Assembly: GCA_018992685.1 (NCBI GenBank)
Contig: JACVGT010000003.1
Location: 124,001-188,000, forward strand
Reading direction: 5' to 3'
Source: Theionarchaea archaeon
GTDB lineage: Archaea; Methanobacteriota_B; Thermococci; Methanofastidiosales; SZ-28-30
DNA length: 64,000 nt
Of this stretch, positions 1 to 64,000 are shown one piece after another. Made by a program: the position numbers and the translations under genes. Under the pieces are notes generated by a model that saw nothing but the letters and a program-made list of their open reading frames with translations, had not been told where the DNA came from and did not search any database. Positions within the stretch are counted from its first letter, which is position 1. Each line of letters begins with the position of its first letter.

Positions 1-21
1 AGATGTGAGGGGTTTCCTGTA

Positions 22-31
22 CTTATAAACC
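22..31 (-). promoter_or_regulatory. TATA box of a leftward gene outside the window
   Basis: On the minus strand this reads GGTTTATAAG, preceded by an A/G-rich stretch typical of an archaeal BRE. Transcription would start near the first base of the window, so the gene it serves lies outside. Confidence 0.5.
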
Positions 32-163
32 TTTTGATTTCCAGTTCCAAAGTCCTACTGAAGTGATCTCTCTCGTTCTCGAAACATAAACCCTCTGGAA
101 AGCTGCAGCACCCGGATTCGGACCATACGTGAATTGAATCGACAGACACTCTCAATTTCCCTC

Positions 164-1108
164 TTATAGCGGATGTTCTCTCCTATTCTGGTAGATGGGA
201 AGCACGTATTTCAGGTCTTCTGCAATTCCATTGTCCTGCATCCAGTGAAGGATGCCGAAGAATTCTGTGAAAGAAGAACTGCGCAGAATGTTGACCCAGG
301 CAACGAGATGATTCTCCACTTTGAAGGTCAACCCCGTGCAGGGGAGCTGCAGGAGGAAGTCTGACAGCCCTTTCTCGTAGTCAGTCTTCAGGAGGAGGTA
401 GAAATCCGCATACATGGAAGCTCCTTCAGGATAGTAGGGGACTGTGACAATGCAATTTTCTTTGACTCGATCATAGCTCTGATAGAAGAGCCACTTCGAG
501 ATCTTGTGTTTCTTTACAATTTCAGTGAACGTTCTTCTCATATTGTACTTCAGATCGTAAAATAACCGCCATTCCAAATCAGTCCAGACGATTTTTCTTG
601 AGGGGAGGTCTGTAGAGAGAAACCCTGGTTCCAATTTCTCCTCCTGCAAGTTTTTCTTGAATTCATCGAATACATCCCGATAGGTCGTATGTGTCACGTG
701 GGTGAAGGAGTAGTCTCCTCGAAATCCTTCCAGTACTGTTTCTTTATGACTGGGATGCGACTCGAAATCCATGGGAGAATCCGTAAACACAATCAGGTCA
801 AAAGCACCTGACGTTAAACACTGGAAAATTACTCGGGGATTCCCTTCGAGTTCTTGAAAAACTCTCATAGGTTTGTCAAATTGCATGAAGTACACATATT
901 CCTTCAGATCTTGAAACATCTTGAGTCGTAGTCCGGGAGGGAAAAGGATCTCGTGGTCGATCATGTGGTTGTAGTGAGAGGTTACTGTATTCCTCGCCAG
1001 CCCCAATTTGCGAGATATGCTTGTGAGGGAAATCCTTTCATCCTGAACAAGTTGCTCATAAATGCTGAGACGAATATCCGCTTTTTGTGGTTCAGTCAAT
1101 CTGCTCAC
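164..1108 (-). CDS. Lrp/AsnC-like winged-helix regulator
   Basis: A 314-residue putative DNA-binding regulator. Residues about 10-55 form a helix-turn-helix with the AsnC-like pattern ISLTSISRKLGLARNTVTSH. A second possible HTH lies near residues 180-215 (RRTFTEIVKKHKISKWLFYQ), so the protein may have two DNA-binding units with ligand-sensing halves, as in duplicated archaeal Lrp-like proteins. The start is GTG (positions 1106-1108), and a TATA-like CTTTATATAG sits about 35 bases upstream on the minus strand. The gene stands alone and its target is not evident. Confidence 0.7.
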   Translation of the reverse strand: MSRLTEPQKADIRLSIYEQLVQDERISLTSISRKLGLARNTVTSHYNHMIDHEILFPPGLRLKMFQDLKEYVYFMQFDKPMRVFQELEGNPRVIFQCLTSGAFDLIVFTDSPMDFESHPSHKETVLEGFRGDYSFTHVTHTTYRDVFDEFKKNLQEEKLEPGFLSTDLPSRKIVWTDLEWRLFYDLKYNMRRTFTEIVKKHKISKWLFYQSYDRVKENCIVTVPYYPEGASMYADFYLLLKTDYEKGLSDFLLQLPCTGLTFKVENHLVAWVNILRSSSFTEFFGILHWMQDNGIAEDLKYVLPIYQNRREHPL

Positions 1109-1205
1109 TTTATCTACCCATGTTTTTTTATACAGAAAGTCTATATAAAGATTTGTACCGTTCAGCTCGATAGCTAAACTGGCACAATGTACTATCGCCC
1201 CCCTC

Positions 1206-1230
1206 GAGATCGGTCCACTGGACCGATCTC
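1206..1230. terminator. Perfect 11-bp inverted repeat at a gene end
   Basis: GAGATCGGTCC and its exact complement are separated by ACT, giving an 11-bp stem with a 3-base loop. It overlaps the stop codon of the asparagine-synthase-like gene and lies between that gene and the next leftward gene. It could be a transcription-end or mRNA-stability hairpin. There is no T-run directly after it on the minus strand, so a protein-binding site is also possible. Confidence 0.5.
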
Positions 1231-2404
1231 ACACCTTCTTTTGGCAGTATTTCTGGGACAGAGCATTCAGGAGCGAGGTGTGAGCTCTGACAATGTGGTG
1301 GATACCGCTCCCGTATTGCAGTGCTTTCTTAGATTTTGAAACAAGTGGCTTCGGGATACCGGCCAAAGCTGCGATCTTTCTGAGGAATTCCTTTCTCCGG
1401 GGGACAAAGTGACGATACGTTGGCACGCCCAGTACTGCTTCTACAAGGTCAGTACCCAGGTAGGGGTACCGTATTATTTTTGAGAAATGTTCAGCAACCT
1501 CACAATCCCGTTCCAGTCCCAGATAGAGATTCTCAAGATCCTTTCTCATCACAGGGTGGACGTGAACTCCCTCCCTGAATGCTTTTTCATATTTGAAGTA
1601 TCCGCCAAAAAGCTCATCTGCTCCCTGGCCAGATATGAGAAGAGTTCCTTCATATTCCCGACAGAGGAAAAAAAGGAGCAGCCCAATTTCAACATTCAGC
1701 AGTGTCACCTCAGAGAGCAACGCACAGACCTGAGGAATGGCTTCCACGATATCATGCGGGGACACCACTATCTCTAGAAGTTCTTCTCCAAGAATGGAGG
1801 CTGCCTCTCGGGCATTTGCTATGTCCTGGGAAGTCTGTAGGCCACAGCTGATAAGAAAGCTGTCAGAAAGAAAAGCCAGCAAGGTACTGTCAATTCCTCC
1901 CGAAAACATGACGGCTGATCCCTTGTCGGTCTGTTGTTGAGTAGTCTTTCGCAGTATGTCCAGAACTTCTGCAGGATTGTCAGTGAACCTCTCTTCCAGC
2001 ATGTGGCGGTAGCAAATGGTTCCCGGCAATCGGACTAGCTCCCCGGGAAGAACTGGCCGGCCACCCTCAATGTTATGGGAGGCAAAATTCTGTCTGCGGT
2101 AATACAGTGGTTTAAGTCCCACAGGGTCTTTCAAGAGATAGGTTCTCCCTTCTTTCCTTACAGCACACGCATATCCGCCTTTGACGGTGTTGAATATGGT
2201 CCTTGCTGCCTGTATGGGATCTGGTTCCACCTCAAAAAAGGTATTCAGGTAGTGAGCAGGATCAGATATTCCGTAAAGGTCTGCATCGCACACCAGATTC
2301 TCACTGATTCCTTCGACCTGAGAACATGCCATGTCCCCCCGCTGCAGGGAAATTTCCATGGATGCTGCCAGTTCTTTCACTTTGTTTCCGCCGCATATTC
2401 TCAT
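1229..2404 (-). CDS. Asparagine-synthase-like amidotransferase/ATPase
   Basis: A 391-residue protein whose C-terminal two thirds match the asparagine synthase AMP-forming domain: the PP-loop FSGGIDSTLLAF lies near residues 168-179 and SGQGADELFGGYFKYE follows. Class B enzymes have an N-terminal glutaminase domain that starts Met-Cys-Gly. Here the N-terminus is MRICGG and the domain is short, although KDPVGLKPLYY resembles the glutaminase core. The catalytic Cys at position 2 is therefore missing unless the start is different. It may use ammonia or amidate or adenylate another substrate. It faces the CDIN1-like gene across a 51-base divergent gap. Confidence 0.75.
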   Translation of the reverse strand: MRICGGNKVKELAASMEISLQRGDMACSQVEGISENLVCDADLYGISDPAHYLNTFFEVEPDPIQAARTIFNTVKGGYACAVRKEGRTYLLKDPVGLKPLYYRRQNFASHNIEGGRPVLPGELVRLPGTICYRHMLEERFTDNPAEVLDILRKTTQQQTDKGSAVMFSGGIDSTLLAFLSDSFLISCGLQTSQDIANAREAASILGEELLEIVVSPHDIVEAIPQVCALLSEVTLLNVEIGLLLFFLCREYEGTLLISGQGADELFGGYFKYEKAFREGVHVHPVMRKDLENLYLGLERDCEVAEHFSKIIRYPYLGTDLVEAVLGVPTYRHFVPRRKEFLRKIAALAGIPKPLVSKSKKALQYGSGIHHIVRAHTSLLNALSQKYCQKKV

Positions 2405-2455
2405 GAAATGGATTCCGGACGAAAGATTTTTAAGGTTTTGGCAAAAGGATGAATA

Positions 2456-3226
2456 ATGAATGAGGATTTATACCTTCGCATTTATCGCAGATTAAACAAA
2501 AAAGGGGACGTATTTGATCTTTCCAGCAACCTTGAAATCTCTAAGGAAGTATTATTCGCGATTCTATCTCAAAAGATCGTCAGGAAAACAAAACGAGACT
2601 ATCACGGATTGAAACGGCAGAGTTCCAGACTGCTTGAGCAATGGAAAAAAGGGAAGAGCCTCTTGAGATTATCAGAAGAAAGGCACTTTGCCCCCGTCCT
2701 GATTTCATCCTTTGTCCTGAGGGAATTTGGTATCACGAGAAAGGAATTCTATGAGTATCTCAGGAATCCAGAGAAAATAGGAGATCCTAGGATACGGAAG
2801 GAACTTCTGGAAGTTCTTGCGGAAGAGGTGGTATATTCCCCTGAAGCCATTGAGATTCAACACAAGAACGGAAAGTCTGCTGAGAAAAGAATCAGCCAGT
2901 GGCTGGACGAAAAGGGCGTTTCGTACATTACAGAGGGCGACGTCCGTGACCTGTACAAGAAAACCCCTGATTTCCTCCTGCAGGAATGCTTCACCGTTGA
3001 CGGGAATGCAGTGCACTGGGTGGAAAGCAAGGCCTCCTTTGGGGACAAGATCCAGATGAAAGGAGATTATCACAGACAGCTCAAATACTATGTAGATCTC
3101 TTTGGGAGGGGCCTGGTCATATACTGGCATGGATACTTGAATGATTCTGCATGCGTCCAGGACTTCAATTACGATTCTCAGATCCTGATCGCCAATTCTG
3201 GCATAATTGAGGGAGATAATGTTTGA
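2456..3226 (+). CDS. CDIN1-like PD-(D/E)XK nuclease (TPD-motif family)
   Basis: A 256-residue protein with the signature of the TPD family, which includes human C15orf41/CDIN1. Helical N-terminal residues 1-125 carry HTH-like segments. The C-terminal nuclease core shows GKSAEKRISQWL with E143, then KKTPDFLL with D172, then WVESKASFGD with E190 and K192. These fit the Glu, Asp, Glu-x-Lys set of a PD-(D/E)XK fold. The start follows a TATA-like GATTTTTAAGG at about 2424. The stop overlaps the start of the next membrane-protein gene, so the two are co-transcribed. DNA substrate and pathway are unknown in archaea. Confidence 0.8.
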   Translation: MNEDLYLRIYRRLNKKGDVFDLSSNLEISKEVLFAILSQKIVRKTKRDYHGLKRQSSRLLEQWKKGKSLLRLSEERHFAPVLISSFVLREFGITRKEFYEYLRNPEKIGDPRIRKELLEVLAEEVVYSPEAIEIQHKNGKSAEKRISQWLDEKGVSYITEGDVRDLYKKTPDFLLQECFTVDGNAVHWVESKASFGDKIQMKGDYHRQLKYYVDLFGRGLVIYWHGYLNDSACVQDFNYDSQILIANSGIIEGDNV

Positions 3227-3770
3227 GCTGAAACGGAAGCTCATACATGGTCTTGGATTATGTGTGCCTGTGATATATTGGATGACCTCAAGGGAGTATA
3301 CGTTGCTGTTTCTGGGAATTGCTGCAACCGGAGCAGTGATCATTGAAGTGTTACGTGCAGTTTGGGAGGATTTTAATAGTTTGCTATTGAAATTATTTGG
3401 CAAGTTTGCCAGAGATCATGAAAGAACGCACATTACTGGAGCAACGTGCTTTTCAATGGCAGCTCTGCTTGTAGTGGCGTTGTTTTCAAAACCTGTGGCA
3501 GTTTCCAGTTTGTTGTTTCTGACTTTGGGGGATTCAATGGCTGCAGTCATTGGAACTCGATTTGGAGTACATCGGATTCAGGGGAAATCTCTGGAAGGAA
3601 GTGCAGCCTGTTTCGGTGTGTGTTCTGTAGTAGGATGGTGTGCTCTGGGATGGGTGGGTGTTGCAGGAGCTGCAGCAGCCACAGTGGTTGAATTGCTGCC
3701 CAGTCCTCTTGATGATAATGTGAGGATTCCCCTGGCATCTGGCAGTGTCATGCATTTACTTCTGATCTAG
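3219..3770 (+). CDS. SEC59/dolichol-kinase-like membrane protein
   Basis: A 183-residue polytopic protein with about five membrane segments. The pattern LKRKLIHGLG near the N-terminus, TLGDSMAAVIGTRFG in the middle, KSLEGSAACF after it and PLDDNVRIPL near the end are typical of the diacylglycerol/polyprenol kinase (SEC59) family, which phosphorylates lipid alcohols with CTP or another NTP. The ATG at 3219 overlaps the nuclease stop (ATGTTTGA) and has GGGAG just before it. The substrate is probably an archaeal polyprenol or an isoprenoid recycling intermediate, but that is inferred. Confidence 0.75.
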   Translation: MFELKRKLIHGLGLCVPVIYWMTSREYTLLFLGIAATGAVIIEVLRAVWEDFNSLLLKLFGKFARDHERTHITGATCFSMAALLVVALFSKPVAVSSLLFLTLGDSMAAVIGTRFGVHRIQGKSLEGSAACFGVCSVVGWCALGWVGVAGAAAATVVELLPSPLDDNVRIPLASGSVMHLLLI

Positions 3771-3837
3771 TTTCTTCTGGGCAATGATATGACTTCGATT
3801 GTAAGAAAGCTGCCATCCCGATAGAAGCTTCGAAACC

Positions 3838-3844
3838 TTTAAAT
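3838..3844 (+). promoter_or_regulatory. TATA box for the anchored surface protein gene
   Basis: TTTAAAT lies 25 bases before the ATG at 3866 and is preceded by GAAACC. The spacing implies a leaderless mRNA. Confidence 0.55.
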
Positions 3845-3865
3845 AGCTGTGTCTCTTCTCACACC

Positions 3866-4807
3866 ATGATGAAGCTCCCGATAGTAGTGTGTCTTTTGAT
3901 TGTAGCAGCAATAACTGCCTACAGGGATCCAAACATGACTGTCCCAGACCAGGTTGAAATTAAGAGTGGGGAAACGGGACGAATCGAGGTTACCCTGGAA
4001 CACAACCAGACCACCATGTGGAACGTTAACGTCTATGTAGATACTGCGCAAATTGATCCCACCTTTCTACAACGGTTGGAAATATCTGCTGATGAGGAGA
4101 ACCCCATTGATCTGGGCGAAGAAATATCGTTTGGAACTCCAGTCACGGCCACGATAGATATTACAGTGGAGGCCAACTCACCTGCGGGAGAGGTAAGGAT
4201 TCCCATTGTTGCTGCGGGTAAGAAGGGTCCATGTTTGAAAGGATGTGAGCCATTTCTCATGCAGAAGTCCACCACCCTGGTCATCAAGAGACAGGACCCG
4301 AAACTTGCACTGTTTCTGCCCGAGTCCAGTTTTGAAGTTCTTCAGGGAGAAAATGTCACCCTCACGGTGCAGTTGAGAAACTATGGTGCATCCACAGCAT
4401 TCGTAGAAGAGCTGGATGCTGTGCCTGACAGCCAGCTGACCTATAAAATGCAAGATCCACCTCGTCAGATAGAGCCAGGTACCACTCAATCTACCTTCAT
4501 GACGGTCTTTACAGAGAATGCGACACCAGGAGCATACTTGATTCAGGTGAAGCTGGTGTACAGAGATGAAATACAGAACAGGTTTACAGACAGTAAGACA
4601 GTATATATTACCGTGGTTCAGGAGAGAACCGAAGTGCCCACCATAACCCCAACTCCCAGTTCGTCTCCTACAACTCCTCCTGTGGAAGAACCTGGAATCT
4701 CCGCTCAATACCAGTACTTCCTGGCAGGGATGTTTACCGGAGGCAGTAGTTTTGGCATTGCAGTGATGCTGGGCTTATTCCTGAAAAAACGGCGTCCTCC
4801 AAAATAA
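3866..4807 (+). CDS. Membrane-anchored surface protein with NEW3-like beta domains
   Basis: A 313-residue protein with a short N-terminal hydrophobic signal (LPIVVCLLIVAAITA). Two beta-sandwich-like modules of the type seen in alpha-galactosidase NEW3/COG1470 proteins follow (TVPDQVEIKSGETGRIEVTL and SSFEVLQGENVTLTVQLRN). Then come a Thr/Pro/Ser-rich linker, a C-terminal membrane helix and a basic KKRRPPK tail. This is the layout of an outside-facing archaeal membrane anchor. The binding partner is unknown. Confidence 0.65.
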   Translation: MMKLPIVVCLLIVAAITAYRDPNMTVPDQVEIKSGETGRIEVTLEHNQTTMWNVNVYVDTAQIDPTFLQRLEISADEENPIDLGEEISFGTPVTATIDITVEANSPAGEVRIPIVAAGKKGPCLKGCEPFLMQKSTTLVIKRQDPKLALFLPESSFEVLQGENVTLTVQLRNYGASTAFVEELDAVPDSQLTYKMQDPPRQIEPGTTQSTFMTVFTENATPGAYLIQVKLVYRDEIQNRFTDSKTVYITVVQERTEVPTITPTPSSSPTTPPVEEPGISAQYQYFLAGMFTGGSSFGIAVMLGLFLKKRRPPK

Positions 4808-4863
4808 ATAGGAGGTTGCCGCCGATTTCTGGGCTGAATTGGGACTGCCTGTCACCACAAAGG

Positions 4864-4870
4864 TTTATAT
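4864..4870 (+). promoter_or_regulatory. TATA box of the RuBisCO gene
   Basis: TTTATAT within AAAGGTTTATATG is centred about 25 bases before the ATG at 4892, as expected for a leaderless archaeal transcript. Confidence 0.6.
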
Positions 4871-4891
4871 GTTACAACTCCTCTCAATATC

Positions 4892-6187
4892 ATGAGCGGG
4901 ATTGATTGGTACAATGAATTCGTGGACATGCATTACACACCAGCACAAGATGATCTTGTTGTTCTCTATTACTTTGAATCACCTGAAGGAATGACTAAAG
5001 AGGAGTCTGCGGGGAGGATAGCGTCTGAGAGCTCAACAGGAACCTGGACAACACTAACAAACCTCCCTCCTAGAATGGAATCCCTCAAAGCCACGGCATT
5101 CGACATTGAAGAACGGTATGTGAAAGTGGCATATCCCAGGGATTTGTGGGAAGATGGGAACTTCTGCCAGCTTAAGAGTGGAATAGCAGGTAATATATTT
5201 GGCATGAAAGGAGTTAAGAATCTACGGCTGCTGGATTGTCGATTTCCCGAGAACTACATCAAGTATTTCAAGGGCCCGATTCTGGGGATGGACGGACTGA
5301 GAAAGAGATGGAACATACCCAAGAGGCCCTTGACTGGGGCCGTCCCCAAGCCGAAGATTGGGTTCAGTGCTCAGGAACATGCAGAGATTGGGTACGAGAC
5401 CTGGATGGGCGGCTTTGATTTTGTGAAAGATGACGAGAATCTGACATCCGTGAAGTTCAACAGGTTCGAAGAAAGGGTAAGGATTCTGGCCAAGTACAGA
5501 GATAAGGCAGAAAACGAAACTGGAGATCGAAAAGGAGCATTCATTAATATTACAGCCGAAACAGAGGAAATGAAACGGAGAGCTAGCCTTATTCATCAAT
5601 ATGGATTTGATTACGTCATGATAGATGCGGTGATTGTGGGCACCGCGTCCCTAATGACCATGCGAGACTATCTCGGAGACCTCGGGATTGCCATCCATGC
5701 ACATCGGGCCATGCACGCAGCTTTTGACAGAAATCCAAAGCATGGAATCACCATGCAGTTTATTGCCAAAGAGATGCGGCTAATTGGAGTGAACCAGCTG
5801 CACTCGGGGACAGCTGTGGGAAAGCTGGTGGGAAATAGGGAGGAGGTCACCTCTGTTGCAGACGTCCTCAGAGAGAAACAGACCCCTGAAAAAGAACATG
5901 TGCTTCTGGGGCAGGACTGGGGTTCAATCAAAAGTGCGTTCCCTGTGTCCTCAGGGGGTCTGCATCCAGGGCTGGTGCCTGATGTGGTTGACATTTACGG
6001 GCCAGATATGATTTTGCTCATCAGTGGAGGGATACATGGCCATCCCAAGGGTACGCGCGCAGGTGCAAGGGCGTCAATGCAGGCTATTGAAGCAGTTATG
6101 GACGGAGAAACGCTGGAGGAGAAGGCCAGAACCTCCCCGGAGCTCAGGTCTGCGTTGGATAAATGGGATCGTCACACGCCCAAATAG
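4892..6187 (+). CDS. rbcL: Ribulose-bisphosphate carboxylase, form III large subunit
   Basis: A 431-residue RuBisCO that fixes CO2 onto ribulose 1,5-bisphosphate. Catalytic residues are present: K153 and K155 in GAVPKPKIGFS, the carbamylated Lys K179 with D181 and E182 in GFDFVKDDENL, H271 in HAHRAMHAAFDR, K311 of loop 6 in HSGTAVGKLVG and S354 in SSGGLHPG. Length and the SSGGLHPG form fit archaeal form III, which normally works in the AMP/nucleoside salvage route with AMP phosphorylase and ribose-1,5-bisphosphate isomerase. Neither partner is in this window and the gene has its own promoter. Confidence 0.95.
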   Translation: MSGIDWYNEFVDMHYTPAQDDLVVLYYFESPEGMTKEESAGRIASESSTGTWTTLTNLPPRMESLKATAFDIEERYVKVAYPRDLWEDGNFCQLKSGIAGNIFGMKGVKNLRLLDCRFPENYIKYFKGPILGMDGLRKRWNIPKRPLTGAVPKPKIGFSAQEHAEIGYETWMGGFDFVKDDENLTSVKFNRFEERVRILAKYRDKAENETGDRKGAFINITAETEEMKRRASLIHQYGFDYVMIDAVIVGTASLMTMRDYLGDLGIAIHAHRAMHAAFDRNPKHGITMQFIAKEMRLIGVNQLHSGTAVGKLVGNREEVTSVADVLREKQTPEKEHVLLGQDWGSIKSAFPVSSGGLHPGLVPDVVDIYGPDMILLISGGIHGHPKGTRAGARASMQAIEAVMDGETLEEKARTSPELRSALDKWDRHTPK

Positions 6188-6300
6188 CAGCAGGCGTGTC
6201 CAGTAATCAAGGAAGAAGGAAAAGGGCACAGTCCTCCAGTCACGCCTGGCTAGTACAGATTCCACAAAGGCGATTCACAGAGTCCACAAAGCCAGCAGTA

Positions 6301-7302
6301 CTAAAGTGGGATATACTCGATCAATGGTTGGTTATAGGTGGGATACCTCTTCTCGATGCCGATGTGTTTGGTGCAGGTCAGGGGTTTGACCCATGGGACA
6401 GCTTCCTCGATGAGGGCCCAGTGAGTTTCCACTCGCTCTCCCAGAACCTCGACAAAGGTTGTGGGGATATCCACTCTTTCCAGCAGCAGTGTCCTTACTT
6501 GCAGGGCTGCTTCATGGCTGCAACACACAATGACTCCTTTCACCAGCAGTCCGTCTTCAATATCTTCGTATGGTTTACGTATCATTGTTGCTCGACGAAT
6601 GAACCTGTTTCTTAGCTGGGTACTGTCCTTATCGCGAGCGGAACAGTAGTGGACAATCTCATCCTCCACCACCTGGGCAACAGCTTTTCTGCTTTCTTCC
6701 ACAACGCACGAGTCACTGCTGAGTGTGAGCTTCCGTTTTTTCATCTCTTCAACGGTCCGATCTGCATATTCTAGCTCGTTGATGTTGACAAAATGGACAC
6801 CTATTCCCTTGAGGCGCTGTATGAGCCACCGGGTCTCCTTAACTCTCGAAGGAATCATGGGAATTTCCACCCCCACTTCAAACTGGTATCTCAGTGCCTG
6901 ACGGACAACGGAAATGTCAGAAAAATCAGTAAGGTGGAATCGCACCTCATCAATAAGCCCTTCCATCTCCTTGAGTGTGTCATCTCTCACGTGAGATGCC
7001 GTGTAGAGATGAATGTGGTGGTCAGGCCATTCGTTCTTCAGTAATGCTGCATAATGCAGTGTTCTCTCCAACCGTACCACAGGATCGCCCCCAGTGATCC
7101 CTGTTCCCAATGCATTCATAGCCTTGGCCTCTTCCAGCACATCGTCATCACACCCAACAGGTCGTTCATTTGCGTACACGACATCCTTTTGCCACCTCTC
7201 CTCTGAGAGGGGACAGTACCAGCAGGACAACCTGCACACACCGGTGACAAACAACACCATTTTTGCCCCTTTCAGGCACAGGCTACAGCCCGTGGACACC
7301 AT
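6301..7302 (-). CDS. Radical SAM protein of the COG2108 type
   Basis: A 333-residue protein with a radical SAM cluster motif CRLSCWYC (C-x3-C-x2-C) after an extra N-terminal Cys pair (TGCSLCLKGAKMVLFVTG). The TGITGGDP segment fits the glycine-rich SAM-binding strand. This arrangement matches the uncharacterised COG2108 family, annotated as related to pyruvate-formate-lyase activating enzymes. A C-terminal accessory domain carries further cysteines (VIVCCSHE). Its substrate is unknown. It begins one base after the stop of the upstream zinc-ribbon gene (taa-c-ATG), so the two are co-transcribed. Confidence 0.8.
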   Translation of the reverse strand: MVSTGCSLCLKGAKMVLFVTGVCRLSCWYCPLSEERWQKDVVYANERPVGCDDDVLEEAKAMNALGTGITGGDPVVRLERTLHYAALLKNEWPDHHIHLYTASHVRDDTLKEMEGLIDEVRFHLTDFSDISVVRQALRYQFEVGVEIPMIPSRVKETRWLIQRLKGIGVHFVNINELEYADRTVEEMKKRKLTLSSDSCVVEESRKAVAQVVEDEIVHYCSARDKDSTQLRNRFIRRATMIRKPYEDIEDGLLVKGVIVCCSHEAALQVRTLLLERVDIPTTFVEVLGERVETHWALIEEAVPWVKPLTCTKHIGIEKRYPTYNQPLIEYIPL

Positions 7303-7303
7303 G

Positions 7304-8317
7304 TTATCCCTCTTGAGACTTCAGGGGCTCCGCCTTATCCTCAAGTTCCTTGATTACTAGGTTCAATTCTTGAGCTTTCCTGAGTTTCTCTGCAATGTAC
7401 ATCTCAAACCAGTCAGCAACCTGTAATTTCAGCTGCAACCGATTTACCTCTGTTAAAGATCCTAACTCACGGATGCCCAATTCTGCCAAGAGGCTTGCAT
7501 TCTCTGTGTTCCCCATCTCCAATTGACGGGCAGCTTCAGACAGACTGTCAAGAGCTTTTTCCAGATGCTCCATGTTGGTCAGAGAATCATCTATGTACGG
7601 AATGTCAATGACTCTTGCAGCCGCAGTATAGGCCTTCTCAGCATCTGTAAGATTCTCAATGGCAGACTCATAGGCTGTAAAGGCAAACTGGTAGTCTTTC
7701 ATCTCCAGATGGTCATTCCCTCTGTTCATGTCAGTCATGACAGTCAGAAGGAGTTGTTCTCCCTCCAGATAGCAGGCAGCAAACTCATAGTACATGACGT
7801 ATGACTCGCTCACCGTCTGCAGGACATCACAGCACTCTTTTCGAGTGCTCACGATCTTGAGCTGCAGCTCAACATACTCATGATACTGCCCTGGAAGTCT
7901 CAGTTCTTCACAGGAAGCAAGAAAAGTGTCTGCCCTTTCAAAGGAGGACGAAGCATCTTCAAGAAGAGGAAGAAGACATTGAACGTCTCCCTTCATCTTT
8001 TCTACATACTCCAGTTCAGATCTGGTATGATTTTCTGATTCAAACTGAACTTCTTCTGCTCCAAAGAGTTCCCCCTCCACTGTCTGAAGAATCTCATCAC
8101 CTCTCTGCATTTCTTTGAGAGCAGCCCTCACGAGGTTGTCTGCATCCTCTGTCTCATAGTTCATGAAATAGACAGCGGAAATTCCCAGCACGATCATCAC
8201 TGCGAATGCTGCGATCTTGTCCACAGGAAGTCTTTTCTTCGGTCTGAAATCCAGTCCACAGTGCTCACATCCTGGGCTATCTGCTGGGACATATCGGCCG
8301 CAGTTCGGGCAGAACAT
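7304..8317 (-). CDS. Zinc-ribbon, single-TM, helical-repeat membrane protein
   Basis: A 337-residue protein. The N-terminus has a zinc ribbon (FCPNCGRYV followed by CEHCGLDF), then one membrane helix at about residues 30-50 and a long alpha-helical, Glu-rich, tetratricopeptide-like exterior part. The ATG at 8317 is preferred over one at 8329 because the minus-strand TATA (CCTTTATATC) is then 27 bases upstream. It is co-transcribed with the COG2108 radical SAM gene, which suggests joint function. No enzymatic motif is seen. Confidence 0.65.
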   Translation of the reverse strand: MFCPNCGRYVPADSPGCEHCGLDFRPKKRLPVDKIAAFAVMIVLGISAVYFMNYETEDADNLVRAALKEMQRGDEILQTVEGELFGAEEVQFESENHTRSELEYVEKMKGDVQCLLPLLEDASSSFERADTFLASCEELRLPGQYHEYVELQLKIVSTRKECCDVLQTVSESYVMYYEFAACYLEGEQLLLTVMTDMNRGNDHLEMKDYQFAFTAYESAIENLTDAEKAYTAAARVIDIPYIDDSLTNMEHLEKALDSLSEAARQLEMGNTENASLLAELGIRELGSLTEVNRLQLKLQVADWFEMYIAEKLRKAQELNLVIKELEDKAEPLKSQEG

Positions 8318-8329
8318 ATTCTGTAACAC

Positions 8330-8682
8330 CAGAGCATTGATATAAAGGTTGTCACATCATCATGTAGCGAGAACAATGCTTACACGTTCATAGCACTCTT
8401 ATCCTCTCAACCAGATCCACGTAGTCTCATCTTTCTTTTGCACGATTCTTCCTATTTTGAAAGATCATGAAGCACTAAAGGGAAAGCAATATCTCAATCT
8501 TGGGATGTATGATTATGTTATCTGGAAATTCCAACAGGCATACTTTCAAGTTTTGATGTGATGATATGTGACTCTGTGAGAATGTGTGACAAAAAGATAT
8601 TTAAGGATATGAAACGTGGTGCTATATATCCGAGCATCCGTATAATTGCAGTTCTTGGGCATGAATTTCGGTCTGAGAGGCC
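8330..8682. other. Intergenic stretch without a recognised gene
   Basis: It separates the zinc-ribbon gene (read leftward, TATA at about 8339-8348) from the 3' end of the CNNM-like gene. A short open frame on the plus strand (from 8558) runs antisense into the end of the CNNM-like gene and looks spurious. Nothing else is supported. Confidence 0.4.
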
Positions 8683-9951
8683 TCAGACCTCCTCTTCTCC
8701 GGAATGGCGAGGGACACGTTTAGCCTTCACCTTCATGATACGTACTTTATCAGTCTGGAATACAGCAAAATCCACTCCGTTATAGGTGATTTTTTCGCCT
8801 TCTTCTGGGATATGGCCAAACTGATCCAGCATGAACCCCCCGATTGTTTCAAACCCATTTTCAGGGATGTTCACATTGAGCAGTTCATTGACCTCATCAA
8901 TAGGAACCATGCCATTGATGAGAACAGTGTGATCATCCAGCACTCGTATGGGAATTCGAGTCACATCGTATTCATCAAAGATTTCCCCCACGATTTCTTC
9001 CAACAGATCTTCAATAGTCACGATGCCAGCAGTTCCGCCATACTCATCCACTACGATTGCCAGGTGCACCTTGCTTTTCTGCATTTTCTCTAGCAGCTCA
9101 TCAACTTTCTTGGTTTCAGGAATGAAATACGGGTCCCGCAAAAGATCTCTCAAAACAGTTTTTCCCTTTGTGCGCAGCAGGTCCTTGGCATACAGAATAC
9201 CGACGATGTGGTCCACATTGTCTTCATACACGGGAATTCGAGAAAATCCACTTTTGACAATGAGGTTCTTTGCGTCTTCCAGCGAGGTTTCCACATCCAG
9301 ACATACCATGTCTGTACGGGGGGTCATCACTTCCCTGGCTACAGTGTCTGAGAATTCAAAGACATTATAGATACGCTCCCGTTCCTCCTCTTCTAGACTG
9401 CCTTCTTCTTCTGCAATGGTGAGAAACGTTTTAAATTCTTCTTCAGTCAAGAAAACGCTCTTATCCAGCTCTCCACCTAGGAGACGGGAGACTCCTCTGG
9501 AGATGGCATTCAGGGCTGTGGCCACAGGTGAGAGTACCTTGGTTATAATGTACAGCGGTCTTGAAAAAGTCAGAACCAGGTGCTCCGCATTTTTCACGGC
9601 AAAGCCTTTGGGAGTGATCTCTCCCACCACCAGAATGAGAAATGTCATGATGCCAATGGCAGCACCCACGCCCTGATTCCCAAAAACGGTGATTGCCATT
9701 GATGTGGCAACAGATGAGGCCGCAACATTCACAATGTTGTTTCCAATGACAACCGCAGCTACCACCTTGTCTGGCTCTTCCATCATGCGACGGATTGTCT
9801 CTGCTTTGGAATTCCCTTCCTCAGCCAGGTGTCGTATTCGGATTTTTCGAGAGGAAAGAAAAGCAGTTTCGGAACTGGAGAAAAAAGCAGAGAGTAAGAG
9901 GAGAACAGCAAGACTCATCAATTCGAGCCACAAATATGATATTTCGAACAT
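8683..9951 (-). CDS. CNNM/CorC (HlyC) family membrane protein
   Basis: A 422-residue protein in family order: a DUF21 membrane domain with four hydrophobic helices (residues about 5-145, including [12 protein letters not shown] and [13 protein letters not shown]), a linker, a pair of CBS domains (about 200-330, [32 protein letters not shown]) and a C-terminal CorC/HlyC domain (about 340-415, [15 protein letters not shown]). Members are associated with magnesium or cobalt export or sodium-coupled magnesium transport. The CBS pair probably senses a nucleotide. It is a single gene facing the same way as methionine aminopeptidase. Confidence 0.85.
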
Positions 9952-10015
9952 GGTATATCCTGTCCTTTTGTTCTGCCCTTTATTCTACATGAAGGCTTAA
10001 AAACCTTTTCCCAAG

Positions 10016-10891
10016 TTACGTAAAGATGTCGCATCCTTCTTCTGTTACGATTACTGAGTGTTCTGCCTGGGTGACAGGGGCTCCCGTTTTTTCCTTGAGT
10101 ACATGATAGGGGAATAGGATCCCATTCCTGATGAGCAACCTCAGCAAGAATTCTCCTTTCTTGTCCTTTACAACCCACCGTTCTGCAAAGGGAAGTTGAG
10201 GATAGGTATTTTGGATGTGGTGCATCAGTTTTCTGGCAGGCTCCAGTCGCAATGGACGAGGAGCAACAAAACTGAAAATATAGACCTTGTCGTCGTCCAC
10301 CACCCTGCCTGCACCCGTGGTGGCAAAGGGTTCCACCGCGACCACATCTCCTTCCCGCAACTTGACTGTGGATCCATCGTCAAAGTTGGGAATGGAAGGT
10401 GACGCATGGATGGAGTACTGTGACAGACCATGCCCGGTGAGGTTTTCGATGGGACGGAACCCATGAGCAGTAATTGCCTTCTCAATGACTTTTCCGACTT
10501 CACCGGTTGTGATGCCTGCCCGGATGACAGAAAGGGCAGCATCCAATCCCTCCTGGCTTGCTTGTATGAGCTCGTCTTCAGGTTCTCCCACTTTCACTGT
10601 GTAGGCAGTATCTGCTATGTACCCCTCGACATGGCAGCCAATATCAAGAGTGAGGTAATCACCTTTTTCCAGTACGGTTTCATCCTGGGAGGGAGGAGTA
10701 TAGTGAGCTGCAACTTCATTGAGAGAAATATTCACTGGAAAAGCAGTCTCTGCTCCGTACTCTGTGATCTTCCCTTCAATGAAGGTGGCAACATCCAGAA
10801 GCTTCACGCCTTCCTTAATCTTCGCCCTGGATTCCTCTACAACTTTCTTAACAACCTCGCCTGCTTGACGATGCTTTTCCAAATAGTCCAT
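10016..10891 (-). CDS. map: Methionine aminopeptidase, type II
   Basis: A 291-residue enzyme that removes the initiator methionine. The metal ligands of the pita-bread fold are visible: Asp in LTLDIGCHVEG, Asp in ADTAYTV, His in TGHGLSQYSIH, Glu in VVAVEPFATTG and Glu in TQAEHSVIV. The helical insert typical of type II enzymes is present between the His and the last Glu. On the minus strand AAGTTTATAAC is located about 35 bases before the ATG. Confidence 0.95.
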   Translation of the reverse strand: MDYLEKHRQAGEVVKKVVEESRAKIKEGVKLLDVATFIEGKITEYGAETAFPVNISLNEVAAHYTPPSQDETVLEKGDYLTLDIGCHVEGYIADTAYTVKVGEPEDELIQASQEGLDAALSVIRAGITTGEVGKVIEKAITAHGFRPIENLTGHGLSQYSIHASPSIPNFDDGSTVKLREGDVVAVEPFATTGAGRVVDDDKVYIFSFVAPRPLRLEPARKLMHHIQNTYPQLPFAERWVVKDKKGEFLLRLLIRNGILFPYHVLKEKTGAPVTQAEHSVIVTEEGCDIFT

Positions 10892-11206
10892 AAATACACC
10901 AGTATGTCCATTTTTAGTCTGTGTTATAAACTTTTGCCCGAATGATGTGGTGACAACCGATTGACTGTGAAGAGATGTGTCTCACGTTCTCCAGCCATTC
11001 TACCCGGGCCATCAACGGTTCCCTGTAGCAATGCGTTCACAGCCTATGATCCACACCGTGTGAATATCACAGATCACACAATCTGGAGACGCTCTTCTGT
11101 TCTGACCAGAATGTGGAAAACCCGTTACAATGTTGTAAATCTCAGCCACCATACCCATGCGAGTAGAACATTTTTAAGGAGTTGACCAAAGTAAAGTTGT
11201 GATACA
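10892..11206. other. Divergent intergenic region between map and fumarate hydratase
   Basis: It holds the leftward map TATA (GTTATAAAC on plus, 10924-10932) and the rightward TATA-like TTTTTAAGG at 11171-11179 for the fumarate hydratase pair. The middle 200 bases show no convincing gene or RNA. Confidence 0.45.
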
Positions 11207-12073
11207 ATGATTAGTGAGGAAACAATTCAAACCACGGTGGTGGAGTTGCTGAGAAGAGCAGTGACCAAGCTCCCTCCTGATATTGAAGCTGCTCTCAACA
11301 CAGCGTACAAAAAAGAAACCTCTGAAGCAGCAAAGATGCAATTCAAGGCAATCCTGGACAATATCAAGCTGGCAGGAGAGACAACCACCCCCATGTGTCA
11401 GGACACGGGTATACATATCTTTTATGTCAACAAAGGGAACCCTGCTACTGGTAATATTGAGAAAGCCATCAGGGCAGGAGTAAAAGAGGCAACGGAGAAA
11501 ATTCCTCTGCGTCCCAATGCAGTTCATCCTCTGACCAGAAAGAATCCTGGGACTAACCTGGGAGAGAAAATGCCATACATCAACTACACTGTCTCAGATA
11601 ATGACTTCCTGGAGATCCATGTGATGCCCAAAGGGGCAGGAAGTGAAAATATGTCCAAGATGGCAATGCTTAACCCCTCACAGGGAATCAAGGGAATCAA
11701 GCAGTTTGCCCTGGACACCCTGCTCAATGCAGGATCAAAACCGTGTCCCCCTGTGGTACTCGGTATGGGTATTGGGGGCAGTGCAGACATTTCGTTGAAA
11801 CTGGCCAAGCAGGCACTGCTGCGTCCTGTGACCAGTCATCATTCAGAGCCAGATATTTCAGCCTTAGAAGACGAATTGCTGGAAGCCTTGAATGAAACAG
11901 GCATCGGCCCCATGGGGTTAGGAGGTAATACAACCGTCCTGGGACTGAACATTGAGTACGCCTCCTGTCATACTGCTTCTCACCCTGTGGCCATAAATGT
12001 ACAGTGCTGGGCCGCTCGGAGGGCTTCAGCCAGAATCTATGAAGATAAAGTTGACTACGGGTGGTTCACATGA
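11207..12073 (+). CDS. fumA: Fumarate hydratase class I, alpha subunit
   Basis: A 288-residue subunit of the two-part, oxygen-sensitive [4Fe-4S] hydro-lyase that interconverts fumarate and malate. The Cys motifs that hold the cluster are seen: MCQDTGIHIFYV, then a central SENMSKMAML segment and PCPPVVLGMGIGG. The beta-subunit gene follows with an ATGA overlap. L-tartrate dehydratase is a close relative and cannot be excluded. The fumarate-reductase-like flavoprotein at 61-62.7 kb is another fumarate-related enzyme in the window. Confidence 0.9.
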   Translation: MISEETIQTTVVELLRRAVTKLPPDIEAALNTAYKKETSEAAKMQFKAILDNIKLAGETTTPMCQDTGIHIFYVNKGNPATGNIEKAIRAGVKEATEKIPLRPNAVHPLTRKNPGTNLGEKMPYINYTVSDNDFLEIHVMPKGAGSENMSKMAMLNPSQGIKGIKQFALDTLLNAGSKPCPPVVLGMGIGGSADISLKLAKQALLRPVTSHHSEPDISALEDELLEALNETGIGPMGLGGNTTVLGLNIEYASCHTASHPVAINVQCWAARRASARIYEDKVDYGWFT

Positions 12074-12666
12074 AGACATTGTCTATACCATTGTCTGAGA
12101 AAGATGTGCGGGAATTAAAGCTTGGAGAGACAATCTACCTCAATGGAGAATTCTATACAGCACGCGACGAGGCACACATGACGGCTCTTGAACATGTGAA
12201 AGAGGGAAAGCCTCTTCCAGTTGACTTTAAAGATAAAGCGGTCTTTCACTGCGGGCCCATCATGCGGAAGCTCAACGGGACATGGGAGCTCGTGGCTGCA
12301 GGTCCCACTACCAGTACCCGAATGAACTCACTGGAACCTGAATTCATAAGAACGTTTGGACCGAGAGCCATTATTGGTAAAGGTGGCATGGGGAAGGAGA
12401 CCTCAGAAGCCATGAAAGAGTACGGATGTGTCTACCTGGCCATTACTGGAGGAGCGGCAGTTCTTGCAGCCAGAGGAATAAAGAAGGTCAAAGGTGTGGA
12501 ATGGCTGGAACTCGGAATGCCGGAAGCAGTCTGGATTCTGGAAGGAGAGAACTTTGGACCTTTGATTGTGGCAATGGATGCAAACGGAAATAGTCTCTTT
12601 GAGAACGTAGAAGCACAGGTCAGGGAAAATGCTCAGAAGATTAGAAAGAACCTGGGATTAGTATAA
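12070..12666 (+). CDS. fumB: Fumarate hydratase class I, beta subunit
   Basis: A 198-residue swivel-domain partner of the upstream alpha subunit. Conserved features include FHCGPIMRK, GPTTSTRMNS, IIGKGGMGKET and LAITGGAAVLAA. The ATG at 12070 overlaps the alpha stop and has GGGTGG five bases before it, a strong archaeal ribosome site. A GTG at 12061 in the same frame is less likely. Together with the alpha subunit it hydrates fumarate in a partial or reductive citric acid route. Confidence 0.9.
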   Translation: MKTLSIPLSEKDVRELKLGETIYLNGEFYTARDEAHMTALEHVKEGKPLPVDFKDKAVFHCGPIMRKLNGTWELVAAGPTTSTRMNSLEPEFIRTFGPRAIIGKGGMGKETSEAMKEYGCVYLAITGGAAVLAARGIKKVKGVEWLELGMPEAVWILEGENFGPLIVAMDANGNSLFENVEAQVRENAQKIRKNLGLV

Positions 12667-12764
12667 CTATCCATTCCTTTTCCCTTTTCATGCCTTTTTC
12701 TTTGGAATGAAATCATACTTCACTTAGTGGGAAGCACAACACAACAATCCTGGACGCATCACGC

Positions 12765-13076
12765 CTATCTGTACACGCTGAACCTGGAAAGCAGTCTGGT
12801 CAATCGCAGTGCCACGTCATGTTCCAATACACCTTCTCTCTGTTTTTCCCAGATGAAGTCTTTCGCCTCTCGAACACCGATTTTTGAAGCTTTTGCATAA
12901 ATTGCACCTTTTACTGCAGATACATTCTGGTCATCGACATCATCAAGAATTTGTGAGAGATTCCATTTGAAATCATCGATTCTTCTCATGTTCAACTTTC
13001 GTACCCTCTTGGACCTCCTGGGCACTCTGCTGGGTGAATATCTGGATTTTGTTCCGCTTGGTCTTGGCCTAGCCAT
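12765..13076 (-). CDS. Small basic protein with helical C-terminal domain, unknown
   Basis: A 103-residue protein. Residues 1-30 are very basic and Pro/Ser/Arg-rich. The rest is predicted helical (DFKWNLSQILDDVDDQN, AKDFIWEKQREGVLEHD) and could be a small winged-helix-like fold. A minus-strand TATA (CCTTTTAAAG at about 13100-13110) lies about 30 bases before the ATG. The basic tail suggests nucleic-acid contact, but no family was recognised. Confidence 0.5.
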   Translation of the reverse strand: MARPRPSGTKSRYSPSRVPRRSKRVRKLNMRRIDDFKWNLSQILDDVDDQNVSAVKGAIYAKASKIGVREAKDFIWEKQREGVLEHDVALRLTRLLSRFSVYR

Positions 13077-13523
13077 TGGTTCCTTTTCGAGACGGGGCTT
13101 TAAAAGGTTTTGGGCAGGTTCTTCTTTGTATACCGCTTATGTTGAAGTTCTTCTCCCCGATGGGCACACAGAGAGGAATGAATGGGAATTCGGCGTTGAC
13201 GGCCACGTCTTCAGTACCCAATCGTGAAGACAACGTCGGATCAGGCATTGAGAAGCCAGTGTGTTCTTTTCAGGAAGGAGTAGAGTTAACGTTGCCTCAC
13301 AGATGTCTTTCGAGTACCGCGGCCGGCCATCACCATCAAAAGATTCACAACCCCAATGAGAATGAACCCTCCAAGAAGACTGAGAACGAGCAATTCCGAA
13401 GATCGGGCTCACTCCTCCCTGTCCTCATGCAGTTCTTCTGAACTTTATTTTAGGGTAGGGTTTTCATGAACTCTGGTCGATTCTTCTGCAAACTGTTATA
13501 TAGCGTGACGTTCTGTTTCTTCT
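13077..13523. other. Intergenic region with promoters only
   Basis: Both ends hold promoters: the leftward TATA of the basic-protein gene and TTATATAG at 13496-13503 for nadM. Two overlapping open frames on opposite strands occupy the middle, but neither has a start context or a recognisable protein. I see no RNA gene. Confidence 0.4.
13496..13503 (+). promoter_or_regulatory. TATA box of nadM
   Basis: TTATATAG is centred about 25 bases upstream of the ATG at 13524, which fits a leaderless transcript. Confidence 0.55.
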
Positions 13524-14039
13524 ATGCGTGCACTGTATGTCGGTCGATTCCAGCCCTTTCATAATGGACACCTGGAAATCCTGAAGCGAATACTCAGAGA
13601 GCACCATGAGTTGATTATTATTGTGGGTTCGGCCCAGAATTCCCATACTCTGGAGAATCCCTTTACAGCAGGAGAGCGCATCCAGATGATTACGGAAACA
13701 CTCGATGAAGAGAGGATCACCCAGAGAATATATATCATTCCCGTGGACGACATTCATCGGCACGCAGTGTGGGTGAAGCAGGTAGAATCTCTAACTCCCG
13801 CCTTTGACTGTGTAATCTCCAATGAACCCATAACTACCCGGCTTTTCAGGGAAGCAGGGTACACGGTGAGGAACACAGAGCTCTTGCACAGAGATGAGTG
13901 GTCGGGAACAGAAATCAGGAAGATGATTCTCAATAATGAGCAATGGGAATCATGTGTTCCTCCTGCTGTGGTCAGGGTCATCAAGGAGATTGCTGGAGTC
14001 ACCAGAATACAAGAGCTGGCACACAGTGATACCCTTTGA
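13524..14039 (+). CDS. nadM: Nicotinamide-nucleotide adenylyltransferase
   Basis: A 171-residue archaeal NMN adenylyltransferase that makes NAD from NMN and ATP. GRFQPFHNGHLE near the N-terminus carries the HxGH nucleotidyl-transfer motif. WSGTEIRKMI near residue 128 is the ISSTxxR-type ATP-binding motif. Length is standard for archaeal NadM. It appears to be a single gene. Confidence 0.92.
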   Translation: MRALYVGRFQPFHNGHLEILKRILREHHELIIIVGSAQNSHTLENPFTAGERIQMITETLDEERITQRIYIIPVDDIHRHAVWVKQVESLTPAFDCVISNEPITTRLFREAGYTVRNTELLHRDEWSGTEIRKMILNNEQWESCVPPAVVRVIKEIAGVTRIQELAHSDTL

Positions 14040-14130
14040 TGTGGCGGGATTTTTCCTCTTCATGTGGCTGATTCAGATCCTTCTAAACTGCAAATGATTC
14101 GTAAAGAAAGATCAGTGGCCGAAGCAGAAG

Positions 14131-14173
14131 AGGTGCACGCCAGGGATCAGGTGGTTGCACCTGCACACCTGAT
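14131..14173. repeat. Two overlapping alternative hairpins
   Basis: AGGTGCA (14131-14137) can pair with TGCACCT (14156-14162). ATCAGGTG (14146-14153) can pair with CACCTGAT (14166-14173). The arms interleave so only one stem can exist at a time. This could be part of an RNA element or a compound protein-binding site. Confidence 0.35.
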
Positions 14174-14535
14174 GTTGCTGCTCCTCTAGTTTCACCGAAA
14201 AAACGTGGAAAGTACGGTTTCTCAGTATTTGAGGTTATCTGACAGAATCAACATATTTATCCTTCTTCAATTAGACATAGCCTCGTCCTTAAGCTCACGA
14301 TCACGATACGGAGGACAGTGAATTTTTTCGATGGCTTCCAGATTGCTTCTCTGGGTTGGATGTGAAATTACGGGGTGAAGAGTATCATTAACACGATAAA
14401 GAGGCCTTGATCTTCTCTGTCAATGCGTGCACAGCAGTATCTTCATAGGGCAACCCATGGAAAGTCTTTTAAGTGTGCAATGCAACACTATACTGAGAAC
14501 ATCAAGAGTGTTTCCAGCAATTTTTTCACCGAAAA

Positions 14536-14545
14536 GTTTATAAAG
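14536..14545 (+). promoter_or_regulatory. TATA box of the large surface protein
   Basis: GTTTATAAAG follows an A-rich BRE-like CCGAAAA. A leader of about 25-30 bases with the ribosome site GAGGTGA at 14581-14587 leads to the ATG at 14593. Confidence 0.6.
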
Positions 14546-14592
14546 GGCAACTTACTATCTAAGTAGTAACTTAACCCCATGAGGTGAATATT

Positions 14593-17500
14593 ATGACCAT
14601 GAGCTTGAAAGGAAAGGTAGTTACAGGTCTGTTAGCGTTCCTTCTTATTATTAGTGTAGTTGATATTGGCGCATATGTGGCTGCACCTACCATAAAGTCC
14701 CCTAGCATTGGTTCCACCGGAGTAAGCTGCACGCCCCTTCTGAAGTGGGATGCAGTCGTAGGAGCTTCTAGTTATGAACTGCAACTCTCGAAATACACTA
14801 CTTTCACCAGCAACCTTGTTGATAAGTCACTCAGTACCAACTCCTATCAGGTTGTTACTACTCTTGAAGCATCCACCAAGTACTACTGGAGAGTGAGAAC
14901 TGTGAGTTATGACGATGTGAGTGTATGGGCTACTGCCTATTTCACCACAGGTACATGCGGTGGAGATGGAAGCACAACAACGCTTTCTGCTCCCACGCTG
15001 GTGTCTCCAGCGAATAATACGTCCTGGACCCAGAATCTATATCCTACTTTCCAGTGGCAGGCCGTTACCGGTGCCACTAGCTATACGATTCAGATTTCCC
15101 GCAGCACGGACTTTTCAAGTACTTACAAGGAAAAAGAAGCCACAGTGTACAACACGTATTATATTATTGATACTGCCTTGACCAACTGTTCCAGCTACTA
15201 TTGGAGGGTACGGGCTCTGAACAGTGATGGTGCAGGAAGCTGGTCAAGTACTTGGAAGTTCACTATCCTGTTTCCGCCGAGCCAGCCCATACTGACCTCC
15301 CCCACCAACGGAGCAGTCGTTACTATTCGGAGGCCAGCCTTCACGTGGGAGAGTTCTACAGGTGCAACGGCCTATACGATAGAAATTGACGGTTCCACGT
15401 ATTCTGTATCCACCACAACCTTCACCCCCTATTCCAACCTCAGTACAGGAGCCCACACGTGGCGGGTGAGAGCAACCAGCTGTGGTGGCGGTCAGAATAG
15501 CGACTGGTCTCAGTCGAGAACCTTTACTATAAACCTAGACGATGTGGTCCTGAAGAAACCCGCCAACAACAGTACCGTTACCACTGCCACTCCAACATTC
15601 GAATGGGGGACGGTGGAAGGAGCCACCAAGTACAAGTTGGAAGTGAGAAAAGATACAGTTGATGGCACAAAGGTGTTTGAAGTTGAAGTGACCGGAACCT
15701 CTTTTACTCCCACAGCAATCCTCAATCCCGGTGTCTACGTGTGGCGGGTCATGTCTTTCATGAATGACGCCTGGACTGGTTCCTGGTCCAGCCAACCCTT
15801 CACGTTCACTGTTGAGACAGCGGGGGCTCTAACAGCACCACAGCTTCAATCCCCCACAAATGGATCGACAGTTGACTTCCCCTTGACCATCCGCTGGTCT
15901 TCAGTGACCAGTGCATACAGCTATACCCTTGAGTATTCCCGCAGTGATGATTTCAGCGACTCCACCTCGGTGACGTTGTATGGAACAGAATACACAATAA
16001 GCTCCGATCTCGAGGAGGGCCGCTGGTACTGGCACGTGCGGGCCAACACCTCTCAGGGAGATTCAGGCCCCTGGTCCACCACGTGGAGCTTCGAAGTGGG
16101 GCTTCCTGTTCCCCAATTGGCATCTCCAGAAAACGGTTCCACTCAGGGAACCTCCTCAGTTGCTTTTGACTGGAGCGATGTTACGGGCTCTCAGATTGAG
16201 GGACAGTTGTACGATCTCAGCTACTATGTGCTGCAGTATTCTACCAGCAGTTCTTTTGAGAGCCAGAGTACCATCAGTATCAGCAGTGTGAGTGGTTCCC
16301 CGTTAAGAGAGTCACGTTACGGGCCCATCAACCTGGGGGATGGTACTTACTACTGGAGAGTTAAGGCCGTCTACGTCAAATATCCTGAAGGCACCCTCCG
16401 TGAGGGCTCATGGTCCACTGCATATTCCTTCACCATTTCCACGGGGGGAACAAGCGTTCCTACACTGGTCTCACCGATTGCTGGCTCCATCATGAAAGGC
16501 ACCAGGATAACGCTTGCTTGGAGCCCTGTGGAGAGCACAGGTATTACGGGTTATGTCCTGGTGTACATGAAAGGAACCAGTACGAACCCAGGTAACCCAT
16601 CTCTCTGGACTGCAGGGTCTTATACTGAGGTCATCATCACGGGACAGGCAACGTCTTCGTATTCAGTGACTCTGGTTGAGAATACGCAGGACAAGCCTTA
16701 CTACTGGTGGGCTGTAGCCACTGTCAATAGCAGTGGCCAGAAGGGAGCCTTTCCATCTCCAATCAACTTTTCAATTGACAATACCCCACCCAGTATTTCT
16801 ACCGTAGAACTTGTTCAGCCAGTGAACACAACACTGGCTACTCGAATTCCCACCTTTACGTGGAGAATTCCCCTTGCTAATTATCAGGATGTGGCGAGCT
16901 GGACGCTAGAATATGCCAGCGATACTCAGCTCCAGGAGAATAGAAGAACGATCTCCGGGCTGACTAACCTTTCCACAATTATTTCAGGAGACAAGGCTTC
17001 CATCTCGTATACGTTGCCTTCTTCTCAGGCGTTGACCAACGGGACCTGGTACTGGCACATATCTGCTGCTGACCCGGCGGGAAATGTGTCCACCTTTACA
17101 GCGGTGGTCAGTTTCGTAGTTAGTGCAGGGGAAGAAGAGCCAGCAAAAGTAGCTCTGGTTTCACCTCCCAATGGATTTGAGGATACTCCCAGCAGACCAA
17201 CCTTTTCCTGGCTTCAGGTTCAGGGCGCTACCACCTATCACTTGCAGGTAGATGGTAACAGTAACTTTTCGAGCCCAGAAATTGATCAGGACAGCCTGGT
17301 GACCACCTCTTTCATGGCTACATCAGACCTCGAACCAGGCACATACTACTGGCGCGTGAATTCTAATGCTCCCAATCCAGAGTGGTCGGACGTGTGGTCG
17401 TTCGCAATTACTGGGGAAGCTCCCCCACAGGTAGTCCTCCTGTCGCCCAGCAGCGGTGCTCAGAATATGCCTCCTACTCCATTATTCCAGTGGCAGACTC

Positions 17501-19176
17501 TGGAGGGAGCCAGCACCTACACTCTGGAAGTATCTACCACCACGAGCTTTTCCACCACCCTGGTTAATAAGTCAGGATTGACTACTACCAGCTGGGGAAC
17601 GGCATCAGACTGGGAGGCTAACACTCCCCCGGAACTGGAGCCAGGTACCTACTACTGGAGAGTTTCCTCAAATCTTTCCCAGACAACCTCAGCCATCTGG
17701 AACTTCACTGTTTCAGAAGAAGAGGGAGGTGGGGCTATCTCCTATACAGTGGTGCTTTCTGACCTGAATGGTGATCCCATTTCAGGGGCAACGGTTGCCC
17801 TCAGCAAGGACAATGAAACTGTAGGAACAACGACTACCGATACCTCAGGACGAGCAGTCATTGGAGATCTGGAAAGTGGAACCTACACCGTGGCAGTAAC
17901 AGCTACCGGGTACTCTGGTTACTCAGAGACCATCAGTCTGTCCTCAAGTACCACCAAGAACGTCACCCTGTATCGGGGCGCTGTGATCCACGGGTATGTG
18001 TACTATGACAACACGCAGAATCCTGCAGCCAATGTAGCAGTAAGGATCTATGATACCGAAACGCAGCTGCAGGTTGTCTCCGACATTACTGATACCAGCG
18101 GGTACTTTGCTGTGGACAACATCACAGACAACAAGACATACTACATCATTGTAGAGAACTATGAAGATCAGAAGAAACAGGGAATCGTCCCTGTGGATGC
18201 TCCCACCACGGCCAATGCCATGACGATTATCGTGAAGACCGAAGGGGAGATCATCGGAGTAATCCAAGATGAGGAGGGAGCCCCTCTTCCCGGTGCAAAG
18301 GTTACTCTGAGAGATAGCCAGGGTCAGTTTGTCAACAGCACCTCATCCAGCAATATTGGGTCTTTCAACTTCAAGGTTACTCCCGGACAATACTATGTGG
18401 AAGTGACGCTACCCGGCTACGAAGACTTCCAGGGTGAACTATTCACCGTGGAGTACAAGGAAGTGGAAGATGTCGGGCTGATCACGTTGTTGTCTAGGAC
18501 AGGAAGTCTCGTGGTCAATGTCCAGAGTGTCGATGGAGAATCACTTGAGGCCACAATCACTGTCAAGGACGAGGCAGGAAACATTGTCGACAGCTTCGCT
18601 GTTTCTGGAACAGCCTCTGTGGAGGTTCCAGTAGGCACCTATACACTGGAAGCAACTGCAGAAGGGTATGAAGTCCAGATGGCAAGTAACATCACCATTG
18701 AATCTGGTACGACAGTGTCTCAGGACTTTACGCTCAGTCCAGCAGCAGGATCAATAAAGCTGTACGTGACTGATATCGCGGGCATGCCTCTTGTGGATAC
18801 AGAAGTGTTCCTGGATGGGGAATCCGTTGGAATAACGGACGATGCAGGAACGCTGGTCATCCCTGACGTCTCTCCTGAGGAGCATACCATCAGTGTGCAC
18901 AAGGAGGGATATGTCGACCACAAAGAGATACAGACCATCAATCCTGGCGAGAGTCTGATTCTGGAACTAGCGCTGGATGAGTCAGGGCTGCCACTACTGT
19001 ACGTTGCCATCCCTGTTGTCATTGCTGGTCTGGCAGGAGCCATCTACTATTTCATGCGAAGCAGAGGTGGTGAACCCACCATGAAAGAGAGAAAACCCTC
19101 AGGAAAGGATAAAACAAGAATCCCAACTGGGGCAAGGAAAGAAGGACTTCCTCGGAGAGCGTTCCGGGGGAGATAA
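14593..19176 (+). CDS. Giant surface protein: about ten Fn3-like plus five CnaB-like modules
   Basis: A 1527-residue membrane-anchored protein. An N-terminal hydrophobic signal (about residues 8-28) is followed by about ten modules of 85-115 residues (about 30-1050). Each has SPxNG near its start, W in the first strands, GATxYxLEV-like segments and YYWRV near its end, as in fibronectin-III-like domains. Residues about 1055-1460 hold five carboxypeptidase-regulatory/CnaB-like modules (GDPISGATVALS, GAPLPGAKVTLR, GMPLVDTEVFLD). A membrane helix (about 1465-1488) and a basic 39-residue tail end the protein. The ATG at 14593 is chosen because GAGGTGA precedes it. It probably forms a stalk or adhesin. 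Confidence 0.8.
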   Translation: MTMSLKGKVVTGLLAFLLIISVVDIGAYVAAPTIKSPSIGSTGVSCTPLLKWDAVVGASSYELQLSKYTTFTSNLVDKSLSTNSYQVVTTLEASTKYYWRVRTVSYDDVSVWATAYFTTGTCGGDGSTTTLSAPTLVSPANNTSWTQNLYPTFQWQAVTGATSYTIQISRSTDFSSTYKEKEATVYNTYYIIDTALTNCSSYYWRVRALNSDGAGSWSSTWKFTILFPPSQPILTSPTNGAVVTIRRPAFTWESSTGATAYTIEIDGSTYSVSTTTFTPYSNLSTGAHTWRVRATSCGGGQNSDWSQSRTFTINLDDVVLKKPANNSTVTTATPTFEWGTVEGATKYKLEVRKDTVDGTKVFEVEVTGTSFTPTAILNPGVYVWRVMSFMNDAWTGSWSSQPFTFTVETAGALTAPQLQSPTNGSTVDFPLTIRWSSVTSAYSYTLEYSRSDDFSDSTSVTLYGTEYTISSDLEEGRWYWHVRANTSQGDSGPWSTTWSFEVGLPVPQLASPENGSTQGTSSVAFDWSDVTGSQIEGQLYDLSYYVLQYSTSSSFESQSTISISSVSGSPLRESRYGPINLGDGTYYWRVKAVYVKYPEGTLREGSWSTAYSFTISTGGTSVPTLVSPIAGSIMKGTRITLAWSPVESTGITGYVLVYMKGTSTNPGNPSLWTAGSYTEVIITGQATSSYSVTLVENTQDKPYYWWAVATVNSSGQKGAFPSPINFSIDNTPPSISTVELVQPVNTTLATRIPTFTWRIPLANYQDVASWTLEYASDTQLQENRRTISGLTNLSTIISGDKASISYTLPSSQALTNGTWYWHISAADPAGNVSTFTAVVSFVVSAGEEEPAKVALVSPPNGFEDTPSRPTFSWLQVQGATTYHLQVDGNSNFSSPEIDQDSLVTTSFMATSDLEPGTYYWRVNSNAPNPEWSDVWSFAITGEAPPQVVLLSPSSGAQNMPPTPLFQWQTLEGASTYTLEVSTTTSFSTTLVNKSGLTTTSWGTASDWEANTPPELEPGTYYWRVSSNLSQTTSAIWNFTVSEEEGGGAISYTVVLSDLNGDPISGATVALSKDNETVGTTTTDTSGRAVIGDLESGTYTVAVTATGYSGYSETISLSSSTTKNVTLYRGAVIHGYVYYDNTQNPAANVAVRIYDTETQLQVVSDITDTSGYFAVDNITDNKTYYIIVENYEDQKKQGIVPVDAPTTANAMTIIVKTEGEIIGVIQDEEGAPLPGAKVTLRDSQGQFVNSTSSSNIGSFNFKVTPGQYYVEVTLPGYEDFQGELFTVEYKEVEDVGLITLLSRTGSLVVNVQSVDGESLEATITVKDEAGNIVDSFAVSGTASVEVPVGTYTLEATAEGYEVQMASNITIESGTTVSQDFTLSPAAGSIKLYVTDIAGMPLVDTEVFLDGESVGITDDAGTLVIPDVSPEEHTISVHKEGYVDHKEIQTINPGESLILELALDESGLPLLYVAIPVVIAGLAGAIYYFMRSRGGEPTMKERKPSGKDKTRIPTGARKEGLPRRAFRGR

Positions 19177-19195
19177 TTTCTCTTTTTTTATTACG
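19177..19195 (+). terminator. Oligo-T end signal after the giant surface protein
   Basis: The stop codon is followed at once by TTTCTCTTTTTTTATTA, a T-rich run of the kind that ends archaeal transcripts. Confidence 0.5.
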
Positions 19196-19197
19196 TA

Positions 19198-19234
19198 GAG
19201 GAAAAAGCCATACTTATCACATCTCAGGGGAAAT
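19198..19234 (+). repeat. Imperfect 37-bp direct repeat, copy 1
   Basis: Starts GAGGAAAAAGCC and contains TTATCACATCTCAGGGG. The second copy is at 20628-20663. The two copies bracket the interrupted surface-protein gene. Confidence 0.55.
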
Positions 19235-19432
19235 ATTCTTTTCCTGCTGAACCAATGATTGTCTCTTGAGATAATACGTGGTTCAATACAGGTCTTTCAA
19301 GATCCCCGTATAGAGACTCCTTACTCCTCTTCTTATGGTCTCTTATTCTGTGCAGGAATCAAGTTTGCACAAGAGAGTGTAGACCCAAAATTCTTAGGAT
19401 TTGAAATCTATCAAGAATGGAGGTGACAACCA

Positions 19433-20545
19433 TTGAAAAACAGGACAACCATGATCTTCGTATCGTTTACAATCGTGGGATTTCTGGTGGTGAGTCTGTT
19501 GACCATGTGAAACGCTCTAGCCGGTGAGAAGGACGGGATCTGCACTTCCAGGATAGGTTCTGAAGGAACGAGTGATAGACTGGAAATTCCTCCAACGTAT
19601 GACGGCGTCATCTCCTCTGGTGAGTGGTGTGACGCATATGCGCAGCGGATTGAACTCAAGAGTGCCAATGGCAGGACAGTAGGTGCAGTAAGATATTTCA
19701 TGTACGATGAAGGCCGGGTTTACTTCGCCCTGGTAGTTGGAGGGGAAAGTGAAGAAGTCTATCTGTGGATAGGCCAGGATGAGAGTCAGGCATTCCAAAA
19801 AGGAACCGATATAAAGAGATGCCAGAAATCTGACAACTACAGGGCTACAGATTGGCAGTACAGGGAACTCTATATCTTTGTGGAAGATGAACAACAGGAC
19901 ATCGAGGGGATGGGACGGTATGATGATGTGACAGACAGGACAACAGTAGAACTTGTCATCCCTTTCGATTCTGGAGACGTAAACGATTATAGAATAGAAC
20001 TGGAACCCGGTTTTACTGTAGTATATGGGTCTATTCTTGATGGAGAGTACGCCAAAGCGGAATTAATAGTCTTCCAGAAAGTAATTGCTGAGAATTTGGC
20101 AAGGAAAGCAGAAATGCTGGAGGAATCGGCAACATCATCTGAAGGAGAAGAACTCTGGGAACAGGCTGAGGAATACTGGGAAGAGGAAGCCAGAGTCTGG
20201 GAACAGGTTGAAGAATACTGGAGAAGAGAAGCAGACGAATGGGGAAAATCAGCCTCATACTGGAGAGAAGAGAAGGAATCTCAAGAAGAAGACGGAAATC
20301 AAGAAGGGGCGGACAGGGCTGGAAGGTGTGCAGAGATAGCTGATAGAGAGGCAGAGAAAGCCAGAGAGAATGCAGAAGTAACCAAGGGAAATGCAGAGAA
20401 AGCCAGAGAGAATGCAGAAGAAGCTAAGCGAAATGCAGAGGAAGCCAGGAAAAGAGCATCACGGGTTGTTCTCTGTGTTATTACTATTGTTCCGCTTGGA
20501 GGAGGTGCAGTACTAGTCATTGTTATATTCCGGAGAAGGCGATAA
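19433..20545 (+). pseudogene. Anchored CBM9/DOMON-like surface protein with in-frame TGA in signal peptide
   Basis: GGAGGTGA (19419-19426) precedes a TTG start at 19433 that opens a clear signal peptide (KNRTTMIFVSFTIVGFLVV). After 25 codons an in-frame TGA (19508-19510) interrupts it. The same frame then continues without a stop (NALAGEKDG...) to 20545. The body has a DGVISSGEWCDA start typical of CBM9/DOMON-like beta domains, a Glu/Trp-rich coiled coil (EEYWEEEARVWEQVEEYW), an Ala/Glu/Lys 11-residue repeat stretch, a membrane helix and a RRRR tail. The longest intact frame begins at ATG 19700 but lacks a signal. A nonsense mutation, sequencing error or readthrough could explain it. Confidence 0.65.
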
Positions 20546-20627
20546 CCCCGTCTGATCGGGTGGTACAGGGGGTTATCTATACATCGGACGAGATTCCAAT
20601 AGTAGTATGAAACAGAATAAGAGAAGA

Positions 20628-20663
20628 GAGGAAAAACCCGTGTTTATCACATCTCAGGGAAAT
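20628..20663 (+). repeat. Imperfect 37-bp direct repeat, copy 2
   Basis: GAGGAAAAACCC followed by TTTATCACATCTCAGGGAAA, matching the copy at 19198-19234 with a few substitutions and one gap. It sits about 80 bases after the end of the interrupted surface-protein gene, as copy 1 sits shortly after the giant surface protein, so both may be 3' elements. Confidence 0.55.
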
Positions 20664-20835
20664 TAGATGTATGCCGATGTCGTAAAAGGTTCTATTGCAG
20701 GTAAATCCTCATAAAGCATCAAGACTCTTTCAAGAGTCGCTCGCTCGCATGATCCTCTGGTACCAGGGTTCCTCCGTATATCAAATCAGACTCTAATGGC
20801 AATATAGTAACAAAAAAAGGAGAAGGAGTATAAAT

Positions 20836-21177
20836 TCACACTTTTTCTACTGTTCCCTTTTCTGCATCTACTTTCAGGCGATTTCCTGTCTCAAACTGGG
20901 AAATATCAATGTGATCCACGCAAGGGATTTCCTCATTGACGATGGCTCTGGGACCGACACCATTTTTCTCCAGGCCGTAGATGACGTATGATCCCACGGT
21001 AGACCCCTTCCCTCGAGGAAATACCAGTATCTTCCCTGTGACTGTCTTACCTTCCAGAGGATGTCCTTTTTCAATGACCATCCCTGTCTTAGGGTCAATG
21101 CCTCCGTAGAACCCAATGGGCTCAGGGGACACGATGGCTTCCCCTTCTGCCTTTCCAGGAGATATCATTCTACCCAT
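20836..21177 (-). CDS. Phosphomevalonate dehydratase, small subunit (aconitase X swivel)
   Basis: A 113-residue DUF126 protein, the small subunit of the archaeal enzyme that dehydrates (R)-5-phosphomevalonate to trans-anhydromevalonate 5-phosphate. PRGKGSTVGSYVIYGL in the middle is the conserved Ser/Gly-rich swivel-domain motif. The start overlaps the large-subunit stop (ATGA), so translation is coupled. It ends the leftward isoprenoid cluster. Confidence 0.88.
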   Translation of the reverse strand: MGRMISPGKAEGEAIVSPEPIGFYGGIDPKTGMVIEKGHPLEGKTVTGKILVFPRGKGSTVGSYVIYGLEKNGVGPRAIVNEEIPCVDHIDISQFETGNRLKVDAEKGTVEKV

Positions 21178-22364
21178 CAGAGCACCTCCTTCACCAGAGA
21201 TTCTGTGTCTTTGAAGACCACTTTCTGCTTGCAGAAGCCGGGCAAATACTGGGCTGCTTTCCCGGAGTTACAACCAGTTACTTTGTATCCCATGGCTTCA
21301 ATGGGTGACACGACCATGCAGGTATCTGCCACGATGCGTCCACCTGCTTTTTCAATAGTTTCTGTGTAACCCATGCGGTTGGCTGCTTCCTTCATTACTC
21401 TGGAAGTACAGACCCACAGAGGTTTCTTCAAGGCCTTCCCTTCTAGCAGAGAAGCTATGTGCTGAATATCTTTCAGCGAGGCATGAGGACAGCCAAGAAT
21501 GACAATATCAGGGGGTTCTCCTGAGTTTAATGCATCATAGGTTTCCTCTATCTCTTTTTCTGTAACAGAAATCTTCTCGATGTTCTCTGTCTTCTGGAGA
21601 TGGGCCTCTGGAGTCAATCCTTCAGCGTAGTACAGAGCCACAGCACCTGATGCCGCCATGGCGGCGCCCAGTGCCTTCAGGTTGTCAGTTGTTGTCCATT
21701 CAGGAAGTCCCCTATAGTACGGGATCTTATCCTTGACTACCTTTCCGATGTGCCAACCCAGTGCTCCGAAATCTGAATCTTTCTCAAGCCGTGCAGAGAC
21801 ATCTATCACAAAATGAGGAGCTCTGTTTTCATCCACATGGAGACCGTAATTGGGTGTCTTTCCCAGGAGCGCTGCAGCCAGTGCACTGGGACCTCCTTCC
21901 CTGTTTGTCCGGGCAGAAAGCACTGAATTGGCAAAGGATACAGCTGATGATTCTGACCAGGCTATGTGTTCTCTGAACCGGGGCAAGTTGCCTGCGAGGT
22001 ACGGGGTACAGGTAGAGGTTACAATGATACCCATGGTCTTGAATGCGTTCATGATCCGCAGTTGCTCTCCTGCAAAATCTGCAGGGAATCCTACAATATC
22101 CCAGTCTTCGAGATCCATTCCTGCAGGGTTCAAAAAGGTCAGAACCTTCACTCTGGCCCCCTTGGATGCCAGGTCTTCCAGAAATTCAGTCCCAGGATCC
22201 CCAATTGACTTGTAGCTCACGCCTGCCACCTGGACGGATCCCACGGGGATCATTTTGTCTGCCCCATAGATGTCGCCCAACCGAGAAAGCAGGCGCATCA
22301 TTCTTTCCAGCACGGGGCCCTTTTCTCCATTTAAGATGTTTTCTTCTTCTTTGGTCAAATACAT
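21177..22364 (-). CDS. Phosphomevalonate dehydratase, large subunit (aconitase X)
   Basis: A 395-residue DUF521/aconitase X catalytic subunit. Conserved stretches include LNPAGMDLEDW, the Cys-containing TSTCTPYLAGN, the nearby SSAVSFANSVLSARTNREGG, ILGCPHASLKD and a C-terminal TCMVVSP with a GCNSGKAAQYLPG segment. The cysteines probably hold a [4Fe-4S] cluster. With mevalonate kinase and the UbiD-like decarboxylase next to it, the phosphomevalonate assignment is strong. Cis-3-hydroxyproline dehydratase is the known alternative for this family and is disfavoured by context. Confidence 0.88.
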   Translation of the reverse strand: MYLTKEEENILNGEKGPVLERMMRLLSRLGDIYGADKMIPVGSVQVAGVSYKSIGDPGTEFLEDLASKGARVKVLTFLNPAGMDLEDWDIVGFPADFAGEQLRIMNAFKTMGIIVTSTCTPYLAGNLPRFREHIAWSESSAVSFANSVLSARTNREGGPSALAAALLGKTPNYGLHVDENRAPHFVIDVSARLEKDSDFGALGWHIGKVVKDKIPYYRGLPEWTTTDNLKALGAAMAASGAVALYYAEGLTPEAHLQKTENIEKISVTEKEIEETYDALNSGEPPDIVILGCPHASLKDIQHIASLLEGKALKKPLWVCTSRVMKEAANRMGYTETIEKAGGRIVADTCMVVSPIEAMGYKVTGCNSGKAAQYLPGFCKQKVVFKDTESLVKEVL

Positions 22365-22672
22365 GTTACCAACTCCTTACAATTCCTCACAATGATCTCA
22401 ATTTCTGCTTTTGAAGCATTATCAATGTGGATGCCCCCCACAGCCACACAGGTGACCTTGTACTTCTCACTCGCCTCGCGTGCGATAGGTTCTAAAATTA
22501 GGTAATCATAGTGCGTTCCCAGCCTTACCGTGATGATGTCTTTTCCTGGTTCTCCTACCACAACGCTGCCTACATGCGGCCGTTCGCCCCCACCCAGGAT
22601 ATACAGTCTATCCACGCCAATTTTCTCTTCCTTTAGCCACACCTTGTATCTCCCTTCACCTGAGGTAATCAT
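22355..22672 (-). CDS. LpdD-like protein (prenyl-FMN chaperone-type domain)
   Basis: A 105-residue protein starting MITSGEGRYKVW with the Gly-rich ILGGGERPHVGSVVVGEP and ending VGGIHIDNASKAEIE. This matches what I recall of the LpdD-like family, small proteins linked to UbiD-type decarboxylases that use prenylated FMN. The start at 22672 (or 22684) overlaps the end of the UbiD-like gene by 17 bases, and its end overlaps the large-subunit start by 10. Tight packing between the decarboxylase and dehydratase genes suggests it helps load or maintain cofactor in the decarboxylase. That role is inferred. Confidence 0.7.
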   Translation of the reverse strand: MITSGEGRYKVWLKEEKIGVDRLYILGGGERPHVGSVVVGEPGKDIITVRLGTHYDYLILEPIAREASEKYKVTCVAVGGIHIDNASKAEIEIIVRNCKELVTCI

Positions 22673-23969
22673 TGAGATCGACATCCGTATAGGATACCTT
22701 CTGATATTTCTCAGGGTCAACTCCCGGGGGTATGGTAGCATCTAACCCCACTTTGGCTGTTTTGGTTTTCTTCCCTGAATGGTCACCACTGGGATCAAGA
22801 GAGGAACCGGGCTGATCTGGATGTACAACAAGATCACGGTGTCCCTGAAACCTGGTAGCAATGGCCCACTCCACAGCGTAGGGATTATAAATATCCACAT
22901 CCTCATCCACGATAACCACGTGCTTCATGGACCCATGTCCCTTGAAGGCTGCTTCGATGGCATTTCTTGCATCATCAGGCCCTTTCTTTTGAATCTGGAC
23001 AATCCCGTGCAGCCATGAACCCCCACCTAACGTGACCAGCACATTCTTACAGCTAGCTACCTTTGATACCTCATCGTAAATGGTGGGTTCTTTGGGCATC
23101 CCCATGAGGATTTTATGTTCCATTCTCCCGGGTATGAGTACCTGCCACATGGCATCTTTGCGATGTGTGATACAGTCGATAACGAATACAGGTTCCTGTC
23201 GTTCAAAATCTCGAGTTTCAGTGAGGTCTACGAAGGGCCCTTCTCGATCAAGGTCACGGGTAATCCTCCCTTCCAGGACGAACTCAGATTCAGCAGGTAC
23301 TTCGAGGTTCTTGGTGCGACATTTCACCAGCTTTGTTTCATCCAGTGCATTGGCAATGGAAAGCTCATCAGTACCTGGAGGGGGTCCCAAAGAGGCAGCA
23401 ACCATGATGGGGACACTATTCCCCACGCAAATCGCCATTTCCAGGTCTCCTTCCGTCTTATCGTAAGTCGTGCGGGTCTGCCTCTTAGGAATCAGCCGTG
23501 CAGTACATGTGTTCTTCCCAATCTGCATGATCCTGTGGTAACAGGCATTTCTCCCCGTCTCAGGGTCTTTGATGATGGCTACTGTGGCTGTCCCATACCG
23601 TCCGCCATCGCCAGGCAGGTGGAATAGCATGGGGATTGCATCCAGGTTCACCTCATCTCCCTGGAGGACCACATCCTGACAGGGGGCACTTGAGACCATT
23701 TCAGGTTCTTTTGGGCCCCTCAAAGCTTCTACAAGTTTTATGAGAAGACCTTCTTTGGTAGTACTGAGAGCGCGGGCTATGATATCTCTGTCTGACGTTA
23801 TGCCCCCAAACAAGGGGAATTCAAACCCTTTCACTTTCTCAAAGATGGTGGGCTTTTCGCACAGTGTGTTGAGGATATTGGCTACCTCGTATTCATGACT
23901 TACTGGTCTTGTTATGCGGACCAGATCTCCCGTTTGTTCCAGATTCTTCAGGAATTCTCTCAGGTTCAT
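22656..23969 (-). CDS. UbiD-family decarboxylase, probably anhydromevalonate phosphate decarboxylase
   Basis: A 437-residue UbiD-type enzyme. NACYHRIMQIGKNTC and RLIPKRQTR fit the prenyl-FMN/metal site, and LDREGPFVDLTETRD is the Arg/Glu catalytic region. In the archaeal mevalonate pathway this family decarboxylates trans-anhydromevalonate 5-phosphate to isopentenyl phosphate. The ATG at 23969 is preceded by GGTGAT within a few bases, which beats an ATG at 23993 inside mevalonate kinase. Gene order (kinase, decarboxylase, dehydratase subunits) supports the substrate. No UbiX flavin prenyltransferase is seen here. Confidence 0.88.
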   Translation of the reverse strand: MNLREFLKNLEQTGDLVRITRPVSHEYEVANILNTLCEKPTIFEKVKGFEFPLFGGITSDRDIIARALSTTKEGLLIKLVEALRGPKEPEMVSSAPCQDVVLQGDEVNLDAIPMLFHLPGDGGRYGTATVAIIKDPETGRNACYHRIMQIGKNTCTARLIPKRQTRTTYDKTEGDLEMAICVGNSVPIMVAASLGPPPGTDELSIANALDETKLVKCRTKNLEVPAESEFVLEGRITRDLDREGPFVDLTETRDFERQEPVFVIDCITHRKDAMWQVLIPGRMEHKILMGMPKEPTIYDEVSKVASCKNVLVTLGGGSWLHGIVQIQKKGPDDARNAIEAAFKGHGSMKHVVIVDEDVDIYNPYAVEWAIATRFQGHRDLVVHPDQPGSSLDPSGDHSGKKTKTAKVGLDATIPPGVDPEKYQKVSYTDVDLNDYLR

Positions 23970-23982
23970 ACTATCACCTTTA

Positions 23983-24909
23983 TTACACTCCAATTTTTGT
24001 CTTTAAGACTGAGAACCCTTTCTTTTTAATGGCCTTGGAGACCTTTTCTTGCAGCGACTCACCCGGGGTTAGGGCAACCATGTACCCGCCAAGGCCCCCT
24101 CCTGTCATTTTGGCACCGAAAGCACCTGCCTTCCTGGCAGTCTCTACGAGTGCATCCAGGTCGCCATTGGATACTTCTATTTTCTGCAGTAGTTGATGAT
24201 TGACATTCATGAGTCTGCCGACTTCTTTCAGGTCAGAGGATTCCAGAGCTTTCCGCGCGTCGTACGCTATATTTCGAGCTCGGCTGAATATCTTGTCATA
24301 CTCTTCGGGGTTTTTTTCCCTGCGTTCTTTCACTCCCGCCACTGCTGCTTTGGTGTTGGCAACGGTTCCTGTATTGCCCATGACAATTTCTACAGGTTGA
24401 GGGATTTTCATGAGATCAAAGGTGTTGGGTTCTCCTTTTACAAACCAAATCATTCCACCATATGTGCTGGCTGTATTGTCAACTCCTGAGGGTGTCCCAT
24501 GGTATCCTTTTTCCCCTTCGTAGGCGATTTCGTTAATTCTGTCATCATCCAATCCCATGTCAAATAACTGATTGAGTGTCCTGGCAATGGCAGTACAGCT
24601 GGCAGCAGAAGCTCCCACTCCAGATGCAGCAAATAGGTCACCTTTCAGTGTTATTCTGAGGTTCGCATTCATTGAAATATCCATGGCCCCGAGTATTCTT
24701 CGCAAGGAGTCTTCTTGATGTTCCTTTTTCTCTTCCTTGTAACCAGGGGTAGCCGGTCTGTTATCAATGAGCTGGATACCACCGGAATCAGTTTTCTCTG
24801 CAATGGCGACAGTTGCATCACTGATTGCTGACACAATAGATGGGATGCCATACACCACAAAGTGCTCATTAAACAGAATACATTTTCCGTAACCTTTCCC
24901 TTCTGCCAT
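23983..24909 (-). CDS. mvk: Mevalonate kinase
   Basis: A 308-residue GHMP kinase that phosphorylates mevalonate to 5-phosphomevalonate. GKCILFNEHFVVYG at the start, the phosphate loop AASGVGASAASCTAIAR near residue 110, GTPSGVDNTASTYGG and KMTGGGLGGYMVAL near the end are the family motifs. TAGGTGAGAAC precedes the ATG, and a leftward TATA-like CCTTAAATATG lies near 24948-24960. It heads the five-gene isoprenoid cluster. Confidence 0.93.
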   Translation of the reverse strand: MAEGKGYGKCILFNEHFVVYGIPSIVSAISDATVAIAEKTDSGGIQLIDNRPATPGYKEEKKEHQEDSLRRILGAMDISMNANLRITLKGDLFAASGVGASAASCTAIARTLNQLFDMGLDDDRINEIAYEGEKGYHGTPSGVDNTASTYGGMIWFVKGEPNTFDLMKIPQPVEIVMGNTGTVANTKAAVAGVKERREKNPEEYDKIFSRARNIAYDARKALESSDLKEVGRLMNVNHQLLQKIEVSNGDLDALVETARKAGAFGAKMTGGGLGGYMVALTPGESLQEKVSKAIKKKGFSVLKTKIGV

Positions 24910-25258
24910 GTTCTCACCTAATAATTCGTTCTTAAAGCATAGGGACTCTCATATTTAAGGTTTTGTATAAACCTGTTTCGCCAAATGCCGAGAAGAATCA
25001 GACTGCCGTCTGCTCCTTCCAGCAGTCTGGACGGTGTTGAAAAACCCGTGCAATTGAGACAACACCAAGAAGAGAGCGTCTGAATTCGAGTATCTTATTC
25101 CTAGAATCTGAATGCCCTATTCTGGCAGAGGTAGGCTTTCACGGAGGGAATCAAAAGAAATGAGAAATTATGTCTTTCTCTTGATTTGTGCTTTTCTCCT
25201 CGAACAGCGTGTCGCAGATTCGTTAGAAGGTTTATATGTGAAGAGACAGACCTTTCTC
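24910..25258. other. Divergent region with hairpin and two promoters
   Basis: Contains the mvk promoter to the left and GGTTTATATG (25229-25238) to the right. In between, CAGACTGC (24999-25006) and GCAGTCTG (25022-25029) make an 8-bp hairpin, and AGGTTT-TGTAT-AAACCT (24958-24974) is a smaller one. No gene is supported. An open frame upstream of 25259 is only a frame extension. Confidence 0.4.
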
Positions 25259-26053
25259 ATGGATATTCCACCTGCTGTGAGCCAGCTGACAGAATACTGC
25301 AAGAATGTGTACACCCAGGCAGAGAGTGTCATTCACCAATGGGGACACATCTGGAGGACCACCAGAGGTGCAGTCTGGTTCGTCAGGACCACCGGAGGTT
25401 CACAGAGAGAACAGCTGCTGGCATACGTGGCAGGGATTCTCCATGATATCGTCCGTCCCATTACTGAAGAAACCTGTCATGCACAGGCCAGCGCGGATAA
25501 AGCATTACTCGTCCTCAACGGCTACCTCGAATTCACCATATCCGAACGGGAGGAGATCTACAATGCCATAAGGGACCATAGAAGACCAGTATCCTGGAAA
25601 ACTCGTGTGCATCAGAGCGTATACTTGTCGGACAAGGTACTTGAACACATGGGTGCATACCTGGACTTCAGGGGCGCTGTGTGGGCAGGGGAGCTCTCCA
25701 GAACCGATCTTAGAGGTCTGGAACCGGTGGACGCTGTCATCACTTATTACCGGAAGGCATCGCCAAAGTTTCTGACTGGCCTTTTTCCCGACCATGTGAA
25801 GAATCTGGTGGAATATCAAGTGGAGTGGAACAGGAAATTCCTTTCTGCACTCGAGAGAGGAGAAGTATGGGCCTGCCAGATGGCAGAAACCTTCTTCAAC
25901 AAAGGCAGACAAAAACACGAATTCGAACATGCCCTGCAGTCTTTCAACCCTCACGACAGAAAGCAGCAGAAGTGGACCCATGAAATGAGGACCTACGTCA
26001 CAGGTCAAAAATTCTCTCTGTTCAAAACCCTGATAGATCACAAGAAAAACTAG
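25259..26053 (+). CDS. HD-domain hydrolase-like protein
   Basis: A 264-residue protein with an HD-type metal-site pattern: HQWGHIWRTT near residue 30, then GILHDIVRP about 40 residues later and AIRDHRRP further on. HD proteins are usually phosphohydrolases acting on nucleotides. The ATG at 25259 is chosen because a TATA (GGTTTATATG) lies about 25 bases before it. An open frame extends 49 codons upstream through that promoter and is unlikely to be translated. The substrate is unknown. Confidence 0.7.
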   Translation: MDIPPAVSQLTEYCKNVYTQAESVIHQWGHIWRTTRGAVWFVRTTGGSQREQLLAYVAGILHDIVRPITEETCHAQASADKALLVLNGYLEFTISEREEIYNAIRDHRRPVSWKTRVHQSVYLSDKVLEHMGAYLDFRGAVWAGELSRTDLRGLEPVDAVITYYRKASPKFLTGLFPDHVKNLVEYQVEWNRKFLSALERGEVWACQMAETFFNKGRQKHEFEHALQSFNPHDRKQQKWTHEMRTYVTGQKFSLFKTLIDHKKN

Positions 26054-26059
26054 GAGAAA

Positions 26060-26902
26060 TTATGTAACTACTGCACTTCCATATCCAACAATGAGACTTT
26101 TTTCTCCTGAAATATCATATGAAGTTCTGTACTCCAGAATTTTGGCGTTTTCCAGCCCCAGATTCCGACACGCAACAATCATGGCTGCAATACATCCATA
26201 CCCGCACGCAGTTGTTACACTAGCTGCTTCATGCACCTTTTCCGGAGACATCTCCTCTATCCCTCCCAGTATGTCTCCATCTGCTTTTTTCATCCACTCC
26301 AAAGGATCTTCTCTGGTGGGGAGGAACCCATAATACGAACCAAAGTGAGTCAAATCGCTGGAAGCCACAATCCCCACGTTCTTCCCGTGGACAGCTTCTG
26401 CAATCGCTATCCCCACTTCTCCAGCAGTTTCGTTATCCTGCATGGCCATACAAATCGGGACAAACCTGGTACCCCCAATATACTGGATAAAGGGGACCTG
26501 GACCTCTATTGAATGTTCCCGGGAGTGTGCTGTGGTATCATCATCCATGATATCACACAGGGCGAATATGTCTCTCGCCAGCACCTCGTCGATAGCCAAT
26601 GGTCCAAACGGACTCTCCCACGTTCCTGCAGTCACAATGGCCACACCTGATCCAATTCCAGCATGGTTGGGGCCTAAAACCACAAAGGTGTCAGGTGAAT
26701 GCTTTCTGAACTCCACATACGTATGAGCTGCTACCTGCCCTGAATATTCATATCCTGCATGTGGAGCGAGCCCTCCCATCACAGAGGGCGTTCCGGGTTC
26801 AGGCAGTCCTCCAAGTGAGGAGAAGAAGGTGTCCAACGTTTCGCGCAATCGAGATTCAGAACCAGGGTAAAATCCGCCAGCTGCAACAGGTCTTCTAATC
26901 AT
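26060..26902 (-). CDS. amrB: MEMO family protein (AmmeMemoRadiSam system protein B)
   Basis: A 280-residue MEMO1-like protein. RPVAAGGFYPGSESRLRETL at the N-terminus, GGLAPHAGYEYSGQVA, VVLGPNHAG, HSIEVQVPFIQY and SSDLTHFG contain the conserved His/Asp cluster that resembles extradiol dioxygenase metal sites. MEMO genes next to uS2 and mevalonate kinase are a common archaeal arrangement. Its biochemical role is unsettled. A leftward TATA (TTATTTAAAG, 26923-26932) lies about 25 bases upstream of the ATG. Confidence 0.9.
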   Translation of the reverse strand: MIRRPVAAGGFYPGSESRLRETLDTFFSSLGGLPEPGTPSVMGGLAPHAGYEYSGQVAAHTYVEFRKHSPDTFVVLGPNHAGIGSGVAIVTAGTWESPFGPLAIDEVLARDIFALCDIMDDDTTAHSREHSIEVQVPFIQYIGGTRFVPICMAMQDNETAGEVGIAIAEAVHGKNVGIVASSDLTHFGSYYGFLPTREDPLEWMKKADGDILGGIEEMSPEKVHEAASVTTACGYGCIAAMIVACRNLGLENAKILEYRTSYDISGEKSLIVGYGSAVVT

Positions 26903-26999
26903 GGAGTATTGTGCTCAGAAGTCTTTAAATAATTATCCATCTGCACATGCGAATGAACCATGCGTCTCTCTTCAACCCAAAGAAGGCACCTGTTTCCTC

Positions 27000-27596
27000 C
27001 TATTCCTTTGTTTCGAAATCTTCTAGAGGAGGCATTTCTGAGTCGTCCTTTAAGGTTCCGTTGGCCTTTAACATCTCCCGAGCCAGCAACCAGTACACCA
27101 GGGTCAGTGCTTTTTTTCCTTTGTTGTTCGTGGGAATGACAATATCCACATTGGTCAGCATGTTCTCTGAGTCACACAGAGCCACCACGGGAATGCCTAC
27201 GGTGGTTGCTTCTTTCAAAGCCTGGTAGTCTGCTCTGGGGTCAGTGACAATCAGTACATCAGGCTCCACAAAGTGATCACAGTTGGGATTGGTCAGACTC
27301 CCTGGGATAAAGCGTCCTGCCACTGCTTTCGCCCCCGTCCATTTGGCAAACATCTCCACTGGTTTCATTCCGTATTGTCTGTTGGAAACCACCAGAATCT
27401 GAGGGGGGTTGAATTTGGCCAGGAACTTACCTATTTGACCAATTCGAGTATCAGTGGTCTTCACGTCCAGGACGTACAGACCGTCCTGTCTGACCCGATA
27501 GATGTATCTTTCCATGTGTCGATTCTTCTGTTGTGTACCAATATGAATGCCTGATGCAAGGTATTGATCCAACGAGATGAGGAGTTCTTCGTCCAT
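27000..27596 (-). CDS. rps2: 30S ribosomal protein uS2
   Basis: A 198-residue small-subunit ribosomal protein. [50 protein letters not shown] and [14 protein letters not shown] are hallmark archaeal S2 segments. The ATG at 27596 follows AAAGGTGA. It is the last gene of the ribosomal block, just after the tRNA-Pro gene. Confidence 0.95.
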
Positions 27597-27624
27597 AATT
27601 TCACCTTTTGCAAACATGAGGGAA

Positions 27625-27725
27625 TGGGGCCGCCGAGATTTGAACTCGGGTATCCAGCATTTTGGTCACAGATTCTATCTGTAAACCCCAAGCTGAGAGG
27701 ATGGACCAAGCTACCCTACGGCCCC
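27625..27725 (-). tRNA. tRNA-Pro(GGG) with a 26-base intron
   Basis: The acceptor stem GGGGCCG pairs perfectly with CGGCCCC followed by A73, and no CCA is encoded. The T arm is CCGAG-TTCAAAT-CTCGG. The anticodon stem TCAGC pairs with GCTGG around the loop TTGGGGT, giving anticodon GGG. The intron (27660-27685) lies after the base 3' of the anticodon. It folds as a full bulge-helix-bulge: 4-bp helix TTGG/CCAA, 3-base bulges GGT and AAT, then an 8-bp stem TTACAGAT/ATCTGTGA. It sits inside the ribosomal/RNA-polymerase block. Confidence 0.93.
27660..27685 (-). other. tRNA-Pro intron (bulge-helix-bulge)
   Basis: 26 bases removed between positions 37 and 38, with predicted cuts inside two 3-base bulges as used by the archaeal tRNA-splicing endonuclease. 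Confidence 0.8.
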
Positions 27726-27735
27726 ATTTCACGAG

Positions 27736-27936
27736 TTACCCGTGAGTTTCATACTTGAGGATTTCATCCTGAAGATCCACATGAGTGAGCATCATGCGTC
27801 TGCAGCAGTACCGCTCCAGGCCCAGATCATCCATAATCTGTTTGGGAGGCTCTCCCTGGGACACCCTGCGTGAAAACTCCTCCCACAAATGACCAATGGG
27901 TTTCCCACAGGTAAAGCAACGGACAGGAATGATCAT
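27736..27936 (-). CDS. rpoN: DNA-directed RNA polymerase subunit N (Rpb10)
   Basis: A 66-residue zinc-binding subunit. It starts [21 protein letters not shown] and carries [14 protein letters not shown], giving the CxxC...CC zinc site of Rpb10. The start at 27936 lies five bases before the end of the uS9 gene on the same strand. The tRNA-Pro gene follows it. Confidence 0.95.
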
Positions 27937-27940
27937 TGAA

Positions 27941-28345
27941 TCACCGGTACGACTTCTGCTTCTTTGCCCTGGGCCCTTTGCTGGAGGCATTGGGCTTGTG
28001 GGGTTCTGTTCTCCTGAAATCCCCTTTCAGCATGGTTCTATCATAGTCCAGGTAGATTTCCCGCAGGTCCACGTCCTGGGTCCACTTGACCAGTCCTCTG
28101 GCAACAGCCATGCGCACTGCATCTGCCTGTCCCATGAATCCGCCGCCTTTTGCATCAATGTTGATATCCACTTTGTCAGGAATGTCACCTGCTAGAATGA
28201 GAGGCTCCATAATCTTCAGTCTGGCTATTTCTGGCTTCACCAGAGGCAGGGGGACATTGTTTATGCGCACCCTTCCCTTCCCTTCTTTGAGAACAGCCCT
28301 AGCAATAGCTTCTTTGCGCTTGCCTGTGGATTGCACGATCTTCAT
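27941..28345 (-). CDS. rps9: 30S ribosomal protein uS9
   Basis: A 134-residue ribosomal protein. [40 protein letters not shown] and the basic tail ending [10 protein letters not shown] are diagnostic. The C-terminal tail reaches the P-site tRNA in ribosome structures. Its start overlaps the uL13 stop by 4 bases. Confidence 0.96.
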
Positions 28346-28764
28346 TTGCTCACCTCGTATCCCAGAAAGTGGGATATTTCACCTATTGTAACAAAGCTGG
28401 AGGTTCTCTCCAAGATGCTATCAATGGGTACTTCATCTGTCTTTTTATACTTTTCCGGTACTCCAGTGAAAACCTGCAGGTTTTTCAGAGCCTTTCTTCC
28501 CCGTATCCTGCGAGAAGGAAGCATTCCTTTGATGGCCCGCCGTACGATGCCTTCAGGAGTCCGGGGGAAGTGGGGACCTCTCCAGGGGTTGGCAATATCT
28601 GCCCGGTCAACTCGCTGCTTGTATCTACGAAAGACATAGTCCTTGCTCCCTACTATGACTGCTTTCTCTGCTTTGACGATGGTGACTTCTTCTCCTTCCA
28701 GCAGTTTCTTTGCCACAAAGGACGCCATTCTTCCAAGAATCAGGTTCTCTGCATTGATGATCAT
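28342..28764 (-). CDS. rpl13: 50S ribosomal protein uL13
   Basis: A 140-residue ribosomal protein. [19 protein letters not shown] at the N-terminus, [20 protein letters not shown] in the centre and [15 protein letters not shown] near the end are family motifs. It follows eL18 with a 4-base gap. Confidence 0.96.
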
Positions 28765-28768
28765 AGTA

Positions 28769-29128
28769 TCACTCCAGAATCCTAACTCCCCTCCCCTGGG
28801 GGTTCTCTTTCAATAGTTCCGGTATGGTCAACGTTCTTCCTCTTGCATTGATCTGTTCTCGTGCACTCTGAGAAAAGGCAAATGCAGAAACAATCACTGC
28901 GTGATCCAGAACACCAGCTCCCAGGACTTTTCCAGGGACAATTACTGTTTCTCCTTCCTTGGTATGTCTGTTGATCTTGGAAAGGTTAACTTCCGCTTTA
29001 TGTCGGGTAGGTCTTGATAATCGTTTTGAAATATCAACCCATAGAGGAACATTATTCTGATATCCCTCTGCCTTCAGTAGCTTTATTAGTGATACGAGGT
29101 TGGGATTTGTCTTTTGAATCTTCTTCAT
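28769..29128 (-). CDS. rpl18e: 50S ribosomal protein eL18
   Basis: A 119-residue archaeal/eukaryotic-type ribosomal protein. MKKIQKTNPNLVSLIKLLK and VIVPGKVLGAGVLDHAVIVS are typical. The ATG at 29128 has AAGGTGAG before it. It is the first gene of the ribosomal block. Confidence 0.93.
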   Translation of the reverse strand: MKKIQKTNPNLVSLIKLLKAEGYQNNVPLWVDISKRLSRPTRHKAEVNLSKINRHTKEGETVIVPGKVLGAGVLDHAVIVSAFAFSQSAREQINARGRTLTIPELLKENPQGRGVRILE

Positions 29129-29190
29129 GTACTCACCTTCTGAACTCTTTCGCATTTCTGCTCGCTCAGACAGTCTTGTGAGTATTGTTG

Positions 29191-29200
29191 CTTTTATAAA
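29191..29200 (-). promoter_or_regulatory. TATA box of the ribosomal block
   Basis: On the minus strand TTTATAAAAG lies about 65 bases before the eL18 ATG. It drives eL18-uL13-uS9-RpoN and possibly the tRNA and uS2. Confidence 0.55.
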
Positions 29201-29404
29201 GCTTTTGGTTATAACTGGGTCCAGTGGAGGATTGAAATCCTTTTATTCCAGGATCACAGGCTCTTCCCCCGGATGAGGTGTGCTGGATTATTCTTGTCTG
29301 AAATCCAGTGGATACCTGAGGATACCCTGTATTGAATTATAGTGTGCTTTCGTCAGTTGTGTAAATTGAATCTGCTTGTGGCTGAATTCCGGTTTTAAGC
29401 GGGG

Positions 29405-30085
29405 TTAGGAATCAGATACTGCCTTGAGAACTTCATCTGTGAATCTGTCTTCGGGGAGGGCACCCTCAAAGCTGGCAGTTTCATTGATAACAATTTTGGG
29501 GACTGCCATCACATGGTATTTCTGGGCAAGATGAGGGAATTCCACAGATTCCACCATGGCTGCCGTAATATGATCCGATTCCACTGCAAGTTGATGGGCA
29601 GTGCTGACGGCCTGCGAACAATAGGGACAGGTCAGTGTGGTAAAAACTTGGATTGAAACATCCTTGGTTATCCCTTTGATCTTCTCTTTGGTGGTGTCCT
29701 TCAGGCGTGTCGTGCCCTGAGACACAGCCAAAATGGCCAGTATCAGCGGCGTGAACTCATACCCTGAGGGTATGCCATAGAACCTGACTCCGGGATCAAT
29801 GTGCCTTCCGTCTTCAGTCCTTATTACAGCAATGGCAGGAATCTTATCAATGGAATATTCCTGTGCCTTCTGGGCATCTTTCTGAAAATCGTTAATTTCA
29901 AGGCTAATTTTCGGGGATAGCTGGGCCACTTCTGTGAGAATGGTACGGGTTTCTTTGCAGAACTGACATTCTGTCTCCTGAGTAAAAAAAACCAGAGTTA
30001 CTGGATTCTGTAAGGCTTCAAAATGCTTCTGTATCTGGATTTTGTCTTTCTCCTTGAGGAATTCCTGTTGTTCCTTTTCTGGCAT
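29405..30085 (-). CDS. Protein disulfide oxidoreductase (two thioredoxin folds)
   Basis: A 226-residue PDO-type redox protein with two thioredoxin-like units, each with a redox Cys pair: CQFC near residue 38 and CPYC near residue 152. The length equals hyperthermophile PDO proteins. It swaps thiols and disulfides in the cytoplasm and may accept electrons from a thioredoxin-reductase-type system. It lies next to ferredoxin-thioredoxin reductase and glutaredoxin genes on the same strand. Confidence 0.88.
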   Translation of the reverse strand: MPEKEQQEFLKEKDKIQIQKHFEALQNPVTLVFFTQETECQFCKETRTILTEVAQLSPKISLEINDFQKDAQKAQEYSIDKIPAIAVIRTEDGRHIDPGVRFYGIPSGYEFTPLILAILAVSQGTTRLKDTTKEKIKGITKDVSIQVFTTLTCPYCSQAVSTAHQLAVESDHITAAMVESVEFPHLAQKYHVMAVPKIVINETASFEGALPEDRFTDEVLKAVSDS

Positions 30086-30159
30086 GGGCTCACCGTCTAA
30101 CAGGTAGGAAAGAACAAATATATACCTTTGGACTCTTAGACCTTCGAGTTGAATACGCG

Positions 30160-30657
30160 CTACATGAACCGCTCAAATCGTTCTTTCTTCGCCTTGCAGA
30201 TGGGACATACCTCAGGGGGCTCATTCCGTGCACACAGGTATCCGCACACCCGGCATCTCCACACAGGCAGTGTCAGACTGTTTTTATGGTTCAGCTCTTG
30301 GATCCTCTCCCCGGGCGAGGGACGCCGCTCGGGTATGGGAGCCACCTTCTGCTCACCCCTGACCACAGCCTTTGACACATACAGTCCACAGTAGCAGGTA
30401 CCATAGTCTGTTAAATCTCTGTCCCGGTAGTCGCAGGGACATATTATGTCCAGATCATCACGGTAATTCCCGGAGGCCAGTCGGCAGGGGCAGGCCCCAT
30501 ACCCGTACCTCTTTTCGTTGACCAGTAATCCTTGTACCAGTTCCATGGTGACCTCAGTTTCGGGATTCAAGTCGTATCCTCCCTGCCCTGCTTCTCTGCC
30601 CAGTCTCTGGTATAAATCTTCAACCTCTTTTTCAGTCACGGTGGTGTCTCCATTCAT
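30160..30657 (-). CDS. Ferredoxin-thioredoxin reductase catalytic chain fused to rubredoxin
   Basis: A 165-residue fusion. Residues about 1-110 match the FTR catalytic subunit: [22 protein letters not shown] and [11 protein letters not shown] hold the [4Fe-4S] cluster and the active-site disulfide. Residues about 130-165 form a rubredoxin-like iron site (WRCRVCGY and EVCPICKA). FTR passes ferredoxin electrons to thioredoxin-type proteins. The fused rubredoxin may be the electron inlet. Neighbours are the PDO and a glutaredoxin. Confidence 0.88.
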
Positions 30658-30669
30658 GGAACTATCTCC

Positions 30670-30951
30670 CTATTTCAAAACCTCCTTGATATCATCTTCC
30701 TTGTACCCTACAATGCACGTTTCATTATTGATTACCAGCGTGGGAAATGAGCACTTGGGATTCCACTGCTTTATTTCATCCATCACGCCTTCTCTTTCTT
30801 CACCATGAAGTAGATCTGCATCCACGTAGTAGTATTCCACGTGTAGGTCATTGAGGAGTTTCTTGGTCTTCTTGCACCAAACACAGGTACTCAAAGCATA
30901 GAGCAGCACCTGGCCCTTGTTGTCTCCTTCTACATGGTTCATCTTGGTCAT
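30670..30951 (-). CDS. Glutaredoxin-family protein
   Basis: A 93-residue glutaredoxin-like protein with active site STCVWCKKTKKLL, cis-Pro region CSFPTLVINN and a GYKEDDIKEVL end. The ATG at 30951 is chosen; upstream codons in the same frame look non-coding. It lies 12 bases before the FTR-rubredoxin gene and probably receives electrons from it. Confidence 0.85.
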   Translation of the reverse strand: MTKMNHVEGDNKGQVLLYALSTCVWCKKTKKLLNDLHVEYYYVDADLLHGEEREGVMDEIKQWNPKCSFPTLVINNETCIVGYKEDDIKEVLK

Positions 30952-31086
30952 GGCCACACCTCTCTTTATGGTATGTACACCTACACAGATAAAGTCTTCC
31001 CGTAATTCCAGATCTACCCTCTCCAAGTCCGAGGGAGTATTCTTCCAGGTTCTCGATGCATGCAATACCACTACCCGAGGAACCAC

Positions 31087-32568
31087 TCACGTGCTGGCTC
31101 CTGGGCTCCTTCTTGATAGTACTGTTATGAGGTCTCTTTTCTGTTCCGGCTCTACAATGTCCAAATCCACACCAACTGTTTTGTCATCAAGAACAAGTTC
31201 GATCCTGGATTTCCAGGGCAGAAATTTGGTATCAAGAACTTCATCCCATGCAATGATTTGAGGATAGAAAAATGAAAACAAGATAACTTTTTCTTCTGTG
31301 ACACGGACAGAGGGGGTTTCTCTGTACCAAAAAAAGGCCAAGAGGGAAATAGTATACGGCAGCAGTGAGATGAACCATGAATAATCCCTGTAGTGACAAA
31401 AATCATGGAATCCCAAACATGCATAACTTGCAGCACATACCAAGACAACTGCAGAAGCGTAGGAACCCCGTTTAAAATCCCTGCCTTTTCCGGGAGAGAG
31501 TGAATCACGGAGGGACCACTTCTTTACTGCGAAGAAGGAACCGATAAGAGCTGCCATGAGCATCCCCCCATAGAGACAGTCAAAGAAGAACGGCATCTTC
31601 AGAATTAAAGGAAGTGGTGCGGCAGGAACTGTGGAGATATACCTGCCATGAATATCAGAGCTCTCGTCTTCTTTTGCTTCCATCCATACTACAAGATCGC
31701 CATAGACTGCTGGAGATGACTCCCAATCGAGACCCGTTGCAATCCGCAACTCTTCATTCGTTTTCAGGTCTTGTCCACAGATTTCTTGGCCTCCTCCTGT
31801 ATTCGAATACTCCAGCCACACCAGTGTGTCTCCGTGGACTGTAAGAGAGTATTTCCGGGAGCGAAATGACGGGATTTCTGACTTCTTTTGAGTCTCGAGG
31901 TTGTAGGAATACAGATTGGATGAACCAGCCCAGAAAATGTCATCACCATCTATCACGGGATATCCAGAGATATCTGAATTCTCCGTGATGCAGAATTCTC
32001 TGGTTGTGGCCAGATCACATGCATAGATTCCAGATTTGTTTCTCCTTTCACACCACACAATGTAAGAATCGAATGTTACTGGGTAGTATTGATCATGAGG
32101 GCCTGCCGCAACTTCCAATTCTTTTCCTGTTGAGAGATTGTATGCATAGATGTTCCAGGTTCCACTCCTGCTATCTTCCCACACCACGAAGGTCTGGCCA
32201 AGAGCAGGATTTCGCTGATCCTGAACGTCTGTTGTAATCTGAAACTCCTTCTTGGTTTTGATGTTGTAGCCGTAGATGTCTTTGTTGTTGTTCCTTTTGT
32301 CTAGCCAGACCACCAAATCCCCATAAATACAGGGAGATTCCTGGTCACTGAGGTCAGATGTGATCTGGAATTCTTCTCCTGTAGAAAGGTCATACCCGAA
32401 GATGTCCCAGTTCCCATTTCTATTGTCCGCCCATACGATAGTCTCTTCATAAAGCGCGGGGTCCTTCTGGTAATACAAGTCAGATGTTATGGCAATCTCG
32501 TTCCCAGTCTGAGCAGGAAAGATCAGGAAGACTATGGACACAGCTGCAGCCAACATGTTCATTTTCAT
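31087..32568 (-). CDS. TolB-like beta-propeller membrane protein with PH-like tail
   Basis: A 493-residue protein. It begins MKMNMLAAAVSIVFLIFPAQ (signal peptide), then carries seven or so 42-45-residue blades (for example ITSDLYYQKDPALYEETIVW, then WADNRNGNWDIFGYDLSTG) of the TolB/DPP6 propeller type. About four membrane segments follow in residues 325-430, and the C-terminus (VRVTEEKVILFSFFYPQIIAW...) resembles a small bacterial-type PH domain. The ATG at 32568 is preferred because a minus-strand TATA (GTTATATA, 32593-32600) is 25-30 bases upstream. Function unknown. Confidence 0.7.
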   Translation of the reverse strand: MKMNMLAAAVSIVFLIFPAQTGNEIAITSDLYYQKDPALYEETIVWADNRNGNWDIFGYDLSTGEEFQITSDLSDQESPCIYGDLVVWLDKRNNNKDIYGYNIKTKKEFQITTDVQDQRNPALGQTFVVWEDSRSGTWNIYAYNLSTGKELEVAAGPHDQYYPVTFDSYIVWCERRNKSGIYACDLATTREFCITENSDISGYPVIDGDDIFWAGSSNLYSYNLETQKKSEIPSFRSRKYSLTVHGDTLVWLEYSNTGGGQEICGQDLKTNEELRIATGLDWESSPAVYGDLVVWMEAKEDESSDIHGRYISTVPAAPLPLILKMPFFFDCLYGGMLMAALIGSFFAVKKWSLRDSLSPGKGRDFKRGSYASAVVLVCAASYACLGFHDFCHYRDYSWFISLLPYTISLLAFFWYRETPSVRVTEEKVILFSFFYPQIIAWDEVLDTKFLPWKSRIELVLDDKTVGVDLDIVEPEQKRDLITVLSRRSPGAST

Positions 32569-33030
32569 TGTACTCTGCCATGGTCTAGGAAGTATATAAC
32601 ACTTATCGTGTACATATATGCATATATAGCTTCGATAGCGCAAGGACTGATTCTTGACGGAAGAGGAATGACGTTCTCCAAAACCCATTATACTCTCAGA
32701 TCAGGATGCTCGTCCTAGACAAGGAGAGGAGTAACGTATGTCATGGCAACGACATACTCTGAACCTCGACCATGCCAGACACCAACGTGTATGAGCTGAC
32801 AGGATCCTTTTCTGGGCAGGAATCGAGACCGGGTCATGGGCCGGGACTTCAACCAAAAGGGTGGTGAGTTGATGATTTTCTTTTTAATTCTCCCAAAACA
32901 TCATTCTGCGGATTTTCAGGACCATGTGGCACAGGCAAGGCAACTACCACCACACTGACCCCAGAATTGATGCATCCTTCAACATTTCCAAATAGAAAAG
33001 CATATAAACTTCTGTGATACAAAAAAAGAG
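32569..33030. other. Divergent region between two exported-protein genes
   Basis: Contains the leftward TATA at 32593-32600, the rightward TATA CATATAAA at 33001-33008 and the palindrome at 32736-32757. An open frame extends the leftward gene to 32688, but it crosses the promoter. Nothing else is recognised. Confidence 0.4.
32736..32757. promoter_or_regulatory. Palindrome GTATGTC-N8-GACATAC
   Basis: A perfect 7-bp inverted repeat with an 8-base spacer between two divergently read exported-protein genes. It could be an operator. It is about 170 bases from the leftward start codon and 275 from the rightward. Confidence 0.4.
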
Positions 33031-34935
33031 ATGATGCTCAAAAAGAGAGTCTGGATTGCCTTTCTTGTAGTGGTTCTCATTCTATCTTTGATTCCTGTCT
33101 ATGGAGACCCTGCTGAACCAAGAAACGACATTAGCACAGCAGATACCAGAGTCTTCGATCTCATAAATAAGCTTGACTGGGGCTACGGCAAGAATGGAGA
33201 ACATCGCCAGAGTCTGCTGATGGCTGGCCATCTCCTCTGGATGGCATATCAAGATGAAAACTGGGATGACAAGGACCCTCAGAAACCCAAGGGACCTCTG
33301 GAAAAGGCCTTCATTCTGGGCGCAATAGATGATGCCTTGGAAGCGTTGAACCGATTCTCAAAAGACAGTCAGGGAAAGCCGCGGCGTCTCGATGCTGATG
33401 ATGGTGTAAACACCGCGTTCCACCAGTGGGTGGCTGAAATCATTGAAAGGCTGGAAAGCGCCAAGAAAGAACTGGAAAAAAACTTCTATGGGACTCCTCA
33501 GCACCTGAAGGATGCTCTCAAGGGACTTGTGGACATCTGGTCAGGGAAATCAGAAGCTTCCAGCAGTGCAAAGAAGGCAGGCGAGGACGCGCAGGAAAAC
33601 CTCTGTCAGTGGGATGCAAACCCACAGCCCTCACCTGGAACTACTCCCACTCCTCCGTGGACACCGCCCAAAAAAGACGGAAAGCCGGTGCCAACTAGGG
33701 TAGGTGGAGATGAGGTACCGGTACCAAAACGCAGGCTGCACCTGGATCTTCAGAAACTTCTCATTGAGATCTTCAAGAAGAACGAGAGGAATATCAGGAA
33801 CCTCCCCAAGTGGCTCGAACGAAATCCGACTAACATGAAAGACCATGCTGGCACTGTAGCAGATGAAGCCCTCAAGCTGCTGAAGATTCTCAGGGCAATT
33901 GCCCGATTATTGGATGTCCCCTTGAAACCCATCGCATTGTACAAGAATGTTTACGTGTACACAGACCCTCAAGGAGGATGGGGTCGGTTTCCAGGAGGGA
34001 CGCCCGTGTCAACAGGATCGGCTGGCGCAGATATTGAGACAGTCATTGTGGATTCAAGAGGACCGGATTTATCTGTGTACTTTGCAATGAACGGGACTGT
34101 AGAGGAAAAAGACGGAAAGGAAATCAGTTTGCTCATTGATCGAGATTCTGATTCCAGTACTGGCTCTAGTGAAGCCATCTATGGCGGACTGGGGATAGAC
34201 ACATCCGTGGGATTGTACTGTTCAGCCTCCTCTCCTGCTCAGTGGAACCTGCAAGTGTGGGAGATAACAAACGGGGAATGGGTCATGATTGAGGAACTGG
34301 ATTCCTCTCTGTGGGACATATCAGACAATGTGGTGGAGTTCACTGTACCTGATTTTGAGGAAATGCTGGGAATCGAGACGCACTTTTTCAGCTGGATAGC
34401 AATGGCCTATGAGGACGGTAATGTAGATATGGGCCCGGATGAACCAGTTATATCCTTTTCTCAGGTGTTGCCTGAAGCTTTCAGCGTGCTGGCTCAGGGA
34501 GCAGACTATGATCTCAATCAGGATTTCGCCAGGTACTTCTCTGAGTATACTACAGATACTGATGCTGTATTCAAGGTTCACCTGGGAGGTTCTGCCATAC
34601 ACGAAGGGTTGTGGAGGAAGTACGGTGCCTTCTTCATGAAGGACGAGGGAGGACATTATTCCAGAATAGTCTACGAAGAGGAGGAGTACCAAGGTGCATG
34701 GGGAGAGGTAGACTACTGCATTCTGGTCTTTGAGGTGACCCGAGAGGGCATAGCAGTGAACGTTGCAGGTATTACCCGTTATGGAACGAGGGGTGGACTG
34801 CAGTGGTTAATGGAACACTGGGACGTTGTGACGCCATCTGAGGAGGCCCCGTTGGTGTTGATCTTGGAGTGGGCTGACGAAAACCACAATGGGTCAGTAG
34901 ATTCTGAGGAAACAGTGGAGATCAAAGTGATCTAA
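33031..34935 (+). CDS. Secreted protein with helical region and DOMON/CBM9-like module
   Basis: A 634-residue protein with an N-terminal signal (WIAFLVVVLILSLIPVYG). Residues about 45-200 are helical and Lys/Asp-rich (LEALNRFSKDSQGKPRRLD). A Pro/Thr linker (SPGTTPTPPWTPPKK) and a second helical stretch follow. Residues about 320-490 resemble a DOMON/CBM9-like beta domain (LSVYFAMNGTVEEKDGKEIS, ISLLIDRDSDSSTG). The last 150 residues are another beta-rich domain. No membrane anchor is seen at the C-terminus. A TATA at 33001-33008 lies about 26 bases upstream. No enzyme motif is recognised. Confidence 0.65.
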   Translation: MMLKKRVWIAFLVVVLILSLIPVYGDPAEPRNDISTADTRVFDLINKLDWGYGKNGEHRQSLLMAGHLLWMAYQDENWDDKDPQKPKGPLEKAFILGAIDDALEALNRFSKDSQGKPRRLDADDGVNTAFHQWVAEIIERLESAKKELEKNFYGTPQHLKDALKGLVDIWSGKSEASSSAKKAGEDAQENLCQWDANPQPSPGTTPTPPWTPPKKDGKPVPTRVGGDEVPVPKRRLHLDLQKLLIEIFKKNERNIRNLPKWLERNPTNMKDHAGTVADEALKLLKILRAIARLLDVPLKPIALYKNVYVYTDPQGGWGRFPGGTPVSTGSAGADIETVIVDSRGPDLSVYFAMNGTVEEKDGKEISLLIDRDSDSSTGSSEAIYGGLGIDTSVGLYCSASSPAQWNLQVWEITNGEWVMIEELDSSLWDISDNVVEFTVPDFEEMLGIETHFFSWIAMAYEDGNVDMGPDEPVISFSQVLPEAFSVLAQGADYDLNQDFARYFSEYTTDTDAVFKVHLGGSAIHEGLWRKYGAFFMKDEGGHYSRIVYEEEEYQGAWGEVDYCILVFEVTREGIAVNVAGITRYGTRGGLQWLMEHWDVVTPSEEAPLVLILEWADENHNGSVDSEETVEIKVI

Positions 34936-35076
34936 CCTGGCGATGTACAGTGGAATGGGAGGAGACCTGCACCACCAAAGGTGAACAGAAAGTATGGAGT
35001 GTTCTGTTTCATCCCCCCCTTGTGGAAATCCTTAAAACATACAGGCCACCAGGAGTTATCAAGAGATGAAGATCCA

Positions 35077-36054
35077 ATGCAATCTGTCATTGAAACTCAA
35101 TCCCTGACCAAAATCTTCAACCAGAAGACCATAGCAGTTAATGATCTCTATTTAACAGTTCCTGAGAACTCAATCTACGGATTTCTAGGGCCAAATGGGG
35201 CCGGAAAGACCACCACGATCAAGCTGATGCTGGGATTGATTCGTCCATCTGCGGGATCCGTCCGCATGTTTGGTGCCCCAGTGAGAATGGATTCTTCAGA
35301 TGTGAGACGGAGAATTGGCTATTTGCCCACACAGCCCGGGTTCCCTGATGCCATGACTCCCATAACCTATCTGGACTTCATTGGCAAAGTGTTCGGCATT
35401 CCCAGACAGGTTCGGATACCACGGATCACGGAATTGATTCGGAGCGTTGATCTGCTGCCTCTGTCTTCTTCAGAAATCAAGAGGTTCTCCACCGGTGAGA
35501 TTACTCGAATCGCAATGGCTGCATGCTTGATAAACGATCCAGAACTCCTCATACTGGATGAACCAACGCTGGGACTGGATCCTATAGGGCGGGCATCCAC
35601 GGTCAAACTCATCACAGAGCTGGGAAACAGGGAAGGAAAGACCGTCTTTGTTTCTTCTCACATTCTGGCTGACATCGAACGGTTCTGTACCCATGTTGGC
35701 ATCATAAACAGTGGCAAGCTCATATTCAACGGGACTGTTACTGAAGTGAAGAAACTCATCAGAACCAATACGGTGGAATTACAGGTTGAAGGCAAAACAG
35801 AGTCATTTCTTTCAGAATTGGAAGCGATTCCTCATATTACGAATGTACAATCACTCAGGCACGCCATAAGGATTAGCATTGATCCTCAGTACCACTCTGA
35901 GACACTGTTGGACATTTTCAAGATCTTGATTGAGAGGAACCTCGAGTTGGTCTCCCTCAATTTGGGATCCGAAACTCTTGAAGAAGCATTTCTGGATTTG
36001 CTGGAGGAGGAGAAGTCACATGGATTTTTACGAGCAATCTCAAGAAGGGCGTAG
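35077..36054 (+). CDS. ABC-2 exporter ATPase
   Basis: A 325-residue nucleotide-binding subunit. Walker A is GPNGAGKTTT, Walker B LLILDEPTLGLDP, the Q-loop region LPTQPGF and the H-loop FVSSHILAD. The signature motif reads FSTGEITR rather than LSGGQ, which is atypical but still keeps a Gly in place. The ATG at 35077 is used. The permease gene overlaps its 3' end. Substrate unknown; the neighbouring secreted protein at 33-34.9 kb might be cargo or unrelated. Confidence 0.85.
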   Translation: MQSVIETQSLTKIFNQKTIAVNDLYLTVPENSIYGFLGPNGAGKTTTIKLMLGLIRPSAGSVRMFGAPVRMDSSDVRRRIGYLPTQPGFPDAMTPITYLDFIGKVFGIPRQVRIPRITELIRSVDLLPLSSSEIKRFSTGEITRIAMAACLINDPELLILDEPTLGLDPIGRASTVKLITELGNREGKTVFVSSHILADIERFCTHVGIINSGKLIFNGTVTEVKKLIRTNTVELQVEGKTESFLSELEAIPHITNVQSLRHAIRISIDPQYHSETLLDIFKILIERNLELVSLNLGSETLEEAFLDLLEEEKSHGFLRAISRRA

Positions 36055-36778
36055 TATTCGACATCATCTGGAGCGAAATGTCTTTCTGGTCTTATTCAAT
36101 CATGAGATACGATCAGGATTCAGGAATCCTCTACAGAGGGGATGGATTGCTGCGATCCTCTTTCTTGGATCACTTCTTACTCTTGGTAGCAAGAACCTGG
36201 AGGCCATCAGTGCGCTACTGGTTCTGTTCATCTTTTTCGGGAGTATTGTCACACTTGTACTTTCCTCATTTTCTATATCAGGGGAGATAAATAGAATTGC
36301 AGACTCTCTGTTAAGCAAATCAGTGAAGCGCTGGGAATATGTACTCTCCAAGACGGTATCACAGGCTGTGATTGTAGCAGTGGTATACCTGCTGGGAGTC
36401 TTGCTGCAGGTAGGAATCCTGTGGAGACTTAATTTCCTCCCAGAACTCTTGGATTATGGGAACCTATTCTTCTTCATTATGCTTGTGGGACTTGTTCTGA
36501 TATTCTTTTCTTCTGCTGGCGTGATGTTTTCTTCCTTGTTTTCGAGAACAGTGCTCTCACTTCTTTCAGGGTTCATTGTGTGGTTTCTCCTCGTATTTCT
36601 CTTCCTGGCCACGGGGTGGAACTTCATGTACTCACCAGTGGAGATTTTTGAGCATTTTCTGCCCATCCTGGAGGGTTCGTGGGATGTTGAATTCTGGAAG
36701 ATAATCCTCTTCTATGCGGGTTCTTCGTGTGTGTTCTCCCTTGTTTCGTTATTGTGGTTCTACCAGAGGGATCTGTGA
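36020..36778 (+). CDS. ABC-2 type permease
   Basis: A 252-residue integral membrane protein with about six helices (LFLGSLLTLG..., AVVYLLGVLLQVGIL, FIVWFLLVFLFLATGW, FYAGSSCVFSLVSLLWF). The ATG at 36020 is preceded by GGAGGAGG and lies 35 bases inside the ATPase gene, so translation is coupled. It forms an exporter with the upstream ATPase. Confidence 0.8.
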   Translation: MDFYEQSQEGRSIRHHLERNVFLVLFNHEIRSGFRNPLQRGWIAAILFLGSLLTLGSKNLEAISALLVLFIFFGSIVTLVLSSFSISGEINRIADSLLSKSVKRWEYVLSKTVSQAVIVAVVYLLGVLLQVGILWRLNFLPELLDYGNLFFFIMLVGLVLIFFSSAGVMFSSLFSRTVLSLLSGFIVWFLLVFLFLATGWNFMYSPVEIFEHFLPILEGSWDVEFWKIILFYAGSSCVFSLVSLLWFYQRDL

Positions 36779-37062
36779 AACCGTGGATTCTGAACATTGT
36801 GGGTGATACACTGAGCATGAAGGATGCAGCTCCCCAGAAATTGACAGAGTGTGGTGATACACACAAGGAATGGTGAAGAGCAGCGATTGGCGGGCAGCCC
36901 CTCCCTCATCGGGTAGGAAGACGAGTGGGTCCCAGCCTGATCTTGAAAGAATTCCTCGGCTCTGCTCTGAAAGAAAAGTATGTTACGATTCAGAAGCAGC
37001 GAGCCTACTAGAAGAGAAAGCAGAAGATAAGTAGTTGTTCTCTGTTCATTTCAGGCTCAAAT

Positions 37063-37875
37063 TCATCCATGAGCCAGTTCTTTTGTGCCAACAAAGATTC
37101 CATATCCAAAATAGTCAAACACGTTCAATGGTATTTTCGTTGCCTCTATTGTCATCTCTTTGATTACTTTTCTGTAGACAGGGTCTGTGAAGAACAGCGA
37201 GACGAGTCTCCCCCATGGTTTGATTACGTCTTTGAGACTTACCATCTTGAGTTCATTGCTGAACTGGGAGAGATATGCAGTCTTGCGGGGACTCGCTACA
37301 ACGACATGTAGTCCGGCTCCTTCTAACAGTGTTTCCCAACCGTCAGGTGACTCTGGCTCAACTCCCATTATTCTGGAGAAGGACTTCACAAGACTATCAG
37401 GGGGTGGAGTTATCCAGGTAGTCTCATTGATCCCAACAAATCCTCCTGTTTTGACCACACGTCCATACTCACTCATTGCTCTTTCCTTGTCAGGGACAAA
37501 TGCGGTGACAGACTCACTCACAACAGCATCGAACTGATTATCTTCAAAAGGGAGATTCATAGCATCTGCCACCTGGACCTCAACCGCCTCTTCAACACCT
37601 TCCTCTTGTGCTCTTTCCCTCGAACGAATTACCATCTCTTCTCGAATATCCACTGCTGCAACGGTACAACCATAGGTCTTTGCCATGAAACATGCTGCAC
37701 TTCCTACGCCGCATCCAACGTCCAGCACATACGAATCTCTTCCAACATGGCATGATTCAGCCAGATCCTGCGTGGCTTCCAATCCACCCATGTGGTTTGT
37801 AATTCCCAGTAAGGATTGCAGCTCAAAATATGATTTCTTCAGATCTACCTGCTGGCTAAAACCCTTCGTTTTCAT
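37063..37875 (-). CDS. SAM-dependent class I methyltransferase
   Basis: A 270-residue methyltransferase. VLDVGCGVGSAACFMAK is the SAM-binding motif I, AAVDIREEM motif II, and VSESVTAFVPDKERAMSEY lies in the region of motifs III-IV. The C-terminal third is of a kind seen in small-molecule (sterol- or quinone-like) methyltransferases. GGTG sits at the ATG at 37875. A minus-strand ATTTAAATG TATA lies 25 bases upstream. Substrate unknown. Confidence 0.85.
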   Translation of the reverse strand: MKTKGFSQQVDLKKSYFELQSLLGITNHMGGLEATQDLAESCHVGRDSYVLDVGCGVGSAACFMAKTYGCTVAAVDIREEMVIRSRERAQEEGVEEAVEVQVADAMNLPFEDNQFDAVVSESVTAFVPDKERAMSEYGRVVKTGGFVGINETTWITPPPDSLVKSFSRIMGVEPESPDGWETLLEGAGLHVVVASPRKTAYLSQFSNELKMVSLKDVIKPWGRLVSLFFTDPVYRKVIKEMTIEATKIPLNVFDYFGYGIFVGTKELAHG

Positions 37876-37924
37876 CACCTTCTGTATGAGGTTTTAGCAT
37901 TTAAATCTTTGTTTGAAGAACACA

Positions 37925-37938
37925 TGAATATGTATTCA
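37925..37938. promoter_or_regulatory. Palindrome TGAATA-TG-TATTCA
   Basis: A perfect 6-bp inverted repeat with a 2-base centre, about 20 bases upstream of the leftward TATA box of the methyltransferase gene. This position fits an activator site. Confidence 0.4.
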
Positions 37939-37945
37939 CATATTT

Positions 37946-37965
37946 CTGACCTGACCTGACCTGAC
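37946..37965 (+). repeat. CTGAC tandem repeat, four units
   Basis: Four exact CTGAC units in a row, in the divergent promoter region. Confidence 0.8.
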
Positions 37966-38067
37966 TGTCTCCCGTTCTCTATGACTCTGGAACGTGCAGG
38001 AACGATGATGTTCACTTCCACGACGTGAAATGTAGCTCCATTCAAAGTCTCTTGGAACCGCATGTCA

Positions 38068-38091
38068 GGTTTGCACTATTTCGTGCAAACC
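38068..38091. promoter_or_regulatory. Palindrome GGTTTGCAC-N6-GTGCAAACC
   Basis: A perfect 9-bp inverted repeat with a 6-base spacer TATTTC. It is far from both start codons (about 190 and 200 bases), so an upstream regulator site or a small hairpin RNA is possible. Confidence 0.45.
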
Positions 38092-38267
38092 CAGCGTATT
38101 TATCTCTGTACATCATGCTTCTTGTGGAAAGTGAAATGCCTTTCGGCGCAGGGAACAAGGTCTTTCACCGCTTTTCCTCCTTTTCCTTTTTTTTGGGCTG
38201 TCTTCAATCTAGCCGGCATCTGCCTCTCCAGGTGAACCTTCTTATCAGACATCAAAACAGTTATATA

Positions 38268-38277
38268 TACACGTGTA
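38268..38277. promoter_or_regulatory. Palindromic operator overlapping the regulator promoter
   Basis: TACACGTGTA directly follows the TATA run TTATATATAC (38261-38270) and is 11 bases before the ATG at 38289. A protein bound here would block initiation, so autoregulation by the downstream HTH protein is likely. Confidence 0.5.
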
Positions 38278-38288
38278 AAGGGTGATAT

Positions 38289-38765
38289 ATGTTAAAGAAG
38301 AAAGGAGTCAAGATTACGGAGAGACAATACGAATTGGTGAAGATGTTTGAGAAACAGGGTTCAGTCCACAAAGTATGCACAGTTACCACCAGCCAGGCAG
38401 ATCTCTCCAAGAAACTGGGCATTACCAGGCAGGCATTACATACACATCTCAAGAGTCTGAAAGATGAAGGCCTCATCAGAACAGGGAGAGGATTCATCGA
38501 TCTCACAGAAAAAGCTCTGGAATTTCTGGAAACCAGAACAGGTGAAGCCTACATCGTCATCAGAACAGACCCTCAGAGAAGAAGAGAAGTTCTCAACAAT
38601 GTGTCCCAACTGGAATTTCACAAATTATGCAGGACCACGGGGGATGCAGATATCATTATTACAGTAGAAAGAAAGAATTTGGACAACGCTATAGAAGAAA
38701 TTCAGAAAATGGAAGGAATAAGAGAAGCTACCACCCATATCCTTTTGGAATGCAGATGGGAGTAA
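38289..38765 (+). CDS. Winged-helix regulator with RAM-like C-terminal domain
   Basis: A 158-residue DNA-binding protein. Residues about 10-75 form a winged HTH (ITERQYELVKMFE, SQADLSKKLGITRQALHTHL, LKDEGLIRTG). Residues about 85-158 resemble the Lrp/AsnC ligand-binding fold (AYIVIRTDPQRRREVLNNV, TTGDADIIITV). GGGTGAT precedes the ATG. The promoter contains a 10-bp palindrome that may be its own binding site. Confidence 0.75.
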   Translation: MLKKKGVKITERQYELVKMFEKQGSVHKVCTVTTSQADLSKKLGITRQALHTHLKSLKDEGLIRTGRGFIDLTEKALEFLETRTGEAYIVIRTDPQRRREVLNNVSQLEFHKLCRTTGDADIIITVERKNLDNAIEEIQKMEGIREATTHILLECRWE

Positions 38766-38795
38766 CTCACGGTGCCTTCAGACCTCTGCGTGTCG

Positions 38796-39389
38796 TCAGG
38801 ATTTCTTGAGCAATTCCCGTATTCTCTTTCCCATACTCTCACAGGTTTGAACGGCCAGAGGATCTTTCTTCACAAACCGCCATCCATCATCTTTCTGCAG
38901 GCTACCAGCTACAAAGAACCCTTCTGAGACGGGATCTTCACAGGTGCCAAATACCAGCATCCCGTGCCCGAGAGCAAAGTTTACGAGACTGGAAGCCACC
39001 ATTTCCTGACCACCATTTCTCAGTCCCGCGTGGGTAATAACTGCACAGTATTTGTTCTTGAGTCTTGTACTCTGCATTTTCATTGTTCTGGACCGGTCAA
39101 TGAAGGTCTTCATCACGGCGGGAACTTGTCCAAAGTAGGAGGGTGCACCCAATATGATGCAGTCCGCCTCAAGCAACGCATGTTCAATTCTGGTCATGTC
39201 ATCCTCTTTGGGGCATCTGCGTTCTCTCACACAGAGATCGCAACCATCACAGTTCTGTATCGTGTACTCTGATAGATAGATAATGTCAGTTTCAATGGAG
39301 GGGTCTTCCACTGCTGAGAGGACCTCCTCTACCAAGAAGGATGTATTCCCTTTCTTTCTGGGACTTCCCACGACACCAACTACTTTCAT
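38796..39389 (-). CDS. Iron-sulfur flavoprotein (flavodoxin-like)
   Basis: A 197-residue protein of the NADPH-dependent FMN reductase/Isf type. VVGSPRKKGNTSFLVEEVL is the FMN phosphate loop. The compact cysteine motif NCDGCDLCVRERRCP (C-x2-C-x2-C-x5-C) is the [4Fe-4S] site of archaeal iron-sulfur flavoproteins. ILGAPSYFGQVPAVMKTFIDR is the flavin-fold segment. It probably passes electrons from ferredoxin to oxidants such as O2 or peroxide, as in methanogen homologues. Confidence 0.85.
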   Translation of the reverse strand: MKVVGVVGSPRKKGNTSFLVEEVLSAVEDPSIETDIIYLSEYTIQNCDGCDLCVRERRCPKEDDMTRIEHALLEADCIILGAPSYFGQVPAVMKTFIDRSRTMKMQSTRLKNKYCAVITHAGLRNGGQEMVASSLVNFALGHGMLVFGTCEDPVSEGFFVAGSLQKDDGWRFVKKDPLAVQTCESMGKRIRELLKKS

Positions 39390-39549
39390 GCAGTATGTGT
39401 TCTTCTAATTCTTTTAAATGTGTCGTGTTGCACCTGCAACACTGATGAAAAGAGTCATCGGAGCCCGCCGGGCAGAACAACAAAACACTCTTGGAACCAG
39501 GGTCGGCACATATCTCTCGGGCTCCTATCTCATCTTATCTTTAGAAACA

Positions 39550-39557
39550 TTTATATG
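39550..39557 (+). promoter_or_regulatory. TATA box of the two-CW protein gene
   Basis: TTTATATG lies 26 bases before the ATG at 39580, with GGAGG about five bases before the ATG. Confidence 0.55.
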
Positions 39558-39579
39558 AGGAGACTGCATAGGAGGCCCA

Positions 39580-39828
39580 ATGAAAATGTGCTGGGAACTC
39601 AATGAGGGCTGCGTGTGCAAATGGATGCACCCCTCGGAAGCACCTTGTCCAGCGTTCAGGGATCGAAAAGGATGCTGGGAAATCGATTGGATTGGTATTA
39701 TTTCCAACCTGCCCCCCGATAAAAGAGAATACTGGAAGAAATTTATGAAGAAGTGTGCAGGCTGTCCCGTCTATCAAGAACACAAGGAAGAGAAGGACCA
39801 GACATTAGAGAAGGTTGAGTCATTATAG
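39580..39828 (+). CDS. Small two-CW cysteine-rich protein
   Basis: An 82-residue protein with paired Cys-Trp motifs (MKMCWELNEGCVCKW and KGCWEIDW), other cysteines (PCPAF, CAGCPVY) and a charged C-terminal helix. It fits the 'two-CW domain' family name. The eight cysteines could hold a metal or cluster. A GGAGG ribosome site and TATA support translation. Function unknown. Confidence 0.7.
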   Translation: MKMCWELNEGCVCKWMHPSEAPCPAFRDRKGCWEIDWIGIISNLPPDKREYWKKFMKKCAGCPVYQEHKEEKDQTLEKVESL

Positions 39829-40015
39829 CAGGCGATGCTGCGGCGAGCGGGGAGAGAATTTTGGAATCGTCTAAAATAGAGGTAGCGAATTCTTCATGAA
39901 AATCGAGGATTGAGTTTTTCATGACTTCCTGGTTTTCTGATCTGCCCACATGTATTAGAGGGACATTCTCATCTGCGACTCTTTCACGTTAATTCTCCGG
40001 CAGATCTCCTCAGAA

Positions 40016-41608
40016 CTACAACATCCCCTTCATGGCCAATTCCTGCCGCAGGTATTTGAACGGCAAACTTCCTGCCCGGAGCAGAACGTCATGAAATGCT
40101 TGTTCCGAATAGGCCTTTCCCAGGTGGTTCTTAACGTCTTCTCGCAGTTCCAAAAGCATGTGCTTACCCAGAAGGTAGCTCAGGGGATAACCTGGGGTCT
40201 GCGTGTATCGCTTGACTTCTGCTTTCGCTGTGCTCAGTGACATTCCTGTCTCTCTCCGTAAGAAGGTCAGGGCCTGATCAAAGGTCATTGTCCTGCAGTG
40301 AAGACTCACATCTATGACAATCCTCACAGCCCGAAAGATAATGTCAACCGTCTGGACGAATTGGATTCTTGGGTCCCCAAGCCCATGATATCGCATGATT
40401 TCTTCGCAGTAGTGGGCCCATCCTTCAATAAATTCAGGTGCAGTGCTGAGCTGTCGTACAAGAGAAGAATTCCGACTGGCCCAGACGGCCTGCAAATGGT
40501 GTCCAGGATAGGCCTCATGGACAGACGTATTCACGATGGAGGACTTATCATGTTCGGTGAGAAGGTGATCATCCACAGGAGTGACGAAGTAGATTCCCAT
40601 TTGATCATCTTCGAAGGGTGCGGGGGGGAAATAAGCCGCTGTGGGGACTATGTGTCGCAAAAAGACGGGAGTTTCTTCCACAACAAGGCGTTCTCCCCGG
40701 GGTAAGGAGGCTATCTGTTCACTGGTTACCAGGTCACGTACTTTCTCGATGGCTTCACCATACTGTCTGAATGCATCCTGGAAGGTGGAAGGATGGTCAT
40801 CTCGTATCTGAGTCCTCACCTGCTCAACTGACAGCTGGGGGTCGATCCTGGAAGCCAGTATCTTGAGGTGCTCTTTTTCTTTCAAGAGGTACTCCTCCCC
40901 GAGATGAAGGATTTCATCTGCAGCCATTCCCAGCTCTCTGACCTCGAGCAACCTTTCAAAGAGAGGCCTTCCGAGAGTGGGTTCTCCTTCACAGAGTAGT
41001 TCAGACAGCCATTCCACATAGGAAGATAGAGCCTCAGCTGTCCTCGCAGAAGCTTCATCCAGATCGTCGGTCTCCACACCCTTTTGTTTCGCAGTGGAAG
41101 AGATGACCTGAAAGAAGAGAGGAAGAACAGTACACGATTCAACAGCCATGTCCCGCCATAATGCAGCAGGTGCAGAAATTCGACTCTTGATCTCCCTAAT
41201 GAATAAGGGACACTGCTGTAACCGGGCAGTGATAGACTCCAGCCGAGTTTCAAAAGGCGCGAATTCCCGGGAAAACAAGGGCACGATAGCATAACCGATG
41301 ATTGATGCACAATCAGGATCCCTTTCCCACATGCGAATTTCCTGCTCCTGGAAGAGATATTCTCTGGTAATTGAAATCATCAGGTCATAGTCAATCTGTT
41401 TCTCCCGTGACAGGTCTTTTCTGTCTATCACCTGCATTCTCTCGAGGTGTTCCGAGACTCCTTCAATGAAGACGGAATGAGATTCTCTGGTTCCAGAAGG
41501 CATTTTCTTATCATACTGATGCAGTCCAAATCCAGTGGCAAGGTCAGGCCTGAATTCCATAAGAGAGTAGAAGGCGTCACGTACGGCGCTATCGAATTCA
41601 TCATCCAT
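40016..41608 (-). CDS. DUF885 family zinc-type carboxypeptidase-like protein
   Basis: A 530-residue DUF885 protein. HEAYPGHHLQAVW near residue 365 is the conserved His-Glu metal motif, with EGWAHYCEEIM about 25 residues after it. Family members are thought to be metallopeptidases; a role in peptide breakdown is inferred. A leftward TATA (ACTTTTATAG on minus, 41625-41634) precedes the ATG. It is a single gene. Confidence 0.82.
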   Translation of the reverse strand: MDDEFDSAVRDAFYSLMEFRPDLATGFGLHQYDKKMPSGTRESHSVFIEGVSEHLERMQVIDRKDLSREKQIDYDLMISITREYLFQEQEIRMWERDPDCASIIGYAIVPLFSREFAPFETRLESITARLQQCPLFIREIKSRISAPAALWRDMAVESCTVLPLFFQVISSTAKQKGVETDDLDEASARTAEALSSYVEWLSELLCEGEPTLGRPLFERLLEVRELGMAADEILHLGEEYLLKEKEHLKILASRIDPQLSVEQVRTQIRDDHPSTFQDAFRQYGEAIEKVRDLVTSEQIASLPRGERLVVEETPVFLRHIVPTAAYFPPAPFEDDQMGIYFVTPVDDHLLTEHDKSSIVNTSVHEAYPGHHLQAVWASRNSSLVRQLSTAPEFIEGWAHYCEEIMRYHGLGDPRIQFVQTVDIIFRAVRIVIDVSLHCRTMTFDQALTFLRRETGMSLSTAKAEVKRYTQTPGYPLSYLLGKHMLLELREDVKNHLGKAYSEQAFHDVLLRAGSLPFKYLRQELAMKGML

Positions 41609-41756
41609 AGCTTCCCTGTATTTGACACTATAAAAGTATTTACTTTGGGTTGTTCAGCATTAATTACTGCACAGATCTTGGCATCGTAATGCTTATAAGG
41701 AACAGAGGCGTAGAATGTCAGCAACGCGTTCTTTGTCTCGTAAAGGAGGAATTGTG

Positions 41757-42113
41757 ATGAAACATACCATATGTCACATTGAATGGTCTTCAACAGATCT
41801 TGAGAGAACAAAAAAGTTTCTTTCTGGGCTTTTCGAATGGGAATTCGAATATTGGGGAGAGAACTACTTGCTATTCAGCCCACCTGAGGGTGTGGGGGGA
41901 GGAATAGCACAAGTGGAGAACGTCAATCCGGGTGATTCTCCTCTGATTCATGTTGAAGTGGATGAGATCGAGCCATACCTAGAAAAAGCGAAGCAGCTGG
42001 GTGGGTGTGTGGCAGCCCCAAAGACAGAAATTCCTACGGTAGGGTGGTATGCAGTCCTCACCGACCCTGATGGGAATCTGGTAGGTCTCTTCCAAGGGAT
42101 AAAGGAAGAATAA
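41757..42113 (+). CDS. VOC/glyoxalase-fold protein
   Basis: A 118-residue vicinal-oxygen-chelate protein. MKHTICHIEWSSTDLERTKKF starts the first beta-alpha-beta module and TDPDGNLVGLFQ ends the second. The ATG at 41757 is preferred because AAAGGAGGA lies nine bases before it; an ATG at 41715 lacks this. A TATA (GCTTATAAGG, 41691-41700) is upstream. Family members bind metals and act on lyase or dioxygenase substrates, or simply bind ligands. Confidence 0.75.
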   Translation: MKHTICHIEWSSTDLERTKKFLSGLFEWEFEYWGENYLLFSPPEGVGGGIAQVENVNPGDSPLIHVEVDEIEPYLEKAKQLGGCVAAPKTEIPTVGWYAVLTDPDGNLVGLFQGIKEE

Positions 42114-42301
42114 TTCCCTTTTTCTATTTTTACGTCCACAAAATGAGGAAGCAGATTGTTATCTGTGGTGTTTCTCTCTCTGTTGCAGCATTGTGAATGG
42201 TTCTGAAGACTGGTGCTAACTATGGAATGGCGTTCTGACGTGAATGGGACTCCAGGTGTGTCATGAACAATGTTTAAAAAGGGTGGACCGCACTCTTTCC
42301 C

Positions 42302-42520
42302 ATGTGCCTTGCAATTCCTGGCAAAGTCGTAGAGATTTCTGGGTCAGAGGGTACGGTAGATTTTGGCGGTGTCAAACAGAAGGTACGAATAGATTTGATA
42401 CTGGATTTGAAGCCGGGTGACTATGTCATAGTTCATACGGGGTTTGCAATCGAGAAGCTGGACGAAAAGGACGCTCTGGAAACTCTGGAATTGTGGAAAG
42501 AACTTGCAGAATACATGTGA
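42302..42520 (+). CDS. hypC: Hydrogenase maturation protein HypC
   Basis: A 72-residue HypC/HupF chaperone. MCLAIPGKVVEISG with the essential Cys2 is exact. HypC and HypD carry the iron during assembly of the Fe(CN)2CO centre of [NiFe] hydrogenases. TTTAAAA at 42272-42278 is about 26 bases before the ATG. hypD begins 4 bases after its stop. Confidence 0.93.
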   Translation: MCLAIPGKVVEISGSEGTVDFGGVKQKVRIDLILDLKPGDYVIVHTGFAIEKLDEKDALETLELWKELAEYM

Positions 42521-42524
42521 TTTT

Positions 42525-43583
42525 ATGGTAGGAATAGGGTCAATGCTTGACGACATACGTGGCATAGCTTCTTCCCTGCCACACACCAAGATCATGCACG
42601 TATGTGGGACCCATGAACAGAGTATCGTCCAGTACGGGCTGCGTTCTTTGCTTCCTGATACGGTGGAGATCATTGCAGGACCCGGATGCCCGGTGTGTAT
42701 TACACCCAAATATGACATAGACACTGCAGTGTTTTTGACCAAGAAAGGGATGGTGGTCACCACGTTTGGGGACATGTACAAGGTTCCGTCCACAGAGTCA
42801 CTGTCCGATGCGAAGTCCAGGGGGGCAGATATTCGAATTGTGTACAGCATCAGCAATGCAGTGGAGATGGCAAGAAGAAATCCAGGAAAAGAGATCGTCC
42901 ATTTTGGGATTGGGTTTGAGACGACAGCACCCACGACAGCACTTGTGGTGAGAGATGCACCGGAGAATTTCTCTGTGCTGTGCTGCCACCGATTGATACC
43001 TCCTGCACTCTTGTTCCTTCTGGGACTGGGTGCTATTGACATTCAGGGGTTCATCAATCCAGGCCATGTTTCTGCAATCATTGGATCGAAACCCTACAGG
43101 GTGATATCTGAAAAATATAGGATTCCTCAGGTGGTGGCAGGGTTTGAGGCTGAGGATCTTGTGAGGGGTATCCTGATGCTATTGAACCAGTTACGAGAGG
43201 GAAAGGCAGAAGTTGAAAACGAATACACCAGGGTTGTAAAAGAAGAGGGGAACGTGGTAGCCCAGAAGGTCATGGAGGAGGTTTTCGAGGTAGTGGATGC
43301 TGATTGGAGAGCATTGCCCAGGATTCCGGGTTCTGGATATGAGTTATCGGAGAAGTATGAGGAGCAGAACGCGCGACGGAAGTTCGAGGATTTGCTGGAG
43401 GATTTTGTCTTTGAGGATAGCGAGCCCAAGGGATGTCGGTGTGGTGAGGTTCTGCGGGGTCTGGTCTATCCTGAGGAATGTCCTCTGTTCAGGAAGGTGT
43501 GCACTCCTGTGAACCCTGTGGGGCCATGCATGGTATCCAGGGAAGGTTCCTGCAGCATCAAATATCGGTATGGTCGGGAATAG
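42525..43583 (+). CDS. hypD: Hydrogenase maturation protein HypD
   Basis: A 352-residue scaffold protein for Fe(CN)2CO assembly. MHVCGTHEQSIVQYGLRS, IAGPGCPVCITP and GIGFETTAPTTA are the three HypD motifs. A C-terminal Cys set (GCRCGEVLRG...CPLFRKVC) fits the [4Fe-4S] site. It is co-transcribed with hypC and convergent with hypA. No hydrogenase structural genes are in this window. Confidence 0.93.
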   Translation: MVGIGSMLDDIRGIASSLPHTKIMHVCGTHEQSIVQYGLRSLLPDTVEIIAGPGCPVCITPKYDIDTAVFLTKKGMVVTTFGDMYKVPSTESLSDAKSRGADIRIVYSISNAVEMARRNPGKEIVHFGIGFETTAPTTALVVRDAPENFSVLCCHRLIPPALLFLLGLGAIDIQGFINPGHVSAIIGSKPYRVISEKYRIPQVVAGFEAEDLVRGILMLLNQLREGKAEVENEYTRVVKEEGNVVAQKVMEEVFEVVDADWRALPRIPGSGYELSEKYEEQNARRKFEDLLEDFVFEDSEPKGCRCGEVLRGLVYPEECPLFRKVCTPVNPVGPCMVSREGSCSIKYRYGRE

Positions 43584-43615
43584 GAGAATCAGTTATTGAT
43601 TTGACTGTACTGGGA

Positions 43616-43990
43616 TTACTGGTCTGGTTTTTCAATTCGTATGGACTTGATGTTTAGTTCTCTTCCTTCAGTGATCTCTAGGTCTCTGCTTCCACATTCA
43701 CATTCAATGACTGGGAAGATGTAATGATCGTCGGGTGTCCTGTCCCATCGGAATTCTCTCCCACATTTCTTACACGTGAGTTTTGAGGGCTTGGAAGTTA
43801 TATTGATAAGAGCTCCTTCTGCCAGAGTGTTTTCGATAACGAGTTCCAGGCAGAACTGGAACTGTTCAGGATTCAGAAAGAGGAGTTCACCGATTTCTAT
43901 GTTGATTTCATGGATCTTGGTGGCCTGTTCTTCCTGTGCTTTCTTCAGGATGATATCAACCACTGAGGTGGCCATGGATAGTTCATGCAT
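43616..43990 (-). CDS. hypA: Hydrogenase nickel incorporation protein HypA
   Basis: A 124-residue nickel-delivery protein. MHELSMATSVVDIIL with His2 binds nickel. The zinc site is CKKC...ECECGS. The leftward TATA (TTTTAACC on minus near 44010) lies about 25 bases upstream of the ATG, so it is transcribed apart from hypCD. Confidence 0.92.
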   Translation of the reverse strand: MHELSMATSVVDIILKKAQEEQATKIHEINIEIGELLFLNPEQFQFCLELVIENTLAEGALINITSKPSKLTCKKCGREFRWDRTPDDHYIFPVIECECGSRDLEITEGRELNIKSIRIEKPDQ

Positions 43991-44512
43991 TGATGGTACT
44001 GTTTGAAGATGGTTAAAAGCGTTTCTGTCTGGAGGGGTGGTAAGAAGAATGTGTTACAGAGTCTACTTAACTTTCCCATCCATCAGATCATACTCAAAAT
44101 CGGCACTCCTGAATTAGGCGCTTTTTCACAAAGAAAAGCTCGTTAAGAGCACCTCTTCACGTAGCAGCTAATTTTCTTGTTCTTCCTTTTGTCACTCAGC
44201 TGAGGAATTATGCTTTTGAGTGAAATTGTCACCTTCTTAGCGAGATTTTGTTACATTCCCTATTGATTCAAATTGATGCTTTGAGCTATCTCGGCCAAGG
44301 CCAGAGTCCTTTTTCTCTACTCATACTTCAAATGGGGCATTGAATGCCAGATCACATAAGACGAAAATTATGACCCAAAAGTTTATAAATAATGATTCAT
44401 CTAATCATGCAGGCAAACTTCGGGCCGAGGAGGGATCTAGATCATATTCAGAAAGAAGGTTAGAGAACAGAAGACAGTTCTCCAGAATGAGGATGAACCT
44501 TTTGGAAAGTTC
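43991..44512. other. Intergenic region with a promoter and possible leader
   Basis: Holds the hypA promoter to the left and GTTTATAAAT at 44391-44400, about 115 bases before the next start codon. The transcript there would have a leader of about 90 bases with one short stem (GAGAAC/GTTCTC, 44463-44482). The remaining bases are A/T-rich and show no gene. Confidence 0.45.
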
Positions 44513-47500
44513 ATGAAAGGCTATTTTTCTCTTCGAAACAGCAATATCTTCGTTTTTATGTTGTTGAGTGTAATACCAGCTGCTCTTTGTCAGTTATTGT
44601 ACACTAAGCTCAATGTCATACATGTTAAGGGAATCATCTACACGTTTTTCTTCAGATTTAATTATGCATCTTTGGGAATTCCTGTTGAACAGGATTATCT
44701 AGTTCAAGCGTTTGTAGTCCTGTTTTTCCTGAATCTGGGATTAATTGCTATAAAGATAATTGGATGGGGTCTATCAGGTGAGGAGAAAGATGTTATTGTA
44801 TCTGATTCTGAAAAGTATTTCTTTCTGGCAATGGTCGCACTGTATGTCCTTATTCTCGTTTTGGCGGGCCCTCCTTTCTTGACTTGGATCTTCATCCCAC
44901 TCTTGGTACTCCTTTATATGTTGACTAGAACGTCCAGCAAAGTGGTAATCTTATTCACACTTCTGCTTCTTAATCTTATTCTTTTCGCCTTCTATTATAG
45001 GCATTTTGACTTCAACGTTGTGATTGGAGGCAGACAAGATGGAATTCTGACTTTCATGGCGAAGATAGGTTTTTCCTGGCTCTATATTCTGCCCTACAAT
45101 TTCTTCATATTCTTTCCTCTGGTAATCGCCACCTATTTCTTGGATTTTCGCTATCCTGAGAAGTATATTTCTTCGTTTTTTGATGTTGTCTTTCACGAGA
45201 ACATGGTCGCTGTTTTTGTGGGACTTCTTCTGAATGTGACTCTTTCAGTTATCCCCCTCTTTATTGTGATGATTCAACCAGACACTTTCATTGATCCGTC
45301 AAGAGGGATAGTAGAAAGGATGATTTTCACCGTTCACAATACTTTTGCTCAGGAGGAAAGTAAGGGCTTAGGGATCTTTGAAACAATTGCACTATTACAT
45401 TTCTGGATAGGTTCATTCACTCTGTGGTTTACACCTTTCTTCGTGAGTTTTGCCCAGCTTGAGACCAAATTCGAAGCGAGTTTTGATAGAAATCTAAGGG
45501 AAACTATTCAGAAAATGAAGGATCACATCGTCATCATTGGATTTGGCAATTTAGGGAGGAAAGTCTGTTCTGACTTGATTGAAAGAGACGTAGTCTCACG
45601 TAAGAACGATACTTTCGAGATATTTACTCCTGATTTGGAAGTAAGAAAGATATGTAGATCACTTCTTGTTGTAGACTCAAAAGACCAGCTCTTCGATCGT
45701 GTCCACACCGATCCAATACTTCAGAATGTTGGCGTTGCTAGAAGAAGGATAGGAGTTGCAGGGGAAAGAGAAGATATCTTGATTCCGGCGATTATTGGAG
45801 ATATAAATAGCGAAACGACTAGAGAAAGTGCTCAATTGAAAAGGTCAAAACTCTTCATATCAGCTCCTTCTGACTATACTGCGACATTCATTCTTTCTAA
45901 GTTCGCGAACCGCAACAACTTGAGTAGCATAATATCTGTTGAGGATAGCGCTCAAAAGGACTATTTTTCTCCAAAAGTGACTGCTCATGATACTTTTCTC
46001 ATTTATCCGGCTTTTCAGGAAGGTGTTTCACTGGGTAGAATTGTCTCTCTTTGCTATTTCAGGATCTTGGAAGAGAAAAAAGAGTCTGAATCCGGAAGTC
46101 TCAACATTGTGATCTGTGGAGATGGGAAACAGATTCACTATATTATGGAGACATTCTGGATGGAAACCGAAAGAACAGGTCTGGCCAATCAATGGATTTC
46201 TAAGACCGCAGAGGATCCAAAATCACCTAAGAGAGAAATATATGATCTCCCAGTGACTATCCTGACAGAAAGTGTCGAACTTGAAAAGAGGAGCAGGAAG
46301 AAGAAAGATCAGGAGGACGAGGCACAGAGAAAGATTGTAGAAATCATTAGACGATCATCCCTTGTTGGAGGGAATGACGCCCACATAAGGGTAGATGTTA
46401 TCCTTGATTTTCCTGATAGATTAAAGAGGATAGAGGAGATTATTGCTTCAAAAGAGCCGGAAATTATAGTGGTTACTTCAAATAAGATTCAAGATGTTTC
46501 CAGAATATTCCACGAATGGGTAGTAGCCATAGAGAGATATAACTCGTCAAAGGACAGAAGCTATAAGCCAGCCATAATTGTGGGAGTTCTTGGAAATGAA
46601 TATGAGGAAGTTCAGGACATTCTACTATACTACGCAAAGATGGAGCCTGAATCAGGTCTAAAATTTCCTATTCAGTTCTTGGACGCAGCCGTTAGAGTTT
46701 ATGATGATTCTACTGAAAAGATCGGGGGTTTGGCACAATCTTTTGCCAGAAAAGGAAACCTCAAGCATGACGACAGAGTTGTCGGAAAGGTCATGGAACC
46801 TTTTGCTCTTTATTGTTGTGTGGAGGATCTTCCCGGGAGTTTGGGAGATGTCCTTGCAAATCTTTCAGGCGTTGAGTTTTCTGATGCAATTCTCAATAAA
46901 GCAGAAAGTACTCTGTCCATGCATCTTTGTAGGTTTCAGGGTTGTTCTGGTGTTCACAATTATTCATTTTTTGCGAATGCTGAATTGCATGATGCGGGTA
47001 AAAAGCAGAAAAAAGGAAAAATATTTTGTAGTTTATTTCAGAGCGAGAGTGGAGACCCGGAGAGAAGGAGAAAGACGAAAGAATCCATAACAAAGTTGTT
47101 GAAGGTTGAGTGCGTGACTGGAGTGTTAGGCACTATGTCTGGATTACTTCGACTCCGGAAAATCTGTTATTGCTGTGATCGCAGAATAAATTGTTCTATC
47201 GCTTCTTACTTACGCAAGATTGAGAATCTGGTGAAGAACAGAGACTATTACATCAATTTAGAGAAGACCAGAAAACTACCTGAGGGAACTGTGAAGAAAG
47301 AACTTGAAAGGTTCTTTGTGAATCCAGATTTCCACTGTTCCGAGATAAACAAAGAGAAGTATCTGGAATTGCCAAGAGCCACGATATTGGTCTGTTGTAG
47401 ACATTCAAAAGTCACAGGCTCACTTTCAACTGCGATCAACAATCTGCTCCTAAAGAAAGTAGAAAGGACAATCCAAGATGGGAATGATGTTGCAGACATT

Positions 47501-47896
47501 ACCTACTTAAGATCCTATGAATGCTATAATCCTTCTCTGACTCACATAGAATTTTACGGAAACTGGATTAGTGTGAAGAACGAAGAAAGGGACACCATCC
47601 TCAAGAGCGATGGAGTTATCGATTCTGTCTTCCTCAATGTTGTCACAAGAAAGGAGGAGTGGTCTCACTATGCAAGAACACTTTGCCAATCATTGAACAA
47701 AATCTACAACAACGAGTCATACGAACTTTGGACAGATAGTGCAGATTCTCCAAATATATTTGCTGTAATCCGCAAAGCATTCATAGAAGGAAGATGTTCC
47801 GATGATCAAAGCCCAGGGAAAGCACGTCTTAAGTGTAAAAAGCAGAAATGTATAGTCCATGACAAAATGAGACTGCTAGAGGACAGATTGGAATGA
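44513..47896 (+). CDS. 1127-residue membrane protein with tandem RCK/TrkA-like Rossmann domains
   Basis: The first 330 residues contain seven to nine membrane helices. At about residue 336 a Rossmann strand DHIVIIGFGNLGRKVC gives GxGxxG as in TrkA/RCK potassium-channel domains. A second Rossmann-like unit begins near 529 (LNIVICGDGKQIHYIM). At about 768 CCVEDLPGSLGDVL resembles an ACT-type ligand motif. A Cys-rich run (CYCCDRRINC) lies near 890. The C-terminal 240 residues match no family known to me. The order membrane, RCK, RCK suggests a Pollux/CASTOR-like channel or transporter, but the pore motif is unclear. The gene is more A/T-rich than its neighbours. Confidence 0.65.
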   Translation: MKGYFSLRNSNIFVFMLLSVIPAALCQLLYTKLNVIHVKGIIYTFFFRFNYASLGIPVEQDYLVQAFVVLFFLNLGLIAIKIIGWGLSGEEKDVIVSDSEKYFFLAMVALYVLILVLAGPPFLTWIFIPLLVLLYMLTRTSSKVVILFTLLLLNLILFAFYYRHFDFNVVIGGRQDGILTFMAKIGFSWLYILPYNFFIFFPLVIATYFLDFRYPEKYISSFFDVVFHENMVAVFVGLLLNVTLSVIPLFIVMIQPDTFIDPSRGIVERMIFTVHNTFAQEESKGLGIFETIALLHFWIGSFTLWFTPFFVSFAQLETKFEASFDRNLRETIQKMKDHIVIIGFGNLGRKVCSDLIERDVVSRKNDTFEIFTPDLEVRKICRSLLVVDSKDQLFDRVHTDPILQNVGVARRRIGVAGEREDILIPAIIGDINSETTRESAQLKRSKLFISAPSDYTATFILSKFANRNNLSSIISVEDSAQKDYFSPKVTAHDTFLIYPAFQEGVSLGRIVSLCYFRILEEKKESESGSLNIVICGDGKQIHYIMETFWMETERTGLANQWISKTAEDPKSPKREIYDLPVTILTESVELEKRSRKKKDQEDEAQRKIVEIIRRSSLVGGNDAHIRVDVILDFPDRLKRIEEIIASKEPEIIVVTSNKIQDVSRIFHEWVVAIERYNSSKDRSYKPAIIVGVLGNEYEEVQDILLYYAKMEPESGLKFPIQFLDAAVRVYDDSTEKIGGLAQSFARKGNLKHDDRVVGKVMEPFALYCCVEDLPGSLGDVLANLSGVEFSDAILNKAESTLSMHLCRFQGCSGVHNYSFFANAELHDAGKKQKKGKIFCSLFQSESGDPERRRKTKESITKLLKVECVTGVLGTMSGLLRLRKICYCCDRRINCSIASYLRKIENLVKNRDYYINLEKTRKLPEGTVKKELERFFVNPDFHCSEINKEKYLELPRATILVCCRHSKVTGSLSTAINNLLLKKVERTIQDGNDVADITYLRSYECYNPSLTHIEFYGNWISVKNEERDTILKSDGVIDSVFLNVVTRKEEWSHYARTLCQSLNKIYNNESYELWTDSADSPNIFAVIRKAFIEGRCSDDQSPGKARLKCKKQKCIVHDKMRLLEDRLE

Positions 47897-47915
47897 ATGT
47901 CCCAAGAAGTCTTGG

Positions 47916-48230
47916 CTATAGACAGTTTTGCTCAATGAACTCCTGCAACTCTCTTTTTGACTTGACGGCAACCTCTCGAATAAAAGGTTCCCCATTCTTG
48001 AAGATTATGAAAGTGGGGAGTCCTGAAATATCATACTTCTGAGCAGTATATTTGTTCCTATCTACATTTAATTTGCAGATCTTTACTTTTCCTTTGTATT
48101 CTTGTTCCAGTTCCTTCAACATATCCTCAATTGCCTTGCAGGGTAGACACCATGAAGCCCAGAAATCCACCAGTACAGGTGTATCACATTCCAAGACCTC
48201 CTTCTCAAACATCCTGTCAGTAATCTCCAT
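47916..48230 (-). CDS. trx: Thioredoxin
   Basis: A 104-residue thioredoxin with active site WASWCLPCKAIE, the conserved DFW start and the cis-Pro segment ISGLPTFIIF. It is the last gene of a leftward operon, 8 bases after the sulfoquinovose-synthase-like gene. It may reduce partners of that operon or be a general thioredoxin. WCLPC instead of WCGPC shifts its redox potential from the standard form. Confidence 0.9.
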   Translation of the reverse strand: MEITDRMFEKEVLECDTPVLVDFWASWCLPCKAIEDMLKELEQEYKGKVKICKLNVDRNKYTAQKYDISGLPTFIIFKNGEPFIREVAVKSKRELQEFIEQNCL

Positions 48231-48238
48231 CTATCCAC

Positions 48239-49747
48239 CTACCTGTCCAGTACAGGTCTATACCCCGTATCTTCCCTCGTCCCAGGCTCATACACTTCAA
48301 GAATGTCAGATTCCTTCTTGAACCCATCCCACCTCGTTCTTGGCATCACCAGGTGTACCTTCTCCTCAATCCTTTTCTTAATCTCCGGGCGTATCAAGAG
48401 CTCCACCATCCTCGAAATCTCCTTTTCCAGTGGTACCTCCGGTTCAAACCCAAACGTGTGAGGAAGTTTCTTCGACACTACCTCCAATGGGTGTTTATCT
48501 GCCTCCACTCTCGGATTCTCCACCTTCTGTATCCTCACATCCAGCCCCGCTTTCCTCCCTGCCTCAGCCACCGTCTCTGCCAGTACACTCAATTTACATA
48601 ACCCTGAAACCTGGTTCACCACATCATACTGTCCTGGCTCAGGGGGCGATACAATCAGCCGCACCATGCACTCCATAGCATCCTCCAGAGCAATGAACCC
48701 TCGAATCTGTTCCCCTGTTCCATAGATCGTCAACGGCATCCCCACGACGACCTGGGCCACAAACCGATTCACCACAGTCCCGAACCATTCATCCACATCC
48801 AATCTCGTGCGCAGCCTCGAATCCTCTGCTACTTCATCCGTGTGGACCCCATAGATCACTCCCTGCATCACATCATACGACCTCAGCCACCAGTACTTAC
48901 AAGCTTCATACACATTAAACGTATCCTGCACTTTACTCACATGATAAAATGATAGTGGGTCCCGGGGTGTCAACTCACCCCCCAGGCTCCATTCCCTGTT
49001 GTCCCATTTCATGACTGCATCTGCAGGAAAAATCCCCTCAAATAATGGTCTGCCCGTCAGAGGGCTCCCGTACTCGCCCATGGTACCCAGCTTTATTAAA
49101 CACGTTTCCGGGACGACCTCTTTGATCAGAAACAACAGCCCAAGAGTCCCCAGAACATTGTTCTCCTGCACACGTACTGCATGGTTGCAGTCCACCATAC
49201 TGTATGGTGCAGACGGTATTTCCGCATAGTGGACAATTGCTTCTGGCTTGACCTCTTCAATGAACTCTTTCATTTTTGCCCTATCCAGAATGTCAGCCCT
49301 TCTAAAATTAATATTGACACCCAGGACTTCTCTGGCCACATGCAATCTCTCTGTCATTCGTTCAATTGGAACAATAGTATGTGCACCCTTTTCCATGACA
49401 CAATCCCTGCGCAGAAAATTGTCCACCCCGCTGACCTTGAACCCCAGTCTCCCCAGCTTTAGCGCCAGGGTCCATCCCAGATACCCATCAATGCCCAGGA
49501 TCATGACTCGCATATTCTTCAACATCAGCCCGTATTGGAAAGGAACCCATTCCGGGCACTCCTCAAAGGTAATGGAGGGTTCAAAATGGCCCAGTTCTGG
49601 TCTCCGGCCACACTCAATGACAATCATTCCTTCTTCAACACTTTTGATATTTTCCATGGACTGTCCACATGCCCTGAAATCTACATTTCCTTTGAAGATG
49701 GCTGCAGGACAGTTCCAGCAGGTTTTTTCAGCATTATGAGCTTTCAT
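48239..49747 (-). CDS. UDP-sulfoquinovose-synthase-like SDR with Cys-rich N-terminal extension
   Basis: A 502-residue protein. From about residue 80 it is an extended SDR: VMILGIDGYLGWTLALKLG is the NAD loop, LIKLGTMGEYGSP contains the catalytic Thr/Met/Glu region and SFYHVSKVQDTFN the YxxxK. This set fits SQD1/Agl3, which makes UDP-sulfoquinovose from UDP-glucose and sulfite. Residues 1-79 add a domain with CWNC, RACGQ, IECGRR and FEECPEW that standard synthases lack. GGGTGG five bases before the ATG at 49747 shows the extension is translated. It overlaps the upstream phosphodiesterase gene by 14 bases. Confidence 0.85.
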   Translation of the reverse strand: MKAHNAEKTCWNCPAAIFKGNVDFRACGQSMENIKSVEEGMIVIECGRRPELGHFEPSITFEECPEWVPFQYGLMLKNMRVMILGIDGYLGWTLALKLGRLGFKVSGVDNFLRRDCVMEKGAHTIVPIERMTERLHVAREVLGVNINFRRADILDRAKMKEFIEEVKPEAIVHYAEIPSAPYSMVDCNHAVRVQENNVLGTLGLLFLIKEVVPETCLIKLGTMGEYGSPLTGRPLFEGIFPADAVMKWDNREWSLGGELTPRDPLSFYHVSKVQDTFNVYEACKYWWLRSYDVMQGVIYGVHTDEVAEDSRLRTRLDVDEWFGTVVNRFVAQVVVGMPLTIYGTGEQIRGFIALEDAMECMVRLIVSPPEPGQYDVVNQVSGLCKLSVLAETVAEAGRKAGLDVRIQKVENPRVEADKHPLEVVSKKLPHTFGFEPEVPLEKEISRMVELLIRPEIKKRIEEKVHLVMPRTRWDGFKKESDILEVYEPGTREDTGYRPVLDR

Positions 49748-51011
49748 TGTACCACCCTAAACATTCAGTGAGTATGGGGACTACGTTCTCTACGGTGGGA
49801 CTCTCAACAGGAGTGCAGTCCCCCCGAACGAAAACAAAAGCATCCTCCTGAGTGTGTTTTCCAGGCAGGATATCTCTGTCAAGTGGCGCCCCGGATAGAA
49901 TGCCCCCCTTTAGATTGACACCTCGGGCAGGCATGAGCACCAGATCAGGCCCTGCCTCCGTGTAGGGGCCATGATATATTTGGGGATTCTCATGGATGCA
50001 GGATATGGCTTTCTGCCCATTGATTTCCAGGGATTTTAATGTATAACACAATTCTGAAATCACTGCCTCTTCTTCTCCAGGTTCCACATACCCACGTGGG
50101 TACTTTCCCTTCTTGTTGATGTAAATCCTTCCGGGGTCCAAGGCAAAGGCCCTACTACCTTCCTGAATATTGTTGTACCCCTTTCTGGGGTCTTTTTCAC
50201 TGCGCAGGAATCCTGCTTCTTCCAGGATACAGTTGACATTCAGGTTATACTGTGTCTGCTCCATCCCGTGATCGGACAAGATGATAAGTGCATCATCAGG
50301 ATTTAATTTCTCCCCGAATTCCCTGAGAGCTTCATCAATGCGAGAGAAAAACTGAAGAAACTGCCCGCGATATTTGTGTGATTCATCCTCATAGGCATCC
50401 CATAAAAAGTGGCCAAGCCTATCGCTCCCTGTAAATACTACCATGAACACATCCCACTTGATCCTTTCCCACAGATAGTGTGAGAAGGCTACTCGTGATT
50501 CTAATGCCTCAAATAATTCTTTGAAGAGAATCATTGGGAATTTCCGCGCCTTCTTAGTATCTATGTCGACCGTATAGTTGAATTCATTCAAAACCTCCAG
50601 AAGATTGCTGGGATAAACGGCACGTTCCAGATCCGGGGAAATGAATCCAGAAACGAGGACCCCGTTGAGAGAAGACGCAGGGTATGTGGAAGGGACGTTG
50701 ATGATGCAAAATTCTCCCTGCTTCTGCCAGAAAGGGCTAGCCTTCAGCCTTTTAGAGTTGGGAAAAGAGAGGGTATATGTGGAGGGAAAGAGCTCTGTGA
50801 ATCCGTACACACTGTGTTCTCCTGGGTTTTTGCCGGTAATGATGGAGCTCCACGAGACGGATGATACTTCAGGAATTGAAGATGTCATCTGAGTGAATGC
50901 GCCTGTTTCCCGAAGCTCGCCGAAGTAGGGCATGACACCTTGCTGTGATAGTTCGTCCATGAGTCTGAAAGGAACACCATCGATTCCTATGATGACAGCT
51001 CTCTTGTTCAT
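49734..51011 (-). CDS. Alkaline-phosphatase-superfamily phosphodiesterase
   Basis: A 425-residue type I phosphodiesterase/nucleotide pyrophosphatase-like enzyme. IIGIDGVPFRLMDELS has the first metal Asp. SSVSWSSIITGKNPGEHSVYGF has the nucleophile region. VFTGSDRLGHFLW and LIILSDHGMEQTQ hold the other metal ligands. No signal peptide or membrane helix is seen, so it is cytoplasmic. It heads an operon with the UDP-sulfoquinovose-like synthase and thioredoxin. It may hydrolyse a sugar-nucleotide, phosphate diester or sulfate ester. Confidence 0.82.
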   Translation of the reverse strand: MNKRAVIIGIDGVPFRLMDELSQQGVMPYFGELRETGAFTQMTSSIPEVSSVSWSSIITGKNPGEHSVYGFTELFPSTYTLSFPNSKRLKASPFWQKQGEFCIINVPSTYPASSLNGVLVSGFISPDLERAVYPSNLLEVLNEFNYTVDIDTKKARKFPMILFKELFEALESRVAFSHYLWERIKWDVFMVVFTGSDRLGHFLWDAYEDESHKYRGQFLQFFSRIDEALREFGEKLNPDDALIILSDHGMEQTQYNLNVNCILEEAGFLRSEKDPRKGYNNIQEGSRAFALDPGRIYINKKGKYPRGYVEPGEEEAVISELCYTLKSLEINGQKAISCIHENPQIYHGPYTEAGPDLVLMPARGVNLKGGILSGAPLDRDILPGKHTQEDAFVFVRGDCTPVESPTVENVVPILTECLGWYNESS

Positions 51012-51408
51012 TCACTTTTCTTATGCGTACACCTTTAAAAGGTTTACTACAAAATGGAGTAACTCCTGAGTGAGGGAGTTATTGTCTTTCGTAGTATCAA
51101 GTGGAAGAGGGCCACAGGTTACGGAGGCCTCCACACTCAGGAGGAATGGGGTCACAGTCCGACGATGCGAGCCTCCCCGGGTTGACACGCTCGATACTTT
51201 TGAACCCCCTTCATGATCCTTGTCTTCCCACTCTTTTTATCGTTGATGGGTTGTCTGGGATAACCATGATTGAGACATCTCAGACGTGATCTCTTTCTTT
51301 TGTGACTGCTGCAGAGAACATACTCTTGGAGGTACGTAGTCGTATTTTTCCGCCGCTCTTGGGCAAGCCTTAATACAGGCACGGAATGGTAGCACCGGGG
51401 GAATTATC

Positions 51409-52089
51409 ATTCCAATTAAAGACCTACCCAAGTCAGAACGACCCCGTGAGCGGCTGGCTCAACTGGGAGGTGACAGCCTTTCTCTCCAGGAACTTCTGGC
51501 CGTTGTGCTGGGAACAGGTACCAGAAATGGACAGAATGCAGTAGAGGTAGCTTCGCAGCTTTTGAAGGTATTTGATGGTAACTTAGGCTCTCTTTTTTCT
51601 GCCTCTGTTGAAGAACTTTCTGTAGTAGAAGGGATAGGGTTTGCCAAAGCCTGCAAAATAAAGGCAGTGTTTGAATTGGGAAAACGGATTATCTCCTATT
51701 GCAGGGAAGAACGCCCACACATTCAGTCCTCAATAGATGTTGTGAGTCTAGTGCTCCCCCACATGACATATCTAACGAGAGAAGAATTCAGGGTTATCCT
51801 CCTGGATTCCAAGAACAGGGTGATTGCTCATGAAATCGTGTCCGTGGGTTCACTGGACATGACGGTGGTCCATCCCAGAGAGGTCTTTCGTCCAGCAGTT
51901 TCTCATGCAGCAGCTTCCATCATTCTGGTACACAACCACCCTTCAGGTGATCCGACGCCTTCTCAACACGATATCCTGCTCACTCAGGATCTGTGCACCT
52001 GTGGGAAAATCCTGGACATAGAAGTCGTGGACCACATCATTGTTGGACGCCCCGACTATGTCAGTTTGAAGTACCGGGATCTCATGTAG
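51409..52089 (+). CDS. radC: RadC/JAB-domain protein without a canonical start codon
   Basis: About 226 residues. Residues 1-90 match the RadC helix-hairpin-helix part (IPIKDLPKSERPRERLAQL, ELLAVVLGTGTRNG, VEGIGFAKACKIKA). The rest is a JAB domain with HNHPSGDPTPSQHD as metal motif. No ATG, GTG or TTG lies in frame before the conserved N-terminus. The closest ATG (51386) is in another frame and would join in frame if the five-G run at 51397-51401 had one more G. ATT at 51403 or 51409 is the alternative. The next in-frame GTG (51505) would remove conserved residues. Confidence 0.8.
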   Translation: MPIKDLPKSERPRERLAQLGGDSLSLQELLAVVLGTGTRNGQNAVEVASQLLKVFDGNLGSLFSASVEELSVVEGIGFAKACKIKAVFELGKRIISYCREERPHIQSSIDVVSLVLPHMTYLTREEFRVILLDSKNRVIAHEIVSVGSLDMTVVHPREVFRPAVSHAAASIILVHNHPSGDPTPSQHDILLTQDLCTCGKILDIEVVDHIIVGRPDYVSLKYRDLM

Positions 52090-52285
52090 GGTCAACTCAA
52101 CCACGAATGGATAACTAGTTCAGCCCTTTGTACACGCTGTGGAGACATAGATGGTCAAGAGTTACTTCTTCCAGAAAGGGAGTGCTGTCCTTCCCGGACT
52201 GTTTATGCTGTCTTCAAGAGATATGACACTGCAACGCATCGGAATCCAAGGAAAGCTTTTTTAATGGGGAGATTAGGGTGTGACG

Positions 52286-52957
52286 ATGACCCACGATCTG
52301 GAAGAGATGTTCAAGCATTTACATACAGGAGAGAGTATACAGACTGAGTTCTATCCATATGCTGGAATACGACATTCAATTCGCAAGAGAAAGGGAAAAA
52401 TCCTAATCAGAATCAGTGATACTTTCTCGGAGGCTCCACAGGATGTCCTACTGGCTCTGGGGAGGATTCTACTGGCAAAATTGAATAAGAGTCACGTTTC
52501 GAAGAAGGATCGGACTGTGTACAATCAATATGTGGCAAGTGAGGAGCTGCAGGACAGGGCGACTGCCATCCTTTCAAACCGTAAAAGAGCAGTACGCATT
52601 ATGAAAGGGAACCATAGAAGTCTGGCAGACAGCTTTCAGCGGGTTAATGCAGCATACTTTGGCGGATCTATGGAGAAGCCTACCTTAACCTGGGGGATAA
52701 AGAGAGCCCACCGCACTCTGGGGAGGTATGACCTGCAGAGAGACATCGTGTTTCTCTCCCCCGTTCTTGATTCATATGAGGTGCCTGAAGAATTCCTGGA
52801 TTTCATTATGTATCATGAACTATTGCACAAGAAACACGGCCTTCGGGAAAAAGGAGGGAGGATCTGGGCTCATACGCGACAGTTCAGAAACGATGAAAAG
52901 AGATTTTATAACTATGAGCAAATGAAGAAGATAATGAGTCAGATAGCGAAAACGTAG
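52286..52957 (+). CDS. SprT-like metalloprotease-type protein
   Basis: A 223-residue protein. FIMYHELLHKKHG near residue 180 is the HExxH zinc motif and HTRQFRNDEKRF contains the likely third ligand. LADSFQRVNAAYFGGSMEKP is the SprT-like entry segment. SprT/Spartan proteins cut proteins crosslinked to DNA; the function in archaea is open. The ATG at 52286 has GGGTG five bases before it. The gene ends just before the 3' end of the SRP RNA gene on the other strand. Confidence 0.8.
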   Translation: MTHDLEEMFKHLHTGESIQTEFYPYAGIRHSIRKRKGKILIRISDTFSEAPQDVLLALGRILLAKLNKSHVSKKDRTVYNQYVASEELQDRATAILSNRKRAVRIMKGNHRSLADSFQRVNAAYFGGSMEKPTLTWGIKRAHRTLGRYDLQRDIVFLSPVLDSYEVPEEFLDFIMYHELLHKKHGLREKGGRIWAHTRQFRNDEKRFYNYEQMKKIMSQIAKT

Positions 52958-52977
52958 CCCTGAGAGCTGGAAAACGG

Positions 52978-53318
52978 GGCTGAGGGTAGAGGAAGGAACG
53001 ACGCGCTCGATGATGGGGGCTTCCTCCTGTACTTACAGTACAGCCTTTCTCCCCCCCGCTACCCCTCAAGCATCCGACGTTCCTACTACCGCTGCTTCCT
53101 TCCGGACCTGACGGGATTCACAAGATAAGGAAGATTGATCCACCTTCCTCCGAAAGGGACCTCTTCTTCCGCAGATCAAGAGGGACGAGAGTTCATAGTC
53201 GGGACAGCACGCAGTTGCAGAATTCCGCCGTCGCTCATCGAGCTTCGGCCCCTGCTTAAAGACCATTCAGGTTACAGGAACGGCCTACCTTCCCGGCCTA
53301 GTCATATCTTCTATCCTC
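52978..53318 (-). ncRNA. ffs: SRP (7S) RNA
   Basis: On the minus strand the conserved helix-8 stretch TCAGGTCCGGAAGGAAGCAG (with GCGGTA after it) is present, as are the helix 3/4 loop CTGTAACCTGAATGG and GCAGGGGCCGAAGC. The 5' segment GAGGATAGA (53310-53318) pairs with the 3' segment TCTACCCTC (52982-52990), closing helix 1 as in archaeal SRP RNA. A TATA (CCTTTATAAG) lies at 53324-53333, so the true 5' end may be 53300-53318. It scaffolds SRP19 and SRP54 for membrane targeting. The ends are approximate by about 15 bases. Confidence 0.85.
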
Positions 53319-53323
53319 TTTGA

Positions 53324-53333
53324 CTTATAAAGG
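53324..53333 (-). promoter_or_regulatory. TATA box of the SRP RNA gene
   Basis: CCTTTATAAG on the minus strand, just upstream of the first helix of the SRP RNA. Confidence 0.55.
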
Positions 53334-53473
53334 TTATCGAACCGGCAGTGATTTGCAGCTGACAGATGGCCATCATCTACGATTCCTGTTTCTTGAGGCT
53401 GAAAGTGGACTTTAGCCATTTGGCTGCAGAATTGCTTCAAGTATGCTTATAAACCAGGAGGAAACTGTATGTC

Positions 53474-54757
53474 ATGGACTACAAGGTAATCCACGATTCT
53501 TTACACGGGTCCATTAAACTGGAAGGTATATTCCTCGAATTGATGGATGCACCTGAGCTGCAGAGGCTTCATCATATCCGCCAACTGGGAATGGCATATC
53601 TCGTATTCCCTGGCGCAAACCATACCCGCTTCTCGCATTCCTTGGGCACATATTTCATAGCTTCACAGATTGCAGAAGAGCTGCAGTTGTCTGAGAATGA
53701 TCAGAGAATAGTCGCTGTGGCAGCCCTCCTTCACGACATCGGTCACGGCCCCTTTTCGCATACACTGGAATACGCATTTCATTCTCTTCACAGAATCAAC
53801 CACACAGATCAGACATCCAGGATCATAACAGGCGAGATAGATATTATCCCTCAGCGCCCTCACGTGGAAAGGCACACTATCGCCCAAATCCTGGAGGACT
53901 ATGACACCCACCCGAAGGAAGTGAGTGAACTCATTCAGGGTATGAAGGTTCCATATGAATGGACGCTGACTCCCTGGCTGGAAGATAATCCTCAAAAGGT
54001 CAGTCCTTTGACCCAGATTATTCATGGAGAAATAGATGCAGATCAGCTGGACTACCTGCTGCGGGACTCCTACTACACTGGTGTAGCCTACGGAGTAGTT
54101 GATCTCCCCTATCTCTTGCACACGCTTGAGTTGCATAATACTACCCTGTCCATCAACCCGAAGGGCGTGGAAGCTGCAGAAGCCCTGCTTGTAGCCAGGT
54201 CTCTGATGTTCAGTTCGGTGTACTATCATCATGCAGTACGCATTGCAGAAACTATGCTCACCAGAGCAGCAGAAGATACCCTTGGAGAGCACCCAGAAAT
54301 AATGGCCATGTCGGACGGGGAATTCTTTGCATATTTGGAAAAAGGAACACCATACCAACGGGATTTGGCTGCCCGGTTAAGGTACAGGAATCTTTTCAAG
54401 AGAGTGTACATGGTCTCTGCAGAAGAATCTGAATATCCATTACAGGATGTCATAGCAGAATTGTCAGATTCAGAATCTCGAAAAGAGAAAGAACACACTC
54501 TCTGCAGGAAGGCAGGCATCCCCCAGGGATTTGCCTTGATTGACATTCCAGAAAGAGATATCTCTCTTTCTGAGCCTCGCATGGCACGGCCCAGTATTCT
54601 GGTGTATGATGGAGAATTCAGACGGCTGTCAGAATACACCCCTACAGCAGCAGCGCTTCAGAAAAGGAAAGTCCCCTCCTGGAGCCTCATGGTATCCTCG
54701 CCCCCTGAGTATGTGAAAAAGGTGAGAAGGGTCTGTGACAAAGTCATTTTCAGTTGA
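53474..54757 (+). CDS. HD superfamily phosphohydrolase (SAMHD1/YwfO-like)
   Basis: A 427-residue protein. RLHHIRQLGMAYLVFPGANH, RFSHSLGTYFIA, AALLHDIGHGPFSHTLE and DADQLDYLLRDSYYTGV are the family's HD metal and substrate motifs. Relatives hydrolyse dNTPs or related nucleotides. AGGAGG precedes the ATG, and the TATA GCTTATAAAC lies near 53444. It is a single gene that diverges from the SRP RNA gene. Confidence 0.88.
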   Translation: MDYKVIHDSLHGSIKLEGIFLELMDAPELQRLHHIRQLGMAYLVFPGANHTRFSHSLGTYFIASQIAEELQLSENDQRIVAVAALLHDIGHGPFSHTLEYAFHSLHRINHTDQTSRIITGEIDIIPQRPHVERHTIAQILEDYDTHPKEVSELIQGMKVPYEWTLTPWLEDNPQKVSPLTQIIHGEIDADQLDYLLRDSYYTGVAYGVVDLPYLLHTLELHNTTLSINPKGVEAAEALLVARSLMFSSVYYHHAVRIAETMLTRAAEDTLGEHPEIMAMSDGEFFAYLEKGTPYQRDLAARLRYRNLFKRVYMVSAEESEYPLQDVIAELSDSESRKEKEHTLCRKAGIPQGFALIDIPERDISLSEPRMARPSILVYDGEFRRLSEYTPTAAALQKRKVPSWSLMVSSPPEYVKKVRRVCDKVIFS

Positions 54758-55253
54758 ATGAACCCTTTGTGGGTCCATTCTCCGCTGTGAACAGCGAGAG
54801 AGGAAAAAAAAGGAAAAAAAAGGAAAAAAACGCAGCACAGCCAAGTACTGCAAACAACAAAATTGCTTTTGATTCTCCTTATTTAAACTTTTTGCTGGCC
54901 AACCTCTTCTTCTGCGGCGGTTGAGTGTTGCCTGCAGTGAAGAGACACCCTAGGGACGTTTTGTCGGGTGAAAGCCAGATAGATGTTCTGACGTATAGAT
55001 ACGCGTACCTGAGAATCAGCGAGGAGTCATTTGGAGGACGCCCTCTGTGACAAGACACAGCCGATAGTATGAGATTGAGAACGACACCCGTCCGCCGGAT
55101 ATCCACACTCTCCAAATGGCCCCTCTTGACAGAAGGCCACCAGTAGATCGACATGTAGAACATTTCTGCACACTATTTGCAAGATTCACAATGTAATTAT
55201 CATGAGCAAGTATCCTCTTTGAGAAGTTAAACCTCTTTTTTATATGAAGTTCA
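54758..55253. other. Gene-poor region with A-rich repeat
   Basis: Starts with a short hairpin and A-rich repeat (54783-54830). An open frame on the minus strand (54879-55163) has no start context and no recognisable protein. A TATA-like run (CTTTTTTATATG, 55235-55246) ends the region. Confidence 0.4.
54783..54830. repeat. Hairpin followed by three AGGAAAAAAA units
   Basis: CGCTGT-GA-ACAGCG (54783-54796) is followed by AGGAAAAAAA repeated three times exactly (54801-54830). On the minus strand this is a T-rich run with a stem behind it. Confidence 0.7.
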
Positions 55254-55940
55254 ATGAAACAGCGTTTTGACTATTTCATTCATCCTATATTACCTCTACC
55301 GATTCACCAATTGGTGAGAGGGAATATAAAAGTTTGCTCCATGTGGGGAGCGGTAAGACCTTTAGAGAGATTTCTGACCACACGGTCAGGAAGATAAAGA
55401 GAATAGTGTACCCTTTTCTGGAACTACCTGGAAGACATAGTTTATGAGCCATCGAAAATAGCTATAGAATATCCAGAAGAACCTCCCGAAAAAGGAAGTT
55501 CACATTATGGATGGATGATATTCCCCTACGTTAGGTACAATTTGAGGACTGGTTACACACCCATCGTGAAGAAGTTACATATAGCTTTTGATTCTTTCTG
55601 CAAGGGAATTGACTATCTATTAAATATATCTACAGTATTATTACCTTATTACCCGTTAGGATTCAAGTTATACTCACAGCAGTTTCTCGTTTTCTGGTCG
55701 GACTACGAAGATTTACTATGCAAGTCTTTTAGTTTTCTACCGTGCCACACGTCAATTACCAAGGCAGATGATGCCATATTTGTATATGTAAGTGTTGAGA
55801 AAGGGCTGCTTGAAAAAAGGTTACTTCAATTCTGTTTTAAGATGAGTGATATGGGATATATTGACCGCTTTTGGAGTTCAATCCCCATATATCACCGGAT
55901 ACCTGATGAGCATGGACTAACCAGGACTTCCACCACCTGA
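55254..55940 (+). pseudogene. Possible decayed gene, A/T-rich
   Basis: One frame opens at ATG 55254 (MKQRFDYFIHPILPLPIHQL) after a TATA-like run. It meets TAA (55395) and TAG (55404), then runs open again to 55940 (EDIVYEPSKIAIEYPEE, SSHYGWMIFPYVRYN). In between, another frame reads EREYKSLLHVGSGKTF and REISDHTVRKIKR without stops. This could be a gene with a compensating pair of frameshifts or two nonsense changes. No family is recognised. The intact portion from 55515 (141 codons) could be a separate small gene. Confidence 0.35.
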
Positions 55941-56165
55941 ACCTCCATCTCCACATATACTACTATCTTGAATCCCCTTCAATAGTTCAAGTGGGATTAT
56001 GTTCAATAGTTCAAGTGGGATTATGTTCAATGGTTCAAAGGGCCAATCCTTTAGAAAGTTCATACATCTTCACCTCACTGCTACTTTACAGAACTGATTA
56101 AAAATATTTGGGTAATAATTGCGTAAAAAACTGGAAGTTAAATGTGCATATTTATTCCACTGTAA
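55941..56165. other. Short repeat-bearing spacer
   Basis: Contains the 24-bp tandem repeat at 55978-56041 and an A/T-rich stretch. No gene is seen. Confidence 0.4.
55978..56041 (+). repeat. 24-bp tandem repeat, about 2.6 copies
   Basis: The 24-base unit begins TTCAATAGTTCAAG and ends TGGGATTATG. Units lie at 55978-56001 and 56002-56025, exact, with a partial third copy having one change (TTCAATGGTTCAA). Confidence 0.85.
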
Positions 56166-56297
56166 TTGACTAAAGCAATCTATGAGACATCCTGGTTCAA
56201 AGCTATTGTTGTATGGATAGCGTACATCATAGTGATTGTGATTGTTTTGGTGATCCTGGCAGTCCTTGGAATTGTAGCAGGGCTGGTTTTTCTGTAA
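56166..56297 (+). CDS. Possible 43-residue single-TM peptide
   Basis: From TTG at 56166 the frame codes MTKAIYETSWFKAIVVWIAY followed by about 22 strongly hydrophobic residues ending VLGIVAGLVFL. The N-terminus is short and polar. A T/A-rich GCATATTTATT lies about 15 bases upstream. TTG use and the short length make this uncertain, but the codon choice (Val/Ile/Leu-rich without stops) fits a small membrane peptide. No family is recognised. Confidence 0.4.
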   Translation: MTKAIYETSWFKAIVVWIAYIIVIVIVLVILAVLGIVAGLVFL

Positions 56298-56335
56298 GTG
56301 CCCATATCCTTTCTCTTTTCATCTACTTCCTCTCA

Positions 56336-57028
56336 TTACACTGGCTGTTCTTCCAGTACGAAATTCATGAGTTTCATCTCAGCTTTACGCAAGTGCTCCC
56401 ACGCTGTGCTGGTGCTGATCCCCATGTCAACAGCTATGGTCTTGATATCAGTTTTCCGGGGAAATGAATAGTATCCGTGTTCAAAAGCAGCATGGATTAT
56501 CTTCCGCTGCATTTCTGTGAGGTGAACGTCACCTGAAAGCGGCCAGGACCACTTCAGGAAGGACATTTTTCTGGCGTGATCATTGCGCACAATTTTCTTT
56601 ATCTTGTATTCCAGGTTCGCCTTGGTGAGGAGATCGAAGTACTCCTGCAGTGATACGTCTTTGTACACAATCCCCGAGATCACTTCCTTTTCCTCCTGGA
56701 CTATGATTGGATAATCAAGGATAAATCCCATTTTGTTGGTCTCTCTGATGACGGAATTTGCCTCAGGTCCAATGATGTACCTCAACTTGGTAATGTTTTC
56801 TGCACTGACGACATCAATGATGGTGACGTCGTCTGGAACATGAGAAATGCACTGCTGGACCTCATGATTGTGTTCAGCCTTTGAGAATTTCACTGATAAT
56901 TCAATGTACACACTCCCATCTTTGAATACGTCTGCTCGATCTATGAGACATGTCTTGACATGATCCAACCTGGAGACTCTGTTGCACAATCCTCCTGTGT
57001 GGTATATGTTTAGACGAGCATAATACAT
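56336..57028 (-). CDS. Bat-type (HTH_10) transcription regulator
   Basis: A 230-residue regulator. The C-terminus (LTEMQRKIIHAAFEHGYYSF, RKTDIKTIAVDMGISTSTAW) is a bat-type HTH typical of archaea. The N-terminal 150 residues resemble the sensor part of such regulators and contain no enzyme motif. It lies next to the divergent amino-acid module at 57.4-63 kb and may control it; that is a guess from position only. Confidence 0.82.
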   Translation of the reverse strand: MYYARLNIYHTGGLCNRVSRLDHVKTCLIDRADVFKDGSVYIELSVKFSKAEHNHEVQQCISHVPDDVTIIDVVSAENITKLRYIIGPEANSVIRETNKMGFILDYPIIVQEEKEVISGIVYKDVSLQEYFDLLTKANLEYKIKKIVRNDHARKMSFLKWSWPLSGDVHLTEMQRKIIHAAFEHGYYSFPRKTDIKTIAVDMGISTSTAWEHLRKAEMKLMNFVLEEQPV

Positions 57029-57387
57029 TACGTCTACTTTTTCTTCCTTGTTTTTAAGGGTTTCCCGGATTCAATGTTAATTTGAGAAACCGGAGCTATT
57101 TTTAGTTGGTAGAAATAAAGGAGATTCTTTATTTCGAAAGAATCCCAAAAAATAAAAGAAGTATCTTTTACCTTATATTACAAGAACTCTGTTCATTGCT
57201 GGGTAAAACTACTATCAAGAACCGTGAGACTTTTCCTTTCAGGAGTATCATTATTTTCATGAAGTATTCTGGTGCATAGTCCAGCCTCTTTCGTCACGTC
57301 TTCGTGTGATTTTGCCTGCAAATCCACTAAGAATGAGTCAGATGGATTATTCAGGCAGCTTTCGTTCTGAAATGGACAGTCAAGGAA
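57029..57387. other. Intergenic region with hairpin
   Basis: Includes the promoter of the bat-type regulator near 57045-57059 and a perfect hairpin at 57123-57144. About 240 bases separate the hairpin from the end of the threonine-synthase-like gene. No gene is seen. Confidence 0.4.
57123..57144. terminator. Hairpin GATTCTTT-N6-AAAGAATC
   Basis: A perfect 8-bp stem with a 6-base loop. On the minus strand it is followed by TCCTTTATTTCT, a T-rich run, so it may end the leftward threonine-synthase-like transcript or precede the regulator promoter. Confidence 0.4.
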
Positions 57388-58653
57388 CTACCAGGCCATG
57401 TTATAGTGGGTTTTCATCAGTTCCACGAATTTGTCCCACTCTCCTCCCACAGGATCAGGTAGAGAAAAGTGAGTCTCAATAACATCCGGGTCTTTCAATC
57501 CTCCACCTGTGATTACGCTTACTACAGTGTCTTGGGCATCTATATGTCCCGAGTCATGCAGAGTTTTGGCCGCAGCAATCGCAGCAGCAGAAGTTGTGCT
57601 GGCATAAATACCCTCGTGAGTCGCCAGGGAGAAGACGGCTTCCAGAATGTCACCATCTTCTACCGTAAGGGCCACACCCCCTGAGTCTTTTACAGCTCTG
57701 TAAGCCTGGTAACCCACCTGTGGCACCAGAATGTGCTTGGCAATGGTGGGGGCAGTTTCAACTCTCTGGATGCATTCTGCACCGCTGGTGAGGGTCTTGG
57801 TAAGAGATCCCCCAGCAGATGACTCAACAGCCACCATCTGGGGAAGTGCGTCAATGAACCCTGTGGTATAGAGATCCTGGAACCCTCTCCACACGGCAAA
57901 CAGCCCAAATCCCATTCCAGTGGGAACGATCACATAGTCTGGAACATTCCATGAAAGCTGTTCGCAGATTTCAAATGCCACAGTTTTTCTCCCTTCTTCA
58001 CTGTAAGGATCTCCTGTGGGTGATCTGGTGTAGCTGCTGACGGGATGTGCATGCAATGTGTCCACGCATGTTTTCATGAGGACATACCTGTCTTCGTATT
58101 TCTTCAGGTAGACCACCTTTCCACCATACGAGAGGGTCTGCAAGATGGCCTGCATGGATTCGTCCTGGTTTTCAAAACTGATTACCTGGAGACCGGAGAC
58201 AGCCCCGTACGCTGCCGCTGCAGCAGCAGTATTTCCCCCTCCCGCGATGAGATGGCGGGATCCGAACTTCCTTGCCACGGTAGCTCCCACAGCAGCCGAT
58301 CTGTCCTTGAACGTGTGGGTGGGATTCCTTGATTCATCTTTAGCACACAAATGATGGAGTCCAAGGGCTGGGCCCAGTTTCCTGCAGGGCAGAAGGGGGG
58401 TTCCTCCCTCTCCCAGAGTAAGACTCGATTCAGGGTCAACAGGAAGGAATTCCTGCCACTTCCATACTCCCTGCACGCACCTTTTCTTCAACACTTTCCT
58501 AGATACAGTCTCTTTTATCTTCTCGTAATCATAGTCGACAACGACGTTTGATTGAAACCGATCCGTCTTGCAGCGTGGGCACCCCTCGAACATCCGCTCC
58601 AGTGGGTACTGAGCTCCACAATGCAAGCATTTCAGCATACGCTCATACATCAT
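57388..58653 (-). CDS. thrC: Threonine-synthase-like PLP enzyme (possible cysteate synthase)
   Basis: A 421-residue fold-type II PLP enzyme. The N-terminal zinc-ribbon-like CLHCGAQYPLERMFEGCPRC is common in archaeal ThrC. NPTHTFKDRSAAVG has the Schiff-base Lys and LIAGGGNTAAAAAAYGA is a phosphate-binding loop. Threonine synthase makes threonine from phosphohomoserine; the paralogue cysteate synthase uses phosphoserine and sulfite, and sequence alone does not settle it. AGGAGGAAG precedes the ATG at 58653. It overlaps the opine-dehydrogenase-like gene by 11 bases. Confidence 0.8.
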   Translation of the reverse strand: MMYERMLKCLHCGAQYPLERMFEGCPRCKTDRFQSNVVVDYDYEKIKETVSRKVLKKRCVQGVWKWQEFLPVDPESSLTLGEGGTPLLPCRKLGPALGLHHLCAKDESRNPTHTFKDRSAAVGATVARKFGSRHLIAGGGNTAAAAAAYGAVSGLQVISFENQDESMQAILQTLSYGGKVVYLKKYEDRYVLMKTCVDTLHAHPVSSYTRSPTGDPYSEEGRKTVAFEICEQLSWNVPDYVIVPTGMGFGLFAVWRGFQDLYTTGFIDALPQMVAVESSAGGSLTKTLTSGAECIQRVETAPTIAKHILVPQVGYQAYRAVKDSGGVALTVEDGDILEAVFSLATHEGIYASTTSAAAIAAAKTLHDSGHIDAQDTVVSVITGGGLKDPDVIETHFSLPDPVGGEWDKFVELMKTHYNMAW

Positions 58654-59719
58654 TCTTCCTCCTTGAAACCATGTCCACGATCTCCTCAGGAGCCATTCCG
58701 CTGAGTCCCAAGCGCTCACATGTCACTCCCCTTTCCCAGTAGTCAGTACCGTCAACCACTGACCAAGCCCCAACCAACATTCTGGCACCAGGAGCTGGAA
58801 TCTTGAGCATATCACACAGGGAGACGAGTGGAACAAGGCCATAGATTAATTCTTCCCGGACATAGCTCAAAGGATCTGGTAACACGTACTCACGGACGGC
58901 CTCCCAGTTCTTGATTGTCTGATAGGTCGTCTCTCCCTTCACTGCGTAATAGTCCTGAATCATTGTGGCTGCACTCTTGAGATCCAGCCCCAGAGTATGG
59001 CACAGGGCCAGCCGTTCTGAATCCGCAGCGTCCACAGCCCTTGCAACTCTGGGGGATATTCCCTCCGAATAGAACCAGAAGGTTTCAGAGTCCTCTTCTA
59101 CACGGTTCATGTTGAAAAGAGCAATTGGCACGTGGATCACGGGGTTATAATTTTCAAGGCTGGTTTCCAGAACACTTCGCCCCGGAACGAGTTGCGGCAC
59201 ATAGGCATGGAGCTTCTCATACACAGAATTCAGTCTATCTGGAGGGTAGGTTGCCATTCTCACAGTACTCTTTTCTCCGGAAATACGGACGTGACCTGGT
59301 TCCACCACTCTGCAGGCCAGTGGCAACAGGGTCGTTTCTGCTATTGTGACGTCAGTTCGATCAGATTCTCTTAAGAGATGCTGGAGTCTCAGGGCGGCCC
59401 AGTATCCAGTGAACACGACAATGACTGCATGCTCCTGAAGATAGGGGAGACTCTGTTCTACCAATGACTCGTGCCCTCCAGCTCGTGCAGTGACCAGTAC
59501 ATAGGGAACATTGGAAACGACAGTTTCAAGATCACACGACGCTGCCTGTATTGCAGCCTCTCCTTCCAGGATTCCTGATACCTTCAGTCTGCGAGAGCCG
59601 GCAAGGGAGGCAATCCTTTCTGGGGTTCTGTTGTAGAGAAAAAGATCGTGGCCTTTGAGGGCTAGATAGCCAGCAATCCCCTGCCCGGCACTGCCAGCTC
59701 CCAGGACTGCAAATTTCAC
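58643..59719 (-). CDS. Opine/octopine-dehydrogenase-like NAD(P)-binding protein
   Basis: A 358-residue protein. It starts MKFAVLGAGSAGQGIAGYLA (GxGxxG Rossmann loop) and has the central VTARAGGHESLVEQ segment. LENYNPVIHVPIALFN is the conserved NPxxHP-like motif of octopine dehydrogenase family proteins, and the C-terminal half is helical. GTG at 59719 is the likely start: AGGAGGA lies five bases before it. Such enzymes join an amino acid to a 2-oxo acid reductively, or act in reverse. It is the first gene of the leftward pair. Confidence 0.78.
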   Translation of the reverse strand: MKFAVLGAGSAGQGIAGYLALKGHDLFLYNRTPERIASLAGSRRLKVSGILEGEAAIQAASCDLETVVSNVPYVLVTARAGGHESLVEQSLPYLQEHAVIVVFTGYWAALRLQHLLRESDRTDVTIAETTLLPLACRVVEPGHVRISGEKSTVRMATYPPDRLNSVYEKLHAYVPQLVPGRSVLETSLENYNPVIHVPIALFNMNRVEEDSETFWFYSEGISPRVARAVDAADSERLALCHTLGLDLKSAATMIQDYYAVKGETTYQTIKNWEAVREYVLPDPLSYVREELIYGLVPLVSLCDMLKIPAPGARMLVGAWSVVDGTDYWERGVTCERLGLSGMAPEEIVDMVSRRKNDV

Positions 59720-59898
59720 ATAGATTCCTCCTGCAGCCAACATGAGTGGCAATCTTCACTCAGTTGGGATTACCCCTTGTGGCGGAATCTTAAATTATTA
59801 TTGCCTGAATACTTCGGCAAAGTTCTTATAAACAATTGTTCACAAATAATGAGCTAGGATTGGCAGGATTCGCATTCTGTTAATCGAGAGGTGATTCT
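59720..59898. promoter_or_regulatory. Divergent promoter with palindromic operator
   Basis: Rightward TATA CTTATAAAC (59824-59832) overlaps the perfect palindrome AACAATTGTT (59831-59840). Leftward, AATAATTTAAGATT lies near 59787-59800. The rightward mRNA has a leader of about 45 bases with GAGAGGTGA at 59886-59894. A regulator bound at the palindrome could control both halves of the module. Confidence 0.5.
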
Positions 59899-61026
59899 AT
59901 GTCAGATTGTTCAGTTATTGGGATGAATAAAGACGATCTGGACACACCGTGTCTCCTGGTAGATTTGGATGTTGTTGAAAAGAACATTAAGACAATGGCT
60001 GACTACTATAGAAAGAAGGAAGGTGCAGCCCTGCGTCCCCATCAAAAAGGACACAGACTTCCTATAATAGGAAAGAAACAGGTTGAAGCGGGAGCCAAAG
60101 GAGTTTCTATGACCTCTCTGGGTCTTGCAGAGTATTATGCACAGTGTGGATTCTCAGATATCCTGGTGACCAATGAGGTGGCAGGGTATAACAAGATGAG
60201 ACGGGTAGCAACTCTCTCCAAACAGGCAGATGTCACTGTGGGCGTAGATAGTATCGAAAATGCGATGAAGCTGGGAGATGTGGCACGCGAGATGGACACA
60301 GTGATACAGGTAGGTGTAGAACTCTACATGGGAACGGGCACGTGTGGAGTAGACATGAAAGATGCAGGGTCTCTGATAAAGAAGATCACCACGGTAGGTG
60401 GAGTCATGTTCAGGGGTGTCTGGTGGCACCAGGGTTCTCTGGCTGATATTATTAACTGGGAGGAAAGAAAACAGGCCCATTTCAAGACTCTGGATAGGGT
60501 GGCCATGCTGAAGTCAGAGCTTGAGAAAGAGGATATTTCTCTTGAGATTATCAGTGGAGGATTTACGTGTACCTGGGACATCACCCCTGAGTACGGTGGA
60601 CTGGAGAATGTTGAGGTTCAGGCCGGAAGCTATGTATTCAGTGACTGGTGTTCCCACGAAAGCGAAGGGCTCGATGTATTTGACTATGCATTGACTGTCC
60701 TGACCAGATGCATCAGTCGGCCCCAGCCAGATGAGATATGCTTCGATGCAGGCATGAATGCGTGTTCTGATGAACACACTGACAGCTATTTGAATGTCGT
60801 GGGGTTCAAGATCAAAGGCATGGAAGGGATAAAGAGGGTAAAACAGCGTGAAGAATTGTCCATGGTGAAGGTTGAAAAGCCTCCATCAGATATTCGTATA
60901 GGAGATACCGTGGAGTTGATACCTCCTCATTCTGATACCACGGCCAAGCTTCATGACAGGTATTACGGAGTACGCAAAGGGAGAGTAGAAGCTGTTTTTC
61001 CTAACTACGGAAGGGGACTTCTCTAG
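59899..61026 (+). CDS. D-threonine-aldolase/DSD1-family PLP enzyme
   Basis: A 375-residue fold-type III (alanine-racemase-like) enzyme. DLDTPCLLVDLDVVEKNIK begins the barrel and LRPHQKGHRLP holds the PLP Lys. The metal site near the C-terminus reads PPHSDTTAKLHDRYYGVR, with His-x-Asp as in D-threonine aldolase; D-serine dehydratases have His-x-Cys. It may cleave D-threonine or a D-3-hydroxy amino acid to glycine and an aldehyde. The flavoprotein gene follows 20 bases downstream. Confidence 0.82.
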   Translation: MSDCSVIGMNKDDLDTPCLLVDLDVVEKNIKTMADYYRKKEGAALRPHQKGHRLPIIGKKQVEAGAKGVSMTSLGLAEYYAQCGFSDILVTNEVAGYNKMRRVATLSKQADVTVGVDSIENAMKLGDVAREMDTVIQVGVELYMGTGTCGVDMKDAGSLIKKITTVGGVMFRGVWWHQGSLADIINWEERKQAHFKTLDRVAMLKSELEKEDISLEIISGGFTCTWDITPEYGGLENVEVQAGSYVFSDWCSHESEGLDVFDYALTVLTRCISRPQPDEICFDAGMNACSDEHTDSYLNVVGFKIKGMEGIKRVKQREELSMVKVEKPPSDIRIGDTVELIPPHSDTTAKLHDRYYGVRKGRVEAVFPNYGRGLL

Positions 61027-61046
61027 GGTAATGTGAGGAGTGTGTC

Positions 61047-62729
61047 ATGAAGATCACGACTGTAGAAAAAGCGTATGACATTGTGGTAGTGGGGGGAGGA
61101 GGTGCAGGCGCTCAGGCGGCCCTTTCTGCTTCTGCTACTGCCAGTGACCTGAAGATAGCACTTGTTGACAAGGGCATCCTAGGGAGATCGGGGTGCACGA
61201 TTTTAGGCAGTTTTTCCTGCAATGCAGCTCTCGGTTCCGGGGGATCTGGAGATAGCCCTCGGGCACATTTTCTGGACACGATCAAGGAAGGACGATACAT
61301 CAATGACCAATCGCTGGTGAGAGTGTATACTGAAAAGGCACCAGAACGTGTTGTGGCCCTGCACAGAGAAGGTCCCGTTTTTGAAGAGGAGGATGGGGAA
61401 CTGAAGCAGGATATGGTACCTGGACACTCGTTTCCCCGGGCAGTCTTCAACAATCTGCATACAGGGAAGAGTATGATTGTGGCTCTGATGAAACAGGTGA
61501 AGAGAGCCCCTATAGATGTATATGATGAATGCATGATCTTTGACGTGGTGTGTGAGGGCAATGAAATCCGAGGAGTAGTTGCATACGACCTCGCAGGCAG
61601 GATCATAGTCTTTTCATGCAAGGCAGTGATCATTGCAGCTGGAGGATGTGGGCAGCTCTACCCTCACAGTACTACCAGCAGGGGAGCAACAGGAGATGGA
61701 CTCGTCTTGGCCTACAAAGCGGGAGCAGAGCTTCAGGACCTGGAATTCATCCAGTTTTTTCCCACAGCTCAATGTTATCCTCGGCTGTTGAAATTAAACC
61801 CCACCATACCTTCTATGCTGCGCTACAAGGGGGGGTGTAGATTGTACAATGCAGAAGGCCATGAATTCATGAAGGAAAAGAATCCCCAGTGGCGGTTTAG
61901 CGTAACCCGAGACGAGCTGTCCAAAGCTATCTATACGGAAATCAAGGAGGGAAGAGGAACTCCTCATGGCGGGGTGTACATGGATGTCCTCCATCTGACA
62001 GAACAGGAAATCACTGATATATTCTCATTTGCCAACCTTTTTGATGACCTGTTGAAGACAGGCATAGACTTGCGAAAGGATCGAATTGAGACGACTGTTG
62101 CAGCTCATTTTTCCATGGGCGGCATTCGGGTTGATGAGACCTTCGCTACATGTGTTGGCGGGCTGTTTGCTGCAGGGGAAGCTGCTGCAGGGATACACGG
62201 GGCAAACAGGCTGCCGGGAAATGCGTTGTCAGAGATTCTGGTGACAGGGCACGAAGCAGGAAGGAGAGCTGCAGAATACGCACGCAAGACGGAATTCCAC
62301 GAGATCGAGGGAACAGAGAGTGTCAGGAAGATTGAGGGCACCATGGAGAGAACAGGTGACAGTACCCCCATAGCCATGAAGAAGGAGATACAGAGGACAC
62401 TGTGGGAACACGCAGGAGTAGTCAGGAACGAGAAAGGACTCATGAATGGCATAGCAACACTTGAGAGAATAAGAGAAGATATGTCAAGAGTTGAGATATC
62501 CACTGAGACGTTGGTGTGGAATAAAGAACTGGTAGACTTCCTTGAAATGGAGTTCATGGTGGAAATGGGTCTGCTGTTGACCAGAGCAGCACTATTCAGG
62601 ACAGAATCGAGGGGATCCCACTTCAGAGAGGATTACCCTGAGAGTGATTCATCCTGGATAGTAAATGTCGTGCTGCGCAACGGAACCTGTAGAAGGGAAC
62701 CCGTGATGATGGAGGAATCAGATGACTGA
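61047..62729 (+). CDS. Fumarate-reductase/succinate-dehydrogenase-type flavoprotein
   Basis: A 560-residue FAD enzyme. DIVVVGGGGAGAQAALSAS is the FAD loop. HSTTSRGATGDGLVLAYKAG, LEFIQFFPTAQCYPRL and HFSMGGIRVDE belong to the SdhA/FrdA/TfrA core; FAAGEAAAGIHGANRLPGNA is the second FAD segment. L-aspartate oxidase is in the same superfamily and cannot be excluded. The next gene overlaps its end and codes a 2Fe-2S protein that could accept its electrons. The substrate could be fumarate or a product of the neighbouring aldolase. Confidence 0.85.
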   Translation: MKITTVEKAYDIVVVGGGGAGAQAALSASATASDLKIALVDKGILGRSGCTILGSFSCNAALGSGGSGDSPRAHFLDTIKEGRYINDQSLVRVYTEKAPERVVALHREGPVFEEEDGELKQDMVPGHSFPRAVFNNLHTGKSMIVALMKQVKRAPIDVYDECMIFDVVCEGNEIRGVVAYDLAGRIIVFSCKAVIIAAGGCGQLYPHSTTSRGATGDGLVLAYKAGAELQDLEFIQFFPTAQCYPRLLKLNPTIPSMLRYKGGCRLYNAEGHEFMKEKNPQWRFSVTRDELSKAIYTEIKEGRGTPHGGVYMDVLHLTEQEITDIFSFANLFDDLLKTGIDLRKDRIETTVAAHFSMGGIRVDETFATCVGGLFAAGEAAAGIHGANRLPGNALSEILVTGHEAGRRAAEYARKTEFHEIEGTESVRKIEGTMERTGDSTPIAMKKEIQRTLWEHAGVVRNEKGLMNGIATLERIREDMSRVEISTETLVWNKELVDFLEMEFMVEMGLLLTRAALFRTESRGSHFREDYPESDSSWIVNVVLRNGTCRREPVMMEESDD

Positions 62730-63036
62730 AACTGCAATAGTCACCATTTTTAGATTTAATCCAGAAAGAGACGATTGTCCCAGAATGGAGGAATTCGAAA
62801 TACCATTTGACCCGAAAAAGACTGTTCTGGAGGTTCTGCAATACATTTACGAAGAAAAGGATGGATCACTGGCCTTCAGAGAGTCCTGCAGGTCTGGGTT
62901 CTGCAGCACGTGCGGGGTCACTGTTGATGGGAACCGCTGCCTGGCGTGCACAACCTACATGAAAAGAAAAATGACGATAGAACCTCTTGCACATCACAGA
63001 GTACTGAGAGACCTTGTAGTCGAGATGAAGAAGTGA
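62722..63036 (+). CDS. Small [2Fe-2S] protein, N-terminal half of FrdB/TfrB type
   Basis: A 104-residue protein with the fumarate-reductase iron-sulfur-subunit N-terminal fold. ESCRSGFCSTCGVTVDG and RCLACTTYM give the cysteines of the [2Fe-2S] centre. Normal FrdB/SdhB proteins continue with a domain holding [4Fe-4S] and [3Fe-4S] centres; here the gene stops first. It overlaps the flavoprotein by 8 bases, so the two form a complex in all likelihood. Confidence 0.85.
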   Translation: MTETAIVTIFRFNPERDDCPRMEEFEIPFDPKKTVLEVLQYIYEEKDGSLAFRESCRSGFCSTCGVTVDGNRCLACTTYMKRKMTIEPLAHHRVLRDLVVEMKK

Positions 63037-63106
63037 ACAATTCTCTCTCTGTAATTTTTCCTGAAGACGCACTCTCTCGGGGGTTGTTCTCTTTGTTTGA
63101 GGAAAT

Positions 63107-63116
63107 CTTTTTAAGG
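63107..63116 (+). promoter_or_regulatory. TATA box of the small membrane-protein gene
   Basis: CTTTTTAAGG lies about 35 bases before the ATG at 63148, and GAGGTG (63136-63141) is the ribosome site. Confidence 0.5.
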
Positions 63117-63147
63117 AAGGCCAGCAAAATGACATGAGGTGCAAAAA

Positions 63148-63489
63148 ATGGCAGATTGGACAGCCCTAGGAACCGGGCTTATCATAAACGTGATCCTAGG
63201 GACAATTGTACTGCACTTGGCGGCACGATTTGGGAAGGTTGACGACGCGACCATAGTGAAAGCATTTATGGCTGCATTGATCGTTGCAATATTGGGGCTG
63301 GTTCTTGGCTACGTCTACTATCTGGGCGGAATCATTGCGTTCATCCTGGCAATAGTAGTCATCAAATATGTGTACGCCACCAGCTGGGGAAAGGCAGTCA
63401 TTACGTGGATACTGTACATCATCCTGATGATCGTCCTCCTCATCATTGTTGGATTGATCCTTGGGGTGTCTTACCTTGCACTTGGGTGA
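63148..63489 (+). CDS. Small integral membrane protein, unknown
   Basis: A 113-residue protein with three to four hydrophobic helices (TGLIINVILGTIVLHLAARF, KAFMAALIVAILGLVLGYVY, IIAFILAIVVIKYVY, WILYIILMIVLLIIVGLILG). GAGGTG precedes the ATG at 63148; a GTG at 63139 in the same frame is less likely. No family was recognised. Confidence 0.7.
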   Translation: MADWTALGTGLIINVILGTIVLHLAARFGKVDDATIVKAFMAALIVAILGLVLGYVYYLGGIIAFILAIVVIKYVYATSWGKAVITWILYIILMIVLLIIVGLILGVSYLALG

Positions 63490-63535
63490 CCTGTTTCTTT
63501 CTTTTCCTTTTTTCTTTTCGGTTTTTTCTTTCGTC
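63490..63535 (+). terminator. T-rich transcription end
   Basis: Repeated T-runs (CTTTCTTTTCCTTTTTTCTT and CGGTTTTTTCTTTC) follow the stop of the small membrane protein, as at many archaeal transcript ends. Confidence 0.6.
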
Positions 63536-63727
63536 TCTTTGAGTGGTACGCTGCAGAGGGTCGTTCACCTGAAAAGCACCCGAATTCGGTACCATCGACA
63601 TTTTTGTCCCACGGCATGACAAAAGAAAGATATTTACATGCCATACTGAGTCTCTATGATCACTTAAAAGAATTCAGACTGAAGTGTGTGGGAAAACTCT
63701 TAAGAACCGTTCTTTCAATATCAATGT

Positions 63728-64000
63728 ATGAAACCAGTCTACACAGAGAAAGCACCAAAACCAGTGGGTCCGTACTCACAGGCCGTGAAGAGCAACGGAT
63801 TCCTGTTCGTTTCGGGGCAATTAGGAGTGGACGTCAAAGGAATCACGACGGATACCATAGAAGGTCAGACAGAGCAATGTATCCTCAACATACGAAACAT
63901 TCTTGAACAGGAGGGATTGTCACTGGAGAAAGTAGTCAAGGCTACTGTCTACCTTGCGGATATGAATGATTTTCAGAAGATGAACTCTGTTTATGAGAAA
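63728..64000 (+). CDS. ridA: RidA family protein, 5' part
   Basis: The window ends within this gene. The first 91 residues read MKPVYTEKAPKPVGPYSQAV, then GFLFVSGQLGVDVKG and VVKATVYLADMNDFQKMN, which are the RidA/YjgF/YER057c hallmarks. RidA proteins deaminate reactive enamines or imines from PLP enzymes, which would suit the PLP-enzyme module at 57.4-61 kb. A TATA-like CTCTTAAGAA lies near 63697-63706. Confidence 0.9.
   Translation, partial: MKPVYTEKAPKPVGPYSQAVKSNGFLFVSGQLGVDVKGITTDTIEGQTEQCILNIRNILEQEGLSLEKVVKATVYLADMNDFQKMNSVYEK

Follow-up and report, generated by a model that had tools for sequence, protein, structure and literature searches.

Two divergent operons of altered amino-acid and fumarate-type enzymes flank a conserved intergenic region in a Theionarchaea archaeon

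The locus described here lies in a 3.0 Mb Theionarchaea genome assembled in 45 contigs, of which we analysed a stretch of 64,000 nucleotides (contig JACVGT010000003.1, positions 124,001 to 188,000), referred to below as the window. Five open reading frames, all intact, form two tight operons placed back to back on either side of a 179-base gap. The genes and the features around them are as follows, with coordinates counted from the first base of the window unless another locus is named:

56336–57028, minus strand: HTH_10 regulator (PF04967), 88% identical and in the identical place in the sister species
57388–58650, minus strand: PALP, a fold-type II PLP enzyme, threonine-synthase-like (PF00291, 190 bits)
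58643–59719, minus strand: ODH, an opine-dehydrogenase-like NAD(P) enzyme (PF02317; best PDB match 1bg6, 148 bits)
59720–59898, no strand: divergent control region, with a core at 59780–59898 that is 94% identical to the sister species
59899–61026, plus strand: ALD, a fold-type III PLP enzyme with an aldolase-type HxD metal motif (PF14031, PF01168)
61047–62729, plus strand: FLV, a fumarate-reductase-type flavoprotein with a remodelled substrate site (PF00890, PF02910; alignments; tree)
62722–63036, plus strand: FES, a lone [2Fe-2S] domain (PF13085, 99 bits; four Cys)
63728–64000, plus strand: start of a RidA-family imine deaminase gene that continues past the window (L006 9728–10093; TIGR00004, 140.6 bits)
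L006 10238–11446, same direction as ALD-FLV-FES: alanine-aminotransferase-like gene after RidA (PRK08363, 545 against a cut-off of 534)

PALP and ODH overlap by about 8 nt and FLV and FES by 8 nt. ODH starts with GTG downstream of a GGAGG, and the start of PALP was set by alignment with its orthologues in two genomes of another family of the same order (G008 and G011). The layout is the one given in an earlier note on this DNA, with which the open reading frame list, the Pfam matches and the exact length of the gap agree, and the enzyme classes named there were borne out by a Pfam family for each of the five proteins. Like that note, we know of no described pathway that matches these five enzymes. 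No specific model of a characterised family, such as would settle the substrate, was passed by any of the five proteins. They are related to familiar amino-acid and fumarate enzymes, and the active sites of several are altered. Between FES and RidA lies a reading frame for a hydrophobic protein of 116 aa (63139–63489) with no Pfam match, which was not found at the equivalent place in the sister species.

The alignment of FLV with FrdA, NadB and TfrA extends along the whole protein. The residue roles in FrdA and NadB are established for these families: we take His232 and Thr244 of E. coli FrdA to bind the dicarboxylate, Glu245 to act as a relay, Arg287 as the proton donor, and His355 and Arg390 to bind the carboxylate. 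With this numbering transferred to FLV by alignment, Arg248, Arg287, His355 and Arg390 are kept, the last three and the flavoprotein fold being common to TfrA-TfrB (the CoM/CoB-type thiol fumarate reductase) and SdhA-SdhB. Unlike TfrA and SdhA, FLV lacks His232, Thr244 and Glu245, which are Phe, Pro and Ser in both species of the genus, and the FAD-linking His44, which is replaced by Cys. The His-Thr-Glu set is retained in E. coli FrdA, in E. coli NadB, in the genome's own second Sdh-like flavoprotein, which adjoins an iron-sulfur subunit and an HdrB-like gene, and in nearly all TfrA/SdhA relatives examined, the exceptions being a clade with the motif QFFPT and L080. Six genomes of family f4 were checked and carry QFFPT together with the Cys, as in FLV. 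FLV scored below the cut-offs of both the TfrA model PRK06263 (459.9 bits against 718) and the L-aspartate oxidase NadB model TIGR00551 (317 bits against 452.75). In the tree, it groups with the QFFPT flavoproteins of f4 and with proteins of family f3 at a support of 98/96, on long branches; these nearest relatives are 30–34% identical and have unrelated neighbours, among them, in f4, threonyl-tRNA synthetase and adenylosuccinate-synthase-like genes. The clade with QFFPT in place of QFHPT recurs in related archaeal families (L139 6960–8552, L140, L143–L146, L147, L148, L150), and we know of no described function for it.

A comparable change has been described in urocanate reductase, where the dicarboxylate histidine is replaced by tyrosine and the equivalent glutamate is lost, while the carboxylate-binding residues are kept (PMC7921117). 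FLV likewise has a fumarate-reductase fold in which the dicarboxylate-binding His and the proton-relay Glu are replaced and the carboxylate-binding residues retained; unlike UrdA, it has Phe rather than Tyr, lacks the FMN domain and has an iron-sulfur partner. Given the loss of His232, Thr244 and Glu245, we infer from these alignments that FLV acts on a substrate other than a C4 dicarboxylate, probably one without a second carboxylate. FLV would bind a single carboxylate through His355 and Arg390, use Arg287 as acid/base, and accommodate a side group other than a carboxylate at the site taken by His232 and Thr244 in fumarate reductase; with such a group in that position, it would either reduce a monocarboxylic 2-enoate, in the manner of urocanate reductase, or act as an amino-acid dehydrogenase.

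FES, with 104 aa, consists of the 2Fe-2S domain only, without the C-terminal 4Fe-4S domain, and passes the broad dhsB subfamily model through its first 101 positions. Encoded directly after FLV, it corresponds to the N-terminal domain of TfrB/SdhB, the 4Fe-4S and C-terminal domains of TfrB being absent. Its counterparts in Thermoproteota and in the f3 relatives of the same order continue into a longer TfrB. FLV and FES would form a soluble electron-transfer pair in which FES passes the electrons. Flavoprotein pairs of Thermoproteota were also considered as a guide and set aside, those examined being full-length TfrAB with the usual residues.

ALD belongs to a superfamily which we take to comprise D-threonine/3-hydroxy-D-aspartate aldolase and D-serine dehydratase. 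It shares the PLP barrel fold and the H-x-D metal motif with BhcC and D-threonine aldolase, from which it differs by an identity of about 34%, a separate clade and different neighbours. Its motif reads PPHSDTT, compared with HCDPT or HVDPT in the aldolases and HACAT in D-serine dehydratase, in which H-x-C is the established metal motif. The D-threonine-aldolase-like label proposed earlier holds as to class; the closest structure is instead that of a 3-hydroxy-D-aspartate aldolase (6qkb, 178 bits), D-threonine aldolases reaching at most 139 bits. Through metal-assisted retro-aldol chemistry, ALD would form or split a D-3-hydroxy-amino acid. Its closest relative, 62% identical, is found in a Bathyarchaeon (L011), where it adjoins genes for a sugar-acid-type aldolase, a kinase and a hydroxyacid dehydrogenase. 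The neighbours of Bathyarchaeal ALD relatives were rejected as a functional guide, since the closest lies beside these genes and the others among unrelated ones. Other Bathyarchaeal relatives (L033, L034, L036–L040; 34–41% identity) carry H-x-C, the D-serine-dehydratase type, and the H-x-D type of ALD is thus not general in archaea.

The presence of an aldolase, a fold II PLP enzyme, an NAD(P) dehydrogenase and an aminotransferase close together recalls the beta-hydroxyaspartate cycle. In such a variant, ALD would condense glycine and glyoxylate, PALP would dehydrate 3-hydroxyaspartate, ODH would reduce iminosuccinate and the aminotransferase would close the cycle. The best named relatives of ALD are indeed 3-hydroxy-D-aspartate aldolases, at 33–35% identity; however, ALD reached only 219 of the 690 bits required by the BhcC model NF045642, and in the tree it forms a clade of its own with the Bathyarchaeon L011 protein, with full support, outside the clade of D-threonine aldolase and BhcC. 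Moreover, PALP resembles threonine synthase, ODH falls outside the BhcD family, the cycle offers no step for FLV-FES, and G008 and G011 have ODH-PALP with no ALD match found. We consider this variant quite improbable.

PALP has the fold, the N-terminal zinc-ribbon cysteines and the PLP lysine motif FKDR of threonine synthase (PRK08197 group). Unlike threonine synthase, it has GMGFG in place of the GNAGN phosphate loop and an additional SPTGDPY segment; the distinct loop is common to the orthologues of G008 and G011 (GMGFG/GQGFG). It fell below every threonine-synthase cut-off, including those of its best NCBIfam model PRK08197 (270.5 against 303) and of TIGR00260 (129.5 against 167), and a separate gene about 7 kb away passes the threonine-synthase model PRK06450.

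ODH contains the Octopine_DH domain (PF02317, 108 bits against a cut-off of 30) and is homologous over its full length to ArODH (N-(1-D-carboxylethyl)-L-norvaline dehydrogenase, 1bg6), with the catalytic His aligned. The catalytic dyad of opine dehydrogenases is His-Asp (PMC10787698), and Trp258 of ArODH is presumably the conserved active-site Trp meant in the same paper. In contrast to ArODH, the Asp297 column is Glu in this genus, and the Trp258 column is Met in ODH; the G008 and G011 orthologues have Asp at the former, and at the latter the set of ODH and these orthologues has Met or Val. A second ODH of the same genome keeps the equivalents of both Asp297 and Trp258. Two features regarded as general among opine dehydrogenases thus appear to be changed in ODH, which makes even its reaction class uncertain. 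Relatives of PALP and ODH on bacterial plasmids were dropped as a guide because the two genes are not adjacent in the three regions examined.

In the sister species (G001), all five genes occur in identical order within a syntenic block of about 12 kb, which also contains HTH_10, RidA, an aminotransferase, a second threonine-synthase-like gene and TFB; its ODH is broken by a run of unknown bases. Because the whole block is syntenic, gene order inside the genus is not independent evidence of shared function. The complete five-gene set was found only in these two species of one genus, and no other genome among 115 of the phylum has a close ALD. G008 and G011 encode ODH orthologues (56% identity) followed by a PALP orthologue (60–61% identical; L095, L096), then a D-glutamate-cyclase-like protein (PF14336), an aminotransferase and an Asp/Glu-type racemase, and in one of them a Lar_N protein lies near the pair. 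In these two MAGs we detected no FLV match at E 1e-45 and no ALD-like match; as they are 88% and 69% complete, such genes may have been missed. The gene order reported earlier thus held within the genus; in the other family only the ODH-PALP pair was found, with no rightward genes beside it, which speaks against a fixed five-gene module. On the simplest reading, the five-gene arrangement arose later than the leftward pair.

For the ODH-PALP pair, the most specific alternative is a role like that of SbnA-SbnB, with ALD-FLV-FES as a separate pathway merely sharing the promoter region. SbnB performs opine-type chemistry. By analogy, PALP would couple the amine of an acidic amino acid with an activated hydroxy-amino acid; ODH would then split the resulting opine-like compound oxidatively, giving a diamino acid plus a 2-oxo acid. 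As in the SbnA-SbnB pair, a fold II PLP enzyme adjoins an opine-type dehydrogenase, an arrangement kept across two families, and the neighbouring aspartate-racemase-like and D-glutamate-cyclase-like genes would fit an acidic amino donor. Synthesis of 2,3-diaminopropionate needs both SbnA and SbnB (PMC3179956). However, PALP scored 27.3 on the SbnA model TIGR03945 (cut-off 349.95), ODH belongs to PF02317 and differs in family from SbnB, which has the ornithine-cyclodeaminase/mu-crystallin fold, and no gene for diamino-acid use was seen nearby. We regard this role as unlikely.

The earlier note had also suggested metabolism of cysteate or another sulfonated amino acid. Cysteate synthase of Methanosarcina is threonine-synthase-like, as is PALP, and the racemase neighbouring ODH-PALP in G011 scores above the CuyB cut-off. 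PALP, however, lies far below the cysteate synthase cut-offs (35.7 against 324.9 for TIGR03844; 25.4 against 600 for NF053679), the CuyB model is passed by all f5 genomes of the same class that were searched, and the closest solved relative of the G011 racemase is an aspartate racemase (1jfl). With such low scores and so unspecific a label, the cysteate idea has lost support and is very improbable, whereas the opine and 3-hydroxy-amino-acid routes named alongside it are possible. The NCBIfam model NF052483 (racemase_CuyB) itself appears to carry too broad a label, given these f5 matches and a protein above its cut-off whose nearest solved structure is aspartate racemase 1jfl.

The gap between the two operons contains several candidate elements:

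59790–59797, minus strand: possible leftward TATA-like box TAATTTAA, a consensus reading, kept in the sister species
59801–59820, no strand: candidate inverted repeat TTGCC-N10-GGCAA, between both TATA-like boxes
59826–59832, plus strand: possible rightward TATA box TTATAAA, a consensus reading, kept in the sister species
59831–59840, no strand: palindrome AACAATTGTT, overlapping the rightward TATA-like box, not intact in the sister species

The 179-base gap is 88% identical to that of the sister species, and its 119-base core 94%. Fourfold-degenerate sites of PALP, ALD, FLV, FES and HTH_10 show an identity of 51–65%, and the other gaps of the syntenic block 58–76%, with one exception at 89%. 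Since the identity of the gap far exceeds that of fourfold sites and of most other gaps in the block, there is good evidence that it is functional control DNA under selection, in line with the shared region postulated earlier. One arm of the TTGCC-N10-GGCAA repeat is mismatched in the sister species, and the palindrome, which had been noted at the rightward TATA, does occur there, once in the window against 0.14 expected, which is weak evidence; the same position in G001 reads AACAATCATT. Lacking conservation in G001, the palindrome is not the key element, and we rejected it as an operator. Given the conservation of the region between them, the leftward and rightward operons are probably co-regulated, and the HTH_10 protein is a possible regulator.

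This conservation also bears on whether the arrangement is a genus-specific accident, in which two unrelated operons start out from a single stretch of intergenic DNA without sharing a pathway. The two parts come apart outside the genus, and the closest relatives of both ALD and FLV lie among different or unrelated genes, as such an accident would predict. However, conservation of the shared region well exceeds that of neutral sites and of most other gaps. In addition, each of the five proteins is an enzyme of amino acids or organic acids, and in several the usual features of the family have changed. We hold an accident to be somewhat unlikely.

Our preferred reading, put forward tentatively, is that the two divergent operons belong to an anaerobic amino-acid pathway not yet characterised, in which FLV-FES provides the redox step. 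It is conceivable, at less than even odds, that in this undescribed archaeal pathway the PLP and opine-type enzymes encoded nearby convert amino acids into a monocarboxylic enoate, which the remodelled FLV, together with FES, then reduces, or into a non-acidic amino acid that it dehydrogenates. ODH and PALP would constitute a unit of their own with two steps, working on an amino acid that is N-substituted or acidic. RidA and the aminotransferase, which lie downstream of ALD-FLV-FES and are co-directional with it in both species (synteny in L007), would handle enamine or imine products. The evidence, drawn from sequence comparison, points to enzyme classes and altered pockets rather than to substrates. 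For two or more of these genes, routine annotation as fumarate reductase or threonine synthase would be mistaken or unsafe. If the proposed pathway is correct, the substrate switching seen in urocanate reductase would extend to an archaeal TfrAB-type pair, and the five genes, a defined target with an active-site prediction (not a dicarboxylate), could reveal the electron acceptor or amino acid used by these archaea.

A second ODH-like gene of this genome lies on contig C1. There (L097 8513–12941) and in L105 and L107, that is, in three genomes, it is followed by a gene for a B12-binding-domain protein of 549 aa, and in two genomes NAD-synthase-like and D-Ala-D-Ala-ligase-like proteins also follow.
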